This document shows, piece by piece, positions 1 to 64,000 of a DNA stretch of 64,000 nucleotides. Within the stretch, counting starts at the first letter, position 1, and the number at the start of each line of letters is the position of its first letter. Source of the DNA: Polytrichum commune (taxonomy: Eukaryota; Streptophyta; Polytrichopsida; Polytrichales; Polytrichaceae); contig OX485806.1 of NCBI GenBank assembly GCA_950295325.1, positions 21,516,001-21,580,000 on the forward strand, read 5' to 3'. Position numbers and translations under genes: made by a program. The notes beneath the pieces were generated by a model, which saw nothing but the letters and a program-made list of their open reading frames with translations, was not told where the DNA came from and did not search any database.

Positions 1-412
1 GTAGAGTAAAACCCCTTAATAGATATAATCTTACATATTATCACAGGGTTATTGGTATTCAGTGTATGCGTTCATATGTAGTGTATCAAAATCTTTATAT
101 CCTTTTTAGTTATATGATAGTTAGTGTTTGATACACTTAAAACGAACGCATACACTTCCTATTACTAACCCTATGAGAGTAAGTAACATTAAATGTAAAC
201 TCAAACACTAAATATCCACTGTGGTGATATATGGAAGTTACATATAGGAATTTAGTATTAGTAAGGATGTGAGAAAAAAATACAACAATGATAAAAGGAG
301 AAAGGAGATGGCAATAGGGAAGGTGGTGGTGTATTCATGTATAAAACTAATTATGAAAGAGTTGAAGAATAGTGTTGACCAAGTTAGGGTGGTAACAACT
401 TTAAATAATATA
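1..412. mobile_element. MITE (family M1), left edge cut by window
   Basis: The sequence from about 48 to 90 reappears inverted at about 127 to 170 (a GTGTATGCGTTC-type block with TAGTGTATC), so this stretch folds back on itself. The same blocks, with the motif TTAGTGTTGAGCA near one end, recur at 35.76-36.14 kb and 52.74-53.06 kb. This identifies a small non-autonomous DNA transposon. There is no coding capacity. The outer left end is not visible. Confidence 0.6.
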
Positions 413-802
413 TGTTGAATTATTCATTTGATGGTTGGGGCAACGAAGAGCCAAGCTAAATATACATTGTCTATTATTGACAAGAAGCGGGAAATTGAGT
501 CAGAAGGTTTGAATTAACGTCCAAAGGAGACCAGGCGGGAAAGGCATCCAAAGAGGATGCCCAAAGCGGAGGCGGGTAGTATAAAGAGTCCAACCCCCCC
601 CAAATGCTGGTTCTTTCTTTCATGTCCCAATCCTGAGATTGCTGCAAGCTCTCTAAGTTGGAGCTGTAATACACGGTTTGTGTACGTTTCCATTCATGAG
701 CAGCTAATTACAACAAATATCTACGAGTTCAGTTGTTCCAAATAGGTTATATATAGATTAATAGAGAATCACCCGAATAAATAGGCGGATTTTGCGGAAT
801 TG
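413..802. other. Gap: non-coding, with a hairpin and a TATA-like box
   Basis: No convincing gene. A perfect 7-bp stem hairpin (GGCATCC/GGATGCC) lies at 543-561, and a TATA-like TATAAAG at 580-586 is followed by a C-rich tract. It could be a relic promoter for the gene at 1978, but nothing ties them together. Confidence 0.3.
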
Positions 803-1790
803 TTTGGGTCGGTCGACCCAAACCCAGCCTTACAGTGTGGGTGCTCTCTGCTGTGAGCCTGAACCCATCCTGCCTCAAGGTTTGGGTCGATCAACCCAAA
901 CCCAGCCCTACAGTGTGGGTGCTCACTGATGTGAGCCTGAACCCATCATGCCTCAAGGTTTGGGTCGATCGACCCAAACCCAGCCCTACAGTGTGGGTGC
1001 TCATTGTTGTGAGCCTGAACCCATCCTGCCTCAAGGTTTGGGTCGATCGACCCAAACCCAGCCCTACAGTGTGGGTGCTCACTGTTGTGAGCCTGAACCC
1101 ATCCTGCCAAAAGGTTTGGGTCGATCGACCCAAACCCAGCCCTACAGTGTGGGTGCTCACTGTTGTGAGCCTGAACCCATCCTGCCAAAAGGTTTGGGTC
1201 GGTCGACCCAAACCCAACCCTACAGTGTGGGTGCTCACTGTTGTGAGCCTGAACCCATCCTGCCAAAAGGTTTGGGTCGGTCGACCCAAACCCAGCCCCA
1301 AAGTGTGGATGTTGTATGTAGTGAGCCTGAACTCATCCTGCCTCGAGGTTTGGGTCGCTCGACCCAAACCCAGCCCTCTAAGTGTGGGTGTTGTCTTTAG
1401 TGAGCCTGAACCCATCCTGCCAGAAGGTTTGGGTCGATCGACCCAAACCCAGCCCTCTAAGTGTGGGTGCTCTCTGGAGTGACTCTAAACCCATCCTGCC
1501 AAAAAGTTTGGGTCGCTCGACCCAAACCCAGCCCCCTAAGTATGGGTGCTCATTATCGTGACCTTAAACCCATCCTGCCAAAAGGTTTGGGTCGCTCGAC
1601 CCAAACCCAGCCCCCTAAGTATGGGTGCTCCTTGTCGTGACCTTAAACCCATCCTCCCAAAAGGTTTGGGTCGCTCGACCCAAACCCAGCCCCCTAAGTA
1701 TGGGTGCTCCTTGTCGTGACCTTAAACCCATCCTCCCAAAAGGTTTGGGTCGCTCGACCCAAACCCAGCCTCTAAGTGTGGATGGGATCT
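803..1790. repeat. Minisatellite, 13 palindromic cores, 78/79-bp unit
   Basis: Thirteen units each carry a near-perfect palindrome, best form TTTGGGTCGATCGACCCAAA. The cores start at 803, 881, 959, 1037, 1115, 1193, 1271, 1349, 1428, 1507, 1586, 1665 and 1744. The spacing is exactly 78 bp for the first eight and 79 bp for the last five. The centre varies (GATC, GGTC or GCTC) while the arms are almost invariant. Because 78 is a multiple of three, long frames stay open on both strands, but they are artefacts of the repeat. Confidence 0.95.
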
Positions 1791-1977
1791 GGATGACAGT
1801 GTGGCCACTGGCCATCCAAAACCTTTATGAACCCAATGGCATATTAGTCATATGAACTTGTATGAGCACTGAGTATTTGCAATTTTGTTTATATATGATG
1901 GTTTTTGTGGTCTTCGATTTGAACCTACAATTTTTGTGATTTTTTGACAATGTTCAATGTTCATGTGTGTAGGCAGA

Positions 1978-4900
1978 ATGGATGGGTTTAGTGAAATTGG
2001 GGATTGGTCATCTGATGACATGGCCACTTGGCCATCTGCATCTGATGATGACTTAGACATTGTCGGGGAGGCTACTATGGCTGACAGTGCGGATGAAGAT
2101 CATTTGGATTTACCTTCGTCTTCCATACCGTAGTGTCCCATTGTTGAATGTACGGGACTTTCAAGGGCTTCGTGGGTGAATTTGGAGGTGATACTTCTTA
2201 ACGATAGTGGAGTTGTTGTGGCGGAGGGGATTTGCCGTAACACCCATCCGCAAGATTGCATTGATGAAAACCCGCTTGGCACCGAGGACGTTGGGGTTGT
2301 CATATTGGAGTCGGTCGTTCATTCCGAGGTGGATCCCACTCATAGGTTCTCCCTCCGCAGGTGGCCGTTGAGGAATGTCACAATTGATGGAGTTAGCTTG
2401 CGTGAACATGAGCAACGACACATGCAAATCGAAAAGGAGGTGCAAGCAAACATGCGGCCGCGCAAGGGTCAAAGAAAGTACGATACATTGGCACGTCCTG
2501 CTCCGTCTGCAACTGATTGTAAACGTCAAAGGTTGCTCGGGGAGGAGTCCATTAGAGAAGTTGCCACAAAGGATTGTTGTGTGCATCGTTGTTGCCAATT
2601 GTTTCCAAGGGATAAATTGAAGGCCATCCGCGAAGAAATGTGGCTTGGAGATTTCCGTCTAAGATCCACAAGAAAACTTGATGTCCATAGGGCGATACAT
2701 GTGAATGGGATGGGTCGCAAGGTCATCACCATTGAAAACATGGACGTGTGTTGTAAGGCATGGTACACCATTCACGGTGTGTCGAAAGCGGACTTTTATC
2801 GACAAGCTGCTTATGCCAAGGAAGGCCGCCGGTCCCGTCACCATGGTAATGTGGGTTTAAAGAAGCCTAGGGAAGCAACAAGGCAAGCAACGGCCACTCT
2901 AGCAACCATCATTGTCCCCCTTGCCGATGCAATGCCGCACAAAACACGCACGCTCACAACCGGTGAAAAGGTTGTGGAGAAAGTTCTTCCCACATGCACA
3001 AAATGGAAAGACATATTGTTGGACGTGAATGCAGTTGGCGAGAAGATTGGGTTGGAGCCAATTTCATTGTCAAAATTGAGTGCAATTAAGAAACAAAACT
3101 TTAGCGAATACATTACAAAAAGACGAGGGAACAAATTTGCCAGGTGCTCTAATTGCGAGAAGTTGAAGCGCCTCTGGGATGCACACACGATGGGTACCGA
3201 GTCATATGCAGCGCATCAATTGAACTATTTCAAGCACGTAAACATGCAAGAGGCACACCGTAATGATTATTACACAAATAGAGCTTTGTCCATCTCCAGG
3301 CCCTTGGAGGTTCTTACGGTCATCCATGACAAAATGGACCATGCCAAAACAGCCTCCCCATGTTTTGCAAATCGAATCAAGGCCACGGATGGGTTTTTTA
3401 AGTTGCCTGTATCGGTTACAGGTGAACTTCGAAACAATGTCATGACATACCCTAAATGTTGTGGTTTTTTATTCCGTGATGTACTTGAGAACATGGATTC
3501 ACTCAAAATGGTTTAATTATATCTAATCACGTTGGGTTGGCATTGCAGGAATGATTGCACATGGACACGGTGATGTCAAGTTTGCTCATTATGCTCTTGA
3601 TTTGTATCCAGCGGATTCAAACCACACAATAGGGTCATTTGCAAGGCTTTTACGTGATTTAGAGAAACCGCCAGCCTATTCTTCAGGATTGTTATTTGAA
3701 AACACGGGTTCAACACCTCTATATGAAGCGTTGTTGGATGGAAAAGATGTATGCTTTCATTCGTTGCCAGAGCCACCCAGTGATCCCGTGATTGCCAAAA
3801 AGTTGCCTCCCACTTTGCGTGTCCAATTGGACAATTGTGCCAAGGACAATAAAAGTAGATATGTTTTTGCATATTGGTCGTTGTTGGTTGCGAAAGGCAT
3901 TTTCAAGGAGGTTTTTGTGTCCTTCCTATTGGTAGGCCACACGCACGATGATATTGATGCATCTTTTGGGCGGTGGAGCATGAAGTTGCGGGAGGAGGAT
4001 TTCCCTACAATCTCGTTATTGATGAAGTCGTACATGGATTTGGATAACGTTCCGGTCATCCCCCATATGATTGAGGAGGTGCCAGACTTCAAGGCATTTA
4101 TAGAACCTTATATTCGAAGTGGAGCTCACCGATTGATCGGGCATACGAAGGCACAACAATTCCGCTTCTATATGCGTGACGATGGTGTCCCGGCCATGCA
4201 ATACAAGTTGTTGTGCACGACACAAGACTGGAGCCCGCCGGAGGGTCTTCTTGTGTGGCGCGTGGATGCGGATGGAAAGACCATGTTACCGGATGGGGAG
4301 CCTAGGCCTTGCAAGCCAATAGCCATGAAGAATTTGGAGGATATTTTGAAAGGTATATCAGGCTTCATACAATATTGGGAGAGTTTGAAAATAGCGGATG
4401 TTGGCGGATCATGTTGGCATCGTTATGGGAGTTGGATACATTATTGGACACGTGTTCGTGCCGCCTTGGCAGACCTCCACCAAGATAGCCCTCATACTTT
4501 GAGGCATGGATTTTGGCCACAAACATGAGTCGATGTACAAGCTTCGGAGCCTAGTCTTTTGGGAAATGGAGAGGTTCGAGAGGAGTTTGATGTGGACGAC
4601 CATTACGTGGGGCCGGCTAGTAGTCGTCCCCCACCATCTTTCCGCATTGCAGTGGATTGTCATGAAGGTTATATGCTCATTTTACGTCCTGGAGACGAGA
4701 CATATGCAAAGCCAGTGTGGGTGGCAAGAGCTTTGTCCAAACCCAATTTTGTAACTTCCAGCCCTCATTTTCGACAGATACAAGTGGAGTACTATCGACC
4801 GACAGCAAGGAATGAAGATGTGATTCGGCATTATACAGGCTGGGATACAAACCCTAACTTTCGGTGGAAGGTGGATTCTGAGCACGGTCCATCTTGGGTA

Positions 4901-5035
4901 GATACAGATTCCATATTCATAGCATGGAAACCACGGAAAAACCATAGTGGATCAGTGTCCATCCCTCAAAAGTACATAACTTTTGCAAAAGACAACCTTG
5001 CTCGGATTGCACAAGAAGCAACCCACGTTGAATGA
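1978..5035 (+). pseudogene. DUF7869-type transposon-derived protein, two in-frame stops
   Basis: One reading frame runs from ATG 1978 to TGA 5033-5035 when the intron 3422-3548 is removed. TAG at 2131-2133 and TGA at 4526-4528 interrupt it; no frameshift is visible. In order it holds an acidic Ser/Asp-rich start; a VVVAEG...NPLG segment that resembles plant Tnp1/En-Spm-type transposase domains (inference); a basic middle; a CSNC motif; and a long region with DKMDH, HGHGD, QLDN...KDN and GHTHDDID, which I recognise as the RNase H-like core of the DUF7869 family. The last part (4529-5035), rich in W and D, looks like the native C-terminus. Such genes belong to mobile elements and the Asp/His motifs suggest a nuclease or transposase role; no activity is established here. 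Both stops could come from C-to-T changes (CAG, CGA). The start codon is the first ATG in frame after an acceptor-like TGTGTAG. No terminal repeats were found. Confidence 0.75.
3422..3548 (+). other. Intron of the DUF7869-type gene
   Basis: The donor is G|GTGAAC and the acceptor is TTGCAG|GA, 127 bp apart. The upstream frame leaves one base and the downstream exon supplies two, making a glycine codon and joining SVTG to MIAHGHG without loss of family sequence. Reading through the intron instead gives a stop at 3514-3516. Confidence 0.85.
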
Positions 5036-7594
5036 GAAGTTGGTAGGATTGTGTTAGCATGATTATAGTTTAATACGTAATTATAGCAATATAAATTACA
5101 CATATGTGTGCTCTTCAAAATTGGGGCAGAGTTTGGGTAGAACTTACGAATACTATATTGTTTGGAGTTGGATGAATATCCATTTACTATATTTCAAAAA
5201 AAAATGAAATTCATCTTATTATTATGTTTGGGACTATATTGTCGAATGAAGAAATATGCATTTATTACATGCACTTTGTATGTTGCAATGTCTATATTCT
5301 ATTGTGCATGCTAATAATAGAAATCAGTTTATATGTTTTTTGGGTGAAACTTGTTTGGAGTGCTCTACCCAATGTGTTTTTGTTGATGAAGTTGGTGTCG
5401 AGTGCTCTACCATATGTGCTTATGTCCGCACATCATAGATTTGGGATATTAGAACATATAATATAATTGAGATTGTTGACAATATAGTTTCGGGCCTCTT
5501 CAAGTTCTTTGATCCATATATTAATTTGAGACTAGAGAAAGTCTCAATTTAACGAATATAGTGTTGTATGCTAGGTTACACTACTTATCAACAACTTCAC
5601 CATTATAGCATTCAAGCGCGTTTACTGATATCTTGGCATGAGCATGTTCAATAGAGTTATGAGGTATATGCCTATGTTTCACAATGGTCTACAAGTTGAC
5701 TAAAATGTACACTAATGACACTTGGCATTAGTATGCTCAAGAGTATCTTCGTAGATTGCATACTAAAATGTAAACACATGACACATGCCATTAGTATGCT
5801 CAATAACATCTTCCCCTTGCATACTAAAATGCAAAACTATCATATCAAATAATCCAATGTGCTACGCTAAATGTCATCATGTCAATATTTTTTCACTTTC
5901 AAGAAGTTACTTATGTTGAGAATTAGTATCAAATCGGCCATTAGTGGACGTGACACTTTGAGACATCTAGTTTAAGCCCTTCACAAATAATGCACGTAAC
6001 ACTAAATACCATAAATAGTGTAGCACATTTATTATCTGAATTTTCTTTAAATCTTAGGGCCCCCTCTTGTACATCCACCTTTACTTCAATATTCTTAATA
6101 GCCTTTTAAAATATACACACTAGAAAAAATCTAAACATGTTCCTTACGTATACTATGTGCGCTAATACCTCAAACAATACCCCTCTTTACACTCGTGCTA
6201 CTTTGTTGTGGTATGAAGAGGCCACCCAACGGGAATTGGGGCTTATAGTTACTTTAATTATGAACTGACCATGTCATAAGGTGCTCCTTGCTGGCAAGCC
6301 AAAGTTTCCGTTTGGTATCATGATTTGCCCTCAAGGAGAAAAGAGTAAGTGTACTTGAGCCTAGAGGATATTTGAAAGATGGCTATCATGAAGATATTGT
6401 AACTATGTAGTGGCCAAGAACCAATGGTAAGGCCACACCAATCCTTAAATTTTTGTCACCCACTGGAATCTATTCTACGACTTCATTTATGATATCTAGT
6501 GTCACGTGTGTAATAACTTGTGACTTACCCTATTTATGAGGCCATTGCTAGGTAGATGCTAAGTTACACTAATGGCCAACAACTTTATCAATAGTATAAC
6601 CTCATGACACTTGACGTTAGCATGTATACTAATATCTTGGCATTAGTATGCTCAATAATATTAAGAGGCCTATACCTAGGTTACACAATGGTCAACAAGT
6701 CGAGCATAAGTGTAAACACATGACACTTGCCAATATTATGCTTGATTTTATCTTCCTTACGCATACAAGATTATATACACATGACACTTAACATTGGTAT
6801 GCTTTTCAACATCTTCCTCTTGCAAACTAAAACGTAAACTATCATCTCAAACATTCCAATGTGCTACCCTATATATCATACCATACGTAGTCATGCACTT
6901 CACAGAACACTTATATTGACAAATAGTGTCATTTTAATGATTAGCAGATCTGTCACTACTAGGTCTCTATCCATCTAGTAGAGACCATTCACAAATTGTA
7001 TACATGACACTGAAGTATACCATAAACAGTGTTATGCCATATGCAGAATCAAGGGTCACTTGCACTCAATAAAGTAACCTCTGGTCAATAGTACCCACAT
7101 GCATCTTTAATTAGACAACTCCAGCTGCTAGACCTCATATATACTTCCAAATTTTTTTTTTTGTAGATGTGAATGATGGAAAATAAGTCTGAGTAAATGT
7201 TGTGTTAGTTGACAAAAAGCCGGCCAGAGTTCATAGCTTCTCTTAGTCCAGTGGGACTATATAACAACCACTAAGTTGTTTCCCATGAGTATAAATTTAC
7301 ATTTTGCAATTGATATGTTCAGTTTTTTTCTAGTGCTTGAAAGTATCTCATGTTAACCCTAACAGGTCACATCTAGCTTTACATATATGTATATGTATTT
7401 ATATACAACCTAGTACATGTGGAGTATGAGCTTTCAACTAAGAAGCTGGGGCTGAGGTACACTAGTTTTGAGTAATCGTTTTCAATCTAGGAACTTGTTA
7501 CAAACATACTACACTTTCACAATGCGTCTCCCTGGGCTCATAACATGGTGTATGTTTGTTAGGCCTTGCACAAAGTACCGTTATTAGTACTTAA
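5036..7594. repeat. Gap: AT-rich, diverged direct repeat
   Basis: No gene is supported. About 5571-6030 and 6559-7040 are diverged direct copies offset by about 988 bp. They share blocks such as CTARGTTACACTA, TTGGCATTAGTATGCTCAA and CCAATGTGCTAC. A short hairpin (TTGAGACT...AGTCTCAA) sits at about 5525-5550. The repeat may be relic mobile DNA; no ends were identified. Confidence 0.6.
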
Positions 7595-10500
7595 TTATGG
7601 CAATATGTTACAATTGGGCTCAAGCATAGATGTTATTGGGTTTGTGAGATATATACATCCCCCTGACATAACAGTGGCTGGCGGAAGAGGTTGCTCACTG
7701 TTAAGACATATGTTATAAACTACACCTGTGTGTTCGAAATTGTTGAAGATAGCAAATTCGTCTTTTCCATGTGGCACACACACATATTCTGGGTATTCAC
7801 ACACATATTCTGGGTCTTCACACACATATTCTGGGTCTTCACACACATATTCTGGGTATTCACACACATATTCCGGGTACCAGCTTCTGACTCCCTTTGA
7901 TTGTTTCATCACTCTCGTCCAATCTCCCCAGAACGTTTCCGATCTGTCAAATCTTTCATAAGGGTAAACAATTTCAAGTATGTCCAGCCTGTGAATGCAA
8001 TGGATCACCTCTCCATCCTGGGAATCCTGCTCTGTGAATAGAAATACTTCGTCATCAAACTTCATCAATTGGGCAATCACATACCGCCCTTGCTGGTGCT
8101 TACTGTCAGGATAACTTGCTGGTAGCGAACATGACCAAGTTGAAATCCACTCACCTTTCATCACATTGTAAGCAAGAATTCCTCGTCCTAAATAATTTAA
8201 ACCTGTGCAAAGCAAAAGCCCCTTGCTTCTTACATATTCGCCTGTTTGGTAAGCATGAATTGAAAAGATGGGCCCAGGGACATCGCCCGCAACAGTCCAG
8301 GTCCCATGCCGAGAATCATACACTTCAGTTTTTTGAGAGAGGGAGTCAGTCCCACATACCCGCATACAGCTCCCTGCAGCTATAATCTTGTATGTAGTAG
8401 ATGTTTTGTCAACCAAAATATGAATGAGCATTGGATGTCTGCGATATGTTAAAGGTGGAAGCTTCCTGAATTCTTGTGTAAGTGGATTGCACACGAAAAT
8501 CTCCTCCAGCCCGGGCGGCTTCCCCACGTTCACACAAAAGAGCCCACCCCCACCAGCCACAAAAACATCTGCACGCCACAATCCTGGGTCTGGCGCTGGT
8601 AGACAAGATAAAGGAGGCATTTTCCTCCACCTTCTTGCCGTTGTATCGAAGCATTCCCACTGCAAAAGTCCTTCATCAACATGGAAGATCACCGGGCCCA
8701 AAGAACCTGCACTAGGATTTGAAGCTATGTCTGGAAGTGCTTGTTCATATTTTTCACATGTCCTTGCACCTGGAGAGTTATTAGTGCAGACTTGCTGAAC
8801 CCAGCCTGCAAGCACATCCGAAGTCTTACATTGGTGTTTAGTAGCATCTTTGTTGCAAACAATTGCTATATTCCACAGAATCAATGCAACATAGTTGTCC
8901 TGTGCTAATGATGTAGTATCCTTGAGATGGTCAATCAAAGCTGAAATTGCATGTGCTGCAATGTAAGACTTGATCTCTTGTACTTGTGAGAGCTTTGAAA
9001 GAGCCATAGTTGCTTGCCATTGAGCACCTGCACTCCCACATCTTATAGAGGAAATAAATGCACGAACCTCCTCATATATCTTGCTTTCAAGACCGGTTTG
9101 ACTGCCTGATATGTGTGCAATTAGTGTACCTTGCCTCTCCGCAACATTCTCAACTGGAAAGTGCTCTAAGGCACAGGTTGTCTTTTTTGGACTCGTTGGA
9201 AGAGCAACTTTCTCCTGTGAGGTCACAATTACACCATCACCAACGACATCCGATAATAGGATGTAAAAACTGCACATGAATGCATGCCCAACGATTAGCC
9301 TCATCAAAAATTTTGGATGCAGCATAATAGAGGATACAAGTTTTAGGACTTCACACAACAAGCCCTCAGAATCTGCCACTATATCTGAGGATGGACCAGC
9401 TCTAGCGGTACCCAAATTCTCATCTCCCATGTGATTTCTCTGGTATCCAGGATGGGAAGCACGAATCTCCTGTCACAAAAAAAGTCAGAATCTTAGTACT
9501 GCTACAGGACTTGCCTTGTGCCAACTATGCTGAACATATATAATATATTAAAACTTATGTTGAAATTTATAATTCCACTCACAATCCCTCTTTTATAGCA
9601 ACTTTGCACTTCGTTCACATAACCAATAATGCTAATTCTTTAGTACTTGATACCCCACCTGAAAAGTGGTTGCACATCCAGTTTTAGGAACCAAGACGAG
9701 CACACAACAATCAGCAAGGAGAAGTGCTCCTAGTAAATTGACGCTTACCTCAAGAATCTCATGGTTACACATACTTTGCAGGGAATCACCTCCTTTTCTT
9801 TGCAGAGAAGGAGTAACAACATTATTCAACCACATCAGTCGATTGCATGATGGTAGAGTTTGTAAAATAGAAGCAATCTTCTTCGATACACAATATAGTG
9901 AATAGCAAGATAAGGGATCTTCTCTTCCTGGATTGTTGGATTCGTGTTGATTGCAAGGCACTTCAATAGCATTTTGTAAATTTTGTACAGATTCAGCATG
10001 TGGATGATCAGGCCTGTCTCTGCACATTCTCTTTGAAAAGCCAACCCCTAAGCGAACTCGGCAATTGTCGTCATTCGGAAGGTGTCGTGTCGTTTTCTTG
10101 GAAGGCTTTGCTGGGAAAAGATTCCTCATGAGATTCTCAGCTTGACTAACCATGAAGCTTCTGATTAATCTTGTGTACTGAACTGGGTCCTTAATAATAA
10201 GTTCATCATACTCTTGGGGTCTCCTTTTACAAGTAATTTCTATGAAAGAGACTGAGTCAGGGAAATTGTAATGTGAAGAATCCCTGTTTGTGTAGAAGGT
10301 CACGACATCACAAGCCCTTGCTGCTTCCTCCTCTGTGTCGTAAGTGGCAAAAAATTTCATGTCCGATTTTTCCAAGATTCTCATAGAGCAGTAGTATTTT
10401 CCCATTCTAGAACCCACACCTAAATACTTTCTGTGACCTATGTGCGCACATCCTGGAATGATTAACAGCAGAGAGATGATGAGAATCATCTTCACCATTC

Positions 10501-10666
10501 TGAAGATCGTGTACATGGTGACGGCCATGTCCACTTCTTGAAACAATTTTCTCATCAAAGTTTGGCCACCATCTTGTGCTCAATAAATGGGATGTGTCAT
10601 CGACTTATCGGCATCTCACTTCGGTTCACTATTACCTGCAAGCAACAGAGATGTTTCATGAGGCAT
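7595..10666 (-). CDS. AP2-like / ARM-like / kelch multidomain protein, three exons
   Basis: Modelled as exons 10666-10636, 10452-9749 and 9469-7595, about 869 residues, ending TAA at 7597-7595. Exon 2 encodes a divergent AP2/ERF-type DNA-binding domain near residues 17-75 (YLGV, GKYYCSMR, TYDTEEEAARACDVVTFY, YNFPDS). Exon 3 begins with a helical stretch resembling two ARM repeats (QWQATMALSKLSQ...ISALIDHLK...NYVALILWNIA), then a galactose-oxidase/kelch-type F-box-associated domain (WECFDTTARRWRKMPPLSCL, NPLTQEFRKLPPL, KTEVYDSRHGTW, AYNVMKGEW). No F-box was seen. AP2 domains bind DNA, ARM and kelch domains bind proteins; a transcriptional or ubiquitin-adaptor role is inference. Exon 2 to 3 joins in phase 0 across a clean GTAAGC...GACAG intron. 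A variant starting at ATG 10558 retains intron 1 and adds a hydrophobic N-terminus that I consider artefactual. Near the C-terminus a PEYVC motif is repeated five times. The alternative is two adjacent genes: AP2-like 10558-9632 and ARM/kelch 9430-7595. Confidence 0.7.
7780..7884 (-). repeat. In-frame 21-bp coding minisatellite (5 copies)
   Basis: Five 21-bp units encode five successive PEYVC heptads, linked by EY or ED, near the C-terminus of the kelch protein. The last copy on the protein runs into VPHGKDEF, which looks like the ordinary family context, so one ancestral PEYVC has expanded. The units differ at only a few positions, which implies recent duplication. The period keeps the frame. 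Confidence 0.9.
9470..9748 (-). other. Intron joining AP2-like and ARM/kelch exons
   Basis: On the minus strand the donor is GAG|GTAAGC (9748) and the acceptor GTGACAG|GAG (ending 9470), 279 bp. The AP2 exon ends exactly on a codon boundary, and the kelch frame is open for 13 codons upstream of its first ATG, back to the acceptor. Without splicing the AP2 frame stops at 9632. Confidence 0.7.
10453..10635 (-). other. Probable first intron of the AP2/kelch gene
   Basis: On the minus strand the donor is GCAG|GTAATAG and the acceptor ATTCCAG|GATG, after a pyrimidine-rich tract. The 183-bp intron links a 31-base first coding exon (ATG at 10666-10664) in phase to the AP2 exon. If retained, it would encode a hydrophobic run (IISLLLII) that imitates a signal peptide. 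Confidence 0.55.
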
Positions 10667-12134
10667 AGCACAACTCTTGCAGCAAAAGACACATGAAAAC
10701 AGCCTACGAAGACAACAGCAAAGTCTGCGTAATTTCAGAGACAAGATTTACTTCAATGCACAGTACCATTTATACGTTCCGAGCAATCAAAGATTAGATA
10801 TTTTCATTCAATGAAGCAGAACTCGAACCTTCATGACGTCCTCACATCTTTGTAGAAAAAATCAGAGCTTCTTAAAGAAATTAAGAACAGAACTTCAAAG
10901 CCTCGAAGTGTTTGTGACCGACATCAAATGAGTAGTAGCTGGATGTAGAAAGAGAAAGTGCTAAAGAGACTCGCAAAGCGGGTTGCAAGTGGACGATTCT
11001 TCCCAGTATTTTCCACCCCGACCTCTTAATCTAGTACTTGACAGTTGTGATATAAAAAAGACTCAAGAGAAAACTAAAATCTAAAACAAGCAAAAGGGGT
11101 TGGGGGGAGGCCAACCCTTTTTGAGACTTACCTTGAAGTCCTCAATTTTAACACGAAGAGAGATAGATCATTGGCCACGACAAGAAGCTTGCAGACTTCG
11201 ACTAGGAAACATACTAAGGTATGTGGACCTTATCTGGCCACTCGTCTTACTTGGACACCTATACTAGGGTGGTAACCGGCAAGGTTTGTACTCAAGAATG
11301 GACACCGAAAAGACTTGACTTACGATGAGATTGGATTATGTACAGACACCATTCTAGGTTCCAATTCTAAGTTCAATAGTTAACAAATTCTAGATCACTT
11401 AACGAGAATGAGAGCCTTCAATTTTACTTCCTAAATTTTTTGCATCTGAACTCCAATTCTGGAACTCGTAACGATAATCTTCGTGAGTTCCAGTTGGTAC
11501 CGGAGTAGATGATTCCTGATGCAAAAGAACTACATACCTTAGACAGACAGACAGACAGACAGACAGCCCATATAAACTCTAGAGCCTATAATCACAGCCT
11601 TGAATTACTTCAAAACTCCCACTTCAAGATATTCTAGCCTGATTCTCACCTGGCACCGGCAACGCGAACATGCATCTGCAACCATCAAACCTCATGTGCT
11701 CCATCTTCACCAAACATGCATGCGACTGCTGATCCCTTGGAGCAAACTTGGTGATCCTGGAGTATGATGAAGAAATTGTGCATACTTATCCTTACCTAAT
11801 CGGCTGCTGAACTAACGTTTCAGTGTGAAGGGGAAAGGACTAACTTAGTCGGTACGGTGGCCATTTTTACATAAGTGAAGTAGGAAAAGCGAAGACGGTG
11901 AATGCTCACTATTGATGCACTAGACTAGGGGTAGAATGATTCTCATGTGGAGTCCCCAAAATGGTTGATTCTAACATTGATGACCTGAAAAGGATAGAGT
12001 GATGTAGTGATTGGCCGGATAGGTGTTGTTTCACACCACTTACGATTATTTTTGGGTGCCATTAAGGTAACCGTTTTGTGTGCATTCATGTGCAGAACAA
12101 GATTATTTTGATGCTCAAATTAGGGAGACTCTAG
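10667..12134. other. Gap: upstream of the - strand gene
   Basis: No gene. This is the promoter side of the AP2/kelch gene. It contains an AGAC microsatellite (11541-11566), a G/C stem (AAAAGGG...CCCTTTT, about 11092-11122) and, at about 11230-11420, a diverged piece of a dispersed family marked by GACACCTATA and GATTGGATTATG, also seen near 13.55, 16.5, 29.3 and 50.2 kb. Confidence 0.5.
11541..11566. repeat. (AGAC)n microsatellite
   Basis: About 6.5 perfect tetranucleotide units, upstream of the AP2/kelch gene. Confidence 0.95.
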
Positions 12135-12601
12135 TGTACACTCTAAACTCCGTAGTATCAGACCCGTAGCAATCAAAGTGCGCGTGATATTACGGAGTTT
12201 TGTAGTGTTAACATGGATGCGTGATACCATAGAATTAGTGTAGCATGTGACACTATGGAATAACACAAAGTGCAACATTTTAATGGTGTGGTGTGGTCCA
12301 CTCTACTTGGCCTTCCCGGGCCACGTGGCATATGCATGCACCAACATTCAACAAGTGGGATAAGAAGAAGAAGAAGAATAAGAAGGTGACACTCCACATA
12401 TTGACACATGGCGCAATGCGAAGGTGTGGGTTGACTTCTTTGGTGGTTTGCATTAATGACAAAATTTGTGATATAAGGGAGAAAAGTGTGACGATAAGGA
12501 GTGAGATTTGAACTACAAACATCCGTTGCATTGGGTTTTGGGATATTAGAGAGCAAGTGATATTATGGAGGTTGATATTACAGAGTTTAGAGTTTACAAA
12601 T
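12135..12601. mobile_element. MITE-like element with about 30-bp imperfect TIRs
   Basis: The left end (GTACACTCTAAACTCCGTAG, from about 12137) recurs inverted at the right end (GATATTACAGAGTTTAGAG, 12574-12600). A related GTGATATTAYGGAG block repeats just inside each end. The length is about 467 bp with no transposase. The target duplication could not be resolved. Confidence 0.55.
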
Positions 12602-12679
12602 AAGGGGGTGTGACTTACTTGCCTCTACTCATCTCTCAAAAGTCTTGCACAAATTTCAAGCAACTCTATCTGGCTGAAC

Positions 12680-13471
12680 CCTATTTGTTTTTTTGGTCTA
12701 CCAGCTGCAATATTTGTAATTTGGGGGCGTGTAATATACCGTTGGAAAGGTCTTGAAAATACCTTTCCAACGGTATATTACATGCCCCAAAATGTTTAAA
12801 AACTACAGTTGCAAAAGAAAAAAGAAAAATACGTAAGTCGTTTAGTGACTGTAGATCAAGGTGGTCAAAAGAAGCGCAATGGGAAATCTTCTAACATTAA
12901 TTAAAAGAATTGAAATTTAGTGTTGAGCAAGGTTGGGTGGTAACAACATTAGATATAATCAAACACTAAATATCCTATTTAGTGTAGTGACAACACAAGG
13001 TACATGTCACATGTACAAATTGAATCGCTCATTTTTTTGTAAAAATTGTTGTGAGAAGATTTGCAAGCCACATCTTCGACACATTTAACAAGAAGTAAAG
13101 ACAGTTGAAGCCCAAGAGATGACAAGAGAATAATCAAACTTTAAGGGGAAAAGAAGAAAAAACTAAGTGACAAGATAAGTGAAGGCATGTGTAGGCAAGT
13201 GAAGGCAAATTGAAGTCAAAAAAATGGTCAAACTTCATTTTTTCCCAAAACTGCCCTTTTCAGGCTTATATTAAAAAAATCGGCACATCCATTTCTTGCC
13301 GCATGGTCATTCCTCTTGGTCCACATTCGGTTTACACCTAGTGAGGGGCCCAACAGCTTTGTAAATCAATTTTTTAAGAACTCGGACCATGAAATGTAGA
13401 CCATGAACTCGTACCGTGGAATAAGGCATCTTCCGTGGGACGAGTTCATGGTCTATGGTGTAAACCGCCCC
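12680..13471 (-). mobile_element. Truncated PIF/Harbinger-type element
   Basis: This stretch is colinear in inverse orientation with 52355-53230. Shared parts are the hairpin arm at 12721, a run of As and Gs near 12800, a half M1 MITE at about 12890-12995, and the paired GACCATGAA blocks. It ends with GTGTAAACCGCCCC then TTA, matching the TIR and TAA target site of the intact copy. The other end is missing, so homology fades near 12680. Confidence 0.7.
12721..12790. repeat. Long near-perfect hairpin
   Basis: Arms of about 30 bp (…TATACCGTTGGAAAGGT and ACCTTTCCAACGGTATA…) flank a 9-base loop. The sister copy at about 53185-53222 has only one arm. Confidence 0.9.
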
Positions 13472-13474
13472 TTA

Positions 13475-13883
13475 GTAGGGGTATGGATGGTCTAAGCCTC
13501 TAAGGTAAGGTAAACGTGTCGCATGCCTAAAGCCAACATAGCAATAATATGGACACCTATATTTGGGTGGTATGTGGTTAGGTGTGGATCTGAGAATAGA
13601 CACCACATAAACATGTGCTTAAAAGAGATTGGATTATGTGTTCAAAATACATCAACATTTAGGATCAATAATTAACATAATTGGGAGGATTGACATTTGA
13701 TGAGCACAAGAATCTTCCCTTTGATAATGATTAAGATATTCATATGAGCTCTTAAAATTATGAGGCAAATGGTTATGGCACATAACATTCCTCTACTCAA
13801 TGCTGCCGCAATGTGGGTCGAGGAATCATGTCTGAGTGGTGCTTGCATTATGCTTGGGATATTCTCGTTTTTACACCCCATCA
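13475..13883. other. Gap: dispersed repeat fragment
   Basis: No gene. About 13545-13690 belongs to the dispersed family marked by GGACACCTATA...GGTTAGGTG...GATTGGATTATG. The rest shows nothing recognisable. Confidence 0.4.
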
Positions 13884-14417
13884 TGCTAATGCCCCCTTCC
13901 CACCTGACTTTAGCTAAGACTAAAAGTTGGTTCTAACAAACCGGCCTTCACACCATCGACATTATCTAGTGCCGAGCCTAGTTGGCAAATGATGTGGCAT
14001 GGCTATAAAGTGGAGGTTTTAAGCCTCAACCACCGACCCTCCCATCGGTACCTAAACATGAGGCAAGAATATAGGAGCTTTAAAAGTGTCGCCTCCCACC
14101 CTTGTGATTGGTTGCTTTTTAGTCTTAGCTATGAGGGCACGAGGAGCCCCATTAATAAAAACCGATGGTAAGATAGGTGAGTAGAAAGGCATTTGGGGAT
14201 GGGACAAAAACTACCCAACATTCATTGCTTGGTAGATAAAACCATGAACATGTGTGAAAGCTACTTAACTAAAACCTACTTGAAAATCTCCGGAGCAAGT
14301 TCTTGTAGGTGCATTGGGATAGTCGGATGCCTCCGCTATAACCAAGGGAGCTTTACCCGGTTTTTAGGAAATACTTTGGGTCTTAACCAAAGTCAGGTGG
14401 GAAGGGGGCATAAGCAT
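13884..14417. mobile_element. Element bounded by 37-bp inverted repeats
   Basis: TGCTAATGCCCCCTTCCCAC near 13884 returns inverted as GTGGGAAGGGGGCATAAGCA ending at 14417. Nearly all of about 37 bp pairs. The 534-bp interior has no known domain. It may be a MITE; TSDs are not clear. Confidence 0.5.
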
Positions 14418-14424
14418 TGTAGAG

Positions 14425-14640
14425 TAGTGTTTGTGGAGTTTGGGCATGATCAGTCGAGATCCTAGTGTTTCCAAGACCAACCGGCTACATGTTGATCTTT
14501 GGATTCTCTTTATTATATTCTATAACTTCCTCTAAATGGATCGGTAATGTTCTTGAAGTCTTGAATTTGAACCCGTTGTTTCTCAAACTCAATCGGTTCA
14601 TTTGTAGCTACATTGTTCTATCTAGTTAGTGTGGGTTTCC
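14425..14640 (+). mobile_element. Family B element, diverged copy
   Basis: It shares GAGATCCTA(G)TGTTTCCAAG, a CATGTTGA block and TTTCTCAAACTCAA in the same order as the better-bounded copy at 62057-62281. An inverted copy lies at about 17600-17770 and a fragment at about 57295-57380. Confidence 0.55.
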
Positions 14641-15954
14641 ATTCAAAGTTTTGTGTTGCTAACATTATCATATTTTACCAACTAAGTTGTATTATATTCC
14701 CCAATATGCATACTAACAACTTATCTTATTTGAGCAAAAAATGATACTCGGTAAAATGTCATAGTAACATGTAACTCCAAATTTTAGGCTAATCATATCA
14801 TTATAGACATTTTGGTGATATGCAGATAGAAATTGTACTTCAATGGATGAAAGTAGTGAATCATGGACGGAGTTAGGCAATTAGAACTATAATCATGGGT
14901 GCAGGAGCCCTAGTCGGTTAGAACTATCATCTTCCCCCTCTCGCCATAAGGAGGCACATGAAGGAGAGTAAGGGAGACATTTCTTTGATCAAATTTGAGC
15001 ACATTGCTAAACTTATATTGTTTTGTCACTTGGCACAAAGATTGTGCAAGGTCAATAGTTGAACCATTTTCTTTGAATAGTTAGTAGACGCCGTAGTGAT
15101 TGTGGGGCTGTGGTTTTGAGATAAAGCTGATCGTTTTGGAACATGAGTTATACTTGGGTTGCCGATGTCCAGTTAAATCATCTTCTTTGTGTTTAAAATT
15201 GAGAACAATCGTCTTATGTAGTGATTGCATTGGATTGAGTTTGTAATAACCAATGAAATTGATTAGGTCAAAGTTGTGACTTTACTTGTCCATGTAAGAT
15301 GAAAGGTTTAAGATTGATAGGAATTGATTGAAATGTGATGTGAGATTGTCGCATGGGGGGTGCACCTACACTTGATTTATGTATACATGTGCAAGAACCC
15401 CCTATTTAATTTAATTTAATTTTTTTTTTGGGGGGGGGGGTAATTTGCCTTCCTTCGTTGAATATTTTCCACCCTATAGGTAGATTTGTACTAGATGGTA
15501 TTTTCTAACACCCTATCACTATATATAAATTTTAGAGTTGCATAATTATAATCACCCTATCTTATTTACAAGTAGTAGAAATTTTGTGTGAACAATCTGC
15601 ACATACATTACACATACATTACACATTACACTATGTACACATTACACTACACATTACACACATACAATCATCATATTATAAACTTTAGCATACTACGTTT
15701 GAACCCCACAGAAAACCTTAAATAAGCCAACCACTCCTTTCATCGCCAAATGATGGTACTTTCCATTCAACAAATCCATCCACATGTCCACATACATTTT
15801 GCATATTTAACACAATATTCATTAAAATGAGAGTCTTCCAGTGAATTGAGAGTACATAAAGCAAACTATTAATCCAAGAATGAAATGAAAACCACTGGAA
15901 AGTTGTAGAGTACAAGTAAAAAAATAACATTTGATTTTTTGCCGTAAATTCCGC
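14641..15954. other. Gap: AT-rich, simple sequence
   Basis: No gene. A T/G homopolymer junction lies at about 15418-15442, and an irregular ACATTACAC-type low-complexity run at about 15590-15670. ATTAAAATGAGAGT at about 15824 anticipates the terminal repeat of the following element. Confidence 0.5.
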
Positions 15955-16326
15955 CGTAGTTTCCATTAAAATGAGAGTATGTTAAGCTGGGAAATCGACT
16001 CATTTAGGCCGACTCAACCTAAATTGACAACATATTGTCCTCATTTAGGTCGACTCAACCTTAATTGACAAACATAATTGTCCTCATTTAGGTCGACTCA
16101 ACCTAAATTGACAACATAATGTCCTCATTTAGGTCGACTCAACCTTAATTGACAAACATAATTGTCCTCATTTAGGTTGACTCAACCTAAATTGACAACA
16201 TAATGTCCTCATTTAGGTCGACTCAACCTAAATTGACTAACATAATTGTCCTCATTTAAGTCGACTCAACCTAAATGAGTCGATATCCCAGCTTAAAATA
16301 CTCTCATTTTAATGAAAACTACACGT
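15955..16326. mobile_element. TIR element with an internal 41/43-bp array
   Basis: About 50 bp at the left end (CATTAAAATGAGAGTA, AAGCTGGG, ATCGACTCATTTAGG) reappears inverted at the right end. The interior is seven units of CATTTAGGTCGACTCAACC type at 16001, 16042, 16085, 16126, 16169, 16210 and 16253, spaced alternately 41 and 43 bp. The true repeat is thus an 84-bp dimer. There is no coding sequence. Confidence 0.8.
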
Positions 16327-16384
16327 CTGAAGTATAATCTAGTATTTATCAACCTAACATGACTTTTAGATGTCCAAATGGCCA

Positions 16385-16424
16385 ATATTATTTTGAGAGA
16401 TTCCCACTCTCTCAAAATATTGAA
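16385..16424. repeat. Perfect hairpin
   Basis: ATTTTGAGAGA and TCTCTCAAAAT flank a 7-base loop, with AATAT/ATATT beyond. A very similar TATTATTTTGAGA arm occurs in the hairpin at 48615-48664. Confidence 0.8.
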
Positions 16425-17050
16425 TATCGTGTTGTAAGGGATTGTAAGGTATGCATGTGGTTTTAATTGGACACGTATATTTTATTGGTGTATGGTTAGG
16501 TGAGCATCAAAGAACCAACTCATGAAGATGCATGTTTGGAAGGGATTGGATTATGACTTCAAAACTTGTCAAGCATTTCACAACCAATAGTGAACACAAT
16601 TAAGAAATTCAATTGAAAAATCAACAAACGTGCACTTTTGATAACCATAAGTAAATTAAAAAAAAGGTCTGATTCTTTATTTATTTTTTGGTCCATATTT
16701 CATCATAAATTTACAAACAACATAAGTTTGAAAACGTAAACCTTATCAATAGAAGATGAAGAACAAGAAAATTAAAAAAAAATTAAAAAAATAACACCCA
16801 CATATCTTAGTGCTCAAATGTACGGGATAGGCCCTTCTGACTATCTTACATTGTAAAGATGATTTGGTGAAATCAGTAAAACCTTGTTTTCATCCTATCT
16901 CTAGAATCCTCAACATTCAACACGAAACTTCTCTTGGCCAACTTTATATTCAAGGTCAAAGTGCCTCCAAAAGTGGCATGGCCTCTTGACATTCACGGGC
17001 GGGAACCAATGTGGGTCCTCTATGAGTGTACAAGATTTGGATCAAAGACT
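16425..17050. other. Gap: dispersed repeat fragment
   Basis: No gene. About 16470-16640 is another copy of the GATTGGATTATG-marked dispersed family. The remainder is AT-rich and unrecognised. Confidence 0.4.
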
Positions 17051-17519
17051 GCAAGTGCACTTGCATTTTCCTCTAAATTCCTTACATGCTTATCTAGAAA
17101 TTGCAAGTGCACTTGCATTTTCCTCTAAATTCCTTACATGCTTATCTAGAAATTGCAAGTGCACTTGCATTTTCCTCTAAATTCCTTACATGCTTATCTA
17201 GAAATTGCAAGTGCACTTGCATTTTCCTCTAAATTCCTTACATGCTTATCTAGAAATTGCAAGTGCACTTGCATTTTCCTCTAAATTCCTCACATGCTTA
17301 TCTAGAAATTGCAAGTGCACTTGCATTTTCCTCTAAATTCCTTACATGCTTATCTAGAAATTGCAAGTGCACTTGCATTTTCCTCTAAATTCCTCACATG
17401 CTTATCTAGAAATTGCAAGTGCACTTGCATTTTCCTCTAAATTCCTTACATGCTTATCTAGAAATTGCAAGCACACTTGCACTTTCCTTTAAATTCCTTA
17501 CATATTTATCTAGAAATCA
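17051..17519. repeat. 52-bp satellite, about 9 units, palindromic core
   Basis: Units start at 17051, 17103, 17155 and so on, every 52 bp, and are almost identical until the last, which is mutated (GCAAGCACACTTGC). Each holds the perfect palindrome TGCAAGTGCACTTGCA, then TTTTCCTCTAAATTCCT and CTTATCTAGAAAT. Near identity implies recent expansion. The frames through it are incidental. Confidence 0.95.
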
Positions 17520-17599
17520 CATGGAACACATGATTCAAGCTTCAATCAAGTGTGCATATTCAATGAAGAGGGAGAATTGACTTTTTGTTACGGATGAAC

Positions 17600-17770
17600 C
17601 TAATCAAGTTTGAAATGTAACTGGTTCAAATTCAAGACTTTAGGAAAATTAAGCTCCGTTTGAAGGAATTTATAGAATATTCTTCATTTTCTTAAAAAAA
17701 ACCCAAAAGATGTCAACATATAACCGCTTGATCTTGGAAACACTAGGATCTCGACCAATCATGCTCAAAA
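17600..17770 (-). mobile_element. Family B element, inverted copy
   Basis: On the minus strand it carries GAGATCCTAGTGTTTCCAAG, ATATGTTGACATCTTTTGGG and CTTGAATTTGAACCAG, matching 14425-14640 and 62057-62281. Its ends were not resolved. Confidence 0.55.
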
Positions 17771-18659
17771 TCCCTTGAATGTTGCTCATATTTGTCAAAA
17801 GACCCTAGCACAAACCTACCTCCCATAGGTTTGCACATACGTATTTCCAAGACCCATTTGATTAGTCAAAATTCCGTTAAGCCCATTTTAACGAATGACA
17901 AACACATCATGGGCGCACCCATGGACACGTGACATGGAGTTTGCTTAAAGAGGTGTCCACGTTGCTCCATTTTTCCTTGAGGTTCTTTTCAACAAAATTA
18001 TAGGTAGAAACAAGGGGTTAGAATTAGGGTTTGAAGCAAAAACCTTTTAGAGGAAAGAAGTAGGAAGAATGAGAATCATCATGCTTGCATTTGAAGCACC
18101 TCTTACTAGAAGCGTAATCAGATCCATCAGAAGCACCTCAACTATCACGAAATTTTTGCTGTACTATTCTCTGATATGATTGTTGTTAGTATGCCGTGAA
18201 GAAGACTCCTAGAGACTTGAGAGAGGTGAATTGAGAGAAGTTGATTATGTCCTTCATTCCTAAAGATGTATTGGATTCAAGATACAACGCATTTTTATTT
18301 GGCAGTTTATGCGATTCTTTGTGAATTCCCACCACTTCTTTCTTCTCTTCAGTTGATGTCACCTAAGTGTTGTGAGTGAATTGTGCAAGATATGTTTGCT
18401 TCTTTTTTGCTTTCGACTTAGTAGTCTTAAATGAGAATTTGGACTTCTTTGATTAGGATTTTTTTGATCACCTTCGGCACATGGACATGTAGATATTGAG
18501 CTTGCATACATATTGAGCATATTATGATTGATTTTGGTCTAAAGTTCAATCCTGCATTTTTTTGTTACCTTTTAGATGAACTTGTCTTAGCAAACTGCTA
18601 GAGTCTCAAGTTTCAAGTTCAGAGCCCATGTGCCAAGTGATCCAAGATATTGCAACAGC
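17771..18659. other. Gap: nothing recognised
   Basis: No domain-bearing frame, array or terminal repeat was found here. Confidence 0.4.
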
Positions 18660-18709
18660 GCCTCTCCTACAAGGGCCTCCTCCTCCCACCAACGGTCGGC
18701 CTAGGCCCC
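18660..18709 (+). repeat. GC-rich inverted repeat, left arm
   Basis: GCCTCTCCTAC, GGGCCTCCTCCTCCCACCAA and CGGCC...GGCCCC recur inverted at 19722-19776. The contrast with AT-rich surroundings suggests inserted sequence. Confidence 0.7.
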
Positions 18710-19721
18710 GAATGGCTAGATTAAAAAAATCATTGGTTGTTGTCTATATATTTGTAATTGAGCTATGAGTTAATATCTATTATTTAATGGTATTTTTTGT
18801 TAGATATTATGGATGTAAGTTATTTTATTTGTTTTTTGGGGTAACACTTTCAAAGAGTCAATGAGCATAGATTTGTGACAAATTTGGATAAATCTTCAAC
18901 TATTTCATTTTATTATCTTATGATTTTAGTACGATATTCTCTTACATTGGAATTATGAAGCCCTAGAGGTTGGACTCTTTATACCATATATAAACTAATG
19001 TGAGTGTAAAAAAACGTATTATTTGAGGCATTAACAAACATAGTATTTAAGGGAAAGGTAATTTTCTTTTTTCTTCAGTGCGTACATTCAAAAAGGCTAT
19101 TAAGAATTTTGAAGTAAAGGTAGATGTACAAGAGGGGGCCCTACAATTTAAGAAATTTTATGACAATAGATGTCATAGTTCGTCTGATCTACATTTCCAT
19201 CCATTATTATTATTGCCTTAGCTTCAGTGCTATGTGTTTTAGGGTCAGATTACTATGAGTTACATTGTATGAATAAAAAAAAATGTTCAATGAGTTTCTC
19301 AATGGAATGTGAAAGTATATTATATATGTAATAAAATAACTTTGTAATTTATTGAATTTTTGGTGTATATAGTGGAGGAATTTATTCACATTAATCAAAT
19401 AGCATAGTATAAATACATGAGTCCATTTTTGAGCCTACCTTATGTATTCCTCTTTTTTTACTTATAATGTAACTAGAAATATTGATGGATGAATGAACCT
19501 TTTAACCACATGTATCAACATGTAAGCAGAGGATGACGGGAGTTAGACAGCTCCCGATGGAAGATCTTTGCATTGGAGTTAGACACCTCCCTGTGGAAGA
19601 TCTTTGCGTTGGAGGTAGACAACTCGAACTGGAAGATATGAATCAAAGTTAGACAACTCCCAACGGATGGATGTTATTCCTTGGAGCTAGATAACTCTCC
19701 ATGGATAGATGAACGAGCCAC

Positions 19722-19776
19722 TGGGGGCCGAGGCCCCCCCGTTGGTGGGAGGAGGAGGCCCCTCGTAGGAGAGGCG
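19722..19776 (-). repeat. GC-rich inverted repeat, right arm
   Basis: Inverted partner of 18660-18709, about 1.06 kb away. It may mark the ends of one inserted unit or be two copies of a small GC-rich element. Confidence 0.65.
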
Positions 19777-19905
19777 GTTCATCTGAAACGCAACGAGGGT
19801 ATGCGGGTGTGAAGTTAAGGCCGAAGTCAATCATGATCTGCTCAATAAGGGGGGGGGGATGACCAAAAAAAAAAAAAAAACTTAGATTGATATCTTTGAG
19901 GTATA

Positions 19906-19975
19906 ATCGAGGAGGAGGCCTAGATTTCAGGAGAGGCCAGCATTTCGGGAGGCGGCTCTAGGCCTCCTCCTCGAT
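19906..19975. repeat. Foldback with 19-bp perfect arms
   Basis: ATCGAGGAGGAGGCCTAGA and its exact reverse complement flank a 32-base loop containing GGAGAGGCC. It sits inside the hairpin-module region and shares the GAGGAGGAGGCC word with the block at 19722. Confidence 0.9.
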
Positions 19976-21025
19976 CAAGTTGGAATTAGACAGTTCCAAC
20001 AGAAGAATGGATGATGAATCAAGTTGGAATTAGACAATTCCAAATAGAAGAATGGTTGATAAATCAAGTTGAAATTATACAATTCGAAGTAGAAGAATGG
20101 ATGATGAATCAAGTTGGAATAGATAATTCCAACTAGAAGAATGGTTGATGAATCAAGTTGAAATTAGACAGTTCCAACTAGAAGAATGGATGATGAATAA
20201 AGTTGGAACTAGAAAATTCCAACTGGAAGAATATAATTGAGTAAAAGATGGAAGAAGGTTCTAGAAGAACCAAAGATAGAGTTATGAATAGAATACTTTT
20301 ATTATATTTGGAAATAAAAAACAAAAGTAGTGCCTTTGGCATAAGAGGAAGCTCGGGGGAGGAGAGTGGAACTTTTGTCTCTCTCCTATGCTTGGGTGGC
20401 TGAGCTTAGGCCAATATACAATTGGTCTATGATTGTACTTAGAAGTTATGAAGAAAATAAACTAAGTATCTTCAACTCACCATTTTGATTCATAGTTGTT
20501 ATTATGAAGATTGTGAAAGTCAATGGCAAACCTATGGGAGGGTTATTACATTAATCTATAAATCTCTAAGATATAAGAGGTTTTATTTAAGTCACCCAAA
20601 CACGTCGTTTAGGTTTCCAATGAAGAGTCCACCCCCTAGGTATAAAGCTCATGAAATTTTTTAAGCATTTGAAATATATCCATGTCATCTAGAAATAATC
20701 AGTCTCAGTCTTGTTAATAAGTGTGTTGTTGTCAAAAATGCATGTTACGTATGATTTTAATATAACCAAACAATGATTTCATTTGACATTATTACTAATA
20801 CATTATATATAAAACTAGAATATATATTATGATCATTTTTTTTGAGACTCTTCATTGGATGAAATTCTATTTGCACTTAATGCAAATTTTCAAATCAAAT
20901 CTTATAGAAACTTTGTTGGAAAATTTGCCTAGCATCATTTCAGATGAGAGACCCAAATATTTCACATAATGATAAAATATGAAGCTTTAATCTTTGGTGA
21001 CTTACTTCCATTGCAACAAAGGTGT

Positions 21026-21620
21026 CACGTTCCTCTTTTACACAAGAATAATACAAGCATGAATGTATATGAATCACCAATATTGAGGACTTTCAAACTT
21101 TGTACATTACAAAAGCTTTACAACCTAATTACAATATTTCAATTGCTATGAGCTTGAAGCACTTGACCATAGGAGAGACTGAAAAATTCTCTCCTCTCCC
21201 GAGCATTCTTTCTGCCAAAACATTACTTTTACTTTCTATTTCTCTATAGATTTCTTATCATAGCTCTATCTTTGGTTATACTATGAAGCTTTTCTCTTTT
21301 GGCTCAATTAATTCCACTAGTTGAAATTGTCTAAGTCCAACTGAATTTATTCATTGATAGTTGTCTAGCTCCAATGAATAACTTGCATCTACTAGAAGTT
21401 GTCTAACTCCATGGCATATCTTCTAGTTGGAGTTGTCTAATTCCAAATCAAAGATCTTCCAAAAAGAGGTGTCTAACTCCCAATTGGAGCTATCTAAGTT
21501 CAAATCAAAGATCTTTGATCGGAAGTTGTCCAACTCTCATGCATAATTCCTTCATGGGTTGTCTAGCCCTTGTGCATCATTCTCTCTTGGGTTGTCTAAC
21601 CCAATTCATTCTTTGGAGTT
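21026..21620 (-). mobile_element. Gypsy-type LTR, inverted copy
   Basis: It begins TGTCACGTTCC, which is the reverse complement of the LTR end at 24129. It is colinear, inverted, with 22128-22740 plus 24069-24129. It contains about ten hairpin modules at 21330-21620 (for example GGGTTGTCTAACCC and GGAGTTGTGTGACTCC). It is absent from the paralogous segment near 35020. Confidence 0.65.
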
Positions 21621-21719
21621 GTGTGACTCCAAACACCATCGGCTCATATGCCAAGTAGAGAAAATTACTGTTAGACTTTCTTTCTTGCATAATCCAACAC
21701 TAAATCTTTTAATCCGAGT

Positions 21720-22110
21720 AAAAGGGTTTAATGCTGGATTATGGAAGAAAGAAAGACTCACCATATTTCGCAGTACTTATCATCCTAGGACACATGGTCA
21801 AACTAAACAAACAAATAAAAACATCAAGTATATGCTTCAAATGTATGTTGGTAAGAGATAATAATCTTGGGATGAGTGGTTAAATCTTTGTCGATTTGGA
21901 CATAACCAAAGATTGTATAGTTGTAGTTTTGGTTATAGTCCATTATTTGCTTTATATGCACAAGATTGTAAAACTCCAATAACTATTTTAACCCCAAACT
22001 CAATGTTTGAAAGTGTTAATCAAATGGTTCGAGAGATGAATGAAGTCATTGAATTTGTTGGGTTGAGCATGCGGAGTGCTCAAGATAGAAACAAAACATT
22101 GTGCGGATAA
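21720..22110 (+). pseudogene. Ty3/gypsy integrase fragment
   Basis: The frame encodes the C-terminal part of a gypsy integrase core and beyond: STYHPRTHGQTKQTNKNIKY (family form YHPQTDGQT), MYVGKR, then WDEWLNLC, FGYSPLFALY, CKTPIT and a coiled tail around QMVREMNEV and SAQDRNKTL. Integrase inserts retroelement DNA. Two consecutive TAA codons (21859-21864) interrupt the frame, and the catalytic first half, reverse transcriptase and RNase H are missing. It is a decayed remnant lying between an inverted and a direct LTR copy. Confidence 0.85.
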
Positions 22111-22986
22111 GAATGAAAGTTGTTTGATTGGTGTCAGACAACTCCGAATTGTTTAGGGAAGTTAGACAACCGAAGCGAGAATGGTGCACAAGGGGTAGAC
22201 AACCCATGATGGAATTGTGTATGGGAGTTGGACAACTTTCGATTGAAGATCTTTGATTTGGAGTTAGACAGCGCCAACTGGGAGTTAGACGCCTCCAACT
22301 AGAAGATAATATTGGAGTTAGACAACTTCCAACAGATGATTGTTATTAATTGGAGCTAGACGATTGTGAATGAATAAATCTAGTTGGAATTAGACAATTC
22401 CATCTAGAAAAATAGATGAATGCATCAAGTTGTAATTAAACAATTCAAATAAAAAAAGTGGATGATTGGATAAAGTTGAAGTTAGACAGTTTCAACTAGT
22501 GGATTGTGATTGAGCCAAAACATAGAAGATTCATAGTGAAACTAAAGCTATGATTAGAAAACATGTACTATGTGAGAAATAAATAAATAAAAGTAGTGTT
22601 TTCGCATAAAAGGGAGCTCGGGGAGAGGAGAGAGGATCGTTTTGTCTCTCCTATGATCGGGTGGTTCAAGCTCATAGCAATCACAATATTTTAATTAGGT
22701 TGTAAGACTTTTGTAATGTACAAAGTTTGAAAGTCCTCAATATTGGTCTCGGGGGGGGGGGGGGGGGCACTGGCGAAAAACGTAGGAACTACGTGCGATA
22801 AAATATAGGGTCTTGTATAAAAATTTGGCGTAAAATTTGTAAATTATTAGAGGTAGTATAGGGTGCTTTGGGATTGTGAAACATGATTATATGTAATATA
22901 GCATTTGACAAAACATGATTAAATTACCTAAGTGGTACATATAAAATAGCATGGAGAAAAAACGATAGTTTCAAAAATTAAATACT

Positions 22987-23331
22987 TTGCTACCAAAATA
23001 TGGCATGTTCTATATAGGAAGGGTTCAAAAGATAAGGGTGAAGGTTGGTACTAAGTGGGGCAATTGTTGGCAACCCATTGACTTGATGAAACGTATAGTC
23101 CAGAACGGAAATAGAGAAACGCTCTTCCCAATTGCTATGGCTTACCTCCATTGGTTCAAAAAACAACCAGGTCTCAACAAATATAAGTATGTTGAGAGTG
23201 GTTGTGTGTGGGTTGATGTGGATGCTATTATCTCAACTGTGTCTCTACTGTATGAATCAACTAGCAAAATCTACACCTTAGATGAGGTAGATGCAAACTC
23301 ATTGAGTGAGTTCATTTCAAATAAAAAATAA
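22987..23331 (+). CDS. Uncharacterised 114-aa frame inside the transposon
   Basis: This ATG-initiated frame has a protein-like composition: a basic start with PKYGMFYIGRVQKIRVKVG, then WGNCWQPIDLM, IAMAYLHWFKKQPG, CVWVDVDAIISTVSLLYE and an acidic tail ending SNKK. I do not recognise a domain. The VWVDVDAI run superficially recalls the WVDTDSIF run near the end of the DUF7869-type gene, which is only suggestive. It may be an exon captured by the transposon or a remnant of its own protein. The frame is closed by TAA. There is no promoter evidence. Confidence 0.4.
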   Translation: MLPKYGMFYIGRVQKIRVKVGTKWGNCWQPIDLMKRIVQNGNRETLFPIAMAYLHWFKKQPGLNKYKYVESGCVWVDVDAIISTVSLLYESTSKIYTLDEVDANSLSEFISNKK

Positions 23332-23742
23332 AACTTGCTAAATTTGTACTATCTCACACATGTGGAGATATAATTTGGAAAATGGTTGAATGATCATTAG
23401 TATACCTTGAAATCTGTAGTAGTCATTTCAGTTCGAGTACCCTCATATCTCCCACATGTGTAAATGGTAGCCTAGCTAGTTTAGGTGGATTTTGCTTGCA
23501 TGGCGTGGGATTTTCCTCCAATGTGTAGGATTGGAAGATCAAGGCATCAATTGTAGGGATTCTGCAAACCATGTAAATGTGACTTTGAGACACATGTGGC
23601 TGGCTTGTTCCCTAAGACCTCAAGGTTTCTAACTGTGTTATCCAACACAACTTTTATTCGTTGGCTCGTGTTGCTTTATGACATGTAATTGCAATCTTTT
23701 GTTGTTATTGTTTAGTGTTTTGCTTTGCCCGGACTTCAGTGT

Positions 23743-23763
23743 GACCCTAAACCCTAAACCCTA
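23743..23763. repeat. Interstitial telomere-type repeat
   Basis: Nearly three CCCTAAA units in a row inside the 1.3-kb transposon. It matches the Arabidopsis-type plant telomere and the telo-box promoter motif. Confidence 0.8.
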
Positions 23764-25660
23764 GTAAATGTTTGTTTCTCTTACTCTGTACATGTGCTTC
23801 TAACAAGAATTCTATTGTATCATACACTTTAAGGAATGGGGGCAATCAGGGGAAAAAAATACATATAAGTAATATAGGGTACCATAAAATCAACCATCCA
23901 AGAATTTATAATTACCAATAGGGTGCAAATAATCACAACAATTTACCATTATTTCAAAAATTAGCATCCCTTATAATCCTTTCTCATAGGTAAATAGCCC
24001 CCATTTTAATAGGTCATTATCGCAGGTGTATGCAAAATATACAAGGGAGTGCCCCCCCCCCCCCCGAGATATTGGTGATTCATATGCATTCATGCTTGTA
24101 TTATTCTTGTGTAAAGGGGTATTGTGACAATTTGGTATCAAAGCCAATTTAATGAACTATGAGTGTAGAATCATGCCTGACTCCAAAACATCAACTGCTC
24201 ACATGCTAAGTATAGAAAAATAGGGTTAATCTTTCTTTCTTGCATAATCCGACAATGAATCTTTGAAACCGGGTATATCACAGAAGGTGAGGTGGGGCTT
24301 ACCCTTTGGAGTTATTGAATTTCTTTTTCAACATTAAGGGTGTCATAACATTCAAGGCATATCATAGGTTGATAGCAAGTTGGGCATATTTTGCTTAATA
24401 ATTAATCAACTTCAAAAATGGGGCTTACGTTGTCTTTTAAAGCATATTTGAAAAAAATTAAGAAATTATGTATGTCTATATTTATTCATTTTAGGCACAC
24501 AACATATCCTACATACAAATCCATTTACACAACTTATTTTCCATTCATTTATGACTTTGGCTTGAGCTTTCCAACGCACCAAACTTCCTAACATTTAGAC
24601 ATTTTGATGATTTTTTTCCTTTCATTTTGACCATCTAGCCCAATAATTTATAACAAAGATTAGACTTAATTAATTTGAATTATTTTCCACCCAACCTACT
24701 ATCAGCCTATGGTGTTGTTACCTCAAACCTCAAGGGCAATTGTCCTTGACCTAAGGTACTTCCATCAAATGGACTGGCTAAGGGAGGAAATATGCATGTG
24801 ACGACCAACAGTAAGTTAGATATGAAAGGTTGTCCTTGAATGTTATTGGATACATTCAATACATCCCTCAATCTTATTTAATGTTGTCCTTTGATGTTAT
24901 TGGATGTATTGAATGCATTTAATGTCCTTTCAATACATCCCTCAATTCTTTTTCGCAAATGAAAGAAAACAACTGTTGGTAAGATTATGCCATGATCTCT
25001 AAATACCTGGTTTCCTTGAGTATTGATAGAAGACAATTGCGAGTAGAGGGTCTTCTTACGCATTAGTGATCGCCCTGGTTAGGGACCTCAAACCACAACC
25101 TCCTTTGAAACTCAAGCATGAAGTTGCAGGCCTTCTAGCTTTGCTGAACCAAGGCTTTCATCATATGCATGATATCCCAAATATAAAACCTTTGAAACCA
25201 TACACGTGATTAATATGGAATTTCAATTCAATCATTTGTGAAGAAATCAGCGCAGCACTTATAAGGCTTGTGAGCTTATGTCACCGAAATAAGTTGTGAA
25301 TGTTTTCATCTGAACTCCACTCATCTGACAAAATGAATTAATGAATGTTTCCATTGGCAACATTCATTAATAACTTATGAATGTTGGCAGGGTCATTCTC
25401 CTACAACAAGGTGAAAATAAAAATGTTTCGAGTCCCGTCTACAAATTCATGTCAATGCCAGCCCGTGATACAAGTCTTGGCTGATCTCGCCTGGTAATTG
25501 CCTCCACAAACATGATCATTATCTAAATTTCAGGTAGCATTAATGTGCAAATGTTTGCACATCAAGAGGTGTGTTGCGCAATCTCGAAATATTTACATAC
25601 TCAACAAGCAAACTTTTCAGAGCTATAAAACGACAAGGTTAACTCTCTTGAGGCTTGGTT

Positions 25661-28579
25661 TGTGGATGCACATATTTGCAGAAAACCCTCATCTTTATTA
25701 CATATGATAATGGCACTTTGAATTAATACTAAGTCACGGCGATTCTCAGTAAACTTATTGTGAGGCGGTATACAAAAACACGGCAGCCTCGAGTCAGATG
25801 TAGCAAAAGGCATGTCATGACAACGAGACCACAAACCGCTAGAATCAGACGGGCTTGATGCAGACACTAAGTATAGGGAGCACTAAGGTATTTATGGAGG
25901 AAAATGGTGTTAAGTAAATGGAGATCAGCCTTTGATTAATTAACCGTTGGTTGGTGAAACAATTACAGCTCACGTAAATCAGTTAGCATTGCGTACTCAT
26001 GGGTCTAATAACTACTTAGTACAGATCTGTTGTAAAACAGATAATCATCCACAAGCTACTCAACCCCAAAAACTTCTTATACTGAAAATATTTCAAGCTT
26101 ATACCAACTTTATTGATGTGGAATAGAAAATGTTCAATTGGAAAAGCAAATCATGCTACTGGGATATTCATGCACTAATGCCTCGAAATTATGTAGAATG
26201 TCTTGAAAGAAAATGTTTTTTGTCCTGTAATATGCAGATCTCTAAATTGCACAACTTATTCGAACAGGATAAACAAAATGTAGAAGAATGTTGTCTTCGT
26301 TTACGCTACTCCCACTCACAAGGTCGAGGTCATATATCCTCTTCGAACAGCCTTCCTGCACTTCCAAGTTCATACACATCAGCCACACAAACAATAAAAT
26401 TGATTGTTTCCAGCCACAGATTTAACCGGACAACATACCATATCAATCCCAACTTGCCAAAATGGTAACACCAAGCTGCAAAACACTTCAAGAATCAAAA
26501 CAAAAATGTCACCAGGAAAAATACACCACAAAAGGTTTAATAATAAGCTCTTGTTGCACCTTAGTAAAATTAAACGAACTAAGTGTCAATGAGCTGATCA
26601 TTAGCAAGATGTAAGCGGTTCACAGGGTATGTGAATGAAGCTTGGACACTCGAGGCTACTTCCAAGTTTCAAGGATTCAAATGCAATGGTAATAAAGCAA
26701 CTACATCTGACATTCAGAATGATAAAAAGACTTAGCTTCTGAATATCAGGTTGACATTCGCCTGAGGAAGCTCCAACATGGTTTTGTTAGGCCAACCTGC
26801 ATCGACAAACAACTTCGATGCAATGCTTGAAATTAATGAGAGCTTTCGTACTATCAAATTCCAAACTGAGAACTACCTGAACTGGTTGAATATGCTCCTT
26901 CCGGAGAAATCTAGCATTTCTTAAACCGCATGTTATGTAAACTGCATGTTTCCTCATTAAACTGGGAACCGACCTTCATGATGGCTCGCAGCACTAGAAA
27001 GCCTAAGGAGAAGGATAACATACTTATTCTTCGCAGCCTCCCCCATTCTAAGAGCTTAAAACCACCTCAGAGAAGTCTACCTCAAAAGAACTACACGCCT
27101 GAACTCAATGATTATGTAAGCCAATCCACTAGACATGGATATATATCAAAAACAATATCAACTCTTAACGAACTAGAAAAACCAAGAAGGCACTATATTG
27201 AGAAACTAACACAATGGCGAGGAATTACCTCTTATTGAGAAATAAACTGTTCTGTCCAAATACTAGAATACTCAAGATCATGGCACCGCAGTACACCTAA
27301 AGACACAATGAGCAGGAACTATGATCTCGAACTACGAAATGAACCTCCTGTGGATATAGGAGTTATGAACAACTAACCAAAAAATATATTTTCTTGCATT
27401 TCCTTTTTAAGAATTGAGAAGTCTACCTTCACCCACGCAAGTCCAATACTGCAACGGCCATGGACAACCACAAACGTTGTGCAACACCAAAGACCACCGC
27501 GGGGCATCTCCAAAGAGCCATGTTTCAACACTGCTGCCTAACATACTCCGACGATTCATCTCTTGTCAGTGAATATTTTAACTTGCAAATCTACCATTAC
27601 AGTGGCATATTTACTAAGTTTTCTGTGACAAAGGATGAGTGGCCGGAGCATATTACGGTGGCAGTGGAAGAATAAGATCAAGCGCCCTCCACAAGTTGTG
27701 AGTTACTCTGAAGCTAGGAAAAGTAAAGAAGAAAGGCAAGTGAGGAGCAGAAGAAAGGAGAGGCTTCCTTGCAAGGTGAAGAAAGAGCACAGCTGAGAGA
27801 GAATTTGTGCTGGAGCAGAGACTGAGTAATGAAGAAGACGAGAATGTGGAAGCTCATAAATACTAGTTCTGTTGTCTGCCTTCTCTGTTAGGCTTCTAGG
27901 GCTAACTAGGAGATCAACTTTAACTTCAAATGTGCATGTGATAAATTACCTTGGTAGTTTTGCAAGGACTCGCCATCCTTATTTTGCAGTAATTAGTGAA
28001 GGCTCTCACATTTAAGAGGTGACATGCACCCACTGCGGAAAACCTTGAGACTTTGCATTGAATAATGATGACCTCCATACTCCACAGCTGCCACACCTAA
28101 GTTAGCGACAGTTAAGAGTTGATAAAGTTTAACTTTAACTTTAAAGTTAGTGGACTTGAAAATAAAGGATGTGGATCTCTTGTGATCGCTCAACTTCATT
28201 AACACCAATTCTGAGTGGTGCATAGCTCCAGGCTTGTAGTAAAGAATGGATGCCAGAAAGACCTGGGCTACCATGAGATGAGACAATTTGCACAAAATAT
28301 ATTAACATTTTGGGTTTTATGATAATGAACACAATTTGGGAGAGGCCTGTGATTGTTCTTGGAAGAGAATGAAAATCTTTATATTGTAGTTTTATTTCGA
28401 TTTTGAATTGGAAAAGGAACTCTTTGTGATATGCAATTGCAATTCATACACAATTCTCAATCCGATCCAACAATACAAAATATATGTGGAGTTGGAAGTG
28501 TTTGGAAGAAGGTCACATACCTTACTTCACAAGTTTTGTTGATTTGCAGAGTGCATACAATATGACATTCACTTTTGGG
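25661..28579. other. Gap: sequence unique in the window, possible - strand leader
   Basis: No recognisable protein. Unlike its surroundings it has no second copy here. Read on the minus strand, about 27870-27680 shows TATTTATGAG followed by a long CT-rich leader, as in a plant promoter and 5' UTR. A modest open frame lies at 26930-27238 (+) and another at 25867-25601 (-); neither resembles a known family. It could be a non-coding or fast-evolving gene. Confidence 0.3.
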
Positions 28580-30790
28580 GTCAAAAATTGCACTTGAATT
28601 TTGTAATTAAGATTCAGTCCAACCCATGGCTAAGAAGGCTTTGTACTAACTTAATACCAACTTATCTTGCAAACTTTAAAGCAATAGACAACTACATAAT
28701 TATCTCGAGGAGTTTGTAGTTTTGTGTCACCATATGAGAGAATTGGAGGTGGCATGAGGAACATGGGGTGGAGATACCATGAGGTACTTCATTACATGAG
28801 TAGTTTTGAAACAATTTTTCATCAACAAGAGGCATTCACATGGATACCTTTCATAGTCTAGTAGGTGTAAACATGCAACATGCATGTAGCATGTAAAAGA
28901 AAAAAGAAAAATGAACATCGGTGATCACAAACATGACAATGAGCATGTTAGTCTTATCATGTGGAGTTTATGTGTTACAAAATCTCCTAAGTTGTTAAAT
29001 GATGAGACATAGTGCCTCCCTTTCAATAGACGAGGTCGCCTATAACCTCAATTCATAATTGAATACCTGAAGATCTGATGAAAATAAGATGGCAATGAAT
29101 CTCATAAGGTGTTGATAAGGTATTACATAGTGGACAAAGTTGCATTGCTAGCATGTATTCGCATAGTATGGGTGGATGAGGATGTGTGCATCTCAAAGGT
29201 TTTGACAACTAGCTAGCTATCGTGATGAGGACTTGGTGAGTATGTAAAATATTCATGTGTTATTTGGTTGGTTTTCATTATCGGACATCTATATCTAAAC
29301 ATTGTGGTTAGATATGTGTTTATAACAAACACTACAAAGACACATGTTCAAAAGAGATTCGACTACGTCATTATGTGACAATAACTACTAAATACTCAAT
29401 AATCAACATTATAGAAAGAACCTAAGTATGTATTTTCAGAGTAAAATGCATAGTCACTTTCAGCTTTCAATAACCATAAGTAAACCAGAAGAGATGCGAT
29501 TTTGGTTGATGATTCATCAAAAATTTGCTACTGCAACATAAATTTCAAGATCTGGGCATTTGATCAATTAAAGATGGAGAACTAGAAAACTAACTAAATT
29601 ACACCAGGATACCTTAACATTTCATTGAAAGTGCTATGGTGCCCCTTCATTTGGGTCATTGAGTATTTACAGAGGATGATGACCCATTTGGTCAAAAGAA
29701 AATGAAAGTCATGTAAAGTTATGTGTGTGTCCACCATAAACACCTTTACGACTATCGGTTACAACTAACCATAACAATTTGTGATTGCTTAGGCAAGCTA
29801 TACAAGACTAGATCTTTCAACTGCCTATGAAAATCTGTTGTTTCTCTGTTGTGTTTCACCCATCAGCTTAGTTAGTGCCTGCCTTCAAATCGATCACCCA
29901 AATGAAATCATGTCCTAGAGATACGCAATCTTTTCTGCGTTGTCCGTGAATCTGCTGTGAATGTGCCTTGCCCGTGACTCATTTGCAGATGGATGTGACA
30001 TTTCCAATGCATGAACCTTTCAGTTCCAGATTGACATCAACTCTTACATGGTGCTGGCTTGAATGTGGCAGCACCTTCACGTCCATTAAGTGAAGATATG
30101 TAGCCAAATGAAATCGTGTCCTGGAGATATGCAATCTTTTCTTAGTAACTAACTGCAACAATTTGTGATTGCTTAGGGAAAGCTGTACAAGAATAGAACT
30201 TTCAACAGTGTATGAAAATCAATTGTTTCTCTTAAAGTTGTTTTTCACCCATCAGCTAGTGCTTGCCTTCAAATCGATTACCCAAATGAAATAATGTGCC
30301 GGAGATATGCAATCTTTTCGAAGTGCTTGAAACCTTGCCTGTGACTCATTTACAGATGGATGTGACATTTCGAATGCTTGAACCTTTCAATTCCACATTG
30401 ACACACCTTCTTACATGGTGCAGCTGGCTTAAATGTGGCAGCACCTTCACATCCATTAAGGGAAGATAGTTGGCTAACATGAAATCGTGTCCTGGAGATA
30501 TGCAATCTTTTGTATGTGACTTTGGCTGTAAATGCACGTGAGTGGCCTTGTCATGACTCATTTCGATGTTACATCTCTGCAGTACGTATTCTGAGCTGAA
30601 TTGACCCTCTGAAAACCCTCCATCAATGTCACTTTACAAGGAGGGCCGGCGGTGTTAATGAAGAGGCACAAATTAAAGGTCGTTAATTATTGCACAAATT
30701 CATGGGCTCCAGATAGGCATGGAGAGTGACATACTTCAGGTAGAGGGTGTTTAAACCGTCACTTTAAGCACTTTCAGCGCTAAGTACAGA
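28580..30790 (+). repeat. Long repeat family D, copy 1
   Basis: About 2.2 kb, colinear with 49595-52050 and inverted with 61870-64000. The second half (29870-30620) is very well conserved between copies. It contains four GAAATCRTGTCCTGGAGATA blocks spaced about 180-200 bp, alternating with two copies of a GATGGATGTGACATTTC...GGCAGCACCTTCAC block. This is an internal tandem structure. No protein is supported. Confidence 0.8.
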
Positions 30791-31370
30791 TATCATTTAT
30801 ATATTTAGAGGTTCTATTTAGTTAGCATTTGAAAGGGATTCCGACACACCAAAGTATGTCTTCTTTGGATTTTCTATATAAACGTTACAAGGGTTCAAAG
30901 TTTTATTGATAGATTATTCAAATTAATTAAGAGAGCATGATGTTTAAGTGATGAAACGTTGTACTTAAGTGAATATTGGTTGCTTCAATTCTTATCATAG
31001 GATCTTACAATACATTTCCCATATACCTAAGTTATATGGGAGATGTTTGAATCCTTAGTGAGTGCTTTCATTTTATGCTATTGAAATGTGATGGAAAATG
31101 AAGTATATACTTTTTGATGTCAAAAGATATATATTAAGTAAATGTTGACTAGTGAAAATAAAATCAAAACAATTATTATACTATTATCATTGTCAACTAT
31201 GCATATTCTATTGGAGGATCTAACCATACATTTTTATCATAGGATCTTATGTTATAATTCTACATGTTATAATTATGAAGTTGGACTTAGTCTAGTTTTA
31301 CTTAAATATGTGTTTGAATTGTACATAACTACAAAATTAGTGTTTTATTAGTGTGTGTGTGTGTGTGTTT
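30791..31370. other. Gap: AT-rich, ends in (GT)n
   Basis: No gene. The (GT)9-type run at 31351-31368 abuts a run of 15 Gs at 31371-31385. Confidence 0.6.
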
Positions 31371-32760
31371 GGGGGGGGGGGGGGGCGAGGTTGGGGGTAA
31401 TGGAAATAACTAATGTGGGTCAATTGTAATTGTCTAGTCAAGGCCCGGGGTGATCACAAGCTATGTACTTTTGTCAACCAAGTGTGGCCAAGGGTTAATT
31501 AAAGATGGGCTATTTATCTAGTTTTCTTAAATAATTGGCACCCTATTAGTAGATTAAATGGTGCTTTGAGGTATTTTTCAAGAACCTATAGGTTAATATA
31601 ATTTACACAATGAATTTATTTTATTAACTCTATTTTGTCTGTAAACTATGCCATGTATCAAAATATTGGAATTTTGACTTATAATGACATCAATTGATAT
31701 CAAAATAACAACAATACATTAACGGAACATGCAAATAAAATTGAATTATACATGGTTGCAACACTATCTTCAATCTCTTAGTGACCACCCCAAGCTTGCC
31801 AACATCTAATTCGCTGTTTTCTAGTCAATTGAGGCAACATCTCATCCAATTGAAAATTATTTTACTTACTAACATGGTGCCAATTATTTAATTTATTACC
31901 CACATCTTGAGCCCCACATAAGTTCTTCGTTCCTCCAAATTTAATAGACCCTACTCTATTGATAATATAAATACTACATATATTTTTCACCTACCCTATT
32001 TCAGATTTAATATTATATGGGCCATGTTATCCAAGGTATATTATTTACAAAACAAATATAAATTTATTTTTTGTTGAATTAAAAATACCCTACATTTTTT
32101 CTCGTGTGATTTTAATAAATTTTTGATAGTGATCTCCATGTGAGTCATTGTGGAAATAATGTGGGCCCCCAAGTTCTCGGGTCTTCCCCTAAGTCTCACT
32201 AGAGACTTCCCATCACCACTTTGTGTACTACACTAAGTTGTCGTATTAGTGTGCATGGAGAATTAGTGTGGAAACAATTAGCATGAGCCACACTTCCTAG
32301 TTCGGGTGGAAATACCATGGGGTCAAGACCCCAAGTCTTCCCCTAAGTCTTCATGACGACTTCCAACGAACACACCCAATATTAGTTATGGTATAAAATT
32401 AACAAAATAATAATAATAATCAAAGACATTATTTTTCTAAGGAAACAATCAATGTAGCCCACATAAATTTCTACCAAAAAATCAACATGGGTTGAAAATT
32501 AGTGTGACCCACATTAATTCTCATTATGAGAATTAGCTTGGGCTCTAGAAAATTACTATGTCTGACAATATAAGGATTGTTTAGTGTAGTTTGAAGACAA
32601 AAATAATATAATAAAATGGTCACCATATCAATTTCCTACAAATGACAATTAATTTGGCCCCCACTACTTCTAAAGTAGAGATTTGGGATGAATTGAAAAT
32701 TTATGTGGGCTCTAGAGAAAATTAGTGGAAGGTTTTGTTATTTTGCATGTTATTTTTAAA
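31371..32760 (+). repeat. Repeat family F, copy A
   Basis: Colinear in parts with 52245-52354 and 53748-54490 (for example AATTAATTTGGCCC and GGGTCT...CCCTAAGTCT). The part at 31485-32110 matches 54560-55530 in inverse orientation, so the two copies differ by an inversion. Two GGGTC/CAAGTCTTCCCCTAAGTCT blocks (about 32180 and 32330) preserve the empty target of the Harbinger insertion at 52355. Confidence 0.7.
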
Positions 32761-32950
32761 TTTATTGTGACCACTTTTGAAGAGTAAAAGAGCATAGATT
32801 TGTGACAAGTTTGGAAAAATGTATTCTCAACTATTTTATGTCATTGTCTTATGATTTTATAATATCAAATTCTCTTACATTGAAAATATGAAGCCCTGGT
32901 GGTAGACTCTTTATACCATGCACAAACTAATGCGAGTGTAAAGAGGGGTA

Positions 32951-34152
32951 CAGAGGACTGACACTCCCAAAAAAATTAAAAACTATGTGCGACCAAAGGT
33001 AGGATCTATTTTAATGAAAATATCAAAAAAATTGAAGTGGTTTCAAAATAAAATAAGTCCCACACAATATGTGACTTTGAGTTCAAATTAATGTAGGGTG
33101 CTATAAATTCCATGAAATTAGGTTTATATTATTTCTAAGTTATCATGGTATATATGTTTTGCAAAAAGGTTCTAGTGTTTACATTCCCCCATCCCGCCAT
33201 AGTGGATAAAATTTGTCGGCATATTAAAAACATGGTTAAAGAACGTTGGATGATGGGTTTAGCTAAGCAACGTGAAAGAGATTGGTTTAGGTCATGGCAT
33301 TGCATCATGAGAGTTTGGTGTTTTGTTGGCATCTACAAATTGTATACCTTCTAGTATTATTGTGTTGGCATATTTGTTTTCTTGTTTTTTCACATGAATA
33401 AAAATGCAGTAGAATTTTCATCAATTTGCTTGGGAATGTCTTCAATTTATGCTTATGCAATTAAAAAAATTAATGTTGCTCTTGAGTGGGTAACAATTTC
33501 GTGTATGTATGTTTTGTATTGTGGCTTTATGAAATTGCTTTAAGGCTAAGCTGCATTGTAATGAATTATTGGCTCTACCTTTCGAGATGTTTTTTTAAAA
33601 TGAGCCCAAGTTTGACCTTGGTTGGATAACCAACTAGAATTGGCCAGCTTTGGAGGATAATCAAAGGGCTCGGGGGGTTCACTGGCGAAAATCGTAGAAC
33701 AACGTGCGATACAAAATAGGGTCCAATATATTCATTGTAGATAAATTTTGGAAAAAATGTACATGTAAAATAGGGGATTTTAAAATAATGAAACATGTTT
33801 ACATGTAAAATACCATCACCTTATAATCTTTTCTACAAGGTAAATAACCCCCCCAATAAATAGGTCCCGAACGCACGTGTATGCAAAATATAAGAGGGAG
33901 TGAACCCCCCGAGTCAGAGGGTTTAACACTCTTCCAACCAACCACTTGTTGATTTATGATAAACATATGGTAAACGAAAATGATTAAACCTAGCCTTCAA
34001 AAGTGACTAAAAGGTACTATGAAAAATGCACAATTAGAAAATTATCTAACTAGACATGCCATTTATTGACCAAGATAATACCCCCCCCCCCCCAACAATT
34101 ATACCCTCGCCACACGTGGTTCTTGTAAGTCACACTAAGTGTTAGCCCCGTC
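32951..34152. mobile_element. hAT-like element, 1.2 kb, perfect 8-bp TSD
   Basis: GAGGGGTA flanks both sides (32943-32950, 34153-34160), and copy 1 of the segment lacks the insertion. The ends CAGAGGACTGACACT and AGTGTTAGCCCCGTC are imperfect inverted repeats. The subterminal ACTATGTGCGAC...GGATC resembles ACTACGTGCGAT in the element at 22748. A short frame (33145-33354) has no known domain. It carries the nested 245-bp element. Confidence 0.75.
33669..33913. mobile_element. 245-bp MITE, deletion derivative of the 22748 element
   Basis: It has perfect 15-bp TIRs, CTCGGGGGGTTCACT and AGTGAACCCCCCGAG. The flanks TCAAAGGG and TCAGAGGG form an 8-bp TSD with one mismatch. Its first 110 bp and last 100 bp align with the ends of the 1321-bp element (TGGCGAAAA, ACGTGCGAT; GTGTATGCAAAATATA). 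Confidence 0.9.
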
Positions 34153-36640
34153 GAGGGGTATTAATGTACATGGTATACATAAGGGGAAAGGTATTTTTTT
34201 CTTCCCTCTAGTTTGTACATTCAACAATGCTATTATGAATTTTGAAGCAATGGTAGATGTACAAAAGGGGCCCTAAATATTAGGATTTATAAAAACGAAG
34301 TCATAGATTCATCTAATTTATGTTTTCATCCATTATTATTGTCACCTTAGCTTCAATGACATGTGTTTTAGGGTTTGATTACTATGAGTTACGTCATATG
34401 GATGAAAAAGTGTTCAATGACTTTCTCATTGGAAAGTGAAAGTAGATTGTGAATGTAGTAAAAACCAATCTATTTTATGATTCTTTTGTGTATGTAGTGG
34501 AGGCATTTATCACATTAATTGAAAAGCACGATGTAAATACATTTATCCATTTTCCAAACTACTGTTAGTGTGAATGCATTTGTTTTTATCTATAAATCTC
34601 GTGATATACAAGGGGTTTTATTTTGTAATCACCCATGCACTTCATTTAGGTTTCCAACGAAGAGTCCACCCCTTAGGTATGAAGCTCATGAAGGATGTTG
34701 AACATTCTAATTGTATACAAGTGGTGTAGAAATTATCAGTCACAATCTTGTTGATAAGTGCATGTTGTTGTTAGAAATGCTTTGTTACGTATGATTTTAA
34801 TATAATCAAATGATAATTTCATGAGACACTATCACCGATACATTGCGTATAAAATTGGAATATATGTTATTTATTTATTTGAGACTCTTCAATGATGAAA
34901 ATTCTATTTACATTTTATGAAAAATCAAATTAAATAATATACAAACGAGGAAGCCAAAAAAATTCACATCTTGATACAATATGAAGCTTTCATTGCTTTT
35001 GACTTACTTCCATCACAACGGGGATGAGTTGGGGCTTATCCTTTGGAGTTGTTGAAAAGCCTCTTAACATCAAGAGGGTGATACCATTCTTGAAGGCATA
35101 TTTGTCATAGCAATCACCTAGAGGTTACCTCTTACCAAAGGTACTTTCCATGAAATGGACTAGCTAAGGGAGGCACAATACATGTGAAGACCGACAATGG
35201 AAATGAAAGGTTGTCCTCTAATGTCATAGACAAGCCTTTACACATGTGAGGATGTCAACTTTCAAGGTACTTTGTCATAGCTTTTGACACCTTCCACAAG
35301 CTATGGTCATTTGGTAGCTAGGGAGCTTGATTGTGATCCATAATGACCTTTCGGAGACCCTAGGAGAGATCATTGTGCGAAGACATTAAAAACCATGTGA
35401 GTATAAACATAGATTCTTATTTAGACATGAAGGGTCATACTTTAAATATTTTGTAGTTCCAACATGTAGACTAGTTAGTATAATGAGCATGTTATATAAA
35501 ATCGAGATAATGTGTAAAAGCCATGGATTGAAAACATTGAAACCAATGACCATACATTGAGATCATGAAAACAATCAACCATACATTGAGATCACGGTTT
35601 GCAACCTTCCTCCAGTAGCATTCAATACATGCCTTGATTCTTTTTTTCACAAATGGATGAAACAACTGTTGGTAAGATTGTGCCATCTTCTCAAAACATC
35701 TAGTGTCCTTGAGCCTTCATTGAAGACGAGTGGAAGTAGAGGATGTTTCTACATACTACACTAAAAATGATATTTAGTGTTTGATACACTAAAAATGATA
35801 TTTAGTGTTTGATACACTAAAAATGATATTTAGTGTTTGATACACTAAATACAAACGCATACACTAAATGTCAATAATGCTATGAAAGTAAGTAACATTA
35901 AATGTAAACTCAAACACTAAATATCAACTATGGTAATATGTGGACGTTACATGTTTGAATTTAGTGTTAGTAAAAACATGAAATCCACGTTTCACAAGAA
36001 GGGAGGTGGCAGTAGGGAAGATAGCGGCACATTTATGTCTAACAGGAGATGTCAAGGAATTGAAAATTAGTGTTGAGCAGGGTAAGGTGGTAACAACATT
36101 AAATATAATCAAACACCAAATATCCTTTTAAGTATAGTGACCTTCCCATGTAGGGACGTCAAATCCAAGTGTGCCATAAGTTACAAATCGTGAAATTCAA
36201 GCACAAGGTTCATGGCCTTCTAGCTTTCATCTTGTCCATGATTTCCAAGCTATGGAATCGTTGAAATTATATACGTGATTAATATGGAATTTGGGTTTTA
36301 GCGATTTGTAAAGATATCAGTTCGTATAAGGCTTGTGTGCTTATGTGACCGAAATAATTTTGTGAATGTCGTAATTTGGACATCCACAAAATTCGTTGGC
36401 AGGTACATTCTGCAACAAGAAGAAGCTGACAACAAGAAAGTTTGAGTCTCGTCTAGACATTGATGTCAATGCGAGCCCATGAAACAAGTTTTGGCTGATC
36501 TGGCCTGGTAATTGCCTCCACAAAATACGAATTGTCGAAAGACTATCAAATTTTCAGGTAGTCTTGGCATTGTAGACTGAATCCAAATGCTTCAACTATG
36601 GCATGATGTGACAATGAAAATGTGTGTACATCAAGAGGTG
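34153..36640 (+). repeat. Ancestral repeat segment, copy 2
   Basis: Colinear with the pieces of copy 1 (18835-25660) but without the LTR insertions. It continues after the 4.2-kb hAT insertion at 40841-40935 (ATGTGCAATGTC..., TCTTGAGGCTT). No coding sequence is recognised. Confidence 0.75.
35757..36140. mobile_element. MITE family M1 in copy 2
   Basis: It starts CTACACTAAAAATGATATTT with a threefold repeat of about 28 bp, contains the TAGTGTTGAGCA block and ends AAGTATAGTG. The corresponding site in copy 1 (about 25055) has no insertion. A TA target is suggested, but the exact ends are ambiguous because flank and TIR share TAGTG. Confidence 0.75.
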
Positions 36641-39600
36641 CATGGGCGGAGCTGGTGGGGCTTTGTGATGATTGGATGGTCGATTTGATGATCATCTATA
36701 TCAAAAAGACCGTTGCCAAAGTTTTGGATATTAACGTCATTATCAACTTTTTTTTTATGGAGATCTGTGAGCCCAAGGATGGTGCTCACATGTGTGTTAG
36801 CTCTTTGGAATTGATTAGTACGTGATTTGGACTTTAAATTACGGATTCAAAACATAAAAACAATTAGATTTGTGTTTTGGTTTTATTTGAGTGAAGTGTG
36901 GGCTCAGAATTAGTTTGGGTTGCGAATGGGAAGTGTGATGAAATGCAAATTGAATTAGCGAATTATTTAGGTTAGTGTGTATGATTGGCGGAGTGTTTTG
37001 GACAATGTGTGCTCGTCCATGTTAGCTTGACTCTTGTTTAAGGGCGCTAGACACATGAACCAGTTAGGTTAAGGCAACCTCGGTGACCGTTTAAGGACTA
37101 GCGCCAACGGCAAGACTAGAGCTCAATGCGGAATGAGGGCCAGGGGGCAGGCACTTATCTTTACTGGACTTCCGGCAGAGAGGCGAGGGGAAGCTTGAAG
37201 GTCTGCAACCTCGGCAGGAGGTTCAGAGGCAAGAGACTGCTGGACAGGGGGTTGTGTGAGAAGGAGTTGTTGGCTATGGCTGAATTCAGGCTTGGTATTG
37301 CAAGACTGTTGCTGGGTTTAGGCTCGCCCTTGCTGCCACCGGCAGCAGACTGTTGGGTCAACTCGAAGCCAGCAGAGCTGGGAATCTGAAGGGGTGTCCC
37401 ACCGAGGGCACCGAAGGGGAGAAAGGAAGTTCCAGGGTGGTTTTGAACCGGAGCTGGAGTCCGGTTGAGCCAACAACCTTGGTGGAGTTGGTTGCAGTTC
37501 TAGCCAAGGTTTGTGGTACTTTTGGGCCACCCCCTTTCGAGGGAGCCTAAAAGTATCACACAAGCCCTTCGGTGAAGGTGGCCTGCATTTGCAGGCGCCC
37601 AAGCCGAACCCGGATGATAGGTGTATAACGTGAGTAGTTAGATTTTTAAGGGAGATTAAATATGCGTCGTAGTACCTCCGGAGGTTAGGCCTTAGTTTTT
37701 TACTAGTGTGGCTTTAAACTCCACTAACCAATTTCATATCTAGTTCTAACCTTAACCTACAACCTATTCTACGCGCAGACGCACCAGCCTTGAAACCAAG
37801 GCAATCCTAATTTGTGAATTGGGATGGTTCTGATACACCCAACCGGGTGTGACTCATACCACCATAACTCAACGAACGGAATAACAACAATTTGATGGAC
37901 CATTCAATTCTTCCTATTTCTTTATTTAGTTCTATTTAGTTTTCTAAGCGGGGGAACTTGGCCTAAATCCCACCCTTCACACAAATTCCTTCTTAATTAC
38001 TTACTTTTGTTTGCACGTCCTAACTTACTACATTAATATATTAGGCATCACCCCTTACCTCGGGTCTTTTGCCAACAAGGGTTTACGATTTATTTTGTAT
38101 GTTTTGATTGTTAAATGTGTTTACACTGGATAGACCACGAAATGCAACTCAATGGGACCAGGGTGACGGGCGACCTGTAGGTTCAACCTGTTGCGCAATC
38201 TTCATAAATTGGGGCCATTACTCCCAATCTATGGGGCCAACAACATAATAGTGGATTCGCGGGTCATTAACCCCACCTTTCCACCAACAACATTCAGAGT
38301 GGTCGTGTCGGTGATTAATCCGACTTACCACACACGAAACTTGCTAATAAATGAAGCTACTACCACAAAACATACCAAGGGCCCCGAAAACAATGGAATT
38401 GGGTACTCCCTTGGCGGTCAAGTAGTCAAGCCACTTGACCTTACGAGATAGGTGAGTGGGTTTAGAAATGCGTACCTTAGCCGTGCTCCCTCCAATCCTA
38501 AATGGAAGGCTTAAGGTTAGTTAATTTACCTCAATATTCCTCGGTTGATTTGGGCTTGATGTAGGCCGAGCCGCTACCTCCTTCCTTGCTCCACTTTCCG
38601 AGCGTCGACCTTGCCTCCTTCTTTGTAACTAGTTTGGTAGTAAGCGTACCTTAGTTAACAATTAAAATATAAAGTGTTATTCTGCCCTGTAATTTAATCC
38701 TAAGCATAATATTTATACTTAGTGCACCAAATTATCTTTCCAATGATCTAAAAATCACTCTAATCGGATAAGAAATGCAAAAGTTATGAGGGTTGGAAGT
38801 GTGAGGTCGATTCAACCGACCCTTCCAACCCACCTATCTACCTTCTAACTTCAAAAATTCATAGCACATTCCTTACTACTTGGATCTAGGCTTTCCTTAT
38901 ACCATTGGAAAGCTATGAACAAGCTCTAACTAGAGAAATTATGACATCAGCAGGTTAAGCTAATAGAAATTCAGCGGACTTCTTGTAACACAGCAGTCAA
39001 TCAAGAAGGCTTAAACTATGTATCTCGCCTTCAACAATTCATATCTAATTCAAATCTTAGTCAAATCAAACGTTCTATATGACCCTGGAGAGATATTAAA
39101 AAGATGTATTTGATAAAAATATGTGATTAGAAAGGTAAGCCGAAGTGAACCCAGCAGGTCCTCTGTAATGCAGCAGTCAACCAAAAGTTCTCAAACTATG
39201 TGTCCCATCTTGCACAATTCATATCTAATTCAAATCATGCTCAAATCAAATGTTCTAAGCCATTTTGGAAAGCTACACAAAAGTTCTACTTGGGAAAAAT
39301 ATAATTTCTTGGAATTAAAATTCCTATTGGGCTCGCAGGTCTGATCCAGCAGCCGCTACCCACAAGACCACCCAGTTTTTTCTACTCCATCTTTGAAAAT
39401 CCATAACTAATTGTCATCTCAACCAAATCACAAATGGGAAACGGCTATGGATAGCTATATGAAATCTTTCTAAGAGAAAAATGATAAGTATCTTGTTCTA
39501 GCTTTTGAACTAAGCCTTCAGGGCATTGGCAGATGAGGTCTATAATGCCTCTACTCAAAACTCTACCATCCAACCTACCTCTACAAAAGAAAGAATAATT

Positions 39601-40840
39601 TTGTTGGTGTGTTAATAAACACACAACCTAACTAGGAGAGAGAGAGTAGAGGAGGTTCTCAAGCCTTTCTTCTAGACCATTGAGAATACATGCTAAAGGA
39701 TTTTTTCCTAACTACATTGAAGCAGGGCTTCGCCCAAAAACTAGAGAAAGAGAGAGAGCTACAAGGTGGAAGGAGGGGTTTTTAAACCCTCTCACAAAAG
39801 GGTTGGACCCCTCCTCCACCGGATCCATTTTTCAAACCCTTTCCCGAAATTTTGGTTCGGGGGTTTTCCCGGTTGAGGTTGCCACCCTCTCGCCGAGGTG
39901 GCTCCGACAAAAAACCTTTAGAAATCTTTCTAATTTTTCCGCCATCGAGTTGGCAAGGGGGCAAGTGGGCAAGTATCCCCCTTGCTCTCTTTCTTTTTTG
40001 TCTTCAAAAGTCTTCACGCCGATTTTATCTTCTTACGTAAAACACCTCCAATAGTCTTGTGTGCCTCACACTAACTAATAAACTAACACTTGCTTAGCTA
40101 GCATCTACTAACATATGCTTAATAGCTAGCATCTACTAATATTTGCTTAGCTAGTTGTTTTTACTAGCTAGCACATTTTTTCTACTTTGCTATCTTCTAG
40201 CACTACTTAGTTTCATTTTGACCTTCCTTCTTCTAGGCTAAATGCTAAATGAACTAATTTTCCCTAAATTTTAATGCTAACATTCTAACTAAAAGTGATC
40301 CCGCAGAGTGGTGGACCACTCAAAGGGTTCACAAGGTTGGCTAGGCTTTTGTCACTGTTCGGTGATGATGGTAGCTGGGATCTAAGGGGGATGGGTGACC
40401 AACACGCCCGGTAGCCACATTAGATAGGAATTAGCATTTGATGGGTTTAGGTTGAGTTAAATTTCTAGTATGGTGATCTTTGTAGGAGATAATAGTTGGG
40501 AGTAGTGAGTAGTTACGGATTGAAATGAAGGGTGAAAAAGGCGATGAATGTGAAGTTCATGAGGAGAGTTGTTCTCATGCACTGAAGCTTGTACTAGGAA
40601 AATAAAGAATTCACTATTCAATGCCACACTTGGATGAGTGACTCGGTTACTTCGCGATGCATGTTGGCCTTAGATTCCCACCTGGACTAGGGCTTACAAG
40701 ATCTCACCTCGATGAGTTCAAATACCTCAGTATATAATCAAATTTGACCACCTATTGAAATCTGAAAATAAAAAATACATTGGATGTTTTCATATTTTGA
40801 AGTCAGTTCCCTTTGGGTCAAAATCCTGGCTTCGCCCCTG
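36641..40840. mobile_element. 4.2-kb hAT-type insertion with 8-bp TSD
   Basis: AAGAGGTG precedes (36633-36640) and follows (40841-40848) the insertion, which copy 1 lacks (about 25564). The ends CATGGGCGGAGCTGG and CCTGGCTTCGCCCCTG are inverted repeats of the plant hAT form CAGGGGCGGAGC. No transposase frame survives. Much of the interior (37.0-40.7 kb) is GC-richer, with hairpin-prone and LTR-like sequence, and may be a nested retroelement; its ends were not resolved. Confidence 0.75.
37100..37620. other. GC-rich island inside the hAT insertion
   Basis: Frames are open on both strands, but none resembles a known protein. Stems such as CTTTTGGGCCACC...AGCCTAAAAG and CCTGCATTTGCAGG occur at 37515-37600. 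It is probably retroelement leader or LTR sequence. Confidence 0.35.
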
Positions 40841-40916
40841 AAGAGGTGTGATGTGCAATGTCAAAACATTCGCATGCTCAACGGGCAAGCTTTTCAAAGC
40901 TAGAAGGATGACAAGG

Positions 40917-42830
40917 TCATCTTTCTTGAGGCTTAACCTTAACTCTATTATCCTTAAGGCCATACGTGACGGAGGGGTTAACTCCTCCCCAATCCACTAT
41001 GGCATCCGCCATTTTCAACCAAGGCCTACCCAACAAGATGGGAAACGCATCCTTGTCTGAATGCATCTTAATGACATGAAATGTGACAATGTACTCTTCT
41101 CCCCCTGTCATGATCTTACAATCTTTAATCATCCCTAGAGGGATTGAATGACTCTGGTTGGCCATATTGATGACGAAGGGTAATGAACCTGTCAAACTGA
41201 GGCCAAGATTTTTCATCGTATGCTCCGGCAAGATGTTTAACCCGCTTCCCCCATCAACAAGTACATTGGGTACCACCTTGTCCACCACTATGACTTCTAT
41301 CTCCACAGCCTTCACGTCACGTCGGCTTGGAGATTGCCCGCATGGCCCTAGTGGTGACTGCGAGTGTTGGAGCTAGTGGTTTAGCCTCCTCATCAAAATC
41401 TCTCAACTCATAAGTGATCACGTTAGCATTAGGAGGCCATTGGTTTTGCTCTTTCCCAGGTGTCAATTGGAGAAAAAAAACCTCGTCCGGATGGAAATCC
41501 GTAGGCACCCCCATGAACTTGACATCCTGAGAGTTTGACGGTCTTGAGTCATTGGGTGGACCTTGCCTCCTATTGACCTGAATCTGTAGACCTACGGGTC
41601 TACCTTGTATAGGAATATAACCATTCACTATTTGTAAACCCGCCGGAGGATGGAATGTCTACCTAGCATTTCCGTGGTCATAATAAAGGTTAGGTGGCCT
41701 TAGTTCGTTAGGAGGTCCCCCCTATGGCCTAGCACCTCTCAAATTGTTCCTCGCTTGTTGGTACGGATTGGCCATGGGGTGAGGCAACCTAATGACATTG
41801 TCTGGCTGACGACATTCGTCGGAAGGATGGTCGCCTCCACAATTGCTACAACCATATCCTTATGCTTCCGACCAACATTATCCAGGGGAGTGTCACCTTC
41901 CACAAAAATGATGAAACTTATTTCTCACGCCATTCTGCCCACCTTGTCATCTAGGAGGTCCCCTACAATTACCCTGATCATATTGTTTTGGCCTTGTCTT
42001 CTTTGGTTATATGGAGGTGGACCACCTACCATCTTCTAATCGCGATTCTGCCCCACTCTACAAAACTGCTTCGTGTGGCCCCGTTGGCCACACCACAACC
42101 CCGAAGTGTGTCTTCATAATTCTACCGGAGGTCGAGAACTAGGCTGCTGACTTCTAATCATCAAGGACATTTGATCCGTCAAGCTTTGCATTTTGTTTTA
42201 TCATCGCCTCCTGAAATCCCAACTGACTAGCTTCCAACATCTTTTCCACATCTTCGAGTTAAGTGTCCACCCAAAGAACTGACAAAACTAGTGATGGCAC
42301 TAGTTTTATAACTGCTAATGGCCTTGATCCCAAATCGGTGAGTATTTGTGGGGCTTGCCCCACATTTCTCCCTGATTATCTCTCCAACGGTCTAGGACGG
42401 AGGAGAATAAACTATTGGATTGACTCATCCTCCTTCCGCCATAGTCTCTCATAATCCATGTCTATATGCTTCATCTCCCTAGCAGTTATCTTCGCCTCTA
42501 CTAAAGTCTGAGATTTCTCTCCAACAATCCTCGTATTGTATCCGCTTTGAAAAATCCTTGGATAAAGAATTGCTTCAGCGTGTCGTCATTAAGCATTATG
42601 CCCACAAAGCGGGTACGCACCAAGTCAAACCTTCTAATATAAACAGAGATCTCTTCATCCTTCCTCTCCTTTAACGAAGTTAATGCTCTCAATGCGGTAC
42701 TCTGCCCTACCTCCACCCTAAACTCGTTAAAAAAATCCCTTAGCATTTGTTTCCACCCTTTAAAATGACCCTCTGGATAGTCTCTGTACCACTCGTAGGC
42801 AAATTTCCTTGGATTTTGATAGCAAATCAA
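40917..42830 (-). pseudogene. Ty3/gypsy gag-protease remnant
   Basis: Read on the minus strand. 42830-42501 encodes a retrotransposon gag segment (WYRDYPEGHFKGWKQMLRDF, LTSLKERKDEEISVYIRRF, LLERNL). About 41870-41750 holds a zinc knuckle (CSNCGGDHPSDEC), with a second, incomplete one (CGQRGHTKQFC) near 42080. 41628-41317 is linker. 41315-40917 is an aspartic protease (VLVDGGSGLNILP, with DGG in place of the usual DTG/DSG, and LLGRPWL). Gag packages element RNA and the protease matures it. Stops and frame changes separate the pieces, and reverse transcriptase and integrase are absent. It abuts copy 2 of the ancestral segment near 40935. Not functional. Confidence 0.85.
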
Positions 42831-44975
42831 AATATTTTTATTTTAATATAGTTTTTTATTTCAGTAATTAACATGTAATTTGTTTGGGTTCCATCAACAT
42901 ATTTTAAAATTGGATTCAAATTTTAATACCAAAATGAATTATGATTAAGAGAATTATGAAGACTAAAACACAAGTTTACAATAACTAATAGATTTTAATC
43001 ATTTAACTATAGCATTTTTATATAAATATCATCAGATACTTGAATACTTCTAACTTTTAATATTATATAATATTATAGTTTCGGTTGGTTTTCATCCAAT
43101 CTATATCTTTCAATATTTGTTATCAGATACAATAAATTATTAAAATGTTAGGATCATATTAAAATAAAAATAAACATTAATATTTATTTAGGATCTTATG
43201 GTGGTACTAATACAAAATTTGTGTGTTGATTAAAATGATTATCCTTAAGAAAATGATATCTACAAAATTTATGTCTGTAATATTCTTTGAATTTATAATT
43301 TCAATGATAAACGATAAAATTTTAATTACTTCGATCAATTTAATTAAAATCACTTCAAACCGGTTTAAAATTTAAAATTATGATCCATATAATATTCAAA
43401 TTTGAGGATCCTCTATTATATTACGATCTATTTGTAAAATTTACATCATTAAGTCGCCATTTAAAAACATCATTAAATTTAAAGTAATGCTAATAAAAAA
43501 TGACTAAACATAATAATCTAATTATCGAGAATAAAATAGTTGAAGATATGCAAGTTTATTTTACGTTCAATTGCAATATCTGATTTAGAAATTTCTAGTA
43601 TACAAGATAATTTTGTTGTTCCAAATGAATTCTATAAATTGAATGCTAAATGAATCGATATTTGAAAACGTAATGATTATAAAAATAAATCATTATTATC
43701 TTATCAATGTCTGTATATACTTTCTGAACCAAATATTGAATCCCACTTTAGTATATATATTTTTTTGAATGAATTATATTGTTGAATACTGCTTGACGTT
43801 TTGTTCTTATGCTCAAGCTATTATAACGTGGATATAAATATGTCGACAATAATGTAAGTGAGATGAGTACGGATCATCTCGGATTAAGGCTACCAAATTT
43901 CAGCATTATACGGGACTCGATGTTGGAAACACGACTTTCACATTTATTCATAACTTAAATTCACAAGTAATATATGGCAGATGAATCGATAATAATAACT
44001 CAATTACCGTAAGGCCCGCTGGACAAGATATTTATGGTCTGAGACATAATATGCGAGAATTCGATAAAAGATGTCAATATGCAAACGAATGGACTAAAAA
44101 ACGAGGATAAGGATTGTAACACGGCCAAATGAAAACGACACGTTTCAATTGCAAATTGTAATCATGCATATCACGGATATATCGAACACGATAATCCTCT
44201 GCCTACTTCTCAACCTTAGCCCTAATTAAGGTGGATTTTATATTCCATAAATTTTCTTCTACATTGAGCATATTTTGTTTATACTTCTCCCATCAAAGAT
44301 TCAACATTTAACCTTAAAAAAAATTGATCATGTTAAAAAAAAATTGTTCAATAATAATACACATATACAATAACATAAGAAATTATTAAAACCTAACTAT
44401 TCAAAGTCATATAATTCAAAATGAACATATCAATAGAAAATTTCTTGGTCTTCCTGATACGCAAGCAAGTCCTCATTGAATAGCTTGCACTCATGAGAAA
44501 TGTAATTTAGATTTTAGAATTTAGAGATAGGGACTATTATGTAAATATAAAAGGGCTTATATGAGGAGTATATAGGGGTATATAGGAATATTATGAAGTA
44601 TGTAGGACTTGAATTACATTCCATTAGTATAATTATATGGGATTTTGTCAAAGACAATTATGAAGGAAGAATATTAAGCAATTACGAGAAGTATAAAGGC
44701 ATTAAGGAGTATATAGGAATATGATACATTCTACTAATATGATCATTGAAATCTAAATCAATCAATATGAAGATTTGATGGATTCTAAAAAATGATTTGG
44801 AATGTAGCCATAACAAAGATATACTGGAATCTTAGAAAGACAAACATTAGAGTGGTAAAATGGCTATAACCGTTTATGATAGATATCATTTACCTATGTC
44901 GGAGATAGGTAGTTATCTAGAAAAATAGAGTTAACAACCATTTCAAATATAGATTTTGGGTTAGGAAGAAAAGAC

Positions 44976-44984
44976 TATATAAAG
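44976..44984 (+). promoter_or_regulatory. TATA-box-like sequence
   Basis: TATATAAAG in AT-rich DNA, followed about 90 bp later by CT-rich sequence. No downstream gene supports it. Confidence 0.25.
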
Positions 44985-45716
44985 GGAATACTTTTAGAAG
45001 ACTACACCTCATTTTCTATACAACGAAGATATCTTAAATTTGAGTGTCAAAAACACTTGAATTTCTTTTGTATCTCTCCTCTCGGAACTCTTTTGCAATA
45101 CATTATCTTTCCCACAAATGTGTGTGTGATCTTTCTTTCTCTCTTTGTTAAATTAAACTACAAGTTGTCAATTGGTACTTGTGACTTAAGTGATTGATAA
45201 ATGAGATGAGAGTAGGTGTTTTGAGAAAGAACTCAAAGTAATTTAGTGTGAAGGTGATAACAAAACACTCAAGAATAGTTGGAGTATCAATGGAACTTTG
45301 AGAGAAGTTGTTATGAGTAGTAACGTCAATTTAACTTGAACGTCGGAATTACAATTAATTATCAAAAGTGGAACTTATCATTGAACTCCTCAAAAGAGAA
45401 ATTATAAACATACATGAGATTGAATGTTTGAAGAATTATATGCATGTTGTAGATGATTAAAGTGAAACTTCTTAACGATTACAAACTCCTTCAAAAGAGG
45501 AGGAACTTATAATCATAAACTACATAATTGACTTACAAATATTATGCATATTATATTATATAACATATGTTTGAATATCGAACTTATTTTATGATTAACA
45601 AGAATGATGAAGACATTAATTTACATCAAAGTTTGATTCTATATGAATGAAGTAATATTGATATGAAATAATCTACTTACTACAATTGTTATTGGAACTT
45701 CTTTCTTTAAGTTTCT

Positions 45717-45990
45717 TTGTGAGTTGTTGGATGTCATTACAATTTGAATGATTATCTATTAAAGAGAAGATCTCTTTTTCTCTTGAGCAAAACTCAAGAG
45801 ATGTAGGTTTACTTATCGTCATCAAGAAACACTTTGTAGTAAAAGTGTTTTTTTTCTTAAGATACTTTGTAAGTTGTTGGATGTCATTACAAGTGAAGGA
45901 TCAACTATCAAAGAGAAGAGTTCTCTCTCTTGAGTAAACTCAAGAGAATTATAATTACTATCGTCATCAAGAAACACTTTGAAATTAAAC
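45717..45990. repeat. Tandem duplication, about 151 bp period
   Basis: GTTGTTGGATGTCATTACAA at about 45722 recurs at about 45873. Both copies continue with AAAGAGAAG, a TCTCTTGAG...CTCAAGAGA hairpin and CGTCATCAAGAAACACTTTG. Confidence 0.85.
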
Positions 45991-46440
45991 CTGACATTGC
46001 AAAACAATCAATGATGTGTTCATGAAATTATAACTATTATATGCATACATGTCAAGTTACAATATTATAAGTAGTAACACTTGAGCTTAAAAAGGAAGAC
46101 TCAAGAATATTAGATCTTCTTCATCGTTATAAGATTACTATCAATTGTGTGATTGATGTTTATGAATTACGAACCTTAAGGATTCATATAACTTATTGAA
46201 AACTATATTGTTATCAAACATATTGTACACCTCTTGAAACCTTCTCTAATCTAATGGTTCTTATTATCAATGATGCCTTACATTGAGAGTGAGAATTAAG
46301 ATAATGAGATTGTGTTACTCCAATAATATATTCATATCATAAGGAGAAGAGAGGGATTGTTAATTCGAGGACTGAACATATTAATGAGGCACGGTAGTTC
46401 TCAAGCGAATATAAATTTACATGATGTGCATCGTGAGTCT

Positions 46441-48375
46441 TCTTAGCTAATTTGCAAAGGAACGACCCACGGCGTCCATCAGGGGCTTGGAGGGTTTAGG
46501 ATTATTGTGAATGGTCAATTCCCTTGTATGGATCAAAATTCTGTGGATTTCGGTGTTGATAAAGATCACTGAGAATCTTGTTATACCAGCAACATCGATT
46601 GGACATTGTGAGCCCAAAGTTGTGACCACATGCGTTCTTAACATTAAAAGACCTTGGGGGGTGTGCTTGCTTGGGGAGTTTAAGCAATAACAAGCGGGAG
46701 GCATTAGAATGTACACATTGTTGGATTAAGTTAGAGTTAGTTGTTCCGTATGAGTTTGGAGTCGCTTAAAAACATAAAAAGTAAAAATAGTGTATTAGTT
46801 TATTTAGATTGTTAGGAAGTTAGGCTTGGAGGTTGGACTTGGTCGTGTTTAATTAGGAAGGTATTGTTAAAAGGAAGTGGGGATGGCCACATTAATGTTC
46901 AATCAAGACAAACTGGTTGTCATTAACGACTAGGAGCATTGTTGGTTTAGGGGTAGAACAGTTATCCTTGCCCGAATTCCGGATCCAGGGAAGGCCTGAG
47001 TTCGGTGACTGCCGTGGGGTTTTCTCTCTCTCTCTCGGTAGAGCTCCAAGAGCTGGCGGGAGCGCTGTCGTGCAGGGGAATGGACTTAAGAGGGCGCGAT
47101 GTTGCCAAAATGATGCGCGACACTCTTCTGATTGAGGGCAGGAGCAATGAAATGTGGTTGAAGCATTGAGCAAGATGTGGGAGTGGCAACCTGGGTAGAC
47201 CAGTGAATATTGGTGTCAAGGAAGAGCCGAATCGGTGAGTGAGAAGGCAGGAGCGCTGGAGTTGGAGGCTGCCTCCGAACTGATGAACCGAGTTGAGGTG
47301 GCAGTTGCTACCAGCTGGGTGGCAGATTGAGCTGGGGTCGACATTGCCGATTGCAAGCAAGCTGCAGAAGGATTAAGGCTGGCGGTCGCATGGGATTCAG
47401 GGAGCTTGGGCGCTCGCACCCATTCTACTCTGGCCCTTCAACACATAAGTCAGTGTTGCGGCGAGGGTTGTCGAGGAGAAAACACCTTCCTCAAAATTTC
47501 AGAAGACGAGGTTTCAGGACGAGGCCAAGGAGAGTAGTGAGGGCAATACAGTTTGAAGCCGCATTCTCAGTAAGTGAGACCATTCGAATTTATATATGAA
47601 ATTGCTAAATGTTGTCATTTCTTGCCACATTCGGTGACTGCCACAGAGGGGCTCTCTGCCAGCTAGCAGGAAGGGTGGAGTTCAGAGCTTAGAAACTATT
47701 TGCGGCTGAGAGCAATTGCAGTGTCAAGTGGAGTAAGTCGATAATAGGGGGTGAACAATCTGGTGAAATGAGCCGAGTCTTAGCTGCGAATTGAGGATTA
47801 CTGCAAGGCAGCATTGGCTGGCCAGGCAGAGACTTCTAGTACACAGCCAAGGGGGCTCGGGGCCGCCTTCCATCGAGCAATTGTGGACGACGACACAACA
47901 TGAATTGAGGAAGTTGGTTGCGGGCTAGTGAGTACAGGGAATGGTCTCTGTTTGGAGAAAGTTGAGATATGGATATGATATGGCCCTTATCAAGTGATAA
48001 AACATTGAAGGGCCAAAGACAATTGAAGCAACAATATTAAAAAAAATTGTTAATGCTAATGAGACTATTAGAGAGCTTCCTATTATTGTTCATTCAATAA
48101 TTATTGATGCAAAACAATAGTTGACTTTAATGCAAGAAGGTTATGAATGTGCCATAAAAGTAAACGTTGATAATAAACTTTAGTCTATAATGAATTTTTA
48201 AAGGTATGAAGTTCTTCATAAAATGAAGCTCATTATTGAGTTTGATTTAACACCTAAAATTTACTAATTGTTAAATTGCGAAAGAGCCAAAATGTGGCAA
48301 TACCGAAAGGCAATCAACACAAGACTTGCTTATGTTGTTAGAAATGATGAAGTTGACATGTTTGATGACATAAGA
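46441..48375. other. Gap: GC-richer island, no recognised gene
   Basis: 46930-47990 is GC-richer than its flanks and has open frames on both strands up to 132 codons, none like a known family. TTCGGTGACTGCC occurs at about 47003 and 47631. A GTGAGCCCAAAG block near 46610, followed by an AACATAAAAA block, parallels 36770-36860, hinting at a shared relic element. Confidence 0.35.
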
Positions 48376-48402
48376 ATATATATATATATATATATATATA
48401 TT
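48376..48402. repeat. (AT)n microsatellite
   Basis: About 13 AT units. Confidence 0.95.
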
Positions 48403-48614
48403 CTATAAGGCAATATGCCACTATGATATATTAGTAAGGTACAAAAGATGTTTAGACAGTTGAATAATGGGAGCATGGTTGAATACGTGGAGCCATAATA
48501 CATTGGCGGTTCTTATGATAATATGATTAATGTCATTTTAGAGTATTAGAAATTAATATCAAATGTGATATTTGAATACGAACATAACATTATTTATCAT
48601 CCCCAGATCGACCT

Positions 48615-48664
48615 TCTCAAAAAAATATCAAACCGGCATGTGCTGGTTTGATATTATTTTGAGA
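48615..48664. repeat. Hairpin, about 20-bp stem
   Basis: TCTCAAAAAAATATCAAACC pairs with GGTTTGATATTATTTTGAGA around a CGGCATGTGCT loop. One arm resembles the hairpin at 16385-16424. Confidence 0.85.
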
Positions 48665-49594
48665 ACTAGGGTAGCACTGCATTTGAAATTTTAGTTAGCT
48701 TGTTTTTTATCGATTTAGGTGGTTACTTTCATTATTTAGCATTTATTATTCAAAAACAAAACCAACGCTAGAAGGCAAAAAAATATTCACCTAGACTATG
48801 TTAAAATCAAAATAAATTTAATGCATTTAAATTTACAATAAATTTAATGCTAGTCAACAAAGTGATTTCACTTTTCCAAATAAAAATATTGTATTGATCT
48901 AATTTGGGTACTAGTCTAAATTTGCAAACAACTTTTTATTAATTGATTGCACCTTATGTAAGACACCAAATTTGTTCATTTCACCTTTGCTTAGTCTAAT
49001 ATTTTCCTATATTAAGAAGTAAAATTTTCACTTTATATACATTTATCTTGTACTCGCTCACGGACCTGAAGCGTACCCCGGTAGCATTGCTACTTAATGT
49101 CATGAAGGGTATGAAAAAAATTGAGGAGTAAATGTATTTAGTCTCAGTGTTGTAATAGCTAAAATTAATATGGTATACGATGAATATTCTTAACCCTTTG
49201 AATTGCATCATGACCCCAAGTGAGCTTTTGATAGTTATGTCAATAATAAAAATATTAAATTAACCCGAACTCCTAGTAGACTTAAAAATTCTAAACTTCC
49301 ACTCAAACCAATGATACGAGATTATGTAGATCTTGTAGCGTAAGTTGATTCTAGTTCAATAAAGGTAGGTGTCATGACACAAAATGGTCGTAACGGTAGA
49401 ACACTTTTGCAATTGTAAGTTTTACTTATATTATAAGAAGAAGAAAAAACCAAAATCTCTTATTAAGTTGTAATTTCTTATCCTTTAATTTGAATATCAT
49501 GTATTTACATTATTTGCAATTATTGATTGCTTTGAAAAATATTTGGATGATCCAAAAGCAATATTTTGGTATAGTTGCTACCCCGGGAAGAAAA
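48665..49594. other. Gap: AT-rich
   Basis: Nothing recognised. Confidence 0.4.
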
Positions 49595-52050
49595 GTTGCA
49601 CTTGAATTTTGTAATTGAGGTTTTGTCCATCCCATGGGTGAGAAGGTTTTGTATTGACTTCAGACCAAACTATTTTGCAAACTTCAAAGCAATAGACTCC
49701 TACACATTTATCTCGAGGAGATTATAGTTTGTATCACCATATGAGGTAATTGGAGGAGCATGTAATTGAGTAACCATAAAGTACTTAATCAGATGCGCAA
49801 ATTTGAAATAATCTTTCATCAACAACACGAATTAACATCGGTGATTCACCAACATGAAAATGAGCCCTTAATCTTTTCAAATATAAGAATCCCCTTGTTA
49901 CATAATAGAACATAGTGCCTACCTTTCAATAAGTGAGCTCACCTATAACCTCAATTCATAATTAAAAACCTAAACATTTTAAAGTAAGATGATAATGATT
50001 CGCGTAAGGTGCTCATAAGATGTTTCTTAGTTGGACAAAGTTGCCTTGCTAGCATGTATTGGCGAAGTATGGGTGGATGAGGATGTGTGCACCTCAAAGG
50101 TATTGACAACTACTTGTTGTGGTCAGGACTTGGTGAGTATTTCTATCTAAGATATGTGGGTGTCATTTGGTTGGCTTTTGTCATAGAACACCTATATGTA
50201 AATGATGTGTGTTTATGACATGCATCATAAAGACACATGTTTCAACTACAACTTTAAGTTGTATTGACTAATCTACACTCAATTGTCAACACTATGAAAG
50301 AAACCTAAGTATCTATTTTTAGGAATCAATGGACACGCACTTTCAAATTTCAATAACCATAACTAAATCAGGGTAGATGCAAATTTGTTGATGTTCTATG
50401 TAAAAATTGCTAGTGCAACATAAACTTGAAACCGTAAATGTGATCAATAGAAGATGTAGACCTTGAAAATACTAGTGTTTAGCGTTTAACTTAAAGACCA
50501 CTATGATGCCCCATTTTAAGAAAGAAAATGAAAGCCATGTAAAGTATTGTGTGGCTTCTTGAGGGTATTGTGAGAGTGCGATGATCAAGCATCGGCATAC
50601 AAACAATTGTCCCCTATAAACACCTTTACGACTATTGGTGTACAACCAATTGCTAAAAAATTATGATTGCCTAGCCAAGGTATGCAAGAATAGGATTGTC
50701 CATAATCTAAGAAAGTCAATTGTTATTTTGGTTTTGAACTCTCTTTAGCTACACTAAACATTGTATTTAGTGTTAGCATTTCCATTTGTCTTGCTCAATA
50801 CTAATTCTATACCGCCCGTGTAGTGTCATAAACACTAAATGTAAATTTAGCATTATGTGTCATTCCTTGTAACAAAAAATTGGGCATCATAGATTCACAA
50901 CGTTGCCATCTCTGCCACTTACTAAGTGACTCTTCATCCAAATGTCAATCATCCATGACAATATTTCAATAAAAATTTGTTAGAATGCAAACATACCAAT
51001 CTCATCTTCAACAATTGGAATTTGGATGAACTCAAAGCAAGTTGGGATGACAATACTTGTAAACTGATTCATGAGAAGTGTCACTAGATTAGTTACCATA
51101 GTGACATAAAATACCATATGACACTCAATACAATATTTAGTAGTGTAGTGCCTGCCTTCAAATCGATCACCCAAATGAAATTATGTCCTAGAGATACGCA
51201 ATCTTTTCTGCATTGTCTGTGAATCTGCTGTGAATGTGCCTTGCCCGTGACTCATTTGCAGATGGATGTGACATTTCCAATGCATGAACCTTTCAGTTCC
51301 AGATTGACATCAACTCTTACATGGTGCTGGCTTGAATGTGGCAGCACCTTCACGTCCATTCAGGGAAGATATGTAGCCAAATGAAATCGTGTTCTGGAAG
51401 ATATGCAATCTTTTCTAAGTAACTAACTGCAACAATTTGTGATTGCTTAGGGAAAGCTGTACAAGAATAGAACTTTCAACAGTGTATGAAAATCAGTTGT
51501 TTCTCTTAAATTTGTTTTTCACCCATCAGCTAGTGCTTGCCTTCAAATCGATTACCCAAATGAAATCATGTCCCGGAGATATGCAATCTTTTCGAAGTGC
51601 TCTGAAACCTTGCCTGTGACTCATTTACAGATGGATGTGACATTTCGAATGCTTGAACCTTTCAATTCCACATTGACACACCTTCTTACATGGTGCTGGC
51701 TTAAATGTGGCAGCACCTTCACATCCATTAAGGGAAGATAGTTGGCTAACATGAAATCGTGTCCTGGAGATATGCAATCTTTTTGTATGTGACTTTGGCT
51801 GTAAATGCACGTGAGTGGCCTTGTCATGACTCATTTTGATGTTACATTTCTGCAGTACGTATTCTGAGCTGAATCGACCCTCTCAAAGCCCTCCATCAAT
51901 GTCACTTTACAAGGAGGGCCGGCGGTGTTAATGAAGAGGCACAAAGGTCGTTAATTATTGCACAAATTCATGGGCTCTGAAGAGGCATGGAGAGTGACAT
52001 ACTTAAGGTAAAGGGTGTTTAAAGACAGTCACTTTCAGCACCGAGTAAAG
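49595..52050 (+). repeat. Long repeat family D, copy 2
   Basis: Direct copy of 28580-30790, interrupted by an M1 MITE at 50749-51148. The second half (51150-51960) is very close to copy 1. Small indels, such as one 3-bp and one 1-bp difference in the last block, break any common reading frame. Confidence 0.8.
50749..51148. mobile_element. MITE family M1 inside repeat D
   Basis: It runs from CTACACTAAACATTGTATTT to ATATTTAGTAGTGTAG. Copies 1 and 3 of repeat D are uninterrupted here (about 29878 and about 63150), which defines the insertion. Its interior is shared with the copies at 58.76 and 60.88 kb. Confidence 0.85.
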
Positions 52051-52057
52051 ATGTCAT

Positions 52058-52059
<2 letters not shown>

Positions 52060-52094
<35 letters not shown>

Positions 52095-52116
52095 GTGTAT
52101 GTGTGTGTGTGTGTGT
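52060..52116. repeat. (TATG)n/(TG)n microsatellite
   Basis: A compound simple repeat in copy 2 of repeat D; copy 1 has a short TATATATT there. Confidence 0.95.
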
Positions 52117-52354
52117 TCTATTCTGATTACCAAGCGAAGGGAGATTCCAACACACCAAAGTATGTATTTTTTGGAATTTTTATGTAAATGTTATAAGGGT
52201 TCGTAATTTTATTGGTAGATTCTCGAAAATCGTTAGCTAGCATGTTGGCAGAAGGGGGGTAGGGGTGGGTTAATGAGAATAATTAATTTGGGTCACTTTA
52301 ATAGTCTTGGCGGGGTGGAAATATTTGGACCAAAGATCTTGGGTCTCTCCCTAA

Positions 52355-53747
52355 GGGCCGGTTTACACTATGGACCATGAAGTCAGATCATGGAAGAGGG
52401 CCTTTTTCGGTCCGAGTTCATGGTCGAACTTTCATTGTCCGACTTCTTAAAAAATTAGTTTTGAAAGTCTTGGGCCCCTCACTAGGTGTAAACTAAATGT
52501 GGACCAAGAAGAACGACCATGCACCAAAAATGAATGTGTTGATTCTTTTAATACATGCCCAAAAAGGGTAGTTTTGAAAAAAAAATCAAGTTTCACCATT
52601 CTCTTCTCTTCCCTTCTTGTTACATGTGTCGAAGATGTGGCTTGTAAATCTTCTCACAACAATTTTTACAAAAAAAATTGAGCGATTTAATTTGTACATG
52701 CTCAATGTATTTTACATGTGACATGTACCTTGTGTTGTCACTACACTAAATAGGATATTTTGTGTTTGATTATATTTAATGTTGTTACCACCGTACCTTG
52801 CTCAACACTAATTTTCAATTCTTTGATAATTAGTGTTAGAATATTTGCTACAAGATATGTTGAAAAACTCTTTTTATCATTGTTTTTTTTCCAATATCCT
52901 TACTAAAATTAAAACATGTAACTTCCACATATTACCATAGTTGATATTTAAAATCTGAGTTTATATTTAATGTTACTTACTTTAATAGGGTTATTGATAT
53001 TTAGTGTATGTGTTTGTATTTAGTGTATCAAACACTAAATATACTATTTAGTGTAGTAGAAAACTATGCAGAAAAAAAAACCGCAATCGGTTTCCCATTG
53101 CGGTTCTTTTGACCACCCTGATCTACAGTCGCTAAACGACTACAACTTTTTCTTTTTTCTTTTGCAACTGTATTGTTTAAATTTAAACAAGACCTTTCCA
53201 ACGGTATATTACAAGCCCCCAAATTCCAAATATATCAATTGATAGACCAAAAAAACACATTTGCACTCTAATTCTTGAGTTGTAGATGTCCCACATTGTT
53301 TGATGAAACATGTGGGAGCATGGAAGAAATGGTATATCTTATGGGCTATGATGTGATCTAGGCACAAAGAGGTTGGACTTGGTCCTCAAGATTCATTACA
53401 TCATATACATGTTGAAAAGTGTGCCTTGTGAGGCTTACCTAGTCATTTGGAAAGCCTCCAACAAAAACTTCATTAAAAAAGTATTATAGCGGCACTTCTT
53501 TGCCATGGGCCCCTGCCTTTTCCTACCATAGCACCTCTCTTGCCTGTCTCACCGCAAAACCCGTTAGACCATGTCAGCGCATTTATTAGGCCTTGAAAAT
53601 TGTATTTTGGGGACCTCGACCTCCATGGTACCTCTGCCATTTTTTTTCTTAGTGTAAACCAAGGTGGTCCTAAGACGAGTTCAACAACCAATCAATGCTC
53701 TTACAACGCCCTGGTCGGACTTCATGGTCCATAATGTAAACCAACCC
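52355..53747. mobile_element. PIF/Harbinger-type element, 1.39 kb, TAA TSD
   Basis: The TIRs are GGGCCGGTTTACACTATGG and CCATAATGTAAACCAACCC, extended by ACCATGAAGTC. TAA flanks both sides (52352-52354, 53748-53750). The target CCCTAAGTCTC is intact in copy A near 32190. A 3-bp TAA/TTA duplication with GG-starting TIRs is the Harbinger/Tourist signature. No transposase was seen. An M1 MITE is nested at 52741-53056. GATGTCCCACATTG at about 53287 recalls LTR starts. Confidence 0.85.
52741..53056. mobile_element. MITE family M1 nested in the Harbinger element
   Basis: CTACACTAAATAGGATATTT at the left and AATATACTATTTAGTGTAG at the right are inverted repeats. Half of the same MITE, at the same relative position, is left in the truncated sister element near 12890-12995, so the insertion predates the spread of the Harbinger family. 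Confidence 0.8.
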
Positions 53748-55530
53748 TAAGTCTCTCTAGAGACTTCCCACCAATTATTTCAATTAGTGAGGGAGGGCTA
53801 ATAGTGCATGGAGAAAAACTGTGAAGGTGCTACTACATTTCTTTATGCTATGAAATTAATGCCACCAAAAAATTTAGGAAGGGATGTTTATCTCAACACT
53901 ATTCATTGGAAACATGTTTCATGTCAACACTATTCATTAAAATTATCGGCATTATTCCTCATCGTGCTATTTGCTAAAAATAATATTCATGGCAACATTT
54001 TTCATTGAAAGTACTAGCACTATTCACAATATTCAAACTATTCATATCGGCGTTAGTTTCTTTCCATCAAAGGTAAGATGGTGAAGGCCCATGTCAAATG
54101 CTAAATAGAGAAACAAAACTCAACCACGGGGCCGAGTAATTTCATGTTGACACACATGTGTTTGCATATGATGTTTTTATGTCACTCTACAAATATCTTA
54201 GAGCATGCACTAATTTTCCATAAATCTATGGTAAATGAGCATGTTCATGAATTTCGTATCACTCATTCAAATTTTCAAGCCTCACTAATTTTGAGATTTG
54301 GCTAAATAGTGTGTTTTTTGAGGATTAGTACCACATGTACTACTTGGAATAACTATTATAGTTTTTTTATAAAAATAACATAAAATAAAGTAGTCGCCAT
54401 ATCAAATTCCTACAAAATGAAAATTAATTTGGCCCACACTCATTTAAAAGTGGAGATTTGGCATGGGTTGAAAATTAGTGTGAGTTCTAAAGGAATTGTT
54501 GTGACCAACACAATTTGGTGTACCATAGGGTGGGTGAAATCACGGGGAGGTCACTATTGACATGTTTTCAAACCATGTGAGGAAAAATATAGGGTATTTT
54601 TAAATCAAAGAAGAAAAAATTTACAACTTTTGGAATTACTATAGCTTAGATGAAATGACCCATACAATATTATATCTAAAATAGAGTAGGTGAAAAGTAT
54701 TGGGGTTTTTTTTAATTGATAGATTAGGATTTGCAATATTTGGAGGAACAAAGAATGTATGTGAGGTTTAATGAATGTCTTTGGATTGGATGAGAAATTG
54801 CCTCAAGTACTAAAAGTCATCGAACTTAGGTGTCAGCTATGGATGTACCTTGGACTAATGGTTGAACTATTTGGCTTCAAGGGAAAGTCTCCTTGTGACA
54901 AATCTGGCATCAGATGACCAATAAGGTTTAGACCCCTCCATCTTTTTTTTTTCCATTCTCATGAATTTATATTATAATATATTTTTATAAGGGCATCTTA
55001 TACTTGCTAGGGTTTGAGGGGTTGTGAAGGGGTTGCGACGGGGCTGCTTGTGAAAGACTCGGGGAAGAGTCAAGGTTTTAGAGAGAAAAAGATATCAAAA
55101 GGTGTGAGAGGTTTCATCTCGTGGAGGGTCACCAAGCAAATAGTAACTGAAAGCATTGACTCAATGATGATTTGGTCTCATGTGCAAGCTTGAGGTGTTC
55201 ACTTAGAGTTTGAAGACAATGATGGATTGTTTCAAGATAGTATTGCAACCACGTACAATTCGATTTTGTTTGCACGTACCATTAATGTATTGTTGCCATT
55301 TTGCTATATATTAATATCAATGTACGTCAAATATCCAATATTAGGATAAATGGTATAGTTTATGAACAAAATAAAGTTTATAAAATGATTTATGTTATAA
55401 ATCATCTTTACCTATAAGGTCTTGAAAATACTCAAAGTACCGTTTTATCTCCTAATAAGATGCCAATCATTCAATAAATTTTAGATAAATAGCCCATATT
55501 TAATTAACCCCCGACCACAAATGGTTTACA

Positions 55531-58500
55531 AAGGTAAAAAAGCTTGTTCGGATCTCCCCAGGAGTGAAATTGTTGCATGCCTAGCCTGAGAAGCACCATT
55601 TGAAGATGAATTGATCTCTAAGTTTTAGTGGGACCCAAGTGGAATGAATTAACCCCTAAATGTCTAGGCCTATCTACAAAAAGTAGAAACACCATACATG
55701 AGTAATATTTGTTCACTTGAAGGAGTGTAACTTCTAAAGTAAAATCCTACATAAGTAGGTAAATGTATATTTAACATGCTAAACCCAAATTTCAACACAA
55801 GGGAACATATTTGGATTGGTTATGATTCATGTAAAAAGATAAAAACTAAAAATAAACATATTTAAAGCATTAATACGCAAGGGCGGTGATTCCTTAGGGT
55901 CGTATATCTTGCCCAATCGAAGGATATTATTGTATGGTTATTTTGATAGCATGAACTAATTAAATGGACCATTCAAATACCTAATTATTTTATACCTAAT
56001 TCATGATGTTTAAGATGTTTTATATAGTTAGTTACAAATTGTATAGTGGTTAATTTTCTAGCCCTTGAATTTATCATAACGATTTGAAGTAAATTAGAAA
56101 GTGGAATCTAGAGATTAAAAACAAAGATATCTCTAACACTTTGAGTGCCAAAACTAAGATTAAGTTATCAAGGAATAGCATCATTACAATCAAAATAATT
56201 ATAATTCCAAATGGCAATTGCATGTGTATTGACCACCATAAATTTTAAATTTCAATAACTTAGGCTTCAAGAATATCGCCATTACACACTCAATGGCACA
56301 AACGACACAAAAATGCTCCATAATCAACATAAACATATTTTTATTCCACATGGTATTTTATCCCTAGGAAAACTAGATTGGATATGTTATAATACAACGT
56401 GGCATATTTTATCCATCATATATCACCCCTAAGAAAATTCAAATTTTTAGCTACACCACGGTTCTGGTCACACAACTCCGGACAAAGTCTCCTAAGTAGC
56501 CCCTCCCTGCGGGCGCGCGTGTGTTGTGGGATAAAACATCATCCAAAATAGTAAAAGCTACAAAAGACATGTGATTGAAGCATCCTTTGCATTTTGGACA
56601 CTCAAATTTCAATTTTCTCAATGGTGTAGGAGATTCTAAGAAAATGACCATCTTGCCTCTAATTACAAATTGGACCAAACATTGAAATAAAGTTGATTTC
56701 AATGTTTGAGAAGTCAAAAGGCTTATAATGGGAATAAAAACAATACATCAAGATAGTGACAACAAAGCTAATTTCTAAACAATGCCTCACATTATCAACA
56801 TCACTCTCAATCAAGTTCACCTCTTGGACACTCTTAACGCATGGTTGTAAGAAAAAGAGATGGGCAAGGGAAGGACAAGCATGGAGGACATGTCGCCACC
56901 AACCAATTTTGTCGGTTCTCATGCAAAAATATCGAACATGAAGGAAAAGAAGTGAAGCAACTATGTTGGACTAGCAATCCTAATTTGTCACCGCCTCAAG
57001 GTGTTCATGGTTGGAAGAGAAAATCGAGAGAGATAGCCAATAAAATAGTCATTAGTTTTGTTCTAAAGGGATTAGAAATACATGCAATTACAATGCTCTT
57101 AAATATTAATGTCACTCTCAGTTTCCTTCAAATTTATGTTTCACATTTGATTGCACTTTGCACTATTGGCTTTGCAAATTGCCCTACACCACCGAAAGTG
57201 GTTATGTACTAAATAATGGCCATTGGATGGAACAAGTTGAGTGGCGAGTGGATGCAAATTGGGACTACATAACCAAAGTCTTATTTCGATGTATTGGAAA
57301 GCAACACCGGAAGATGTCAACATGTAACCGGCTGGATTTAGAATCACTAGGATCTTGATTGTCTACGCTCAAAAACTTCCCATGTACTGGTCTATATTGA
57401 AGCTCTCTAGCAGCTTGGGCGCCTTTTTGTCTAATAATTAATTAAAGTGCGAAAGTAAGTTAGGCAACCCAAAAAATAATGTTCCAAAATTGGGCATATT
57501 AAAAAAAAAATTAGACATTCATCCAAGTCATTTCTATAATTCATGGATGGTTTTCTTTGTTTAATCTATGACAACTACGATTTACCTAAACACTTCCCTT
57601 AACCAACATTCCTTACCCTAAAGTTTGTCTTTTACTTGTATTGTTTTTAAACCATGAGTGAGATTGATGTTGCGTGAAGACACCATTGAAGTCATTTGAT
57701 GTTACTTTGTTGGATTCTAGTGAATGTCACTTGCATTATTGTGATTATAGACATTGTTTGAACGTTATTTCTTTTTTTTTGGGGGGGGGGGGAGGACACT
57801 TAACGAAATGAATTTCCCATAAATCTCTCTAAAATTAATTATTTTATGCCCAAGCTACTCGAGAGCTACGGTAATGTAGTTATGAAGTTCTACGTTTCTT
57901 ACCGTTGTGAGTGTCATTCTTGACAATTCTTTATGTAACACAACAAACTTAAATAACCTTCCTAATACCACTTCAAATCCTAACATGACCCTCCTTGAGA
58001 ATCTAAAAGCAGGGATAACTGGGAGACTCGATACATTAAGCTTTGCAAGAACCTTCAAAAGGAATAATTATCAAAACCACAAAATGCATGAGAAACCATT
58101 ATCAATGAAGCATTAATCACACCTTCAACAAGTTCAACAAATGGGACACACATCCTCCAATGGATTAGGTCCCATTATAAAATAGCTATGTATTCTTTTC
58201 AAAAATACTAGAAGAATCTAATGTAGATTCACTTCAATGTTTTTGGAAGACCGGATTATTCCATACGCAATATGATACAACACTTCTCTTAGGAAACATC
58301 ACAACATCCTAGGTTCCAAGCGCAAAGAAACAAGCATCTGGCCGTAAAAAATAGTGTGCGCATACTAAGGGTGGGTTTTCATGTAGGCTGCTTTGTCCAC
58401 TAGATTCTAGATGATAGTGGGTTGGACGTGGTCTCATGTAGATCCCTATTTCCAACCAACTGACCATATTCTGGTGACCTATTAGAATGTGGAGAGCCTT

Positions 58501-58758
58501 GGTCATGGACTGCTAGGCGTCCATGTGACCACTAAAGAATTGAAATAGTAATGGTTAGTTGGCACATTTGAACATGGAAATAGTTTTGAGACATGATGGA
58601 TTTTACACATTCTTTGCTCAAATTATGGCCCACAAAAGACTAGTTGAGATATTGTATTTGATACCATAAACATTGTGTTGTAGTTGAGATATTGGGGCAT
58701 AACAACAATTTGTTGGCGTAGCAAATAGCGTGGAGCTAGGTCACATGACGGATCACAA
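55531..58758. other. Gap: no recognised gene
   Basis: A family B fragment lies at about 57295-57380 (minus, with AACATGTAACCGGCTG and CACTAGGATCTTG), and a T/G homopolymer junction at about 57770-57792. Frames around 56450-57360 resemble no family I know. Confidence 0.4.
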
Positions 58759-59277
58759 CACTTAGTAAATATTTTATTGAGTGCCATATGCTATTTTATG
58801 TCCCTTTGGTAACTTCTAGTGACAATTCTTATAAATAAATTTTGATTAAAAATATTAAAAATAACATTATTGTATTTATTATAAAATAATTAATCTTTGA
58901 TAATTACAAGTATTGTGATCCCAACCTACTTTTAGTTCATCCAAATGCCAACTAATGAAACAAAGTTTAGTATATTCTGCATCCTAACAATTCTAAAATG
59001 AAATATTGTCATGGATGATTGATATTTGGATGAGAAATCACCTAGTAGGCGCCAATAATTGCATATTATAAATATTTAATGCCCATTTAAAAAAAAGGAA
59101 TGACAAATAATATTAGGTTTAAGTTTAGTGTTATAAATATTTAATGCCCATTTAAAAAAAAAGGAATGACAAATAATATTAGGTTTAAGTTTAGTGTTAA
59201 TGAAACTACATGGGCAGTTTACAATTAGTATTGAGCAAGACAAATCAAATTGTTGACATTAAATACAATATTTAGTG
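58759..59277 (-). mobile_element. MITE family M1 with internal duplication
   Basis: Its ends CACTTAGTAAATATT and AATATTTAGTG match the family. The interior, ATGATTGATATTTGGATGA and GGAATGACAAATAA, is shared with 50749 and 60883. A 66-bp unit is tandemly duplicated at about 59065-59197. Confidence 0.75.
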
Positions 59278-60067
59278 CGCCAAGAATCAAGTGTGGGGAA
59301 TTGTCATAATGCAAACAGTGGACAACTGAGGACACAACATGTCCTTGCATCCATTAGATTTTGGCCACCATCATGGAAGATAGTGCCCCATACATTCTTA
59401 GTAGTGCATTGTCAAGACTTGGAAGAAGATAAAAAGTTCAGAAGAACTCCAATCCCATGCAAGATGCTGGAGTGAATAGAGTGTTTGTTCGTAGAATATT
59501 TATGGTCGCATTCTAAAAGAACAATGATAGTAGTTGTAAAACTACTTCAGCCCTTGCAAGGAGTAGACACTTGCATTAATGATTAGTAACCAATAATAAC
59601 ATGTAACCATTAATAGTATCTAGTAGTTTTTAATTTGTAAATGTCAAATTGGGTGTTTGTCTGTTAGATAATAGGATGTAAGGGTGGGTTTTTGGTGGTT
59701 CGTGAACATTAAGTCATTTAGCTTCATGTTGGTAGGAGGTGAGTGTTAATTCCTATGGAGCTCGTTTGAGTGCATGTGGGTGGAAAAATGATTTGGTGTT
59801 GTTGTGTGAGTATGGGTAGGAAATGAGATAATAGCCAATAGCCTATCCTTGAACAATTGAGCTAAAAACAATGGTACGAGCCACTACCAAACTTTTAATG
59901 TGGTATTGTAATGGTCGGTTTTAGTCATCAACTCCACTCCCATCACATATGCACATAACTAGTAGGTAATGTACTTATTGGGTAAGGGAGCTATTGCATA
60001 GAATTATCGTATACTTCACAACTTTGTGTAGGTTGATATGATTTTTTTTAAATAATAATTATTCATA
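59278..60067. other. Gap: nothing recognised
   Basis: No gene or repeat boundary was found. Confidence 0.4.
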
Positions 60068-60440
60068 TTCTTTATAGGTTTCCAACAATCTATGGAATTT
60101 TTTGGGAATTACTTCAAACTATCTAACTTGTGTAAACGGCTCTTTTCTTAAAATAACTTTGGAAGAATCTTTAGGTTGTGTATGTATTTATTATTTTTTG
60201 GATAATTTTTTTGGAGACTCTTTATAGGTTTTCATATCTATGGTAGTTTTTTGAGTTTATTCAAGCTATTCAACTTGGCTAAAAAACTCATTACTAAAAA
60301 TACTTTGCAAATTCTTGCAGGTTGCAAATATACTTGTTTTTTTTTTAAAATGTAGAGTCTTTAGCCTTTGCCGGATCTATCTTTTGTGGAATATTTCCAA
60401 GTTATTTGACATGCCTAAAAGTTTGTCTTAGGGTTTTAGT
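60068..60440. repeat. Diverged tandem triplication, about 143-bp unit
   Basis: TTCTTTATAGGTTT, CTCTTTATAGGTTT and GTCTTTAGCC start three units. Each continues with TCTATG..TTTTT, a CAA.TATYTAACTTG.TAAA block and, in the first two, a TTTG.A..ATTCTTG.AGGTTG block. Divergence is high. Confidence 0.6.
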
Positions 60441-60547
60441 TCTCATTACTATCTTAAGCTTTGCGAATATGCCATGGTCATGAGGCCAAATGACAAGGAG
60501 ATTACAAAGCGACCATATATGCGCATGAGTGGGCAAATCTTTCTATA

Positions 60548-60696
60548 ACTAGGATGGTGGGTATTATCACACACTTACAATTGAAACAATGGTCCTTTGT
60601 TGCAATAGCAACCAATTGGCAAATGGCCACTTCAACATATTAAAAGAACCATTAAGTACTCAAATACAAGTGTGTGGTAATACCCACAATCCTAGT
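60548..60696. mobile_element. 149-bp foldback with 32-bp arms
   Basis: ACTAGGATGGTGGGTATTAT at the left pairs with GTAATACCCACAATCCTAGT at the right, with ACACACTTACA/TACAAGTGTGT inside. It is a short MITE or a hairpin-forming precursor. Confidence 0.65.
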
Positions 60697-60882
60697 AGTG
60701 CACCAGGCTTCCAAAAACCAACACTCATGAATTTAGCTTGGAATATTTGCTGCTTAACTGTAATACCCATGTGGTGTAGATGAGTCCCATATGAGACACA
60801 TAAATTACTTATGGACAATATCATATTGCAGAAATCATGTTGGATTATATATGTACTAGACATGATTTATTTTGCTTCATCG

Positions 60883-61292
60883 CTACACTATATATTGTTT
60901 TCATGTCATATGGTATTTTATGTCATTGTGGTAATGTTTCTAATGACATTTCTTATGAATAAGTCTACGAATATTGGAATGGATGATTGAAATTTGGATG
61001 AAAATCCATTTACAATTATTGAAACAAAGCATGGTATATTCAGCATCCTAACATTCTTGTAATGAAATGTTGTCATAGATGACTGAAATTTGGACGAAAA
61101 ATTGCTTAGAAAAAGTGACAGTAATTGCAACATTGTAAATCCGTAATGCCCAATTTTTTTAATTTTTTAATAAGGAATGACAAATAAATTAATGTTAGGT
61201 TTACATTTAGTGTTGTTGACACTACCATGCAGTTTACAATTTGCATTGATCAAGACAAATAAAAATATTGACATTAAATTCAATATTTAGTG
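60883..61292 (+). mobile_element. MITE family M1
   Basis: Its ends are CTACACTATATATTG and AATATTTAGTG. The interior matches 50749-51148 and 58759-59277 (TCATATGGTATTTTATGTCA, GGAATGACAAATAA, TTGATCAAGACAAAT). Confidence 0.75.
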
Positions 61293-61869
61293 TGATACCC
61301 TGATTATTGTAAAAAGTGTGTGAAGATATTAAAGATTGATGGTGTCGATGATACCAAAGTCCCATCCAAAACCAATTATACCTAAAAAGCTTGTACAATC
61401 GAGTTATTAGTGAAGTAAAGTGGATGAAACCAAGGGCTTAGTCCCAAGCCATGAGTTTATGAGAATTAACATAATTTCATCCAAGTTTTCTTGATGCTTA
61501 AATTAGTATCCAAAAGGCATGGTGTCGGGCTATTAAAAACCGGCTTTCTAGCTTGTCCTACTAGAATGGGTGGGCCAAGCTAGCTTTGCATAAGCCGATC
61601 ATGGATTTAGGACAACGGGTCCTATGCACATACCCTTTTCTAGATCCTAAAATCCTCTCAAAGTTTGAGAGGTGGAAAGAGAAGGTCCCAAAATTTGCAC
61701 CTAACTTTCAAAATAGGCTCCGAAACACAATGAGCTAGCAAGCTCATATTATAAAGTTTTCTCAAAGAATGATCAAACTCACGATTTCATCCTTCCTTGA
61801 GGGACTTTAAGGATGACTTTAAGAGGTACATGATGATTACGTGAATGTTCACCACCTAAAAATCATGCT
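61293..61869. other. Gap: nothing recognised
   Basis: No gene or repeat was identified. Confidence 0.4.
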
Positions 61870-64000
61870 CTGCTAACAAATGTTGGGTAATCTACTAATA
61901 TAACTTTGAAACCTTATAGCATTTACATAAAGAATCCAAAGGAGAGATACTTTGGTGTGTTGGAATCCCCTTTCAAATGTAAATTGAAATAGAAACTCTA
62001 AATATATGAAAAATATTTGTATTCAATGCTAAAAGTGCTTAATGTGACAGTTTAAAGCTAGTGTTCAGGGAGGATTTGAGCATCACTAGTCGAGATCCTA
62101 ATGTTTCCAAGTCCACCGGTTATATGTTGACATCTTTCGGTTTTTCTTCATTAATTTGAGGTATATCCTATAAATTCCTCTAAAATAATCAGTAAATTTC
62201 CTAAAGTCTTGAACTTCAACTGGTTATTTCTCAAACTCAACTGGTTCATCTGTAACTAGGAGATGGTTCTCCCTGTTCACTGGTTTAAACACCCTCTACC
62301 TTAAGTATGTCACTTTCCATGCCTCTTCAGAGCCCATGAATTTGTGCAATAATTAACGACCTTTGTGCCTCTTCATTAACACCGCCGGCCCTCCTTGTAA
62401 AGTGACATTGATGGAGGGCTTTGAGAGGGTCGATTCAGCTCAGAATACGTACTGCAGAAATGTAACATCAAAATGAGTCATGACAAGGCCACTCACGTGC
62501 ATTTACAGCCAAAGTCACATACAAAAGATTGCATATCTCCAGGACACGATTTCATATTAGCCAACTATCTTCCCTTAATGGATGTGAAGGTGCTGCCACA
62601 TTTAAGCCAGCACCATGTAAGAAGGTGTGTCAATGTGGAATTGAAAGGTTCAAGCATTCGAAATGTCACATCCATCTGTAAATGAGTCACAGACAAGGTT
62701 TCAGAGCACTTCGAAAAGATTGCATATCTCCGGGACATTATTTCATTTGGGTAATCGATTAGCTGATGGGTGAAACACAAAAGAGAAACAACTGAATCTC
62801 ATACGCAGTTGAAAGTTCTATTCTTGTACAGCTTGCCTAAGCAATCACAAATTGTTACGATTAGTTACTTAGAAAAGATTGCATATCTCCAGGACACGAT
62901 TTCATTTGGATTTCTACATATCTTCCCTGAATGGATGTGAAGGTGCTGCCACATTCAAGCCAGCACCATGTAAGAGTTGATGTCAATCTGGAACTGAAAG
63001 GTTCATGCATTGGAAATGTCACATCCATCTGCAAATGAGTCACGGGCAAGGCACATTCACAGCAGATTCACGGACAAATTGAATGCAGAAAAGATTGCGT
63101 ATCTCTAGGACATGATTTCATTTGGGTGATCGATTTGAAGGCAGGCACTAACTTAGCTGATGGGTAAAACACAACAGAGAAACAACTGATTTTCATAAGC
63201 AGTTGAAAGTTCTATTCTTGTATAGCTTGCCTAAGCAATCACAAATTGTTATCGTTGGTTGTAATCGATAGTCGTAAAGGTGTTTATGGTGGACACACAT
63301 TTAACTTTCCATGACTTTCATTTTATTTTTACCAAATGGGTCATCATCCTCTGTAAATACTCAATGACCCAAATGAAGGGGCACCATAGCACTTTTAGTG
63401 AAACGCTAAGGTATGCCGGTGTAATTTAGTCAGTATTTCTAGTTCTACATCTTTAATTGATCAAATGTAGAGATCTTGAAATTTATGTTGCAGTAGCAAT
63501 TTGTAACGAAACATCAACCGAAATCGAATCCCTTCTTATTTAGTTATGGTTATTGAAGTTTGAAAGTGCATGTGCATTGATTCTCGAAAACATACTTAGG
63601 TTCCTTCCATAATGTTGACTATTGAGTGTACAGTAGTTAAAGGCGTAGTCCAAACTCTTTTAAACATGTGTCTTTATAGTCTTTGTTATAAACACATATC
63701 TAACCACATCAATTAGATATAGGTGTCCGATAATGAAAACCAACCAAATAACACTTGGATATCTTATATAGACATACTCACGATGACAACTAGTTGTCAA
63801 AACCTTTGAGATGCACACATCCTCTTCCACCCATACAACACGAATACATGCTAGCAATGCAACGTTGTCCACTATGTAACACCTTATCATTTCCTTACGA
63901 GATTCATTGCCATCTTATCTTCATCAAATCTTTAGGTATTTAATTATGAATCGAGGTTATGGGCGAGCTCATCTACTGAAAGGGGGTGGCACTAAGTCTT
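61870..64000 (-). repeat. Long repeat family D, copy 3, cut by window end
   Basis: Inverse of 29000-30900 with the same internal tandem blocks (62473-63130). A 225-bp family B element interrupts it at 62057-62281. The unit continues beyond the window. Confidence 0.8.
62057..62281 (+). mobile_element. Family B MITE in repeat D, about 8-bp TSD
   Basis: The ends GCTAGTGTTCAGGGAG and CTCCCTGTTCACT are inverted repeats. The flanks AGTTTAAA and GGTTTAAA form a duplication of 7 to 8 bp, and the uninterrupted GGTTTAAAC site survives inverted near 30750. An 8-bp TSD would place it with hAT. Confidence 0.75.

What the first reader, a model, noticed from the sequence alone, without database searches (positions are those of the whole stretch)
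19530..22505. Arrays of hairpin modules with compensated stems in gypsy LTRs
Over 25 modules share a TAGAC/GTCTA loop, while many stems change on both sides: GGAGTT/AACTCC, GGAATT/AATTCC, GGGTT/AACCC, GGGAG/CTCCC, GTTGAA/TTCAAC. Keeping pairing while the sequence drifts suggests the fold or symmetry itself is used, perhaps as an RNA structure or repeated binding site. Three arrays occur, one inverted (21330-21620), each tied to the same LTR sequence. I do not know a described retroelement with this.
Basis: partly seen in the sequence, partly recalled or inferred. Interest (0 to 1): 0.7.

Follow-up and report, generated by a model that had tools for sequence, protein, structure and literature searches.

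The report
Palindrome arrays in retrotransposon LTRs
A family of plant jumping genes carries in its control region about ten short mirror-like DNA boxes whose two halves have drifted together, much like control boxes already described in another kind of plant jumping gene.

Summary
The three window arrays have 25 cores within one mismatch of TTAGACAA; 13 of 25 have at least 4 of 5 arm pairs, against 2 of 84 such cores elsewhere in the window. The genome has 681 GGANTTAGACAANTCC sites, the reversed pattern 2. The arrays lie inside ~955-bp LTRs of a Ty3/gypsy chromovirus with young copies.

Covariation is real between module types (109 of 140 pairs, permuted mean 84.0, 0 of 20,000) and stands out from slid registers. 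Across copies of the same module it is not above background (1.46% vs 1.27%). So pairing was kept while the element replicated, not after insertion. G·U and A·C mismatches are equally common (106:107; genome-wide 20:28): nothing points to a sense-RNA fold.

Best reading: a cis-regulatory array of ~20-bp palindromic boxes acting as DNA, like Sirevirus RM boxes (PMC2829016, passages) but in a gypsy element. In 13 of 19 loci of one clade a heat-shock-type site follows the array. The strongest rival is template switching during reverse transcription. New variant of a known kind.

The parts
19535..20232 (+). Array 1: palindromic modules in an LTR of the B-type lineage (36-bp and ~45-bp spaced blocks)
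   Evidence: LTR flank match and tree place of W1
20254..20271 (+). Heat-shock-type element GAAGGTTCTAGAAGAACC after array 1
   Evidence: name recalled and from PMC3907296 passages
20236..20480 (+). LTR sequence downstream of array 1, with a TATA-like stretch near 20302 (by eye)
21317..21620 (-). Array 2: inverted copy of the module array
21030..21316 (-). LTR sequence downstream of array 2 (bounds approximate)
21720..22110 (+). Broken pol remnant upstream of array 3; reads like integrase by eye only, Pfam found no family
22125..22500 (+). Array 3: A-type module array
22506..22750 (+). LTR sequence downstream of array 3

Best explanation
The modules are the cis-regulatory (U3) array of a Ty3/gypsy chromovirus: up to 12 detected head-to-tail imperfect palindromes of about 20 bp, general form TTGGARTTAGACAAYTCCAA, upstream of the promoter. 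They most likely act as DNA, as dyad-symmetric sites for a host factor stacked like an enhancer. The array gains and loses whole units. Arm symmetry is kept only while the element replicates; inserted copies decay freely. Shown: place in LTRs, one whole-unit difference in a young LTR pair, between-slot covariation, strand symmetry of mismatches, decay after insertion. Inferred: that the region is U3, that a protein binds it, and that selection rather than a copying bias keeps the symmetry.
For: LTR pair L021/L022 differs by 3 of the 774 bases they share (the 3' LTR is cut short by another insertion); RT (PF00078) lies between; a primer-site-like TTGGTATCAGAGC follows the 5' LTR and a purine tract precedes the 3' LTR (motif names recalled). 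SH3_Tf2-1 and chromodomain PF00385 (33.5 bits, cut-off 25.1) end just before the 3' LTR. One member (L066) of the RT hits with a 1539-aa open frame (8 such hits) carries the same array. LTR pair L024/L023 differs by 1 base and one 46-bp gap, one module unit. Strand symmetry: 106 G·U, 107 A·C single mismatches; 20 and 28 genome-wide. Decay: no clear within-slot excess. Heat-shock-type site 46-92 bp after the last detected core in 13 of 19 B loci; TATA-like ACTATATG about 75 bp further in 7 of 7 copies printed. L074, another RT-linked flank, has 8 TTCTAGAA just before GTATATATAAG. HSF binding to such a site in an LTR is shown for ONSEN (PMC3907296, passages).
Against: A dimer with two fixed half-sites does not by itself make the halves covary, and covariation at positions 2-7 remains. 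The asymmetric centre AGAC is conserved too. Slots are related by duplication, so permutation values overstate independence; the register test only partly cures this, and pairs 4, 6 and 7 do not stand out there (ranks 119, 190, 113 of 496). No factor, transcript start or expression was tested.
Confidence: 0.5

Rival explanations
1. Copying bias: during reverse transcription the nascent strand folds back on the tetraloop hairpin and copies its own arm, so mismatches are mended in one event and the loop is kept. Symmetry is then a by-product of the mutation process and needs no function.
For: Template switching can make and keep perfect stems while retaining the loop, and 4-nt loops are favoured (PMC8794818, passages); the centre here is the 4-nt AGAC. 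Some modules carry two adjacent double changes (L006 slot A5, L018 slot A4). A young LTR pair differs by one whole unit, so copying across the array is error-prone. Strand symmetry fits.
Against: Adjacent double changes were not tested against chance. The AGAC centre and GGA/TCC arm letters are also conserved, which a copying bias does not ask for. No event without a one-sided intermediate was shown.
Confidence: 0.22
2. RNA hairpins: the array folds in the element's transcript (3' end U3) and serves packaging, stability or protein binding.
For: Strong folding of a young array (L021 z -8.3 sense); between-slot covariation. At clade level G·U looked a little commoner than A·C by eye.
Against: The antisense strand folds as well or better (z -10.0; window array 3 -3.7 and -3.4). 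G·U and A·C are equal among singles (106:107), among recurrent states (14:15) and genome-wide (20:28). No Rfam match in the arrays.
Confidence: 0.12
3. Plain descent: a founder palindrome was duplicated, two or three versions arose early, and the array is inherited; symmetry is not maintained.
For: Within slots, restoring double changes 26 of 1778 against 45 of 3553 in non-partner columns. The innermost G..C/A..T pair largely separates two module classes.
Against: Covariation remains without the innermost pair (74 of 102 vs 58.6, 1 of 20,000) and inside one class (58 of 84 vs 45.0, 6 of 20,000); true register stands out.
Confidence: 0.1
4. Host-silencing feature: hairpins give rise to, or drift away from, small RNAs of the host, as proposed for maize Sirevirus palindromes.
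For: Excess small RNAs over palindrome clusters in maize Sireviruses is reported in PMC10760457 (passages), citing Bousios 2016, which was not held.
Against: No small-RNA data here; stems of 3-13 pairs are short for hairpin-derived small RNAs (recalled).
Confidence: 0.06

Closest known systems
Sirevirus RM boxes (Ty1/copia; OPIE-2, PREM-2, HOPIE, Inga and others), PMC2829016 (abstract and passages)
   Same: At least eight and up to 32 short palindromic boxes per element, most LTR copies in the upper half of the LTR, upstream of the TATA box; the sequence differs between families while symmetry stays
   Different: Those have a CGG-CCG core (except Tnd-1), mostly high identity between the copies of one element, and CpG islands; here the centre AGAC is fixed, arms differ between slots of one LTR, CpG is depleted (3 seen, 13.0 expected in L021), and the element is Ty3/gypsy
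Tnt1 U3 BII boxes (tobacco, copia), PMC3316501 (passages)
   Same: Boxes in an LTR promoter said there to bind defence-induced factors
   Different: No palindrome or covarying arms in the passages seen; different superfamily
ONSEN heat response element (Arabidopsis), PMC3907296 (passages)
   Same: Palindromic nTTCnnGAAn in the LTR; 13 of 19 B loci here have a three-unit site beside the array
   Different: The TAGAC modules themselves are not heat-shock elements
Template-switch maintenance of hairpins, PMC8794818 (passages)
   Same: Compensatory changes with the loop kept, 4-nt loops favoured
   Different: Studied in RNA genes, not LTR arrays

Membership tests
Ty3/gypsy chromovirus (element that carries the arrays) | Chromodomain behind the integrase at the pol C-terminus | tested here: met
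   L022:2-412: SH3_Tf2-1 83.9 bits (cut-off 30), then Chromo 33.5 bits (cut-off 25.1)
Ty3/gypsy chromovirus (element that carries the arrays) | Reverse transcriptase between two near-identical LTRs | tested here: met
   RT at C1:4189711-4190190 between L021 and L022, 3 differences in 774 shared bases
Ty3/gypsy chromovirus (element that carries the arrays) | Named clade (Tekay, CRM, Reina, Galadriel or other) | not tested
   no clade reference set at hand
Sirevirus RM boxes | Ty1/copia element | tested here: not met
   chromodomain after the integrase end; RT found by PF00078
Sirevirus RM boxes | Multi-copy palindromic boxes in the LTR | tested here: met
   2 to 12 detected cores per locus-strand, inside an LTR pair
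Sirevirus RM boxes | CGG-CCG core | tested here: not met
   centre TTAGACAA, arms GGAG/CTCC or GGAA/TTCC
Sirevirus RM boxes | Boxes form CpG islands | tested here: not met
   CpG 3 vs 13.0, 7 vs 11.8 and 19 vs 31.1 expected
Sirevirus RM boxes | Position just upstream of the promoter | tested here: inconclusive
   TATA-like ACTATATG after the array in 7 of 7 copies printed, 12 asked; no transcript start known
Heat-responsive LTR promoter | Heat-shock element in the LTR | tested here: met
   13 of 19 B loci; 0 of 22 A, 0 of 7 C, 0 of 4 D, searched within 160 nt after a module
Heat-responsive LTR promoter | Induction by heat through HSF | not testable with these tools
   no expression data
Described structured RNA family (Rfam 15) | Match reaching the family's gathering score | tested here: not met
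   19400-22900: only two weak miRNA-precursor matches at 21670-21761, 34.1 of 94 and 29.5 of 117 bits, between arrays 2 and 3

The most novel reading that the evidence does not exclude
In this genome dyad symmetry itself is what some LTRs are kept for. The TAGAC family has repeated modules with drifting arms; an unrelated gypsy family (1551-aa open frame) has seven different single-copy perfect hairpins in a 944-bp LTR against 0.63 in shuffles, fold z -10.7 and -7.8. The symmetry would act as extruded cruciforms or single-strand hairpins in transcription, reverse transcription or integration, with arm sequence free to drift.
Probability: 0.17. Interest if true: 0.7.

Novelty: new variant of a known kind. 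Interest (0 to 1): 0.42.

Why it matters
It extends palindromic LTR box arrays from copia Sireviruses to a gypsy chromovirus of what looks like a bryophyte, with much more arm diversity inside one LTR. That is a natural experiment on whether a factor or a polymerase reads the sequence or the symmetry. Young LTR pairs that differ by one whole unit would let unit turnover be counted per insertion, and the heat-shock-type site gives a simple induction test.

Tried and rejected
RNA-fold reading: looked for an excess of G·U over A·C mismatches; none. At clade level G·U looked a little commoner by eye, too few to count.

Within-slot covariation: a first count gave 44 double changes against 22.9 expected, which looked like selection; against non-partner columns it fell to 1.46% vs 1.27% for restoring and 0.79% vs 0.90% for non-restoring changes. 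Relative to single changes the partner columns stay slightly higher (0.078 vs 0.052 per single); I did not test that difference.

Covariation in the other family's hairpins: no power. Of 43 matches 40 are given as 100% identical, and only 40 of 3946 candidates were scored; the arm-free pattern gave 109 sites, of which the 100 listed are nearly all invariant. One search, a misplaced pattern, showed diverged relatives of one hairpin, without obvious paired changes by eye.

Generality: of 8 other RT-downstream stretches (L067, L069-L075) 3 exceed all 40 shuffles in hairpin number (L072 5 vs max 4, L074 7 vs 4, L075 5 vs 3) and 5 do not. That these stretches are LTRs was not established. Of four non-LTR controls, L065_postLTR (0 vs mean 1.28), L066_postLTR (3 vs 1.45) and L021_gag (0 vs 0.63) are near shuffles; L022_post, another inserted element, is above the mean (3 vs 0.45, max 3).

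Literature: searches listed no paper that I could recognise, from titles and abstract starts, as describing such an array in a gypsy element; most subscription papers are not in the library and Bousios 2016 was not held. Of PMC10760457, PMC2829016, PMC8794818, PMC6911290, PMC3316501 and PMC3907296 I saw passages (abstract and outline too for PMC2829016), none whole. PMC6911290 reports a weak insertion preference for palindromes; not pursued.

Host: rbcL on a plastid contig is open, its best PDB match is 9chz, and an accD-like frame stands near it; bryophyte is my reading from recalled gene order. Seven contigs hold nearly all bases (lengths).

Rows dropped: L001 (the window itself) and L056 (no module cluster) from module counts, so 65 of 66 sources give clusters; 66 of 467 modules not assignable to a slot; 10 of 65 loci without enough flank left out of the tree, in which many forks are weakly supported.
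Full report
Setting. The window is C4:21516001-21580000 of a 408-Mb genome in 64 contigs, seven of them large. A plastid contig carries an open rbcL with an accD-like frame near it; best solved relative 9chz. I read this as a bryophyte, from recall.

Observation. Twenty-five cores within one mismatch of TTAGACAA lie in the three arrays, 13 of 25 with at least four of five arm pairs, against 2 of 84 such cores elsewhere in the window. The second array is the inverted form. The pattern GGANTTAGACAANTCC has 681 sites genome-wide against 2 for the pattern read backwards; in the first 100 listed, 90 have complementary letters at the two free places. Perfect hairpins (stem 8 or more) number 67 in the whole window against 5-17 in ten shuffles, many of them in unrelated tandem arrays.

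What carries it. I took 20 matches of array 3 (40 of 722 candidates were scored), the LTR regions of two elements and 40 further loci holding the exact pattern. Of 66 sources (63 loci and the three window arrays; L001, the window itself, left out) 65 give module clusters, all but L056: 467 modules, 375 distinct. Seven loci lacked the downstream LTR flank; 7 of 7 still match LTR sequence around the array. In L021 the array is in the middle of a ~955-bp LTR with TGTAA..TTACA ends (bounds by eye); a primer-site-like TTGGTATCAGAGC and, at L022, a purine tract border the inside (names recalled). RT lies between the two LTRs, and a chromodomain follows the integrase SH3 domain before the 3' LTR. The LTRs differ by 3 of 774 shared bases; the 3' LTR is cut short there. 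One member (L066) of the RT hits with a 1539-aa frame, 8, carries the same array. So this is a Ty3/gypsy chromovirus with recent activity. The window copies are old, broken relatives; array 3 follows what reads like a pol remnant by eye, though Pfam found no family in it.

Anatomy. Two main lineages share the scheme, A-type and B-type, with different slots in the 5' part; up to 12 cores are detected per LTR, 8 or 9 in the youngest. Spacing is mostly 21-39 bp in the 5' part and 46 bp in the 3' part. The general form is TTGGARTTAGACAAYTCCAA; stems run from 3 to 13 pairs. The two LTRs of L024/L023 differ by one base and one 46-bp gap: a whole unit was gained or lost at, or soon after, insertion.

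Covariation. Over 375 distinct modules the innermost arm pair is complementary in 77% against 48% when 3' arms are dealt anew; positions 2 and 4-7 also exceed the deal, position 3 only slightly, and beyond 7 there is little. With each of 20 slots counted once, 109 of 140 pairs are complementary against 84.0 +/- 4.1, 0 of 20,000. With 17 less redundant slots and without the innermost pair it is 74 of 102 against 58.6 +/- 3.4, 1 of 20,000; within the G..C class alone 58 of 84 against 45.0 +/- 3.3, 6 of 20,000. Slots are related by duplication, so these values overstate independence. As a control for relatedness all column pairs were scored: the true register averages 11.6, slid registers -6.2 to 2.8; partner against non-partner columns p = 0.0003. 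Of the single pairs the innermost (rank 2 of 496) and the fifth (rank 18) stand high, the second and third weakly (43, 54), and pairs 4, 6 and 7 do not (119, 190, 113).

Against the reading. Across copies of the same slot, double changes that restore pairing are 26 of 1778 cells, in non-partner columns of matching letters 45 of 3553. Inserted copies therefore decay much like neutral sequence. Two double changes do sit in clade states: the last slot, AGTTGG/CCAACT in clade D (4 modules) and, with ties, older B (5), to AATTGG/CCAATT in the two younger B groups (2 and 8); and slot B1, GGGAG/CTCCC to GAGAG/CTCTC in a clade of 2 loci. The youngest clade pairs somewhat better (mean 0.84; other clades 0.76-0.80). 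One young array folds much better than one old one (L021 z -8.3 and -10.0; window array 3 -3.7 and -3.4).

RNA or DNA. If the sense RNA fold were kept, G·U should outnumber A·C. Single mismatches are 106 and 107, states recurring three times or more 14 and 15, genome-wide at the innermost pair 20 and 28 of 681. Both strands fold about equally. The symmetry looks like a DNA property.

Regulatory context. In 13 of 19 B loci a three-unit heat-shock-type element (GAAGGTTCTAGAAGAACC or near) stands 46-92 bp after the last detected core; 0 of 22 A, 0 of 7 C and 0 of 4 D loci have it. A TATA-like ACTATATG follows about 75 bp on in 7 of 7 copies printed. Array 1 of the window has the element at 20254. 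Another RT-linked flank, L074, has eight TTCTAGAA in about 110 bp before GTATATATAAG, against 19 in 164,689 bases of the other loci. By analogy with ONSEN (PMC3907296, passages) this supports the U3 reading.

Generality. A second gypsy family (1551-aa open frame) has seven unrelated perfect hairpins in a 944-bp LTR against 0.63 in shuffles and z -10.7 and -7.8 on 20 shuffles. Of eight other RT-downstream stretches three exceed all shuffles and five do not. Palindrome-rich flanks are frequent here, not universal.

Comparison. Sirevirus RM boxes (PMC2829016, passages) are the nearest described thing: many palindromic boxes upstream of the TATA box in plant LTRs. Membership fails on superfamily, core and CpG. 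It most likely works like them but is not one of them. Template switching (PMC8794818, passages) is the strongest rival for how the arms stay symmetric and may act together with selection.

Verdict. A real, well-supported feature. The fold-of-RNA reading is not supported; a DNA-level palindromic cis-regulatory array is the best explanation at about even odds, its symmetry kept in the replicating lineage by selection, template switching or both.

Noticed in passing
802-1781 and 15999-16276: Two tandem arrays hold palindromes of one shape, GGTTTGGGTCGATCGACCCAAACC and (one unit) ATTTAGGTTGACTCAACCTAAAT, differing at symmetric places; an RT-linked flank (L075, reversed, 1955-1989) has a similar hairpin AAGTTTGGGTCGAGCA-TTT-TGCTCGACCCAAACTT.
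   Followed up: partly
17050-17517: 52-bp tandem repeat, about 9 copies, with the perfect palindrome TGCAAGTGCACTTGCA.
   Followed up: no
12963-12985, 35827-35851, 53017-53054: The palindrome ACACTAAATA/TATTTAGTGT recurs at three places; a 28-bp tandem array lies at 35757-35849.
   Followed up: no
12730-12782: 22-bp perfect stem with a 9-base loop, MITE-like.
   Followed up: no
21648-21783: 63-nt inverted repeat, 75% complementary, with sub-threshold miRNA-precursor matches on both strands.
   Followed up: no
19906-19975: 19-bp perfect inverted repeat ATCGAGGAGGAGGCCTAGA, arms 32 nt apart, between the 36-bp and 45-bp module blocks of array 1.
   Followed up: no
L024/L023 (G000 C1:40931700-40933600 and C1:40925300-40927000): The two LTRs of one young element differ by 1 base and one 46-bp gap, the size of one module unit.
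   Followed up: yes
L074 (G000 C6:25452900-25455400), reversed, 557-666: Eight TTCTAGAA heat-shock-type palindromes just before a TATA-like stretch in another RT-linked region.
   Followed up: partly
L065 (G000 C4:54080800-54083300), reversed, 407-1350: LTR of a very homogeneous gypsy family with seven unrelated perfect hairpins.
   Followed up: partly
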